8,648 nt of DNA. It comes from Gemmatimonadota bacterium (lineage in GTDB: Bacteria > Latescibacterota > UBA2968 > UBA8231). A program made the position numbers and the translations under genes. The stretch is from assembly GCA_002712305.1 (NCBI GenBank), contig PATE01000063.1:1-8648 (forward strand), given 5' to 3'. The notes under the pieces were generated by a model. The model was given only the letters and a program-made list of their open reading frames with translations. It searched no databases and was not told where the DNA came from. Each line of letters starts with the position of its first letter. Position 1 is the first letter of the stretch. Shown here piece by piece: positions 1 to 8,648 of the stretch.

Positions 1-50
1 GTGTAGCGTTTATAGCGCTACCGTGGGTTCGAATCCCACTCTCTCCGCCA
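1..50 (+). tRNA. tRNA-Ser, 3' part only (window starts inside the gene)
   Basis: The visible part is the 3' half of a class II tRNA. A long variable arm forms a 6-bp stem (GTAGCG at 3-8 with CGCTAC at 16-21). The T arm follows, with stem GTGGG 23-27 and CCCAC 35-39 around loop TTCGAAT. Then come the 3' acceptor strand TCTCTCC (40-46), discriminator G (47) and an encoded CCA (48-50). Bacterial tRNAs with long variable arms are Leu, Tyr and Ser; discriminator G73 points to Ser, because Leu and Tyr use A73. The anticodon lies upstream of the window, so the isoacceptor is unknown. Confidence 0.88.
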
Positions 51-58
51 TGTCGTGT

Positions 59-134
59 GGGGCAGTAGCTCAGTTGGGAGAGCGCTAGGTTCGCAATCTG
101 GAGGTCGAGGGTTCGATCCCCTTCTGCTCCACCA
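59..134 (+). tRNA. tRNA-Ala (anticodon CGC)
   Basis: A complete cloverleaf can be folded. The acceptor GGGGCAG (59-65) pairs with CTGCTCC (124-130). The D stem is GCTC 68-71 with GAGC 80-83. The anticodon stem CTAGG 85-89 pairs with TCTGG 97-101 and holds loop TTCGCAA (90-96), which gives anticodon CGC at 92-94. The T stem is 107-111 with 119-123 around TTCGATC. Discriminator A is at 131 and CCA is encoded at 132-134. The third acceptor pair is G61 with T128, the G3:U70 wobble that is the major identity element for alanyl-tRNA synthetase, so anticodon and acceptor agree on alanine. It lies 8 bases after tRNA-Ser, so the two are probably processed from one transcript. It reads GCG codons. Confidence 0.95.
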
Positions 135-141
135 TTTTCTG

Positions 142-183
142 CACAGTGACGTTGGCGACACCATGTTCGCCGATGTCACTGTG
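142..183 (+). terminator. Long hairpin after the tRNA pair, probable terminator or processing structure
   Basis: CACAGTGACGTTGGCGA (142-158) pairs along its whole length with TCGCCGATGTCACTGTG (167-183), giving 17 bp with two G-U wobbles around an 8-base loop. It begins 7 bases after the tRNA-Ala CCA end and comes before the SRP RNA gene, a natural place to end tRNA transcription. The bases that follow (TTGCATTAG) are only moderately T-rich, so this is not a textbook intrinsic terminator. It could instead be a 3' processing or stabilising stem. Confidence 0.5.
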
Positions 184-226
184 TTGCATTAGACTGAAGG
201 CACTTTGTTCCGCGCCGCCTTTTCGG

Positions 227-352
227 GCCGGAGGGCGTCGATGGTCAGATTCTGCGCAACGTGAGACTTCTAAACTCCGTCAGGACCGGAAGGTAGCAGC
301 GGTAGGAATGTTTTCGCGTGTGCCGCGGAGCCTCTGATCGGAGCCTTCCGGC
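227..352 (+). ncRNA. ffs: Small bacterial signal recognition particle RNA (4.5S type)
   Basis: This RNA is the scaffold of the signal recognition particle. It binds Ffh and directs ribosomes making membrane proteins to FtsY. The conserved apical hairpin is present: CCGGAAGG at 286-293 with a GGAA tetraloop (288-291), flanked by the asymmetric loop with GTCAGG before and AGCAGC after. Towards the base, GCGCAAC (254-260) faces CGTGTGCC (317-324), as in E. coli 4.5S RNA. GGTCAGA (243-249) pairs with TCTGATC (333-339), and GCCGGAGGGC (227-236) closes the rod with GCCTTCCGGC (343-352). The ends are set from this basal stem and may be off by some bases. No Alu domain is seen. The position directly upstream of dnaX is common in bacteria. 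I see no clear promoter in 184-226. Confidence 0.93.
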
Positions 353-400
353 TCGTCTTCGACTTTCCACAGGAATCCCTTCCGCCTCCAGGCCGACACC

Positions 401-2209
401 ATGAGTTATCAGGTCACTGCAAGAAAATGGCGCCCCCGCCGTTTCGACCAGGTTGTCGGTCAAGAGCACATCACCACGACGTTGATCAATGCTCTCGGTA
501 CGGGTCGCATTGCTCAATGCTACCTGTTCTGCGGCCCCCGGGGTGTGGGAAAGACCACGACGGCCCGCATCCTCGCAAAAGCCCTCAATTGCGCCAACGT
601 TGACGCGGGGGCCGATCCGTGCGACGACTGCCCTTCCTGCAAGAGCATCGCAGAAGGCACGAGCATGGACGTGCTCGAAATCGATGGAGCGTCGAACAAC
701 AGTGTCGACGACGTGCGTGACCTGCGCGAGGCCGTCCACTATATCCCGACGGGCGGTTCCTACAAGATCTACATCATCGACGAAGTCCACATGTTGTCCA
801 CGGCGGCCTTCAACGCGCTCCTCAAGACGCTGGAGGAGCCACCCGAACGCGTCGTGTTCGTCTTCGCCACAACAGAGGTGCAGGAGGTCCCCGAGACCAT
901 CCTGAGTCGATGTCAGCGCTTCAACTTTCGGCGTATCGCGACGGGCACGATCGCAGATCATTTGCGAACGATCGTGTCGGCCGAGAAGATCGAAGCCGAC
1001 GACGAAGCGCTGTTCCTACTGGCTCGACGTGCAGATGGAGCCCTGAGGGACGCGGAGAGCTTGCTGGACCAAGTGGTCTCCTTCAACGCCGAACGTCTCA
1101 CGACCGAGACGGTGGGCGACGTCCTCGGCCTCGTGGATGGCGGTGTCTTCTTCGACGTCGTGGAGGCGGTCAGCGCCGCTGATGCCACAAGAGTTCTCGA
1201 GCTGTTGTCCGGCGTCGTCGATGCAGGGGGAGACGTAGAGGAGTTCGTCCGGGGTCTGATCGAACATATCAGAAATCTTCTGTTCACTAAGGTCCAGGGT
1301 ACGGCCGATGAACTCGATGTGACCGAAACTGAGCGTGACAGATTGGGCGAAACGGCCCAGGGGATTCAAGAGCAAGATCTGCTGCGGGCCCTGCGTTCCC
1401 TGATGGATCTGGAAGGCGAATTGCGAAGATCTCTTCAACCTCGCTTCCGCACCGAACTGACCCTTGTCCGCCTGGCGGGAATGGGGAATGCAGTGGACGT
1501 GGGCCAACTGCTGGCTCGCCTGGCTGCTCTCGAAGCGACGATCGGACACGGGCAAACACCTGTACCCGTGACCTCACAACCCCAACCACCGCCGCGCAGA
1601 GCCGCCAGTACTCCCGTCCCGAGCCAAGCCGCGTCGGCTGCGGCTGCCCCTAGCGCATCACCGCCGATGCCCCCACCGGCACCGCCGCCGCCAGACGACA
1701 GTGCGCCCGAAGCAGCGCCACCCTCGGCGGCAGGATCAGCTTCTGCACAGTCCACAGAGCCTGCTCCTGCGCTCGTATCGGGGCCGGTCGATGTGAATCT
1801 GCTCAGGTCGCAGTGGCCACGGATCGTCGCTGAGGTCAGACAGCGACAACCATCCGCTGGAAACTTTCTCCAGGACATCGCTGATATGCGCCTGGGCGAC
1901 AACCAGTTGATCTTGTTGTTCCCCGCAACCGCCCGATTCAGTATGGGACAGGTTGCCAAGGCCCACGAAGCGATCAGCGGTGCCATCGAATCGGTGACCG
2001 GCGCGAAGCTGCACGTGAAGTGCTCCGTCGACGAGTCTGACGAAGGCGGCGGTGGCGGTGGCGCACATCAACCACCTGACCAGACACCCCCGCCCATGGG
2101 TGAACGGTCCACCCCTCCACCTCAGGTTCCCAAGGGCGCAGCGACCCGAGACGACGTGGATCCCTCCGTGCGTTCGGTTTTGGATGCCTTCGACGGGGAA
2201 ATTGTCTAG
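401..2209 (+). CDS. dnaX: DNA polymerase III subunit gamma/tau (clamp-loader ATPase)
   Basis: DnaX is the ATPase core of the clamp loader that opens the beta sliding clamp onto primed DNA and, as tau, couples polymerase cores to the replisome. The 602-residue protein has the family N-terminus MSYQVTARKWRP, which fixes the ATG start. Walker A GPRGVGKT is at 45-52. Zinc-binding cysteines are C64, C74, C77 and C80. Walker B IIDEVH is at 125-130, sensor 1 FATTE at 155-159, and the SRC arginine-finger motif at 169-171. The lid and helical collar domain run to about 375. A linker rich in Pro, Ala and Ser spans about 385-462, followed by a folded C-terminal domain (about 463-545), a Gly and Pro stretch, and the end DPSVRSVLDAFDGEIV, a tail seen in many DnaX proteins. 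No A-rich slippery site is visible, so no shorter gamma product by frameshifting is predicted. The Shine-Dalgarno is weak (CAGG at 389-392). Confidence 0.96.
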   Translation: MSYQVTARKWRPRRFDQVVGQEHITTTLINALGTGRIAQCYLFCGPRGVGKTTTARILAKALNCANVDAGADPCDDCPSCKSIAEGTSMDVLEIDGASNNSVDDVRDLREAVHYIPTGGSYKIYIIDEVHMLSTAAFNALLKTLEEPPERVVFVFATTEVQEVPETILSRCQRFNFRRIATGTIADHLRTIVSAEKIEADDEALFLLARRADGALRDAESLLDQVVSFNAERLTTETVGDVLGLVDGGVFFDVVEAVSAADATRVLELLSGVVDAGGDVEEFVRGLIEHIRNLLFTKVQGTADELDVTETERDRLGETAQGIQEQDLLRALRSLMDLEGELRRSLQPRFRTELTLVRLAGMGNAVDVGQLLARLAALEATIGHGQTPVPVTSQPQPPPRRAASTPVPSQAASAAAAPSASPPMPPPAPPPPDDSAPEAAPPSAAGSASAQSTEPAPALVSGPVDVNLLRSQWPRIVAEVRQRQPSAGNFLQDIADMRLGDNQLILLFPATARFSMGQVAKAHEAISGAIESVTGAKLHVKCSVDESDEGGGGGGAHQPPDQTPPPMGERSTPPPQVPKGAATRDDVDPSVRSVLDAFDGEIV

Positions 2210-2248
2210 TATGGTGGGAAGCCAACATCGAATCTGACAAGGTGGAAC

Positions 2249-2845
2249 GTGGGACCTGAACCCCTCGAAGATCTGGTGGTTGCCTTTACACGGTTGCCGG
2301 GGATCGGTCGTAAGACTGCTCAACGCCTTGCCCTCTATGTGCTCAAGTCGCCACCTCAGGAAGCCGAGTCTCTGGCGGCGGCGGTGCGGGCGGCGCGTGA
2401 GAACATCGGACACTGCACGAGATGTTTTCATCTGACGGAGCGAGGGCAGGAGTTGTGCCATATCTGTCGAGATCCAAGGCGAGACACAGGCATGATCTGC
2501 GTTGTCGAAGAGGCTTCCGATGCACTGGCTCTGGAACGAAGCGAACTGATGCGGGGGACGTATCACGTGCTCGGTGGCGCGTTGTCTCCCTTGGATGGAG
2601 TCGGTCCAGAAGACCTGCGGATAGCCGAGTTGGTGGAGCGCGTGCGGGAAGAGGGGATCAGAGAGGTGATTCTCGCGCACAACGCCAGCGCCGAGGGCGA
2701 AGCCACAGCCGAGTACATTCACCAGCGACTCGATGGAATGACACAGGTCTCCCGACTGGCTCGTGGTCTGCCCGCCGGATCAGATCTTGACCTGGCTGAT
2801 CGCACAACCCTCGCTCATGCCCTGCAGGGGCGCGTGCAATTCTAA
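2249..2845 (+). CDS. recR: Recombination mediator protein RecR
   Basis: RecR works with RecO and RecF to load RecA on SSB-coated single-stranded DNA at gaps. The 198-residue length is normal (E. coli has 201). A helix-hairpin-helix region is at 10-35 (LPGIGRKTAQR). A zinc finger uses C56, C59, C70 and C73. The Toprim domain is at about 82-170, with ICVVE at 83-87 and SPLDGVGPEDL at 113-123. The C-terminal part contains EGEATAEYI (149-157) and TTLAHALQGR (186-195). The GTG start follows AAGGTGG (2239-2245) with a short 3-base spacing; the N-terminus aligns with other RecR proteins, so the start is likely right. It begins 39 bases after dnaX. The dnaX-recR pair is widely conserved, but the nucleoid protein gene ybaB (ebfC) that often lies between them is absent here. 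Confidence 0.96.
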   Translation: MGPEPLEDLVVAFTRLPGIGRKTAQRLALYVLKSPPQEAESLAAAVRAARENIGHCTRCFHLTERGQELCHICRDPRRDTGMICVVEEASDALALERSELMRGTYHVLGGALSPLDGVGPEDLRIAELVERVREEGIREVILAHNASAEGEATAEYIHQRLDGMTQVSRLARGLPAGSDLDLADRTTLAHALQGRVQF

Positions 2846-2849
2846 GGTG
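2844..2849 (+). promoter_or_regulatory. Ribosome binding site supporting a GTG start for pgsA
   Basis: AAGGTG overlaps the recR stop codon (TAA at 2843-2845) and sits 5 bases before GTG 2855. The in-frame ATG at 2873 matches the usual PgsA N-terminus MNLPN but has only a weak upstream GAGCGG. The ribosome site therefore favours GTG 2855, and its overlap with the recR stop suggests coupled translation. Confidence 0.5.
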
Positions 2850-2854
2850 CGATC

Positions 2855-3460
2855 GTGAGCGGTCATTCCATCATGAATCTGCCCAACCTGCTGACCGTTT
2901 CGCGGATTGTTGCAACGCCCATATTTCTCTTCCTGTTGCTGGCCGATGTCTGGTATCTGCGAGTAGGGTCTGTGCTCGTGTTCGCCGCTGCGTCCCTCAC
3001 CGATCTCTACGATGGCCGACTGGCCCGCTCAAGAGGCCGGGTAACCGAATTCGGTCGATTCATGGACCCCCTGGCCGACAAAATACTCGTGACGTCTGCC
3101 CTGGTAGCCCTGGCCGTGGGTCGAATTGTCAACGCCTGGCTCGTCATCCCCGTCGTCGTCAGAGACGTGATCATCACCTCAATGCGGATGTATGGACTGT
3201 ATCGAGGACAGATGATGGAGACCTCCCGGTTGGCGAAATGGAAAACAACCGTACAACTGATCACGATCTTCGTAATCCTTGTGATGATCGGTGTGCAGGA
3301 GCTATCGATTCACTACCAATGGCACAGCATCATCGACCTCGATTCGGCGATGTTTCCTCTTCTCGCCAACGGACTCATGGCGGTGGTCCTGCTCCTTACG
3401 GTGCTTTCCGGATTTCACTATCTTTTCCGCACTGAACAACACTCCAGCAGCGCACTCTGA
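2855..3460 (+). CDS. pgsA: CDP-diacylglycerol--glycerol-3-phosphate 3-phosphatidyltransferase
   Basis: This integral membrane enzyme transfers the phosphatidyl group from CDP-diacylglycerol to sn-glycerol 3-phosphate, giving phosphatidylglycerophosphate and CMP, the committed step to phosphatidylglycerol and cardiolipin. The CDP-alcohol phosphatidyltransferase signature is complete: D50, D53, G54, A57, R58, G67, D71 and D75. The N-terminus NLPNLLTVSRI (8-18) is typical of PgsA. Hydrophobic segments lie at about 18-48, 78-113, 131-148 and 166-190. The 201-residue length from GTG 2855 is normal; starting at ATG 2873 would give 195. The signature is shared with other CDP-alcohol transferases such as phosphatidylserine synthase, but the N-terminus and the adjacent pgpA gene support PgsA. 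It begins 9 bases after recR. Confidence 0.92.
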   Translation: MSGHSIMNLPNLLTVSRIVATPIFLFLLLADVWYLRVGSVLVFAAASLTDLYDGRLARSRGRVTEFGRFMDPLADKILVTSALVALAVGRIVNAWLVIPVVVRDVIITSMRMYGLYRGQMMETSRLAKWKTTVQLITIFVILVMIGVQELSIHYQWHSIIDLDSAMFPLLANGLMAVVLLLTVLSGFHYLFRTEQHSSSAL

Positions 3461-3501
3461 CTATCGACTCATCAGGTCGTCCTCCTCGTCGTCTTCTCGA
3501 C

Positions 3502-3969
3502 GTGGTTCGCACGTTTTTCGCTACCGTCGGGTACTCCGGTCTCGTCCCGATCGCGCCTGGGACGGCGGGTTCGGCGGTTACGGCCGTCATCTATGTCTTG
3601 CTGTGCGACTCGATGTCGACGATGGCCTGGCTCGTCGTACTGGCCGTAGTGGCGGCGATCTCCATACCGGTGGCCGGAGCAGAGGCCGAGGCGAGAGGCC
3701 GCAAGGATCCAGGGCCGGTGGTGATCGACGAGATGCTCGGATTCCTCGTCACGGTAGCATTCCTCCCCTACAGCCTGTCTATGACGCTGGCGGGCTTTCT
3801 ATTATTTCGCGTGCTGGATATCATCAAACCACCCCCGGCTCGCTGGCTAGAGCGCCTACCCGGGGGCTGGGGCATCGTTCTGGATGACGTTGCGGCAGGG
3901 ATCTGGGGAAACGTGATATTGCGGCTCGGGCTGTGGTGGCTCGGTGGTGACACAGCGCAGTCTACGTAA
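3502..3969 (+). CDS. pgpA: Phosphatidylglycerophosphatase A
   Basis: PgpA removes the terminal phosphate from phosphatidylglycerophosphate to give phosphatidylglycerol, the step after PgsA. The 155-residue protein has the family motifs in order: PIAPGTAGS (16-24), [12 protein letters not shown] (69-80, with D76 and E77 as probable metal or catalytic residues), [11 protein letters not shown] (102-112) and DDVAAG (128-133). Hydrophobic stretches at about 42-58, 78-101 and 132-147 fit a membrane protein. GTG 3502 is the only ATG, GTG or TTG start between an in-frame TGA at 3433 and the first conserved motif. No Shine-Dalgarno precedes it: the 41 bases after pgsA are rich in C and T. Translation may depend on ribosomes arriving from pgsA; a rare start near 3457 cannot be excluded. 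Confidence 0.93.
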
Positions 3970-3980
3970 CAGAACCGATC

Positions 3981-3987
3981 GGAGAGG
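3981..3987 (+). promoter_or_regulatory. Strong ribosome binding site of recA
   Basis: GGAGAGG lies 8 bases before the recA ATG at 3996, in the 26-base gap after pgpA. It is among the best Shine-Dalgarno matches in the window, consistent with high RecA expression. No LexA-type operator was found beside it. Confidence 0.6.
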
Positions 3988-3995
3988 TCGACACG

Positions 3996-5111
3996 ATGGC
4001 AAAGGGCAACAACGGCCGAGCGGACGTTCAGCGGCAGGATGACGATCGCGGCAGACAACAGGCCCTGGATCTGGCCCTGTCCCAGATCGAAAAACAGTAC
4101 GGCAAGGGCGCAATCATGCGCATGGGAGAGGAAGGTGGTGTGGTGGCCGTCGAGTCGATCCCGTCCGGCTCCATTGCGCTGGATGCAGCCCTCGGAATCG
4201 GCGGATTCCCGAGAGGCCGTGTCGTTGAGGTCTACGGACCTGAAGGGGCAGGGAAGACGATGGTTTCTCTGCACGCCATTCGCGAAGCGCAGCGAGCCGG
4301 CGGCACGGCGGCCTTCGTCGACGCCGAGCACGCACTGGATATCTCCTTTGCTCGTCGGATTGGTGTCGACGTCGAGAATCTCATCATCAGCCAGCCGGAT
4401 TCGGGCGAACAGGCTCTGGAGATCGTGGATACGCTGGTGCGTTCGGGAGCCTTCGATGTTGTCGTCCTCGATTCGGTAGCCGCCTTGGTCCCTCAAGCCG
4501 AACTGGAAGGCAACATGGGAGATTCCCACATGGGACTCCATGCTCGTCTGATGTCACAAGCTCTGCGCAAGCTCACCGGTTCGATCAATCGGTCGCGCAC
4601 CTGCGCCATCTTCATCAATCAGCTGCGCATGAAGATCGGCGTCATGTTCGGCAATCCGGAGACCACTACCGGAGGTCGGGCAATGGGTTTCTACGCGTCT
4701 TTGCGACTCGACATCCGGCGGATTGGGCACATCAAGGATGGTGACGAAACCATTGGCAGCCGTGTTCGCGTCAAGGTGGTCAAGAACAAACTGGCGCCAC
4801 CCTACCGCCAGGCGGAGATCGATCTCTACTACACGGGCAACCACATCGGTTTGTCGCGCGAGAGTGATCTCATCGATATCGGTGTCGACAAGGGGATCGT
4901 CGAGAAGTCAGGAACCTGGTTTTCCTGCGATGGGGAGCGACTGGGGCAGGGACGGGAGAATGCCCGGATGTTTCTGGTCGAAAATCCCGAGTTTGCCGCC
5001 AAGTTAGAATCCCGATTGCGAGAAGAACTCGGCATGCCTTCCGACGATGCATCGACGTCCCAGGACGATGCAGCAACGACACCGCAGGACGACGCCGAGA
5101 CGGCGGGCTGA
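3996..5111 (+). CDS. recA: Recombinase RecA
   Basis: RecA forms ATP-dependent filaments on single-stranded DNA, drives homologous pairing and strand exchange, and triggers LexA self-cleavage where LexA exists. The 371-residue protein aligns along its length with E. coli RecA with an offset of about 15. Walker A is GPEGAGKT (81-88), catalytic E111 lies in DAEHALD, and Walker B VVVLDS is at 155-160. Loop L1 is near [10 protein letters not shown] (171-180), Q209 lies in FINQLRMK, and loop L2 includes GNPETTTGG (219-227). Interface lysines K263 and K265 (E. coli K248 and K250) are kept. Two oddities stand out. Walker A has GA where nearly all RecA proteins have SS, and GFY (231-233) replaces KFY, losing the equivalent of K216. 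The C-terminal tail is acidic, with three DDA units (350-367). Synteny with recX says it is the main RecA, not a paralogue. Confidence 0.97.
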
Positions 5112-5118
5112 GTTTCAC

Positions 5119-5607
5119 GTGAGCGAGGAAGTCACCAAGACCCGGCGGATCGCGTTTGAGTTGCTGGCCGTACGTGATCGCTCCGTTCGTGAAATGGGCG
5201 AACGGCTTGTGCGTCGCGGTTGCGAACAGGATGCAATCGACACAGTGGTGCCGGATCTGTGCGACAAGGGACTACTCGATGACTCAACCTTCGTGCGTCG
5301 CTGGGTCAGCAGTCGGCTCGAGAATCGGCCCGAAGGACGCATCAAGTTGATCCAGGATTTGTGCAAGAGAGGCATTGACCGATCCCTGGCCGAGCAGGTG
5401 CTGGCAGAGTTCGAGGATGACATCGGCACCGATGACGTCGCAGATCGTGTTCTCGCCCGTGTGGCTCACCGATACACTGGTATAGAGCACGACGCGGCGC
5501 GGAGGCGGATGTACGGACTGCTCGCGAGAAGAGGGTTCGATCCCGATACGACAAGGGCCGCCGTGGAGCGTGCCATGAATGCTTTAACAGGAACGACCGC
5601 ACCATGA
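5119..5607 (+). CDS. recX: Regulatory protein RecX (RecA modulator)
   Basis: RecX binds in the groove of RecA filaments and limits or modulates RecA activity; it is often encoded directly after recA, as here. From GTG 5119 the product has 162 residues (E. coli RecX has 166). It is highly charged and helical, with the three-helix repeats of the family: AFELLAVRDRSVREMGERL (12-30), the region around GLLDDSTFVRRWV (51-63), and IKLIQDLCKRGI (75-86). A third unit covers about 103-155, including YGLLARRGFD (132-141). The reading frame is open upstream to ATG 5047, but those codons lie inside recA and read as Arg-rich sequence unlike RecX, so GTG 5119, 7 bases after the recA stop, is preferred. The Shine-Dalgarno is weak, suggesting coupling to recA. 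Confidence 0.87.
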   Translation: MSEEVTKTRRIAFELLAVRDRSVREMGERLVRRGCEQDAIDTVVPDLCDKGLLDDSTFVRRWVSSRLENRPEGRIKLIQDLCKRGIDRSLAEQVLAEFEDDIGTDDVADRVLARVAHRYTGIEHDAARRRMYGLLARRGFDPDTTRAAVERAMNALTGTTAP

Positions 5608-8216
5608 TGACATCGGATCAGATTCGTGAGACCTTCCTGAGTTTCTTCGAGGGCAAGGGACATACACGGGTTCCCAGTGCGCCTGTCGTGCCTCACGATG
5701 ACCCGACTCTCTATTTCACCAATGCCGGGATGAATCAGTTCAAGGACGTGTTTCTCGGACTGGGCTCACGGCCCTACACACGCGCCGTCGACACGCAGAA
5801 GTGTATTCGAGTCTCAGGCAAACACAACGACCTGGAAGAGGTCGGCATCAGTCCCTGGCACCACACCTTTTTCGAGATGCTCGGCAACTGGTCCTTCGGA
5901 GATTACTTCAAGGAAGAGGCCATCCAGTGGCACTGGGAGCTGGTGACCGAGCACTACAAGATGCCGAAGGAGCGGCTGTGGGCAACCGTCTACGAGGGCG
6001 GTGAGGGCGTGCCCGCCGATGAGGAGGCGGAGGCACTGTGGTACCAGGTGACCGACCTGTTGCCGGGCCGCGTCGTGCGCCTGCCGGCGAAGGACAACTT
6101 CTGGGAGATGGGAGCCAGCGGCCCCTGCGGGCCGTGCTCGGAGATCCACTACTTCCTGGGTGACGATCTCGAAGCGCAGACCGAGGCCCTGTTTCGCCAG
6201 GACGGCCCCGAGTTCGTCGAAGTGGGCAATCTCGTCTTCATTCAATACAACCGGGACGAGAGTGGCGCCCTGCATCCGCTGCCGGCAGTCCACGTGGATA
6301 CGGGTAGCGGCTTTGAGCGCCTGTGCAGTCTGCTACAGGAGAAGGACAACAACTACGACACAGATGTCTTCCGGCCGCTGATCGAGCAGATCGCCGAGAT
6401 CGCCGGTAGTGATCCCGACGGCGATTCAACCCGCGTACCGATGCGGGTGATCGCCGACCACGTGCGCACTCTCACCTTCGCCATCGCCGATGGTGCGTTG
6501 CCCTCCAATGACGGCCGTGGTTACGTGCTGCGACGGATCCTGCGTCGGGCGGCGCGATTCGGTCGTCAGCTCGACCAGCATGACCCCTTCATCTACAAGG
6601 TCGTGTCTACCCTGGCAGAGCAGGTGGGGCACGTGTTCCCCGAGGCCCGCGCCAAGGCCGCACACGTATCCCAGGTGATCCGGGCCGAGGAGGAGTCCTT
6701 CGGCAAAACGCTCGATCGAGGGCTCGAGATTTTTGAGCGCCTCGCCGCCAAGGGTGACGTGAGCGGTGCCGACGCGTTCCAGCTCTACGATACTTTCGGT
6801 TTCCCTCTTGATCTGACGGAACTGATGTCTCGTGAGCGGAATCTGAGTGTCGATACCGATGGGTTTTCGGAAGCACTGGAGCAACAGCGACAACGAGCCC
6901 GGGCTGCCACACGCAATCGGTTCCAGGCATCGGAGGGCATCGATGACGTGGTTGACGGAGAGCATTCCCGTTTCATCGGGTACGGGCAGCTTGAGACACA
7001 GACGACAGTGGCTCACAGCGAGTCCCAAGATGGCCAGGTCCGGCTCGTGCTCGAAGAAACACCCTTCTATGCCGAGTCCGGTGGCCAGGTAGGTGATCGG
7101 GGGGTGCTCTCGGGAGACGGATTTCGCATCCGCATCGAGACAACATTGAAGGGCCGGGGTGGTATCGTGCATGTGGGGCAGCTCGAGGATGGTGCCTTGC
7201 CGGCCAGTGGGGCTGGTGTGCAGGCAACGGTGGATGCGGGGCTGCGGCAATCCTCAGCCCGTCACCATACGGCGACTCACCTGCTACATGAGGCACTTCG
7301 ACAAACCCTTGGTGACCACGTAGATCAGATGGGGTCTCTCGTCGATCCCGATCGTTTGCGCTTCGACTTCTCACATTTTTCTGCTGTCGAGGCGGGACAA
7401 CTACGTCAGATCGAAGACATCGTCAACGAGACCATCCGCGCGGATCTGGAAGTCGAGACGTTCGAGGAGGACCTTACCAGAGCCAGAGAGCTTGGCGCAC
7501 GAGCCCTATTCGGAGAGAAGTACGACGAACAGGTTCGGGTCGTGCGGATCGCCGATTTCAGCCTCGAATTGTGCGGGGGGACCCACGTGACACACACGGG
7601 CCAGATCGGCGCGTTCGAGCTCACGACCGAAGGGGGAATCGCCGCCGGGACTCGCCGTGTCGAGGCAACGGGTGGCGCACCCGCCTCGACCATGGCGCGG
7701 CAGAATCGCGAGCGTCTCGGAGACCTGGGCCAGATGCTCAATGCGACACCTGAAGAAGTACCCCAAGCGGTCAGACAGTTGCTCGAACGCAATCGTGATC
7801 TTGAAAAAGCACTTACCGACGCCCGCCGTCAGGCCGCAACCGACAGTGCGGGTGATCTGCTGGAGCACGCTGTCGACATGGAAGGTATGCGACTCGTCGC
7901 CGCTCGAGTCGACGTCGATGACGTGCCCAGTCTGCGGTCCATGGCCGACGGTCTGCGCGAGCGACTCGGGAGCGGCGTTGCCGTCCTCGGGGGTGAACTG
8001 CAGGGGAAGGTGTCCTTCATCGCAGTCGTCACCGACGATCTGATACAGGGGCGTTCGCTGAAGGCGGGCGATGTCGTGAAGGGTGTCGCCCAGTTGGCTG
8101 GAGGTTCCGGAGGCGGCAAGCCGCACATGGCTCAAGCCGGTGGCAGAGACGCAGAGAAAATCGACGAGGCCCTCGCCGCGGCGCCTGCCATTGTCAGAGA
8201 ACTTCTGGCGTCCTGA
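5604..8216 (+). CDS. alaS: Alanyl-tRNA synthetase
   Basis: AlaRS attaches alanine to tRNA-Ala and hydrolyses mischarged Ser- and Gly-tRNA-Ala. The 870 residues match the usual length (E. coli 876). The catalytic domain (1 to about 250) has TQKCIRVSGKHNDLEEVG (64-81), FEMLGNWSFGDYF (90-102), NFWEMG (165-170), GPCGPCSEI (173-181) and DTGSGFERL (232-240). A tRNA-recognition helical domain follows to about 460. The editing domain has zinc ligands H555 and H559 (HTATH) and C657 and H661 (CGGTH). A coiled linker (about 725-750) leads to the C-Ala domain, with GGSGGGKPHMAQAGG near 833-847. ATG 5604 overlaps the recX stop (ATGA); a second ATG at 5607 is equally possible. CAGGA at 5588-5592 may be the ribosome site. 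Its substrate, tRNA-Ala with G3:U70, is at the left of the window. Confidence 0.98.
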   Translation: MMTSDQIRETFLSFFEGKGHTRVPSAPVVPHDDPTLYFTNAGMNQFKDVFLGLGSRPYTRAVDTQKCIRVSGKHNDLEEVGISPWHHTFFEMLGNWSFGDYFKEEAIQWHWELVTEHYKMPKERLWATVYEGGEGVPADEEAEALWYQVTDLLPGRVVRLPAKDNFWEMGASGPCGPCSEIHYFLGDDLEAQTEALFRQDGPEFVEVGNLVFIQYNRDESGALHPLPAVHVDTGSGFERLCSLLQEKDNNYDTDVFRPLIEQIAEIAGSDPDGDSTRVPMRVIADHVRTLTFAIADGALPSNDGRGYVLRRILRRAARFGRQLDQHDPFIYKVVSTLAEQVGHVFPEARAKAAHVSQVIRAEEESFGKTLDRGLEIFERLAAKGDVSGADAFQLYDTFGFPLDLTELMSRERNLSVDTDGFSEALEQQRQRARAATRNRFQASEGIDDVVDGEHSRFIGYGQLETQTTVAHSESQDGQVRLVLEETPFYAESGGQVGDRGVLSGDGFRIRIETTLKGRGGIVHVGQLEDGALPASGAGVQATVDAGLRQSSARHHTATHLLHEALRQTLGDHVDQMGSLVDPDRLRFDFSHFSAVEAGQLRQIEDIVNETIRADLEVETFEEDLTRARELGARALFGEKYDEQVRVVRIADFSLELCGGTHVTHTGQIGAFELTTEGGIAAGTRRVEATGGAPASTMARQNRERLGDLGQMLNATPEEVPQAVRQLLERNRDLEKALTDARRQAATDSAGDLLEHAVDMEGMRLVAARVDVDDVPSLRSMADGLRERLGSGVAVLGGELQGKVSFIAVVTDDLIQGRSLKAGDVVKGVAQLAGGSGGGKPHMAQAGGRDAEKIDEALAAAPAIVRELLAS

Positions 8217-8229
8217 CGGGCAAGGTCGA

Positions 8230-8648
8230 ATGACGACACTCGAACGGCTGTTGCAGGTGCGCCAACGACGCGGGGCTGGCTATCTCACGCTCCTTGACCC
8301 CGATCGGTTGTCCCTCGATGAGCTGTCCAAACGGGCAGAATTGTGTGCCGAAGCGGGGGCCGACGCGATCCTTGTCGGAACGTCGCTCATGCTTTCAGCG
8401 AGCCGCAACGCAGCTCTGTTCGATCATCTTCATCAGATTGTCGACATCCCCGTCATCTCCTTCCCAGGCGATGCGGGACAGGTCGTGCCCAATGCGGACG
8501 CCATCCTGTTTCTCTCCATGGTGAGTGGCCGTAATCCCGAACTGCTGATCGGCCAGCAAGTTCGCGCGGCACCTGTGCTGAAGGAGTATGGCGTGGAGGC
8601 CATCGCTACCGCATATATGCTCATCGAGTCCGGCACGCTCACGTCGAC
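8230..8648 (+). CDS. Geranylgeranylglyceryl phosphate synthase / PcrB family protein, N-terminal 139 residues (cut by window end)
   Basis: Enzymes of this TIM-barrel family join sn-glycerol 1-phosphate to a polyprenyl diphosphate, forming the first ether bond of archaeal-type lipids. In archaea the prenyl donor is geranylgeranyl diphosphate; in Bacillus PcrB it is heptaprenyl diphosphate. Visible family features are LLDPDR (21-26), EAGADAILVGTS (41-52), IPVISFPG (73-80), ADAILFLSMVSGRNPELLIG (89-108) and the phosphate-binding TAYMLIESG (127-135). The motif FLSxxSGRNPxxLIG with QQ and AAP after it fits the group II enzymes of Bacteroidetes-like bacteria. The ATG at 8230 has AAGG at 8222-8225 and begins 13 bases after alaS. 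The family is about 230-250 residues, so roughly 100 are missing. Chain length cannot be judged from the visible part. The activity is inferred from the family. Confidence 0.87.
   Translation, partial: MTTLERLLQVRQRRGAGYLTLLDPDRLSLDELSKRAELCAEAGADAILVGTSLMLSASRNAALFDHLHQIVDIPVISFPGDAGQVVPNADAILFLSMVSGRNPELLIGQQVRAAPVLKEYGVEAIATAYMLIESGTLTS

Follow-up and report, generated by a model that had tools for sequence, protein, structure and literature searches.

Does a gene of the archaeal-type GGGPS/PcrB family, found behind a run of core genes in a Latescibacterota bacterium, belong to a pathway that would give its host archaeal-type lipids beside bacterial ones, and how long has it been part of this genome? 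We addressed this question in a 4.77-Mb MAG (146 contigs, 90.9% complete, 2.4% contaminated) from a phylum that NCBI places in the FCB group. The window, meaning the whole stretch of DNA analysed, comprises the first 8,648 bases of the 120,772-bp contig C84. Its genes are as follows.

401..2209, plus strand: dnaX, first of the gene run (open frame, synteny)
2249..2845, plus strand: recR (open frame, synteny)
2855..3460, plus strand: pgsA, CDP-diacylglycerol--glycerol-3-phosphate 3-phosphatidyltransferase (TIGR00560, 125 bits, over cut-off; PF01066)
3502..3969, plus strand: pgpA, phosphatidylglycerophosphatase A (PF04608, 139 bits)
3996..5111, plus strand: recA, part of a conserved recA-recX-alaS-GGGPS order (open frame, tblastn synteny, sequence)
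5047..5607, plus strand: recX (open frame, synteny); its listed start was set mechanically, and translation probably begins further downstream
5604..8216, plus strand: alaS, alanyl-tRNA synthetase, directly upstream of GGGPS (open frame, synteny)
8230..8648, plus strand: GGGPS gene, 5' part, 139 of 249 codons (open frame); its stop is at contig position 8979, beyond the window

We take the gene at 5604..8216 to be alaS from its place in the conserved cluster and from general knowledge of AlaS. As the original prediction had stated, pgsA and pgpA (identified by TIGR00560 and PF04608) lie upstream on the same strand, 4-5 kb from GGGPS; the pgsA product is a candidate headgroup enzyme for ester as well as archaeol-type lipids. 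The prediction of a GGGPS/PcrB-family gene at 8230-8648 was likewise accurate in its frame, its 139 visible residues and all three motifs, LLDPDR, LFLSMVSGRNPELLIG and TAYMLIESG. Read to its end on the contig (8230-8979), the gene is intact and encodes 249 aa with no internal stop and with conserved residues at the site for glycerol 1-phosphate (G1P). Its ATG at 8230 follows the alaS stop (8216) after 13 bases, and one of its residues is ambiguous due to an N in the assembly. Scattered N bases occur in this assembly; the contig's first 20 kb (L012:1-20000) hold 70 of them, some within the GGGPS gene.

The protein matches the family profiles far beyond chance: it scores 148 bits with PF01884 (Pfam PcrB; cut-off 23.9), 272 with NF003198 (cut-off 247) and 203 with TIGR01769 (cut-off 161.55), and it also exceeds the cut-off of TIGR01768. 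In a search of the whole genome for PcrB/GGGPS, the gene at 8230 was the sole match (E = 7e-43). Among solved structures, the best match was FjGGGPS of Flavobacterium johnsoniae (4jej, 173 bits), followed by Methanothermobacter GGGPS (4mm1, 156 bits), the GGGPS chains 6jo3 and 6nke (142 and 131 bits), Bacillus PcrB (3vzx, 48 bits) and A. fulgidus GGGPS (40 bits). By its sequence, the protein is a group II GGGPS of the bacterial subgroup, FCB type, in a published scheme (PMC9385802). A Bacillus-type PcrB (group Ib) was rejected on the 33 bits obtained with NF003197, against a cut-off of 260, and on the 48 bits with 3vzx against 173 with 4jej. Contamination or a chimera was also rejected, as the 120-kb contig that carries the gene has dnaX, recA and alaS in the order seen in relatives. 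The top GGGPS relative in named genomes comes from MAG SI074_bin69, labelled Gemmatimonadetes (87%), and the next from Candidatus Latescibacterota MAG Baikal-deep-G205 (61%).

The residues expected of a G1P-using enzyme are in place. Y129, Y173 and E175 align with the conserved Tyr/Tyr/Glu 134/178/180 of FjGGGPS, numbers that a structural review assigns to MtGGGPS and that in our alignment fit the Fj chain. This triad serves G1P specificity and catalysis in GGGPS (PMC9385802). The phosphate-binding loops GSGA (177-180) and GGGI (203-206) are present, as is V224-T225-G226-T227, in which Thr227 is the group II Thr where group I has Asn. At the aligned position of the chain-length limiter (I90 in Fj, V86 in Mt) the protein carries V85, a small residue, and the predicted donor is therefore GGPP (C20) and not the C35 chain used by PcrB.

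We then considered how widespread the gene is and how it is inherited. Leaving aside the genome under study, 55 of 59 relatives had a GGGPS that scored above cut-off, a count that leaves out weak PF01884 matches in two genomes (G051, G055) spanning only model positions ~163-215. DGGGPS was found in 52/59 and both genes together in 49/59, and a homologue of G1P dehydrogenase (G1PDH) in 10/59, the same-genus genome not among them. All three core archaeal genes occur together in this genome and in eight relatives.

Of the 29 loci read in the phylum, 27 have GGGPS behind alaS and on its strand, the exceptions being one locus without an adjacent alaS and one contig that begins at the GGGPS gene. 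Among named genomes, those of KSB1 and Eisenbacteria share the recA-recX-alaS-GGGPS order, and Edwardsbacteria has alaS-GGGPS. Tree distances of GGGPS correlate with those of AlaS at r = 0.96 (15 genomes, 105 pairs) and, for the same loci where RecA was available, with those of RecA at r = 0.90; such a correlation of distances is no formal congruence test. Gene order and trees together lead us to prefer the view that GGGPS is an ancient member of a gene block linked to alaS and has been passed on vertically. Recent transfer from archaea found no support, as GGGPS distances track those of both AlaS and RecA. An origin before the FCB radiation has been argued from gene trees, and linkage of GGGPS to DGGGPS has been considered ancestral (Villanueva 2021, PMC7852524). 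The alaS linkage is an argument separate from those gene trees, and we did not find it used for the age of GGGPS in the literature searched. Directly downstream of GGGPS in this genome lies a CpsB/CapC-type gene (L012:8988-9794, plus strand), with the genes for HPr and PTS enzyme I after it, and cpsB/capC-like, ptsH and ptsI genes often follow alaS-GGGPS in the phylum.

Beyond the window, the genome encodes an AraM-type G1PDH homologue of 458 aa on contig C21. It scores E = 4.5e-49 with NF002022 against 5.9e-11 for glycerol dehydrogenase; its best family is G1PDH at 167 bits, where the archaeal equivalog cut-off is 413, and the nearest solved chain is a G1P dehydrogenase (9h4x, E = 2.5e-44). 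Positions D201/H281/H301, aligned with M. jannaschii 4rgq and presumably the Asp/His/His metal ligands, are kept in relatives. G1P dehydrogenase activity appears likely but not certain, because the score falls under the archaeal equivalog cut-off; for that reason, and given its patchy distribution, the homologue may serve another role. Read by eye, its neighbours are sialidase-like, sulfotransferase-like and ABC-F genes and no lipid genes. The ABC-F gene adjoins it here and in several relatives, which makes contamination less likely as its source. By sequence, other iron-ADH matches (C41, C97, C101, C128) were a DHQ-synthase-like protein and general alcohol dehydrogenases, of which the one on C97 was profile-scanned.

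The source of the glycerol phosphate bears on two other explanations. GGGPS could take glycerol 3-phosphate (G3P) in vivo, which would yield isoprenoid ethers of bacterial stereochemistry and no mixture of chirality. Most relatives do lack a detectable G1PDH, and a Cloacimonetes enzyme was promiscuous for G3P in an assay, yet GGGPS was strongly selective for G1P in vivo in E. coli (PMC7852524), the G1P-site residues are conserved here and this genome encodes a G1PDH homologue, so that we regard the use of G3P as quite unlikely. Alternatively, the archaeal-type enzymes might run in reverse to dismantle scavenged archaeal lipids, with the AraM-type dehydrogenase passing G1P to central metabolism. 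This has been raised for FCB lineages without G1PDH (PMC6431249), marine bacteria are documented to take up G1P (PMC12718374), and the surroundings of the G1PDH gene are not those of a lipid gene. A near-universal, vertical and alaS-linked GGGPS nevertheless suits a biosynthetic core better than optional catabolism, and FCB homologues show forward activity (PMC7852524); we hold the reverse direction to be highly improbable.

The second archaeal-type step is probably encoded on contig C139, where DGGGPS, a member of the functionally diverse UbiA superfamily, starts 334 bases from the contig end and is in frame until cut at residue 111. The second half was sought in the genome and not found. The truncated gene is orthologous to complete ones in relatives. 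In a same-genus genome (G001) it is complete and has the same neighbouring genes, and the product of that copy matches MjDGGGPS (6m31) over its full length with E = 9e-29, against 3e-5 for chlorophyll synthase; it reaches 183 bits with NF009521, under the cut-off of 296. Other UbiA proteins were rejected as DGGGPS: a haem o synthase (C141), a UbiA/MqnP-type enzyme (C50), a decaprenyl-phosphate phosphoribosyltransferase-like protein (C1) and a protein on C51. GGGPS and DGGGPS thus co-occur with the bacterial phospholipid enzymes CdsA (C32), PgsA and PgpA, and the genome also holds a prenyl diphosphate synthase (C84) and a fab cluster (C54). A search of the genome gave no match to CarS, whose absence need not matter according to published work (PMC7852524). 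Of the ether-lipid genes that the original prediction had proposed to look for, a G1PDH homologue and DGGGPS are encoded, and CarS is the one that did not turn up; neither of the outcomes that the prediction had named as refuting it, a truncated gene or one lacking the G1P site and a genome devoid of G1PDH and further ether-lipid enzymes, was observed. Geranylgeranyl reductase (GGR) gave no match above the TIGR02032 cut-off in the genome, so the chains would remain unsaturated without the help of some other reductase; such reductases are encoded in Cloacimonetes MAGs (PMC7852524).

These partner genes also speak to whether GGGPS might work in a PcrB-like side pathway, in which a single prenyl chain placed on G1P would be dephosphorylated and capped as a minor non-phospholipid, the UbiA partner being employed elsewhere. 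Bacillus PcrB/AraM offers a precedent (PMC9179154, PMC13400652), UbiA enzymes are diverse in function and the genome search found neither GGR nor CarS. We nonetheless consider this unlikely, as the group II sequence is far from PcrB (173 against 48 bits), 49 of 59 relatives keep GGGPS and DGGGPS together and the same-genus DGGGPS aligns with archaeal 6m31 over its full length.

Our preferred reading, to which we give a probability of roughly 70%, is that a functional, vertically inherited group II GGGPS feeds DGGGPS, CdsA, PgsA and PgpA to yield archaetidylglycerol-type phospholipids. GGGPS would join geranylgeranyl diphosphate to sn-glycerol 1-phosphate, supplied here probably by the AraM-type dehydrogenase on C21 and, in relatives without this homologue, presumably from some other source. 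DGGGPS on C139 would add the second chain, after which CdsA, PgsA and PgpA, all of bacterial type, would convert the product into archaetidylglycerol-type phospholipids used alongside fatty-acid phospholipids. Homologous Cloacimonetes enzymes yielded PG-archaeol in E. coli (PMC7852524). From the genes observed here, with their families, conserved residues, order and distribution, we infer the activity of GGGPS, its chain length and stereochemistry and any contribution to the membrane, and with them the production of archaeal-type or mixed lipids, which the original prediction had also offered as inference.

We further investigated the bacterial side of glycerolipid synthesis. No PlsY, the enzyme that usually acylates glycerol 3-phosphate, turned up in this genome or in any of the 46 same-class relatives searched; it is present in 11 of 13 genomes from other classes of the phylum. 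PlsY is also absent from Bacteroides ihuae, used as a control, and its absence alone is therefore no sign that ester lipids are absent. On C54 (L233 ~13289-18600, minus strand) the genes run yceD-rpmF-fabH-fabD-fabG-acpP-fabF-rnc, where acpP and rnc were assigned by eye from their place and sequence, and plsX is missing between rpmF and fabH, its usual place. PlsX and GpsA gave no match in the 2.13 Mb (45%) of the genome sampled in stretches, which is no proof of absence. The enzymes that normally begin phospholipid synthesis in bacteria appear to be missing from the class.

Two PlsC-family acyltransferases remain in the genome. The first is part of an ElbD-type fusion of 1414 residues on C115 (L169:4990-9234, plus strand) with fatty-acyl reductase, acyl-CoA synthetase, ACP-like and acyltransferase domains, which suggests a second, alkyl-ether lipid route. 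The second is a 277-residue protein on C75 (L170:9503-10336, plus strand; in G001, L178:10067-10921) in which HX4E takes the place of HX4D and FPQTTR that of FPEGTR, possibly a divergent glycerol-phosphate acyltransferase. The single-contig genomes G027 and G030, of the same class, have one PlsC-family match. Since fatty-acid synthesis genes and Lgt are present, the organism probably has some way of making ester lipids. A bolder version, that the class lost the PlsX/PlsY start and kept GGGPS and DGGGPS almost throughout, that ether-forming enzymes (GGGPS on G1P, with ElbD-type enzymes in some families) largely begin its glycerolipids and that archaeal-type lipids or ether-ester hybrids are major components of the membrane and no mere traces, strikes us as quite unlikely.

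GGGPS and DGGGPS were already known from FCB bacteria including Latescibacteria (Coleman 2019; Villanueva 2021), and the novelty implied by the original prediction was too high, the trait having been published for this group (PMC6431249). Coleman 2019 reported both genes in each of the 12 FCB phyla covered, including Latescibacteria, and G1PDH among FCB phyla in Fibrobacteres and Cloacimonetes only (PMC6431249); Yokobori 2016 gave no G1PDH for Latescibacteria (PMC5059525). The three-gene set in this phylum adds to these two surveys, and a report in other papers is possible. To this we add, modestly, a more complete set of genes, the link of GGGPS to alaS and the apparent lack of PlsX/PlsY.

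An active pathway would place an uncultured FCB phylum among the bacteria for which both membrane chemistries have been proposed, with consequences for how the lipid divide is thought to have arisen and for the use of archaeol as an archaeal biomarker. The linkage of GGGPS to alaS over several phyla offers a simple, checkable case for the age of the gene in this bacterial branch. Moreover, whether such ether lipids can be a main component of the membrane is better tested in a class that has GGGPS and DGGGPS and no apparent PlsY than in lineages whose ester pathway is complete.

Altogether, the system can be set beside several known ones. It shares with the Bacillus PcrB/AraM heptaprenylglyceryl phosphate pathway an enzyme superfamily, G1P chemistry and an AraM-type dehydrogenase, but PcrB belongs to group Ib, uses a C35 donor and has low similarity (48 bits), and here there is a DGGGPS partner. 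The fusion on C115 has the FAR-ACS-ACP-acyltransferase domain order of Myxococcus ElbD (PMC9131029), which acts in a separate fatty-alkyl ether route outside the GGGPS pathway. Where Coleman 2019 (PMC6431249) reported G1PDH from two FCB phyla only, we see homologues of it in this genome and in 10 relatives from the same phylum. The 'mixed membrane' pathway of Ca. Cloacimonetes (Villanueva 2021, PMC7852524) has the same GGGPS, DGGGPS and bacterial CdsA/PgsA/PgpA and likewise no CarS. It differs in that GGR is present there and was not found here, nor was PlsY, whereas our genome has a G1PDH homologue that is lacking there, and in that the GGGPS and DGGGPS genes are not co-localised in our genome. 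GGGPS stands here in the alaS-linked block, with pgsA-pgpA-recA-recX upstream. At the level of the enzyme itself, FjGGGPS (4jej, group IIb, Bacteroidetes) comes from another FCB phylum but carries the same Tyr/Tyr/Glu, the same GSGA and GGGI loops and a small limiter residue.
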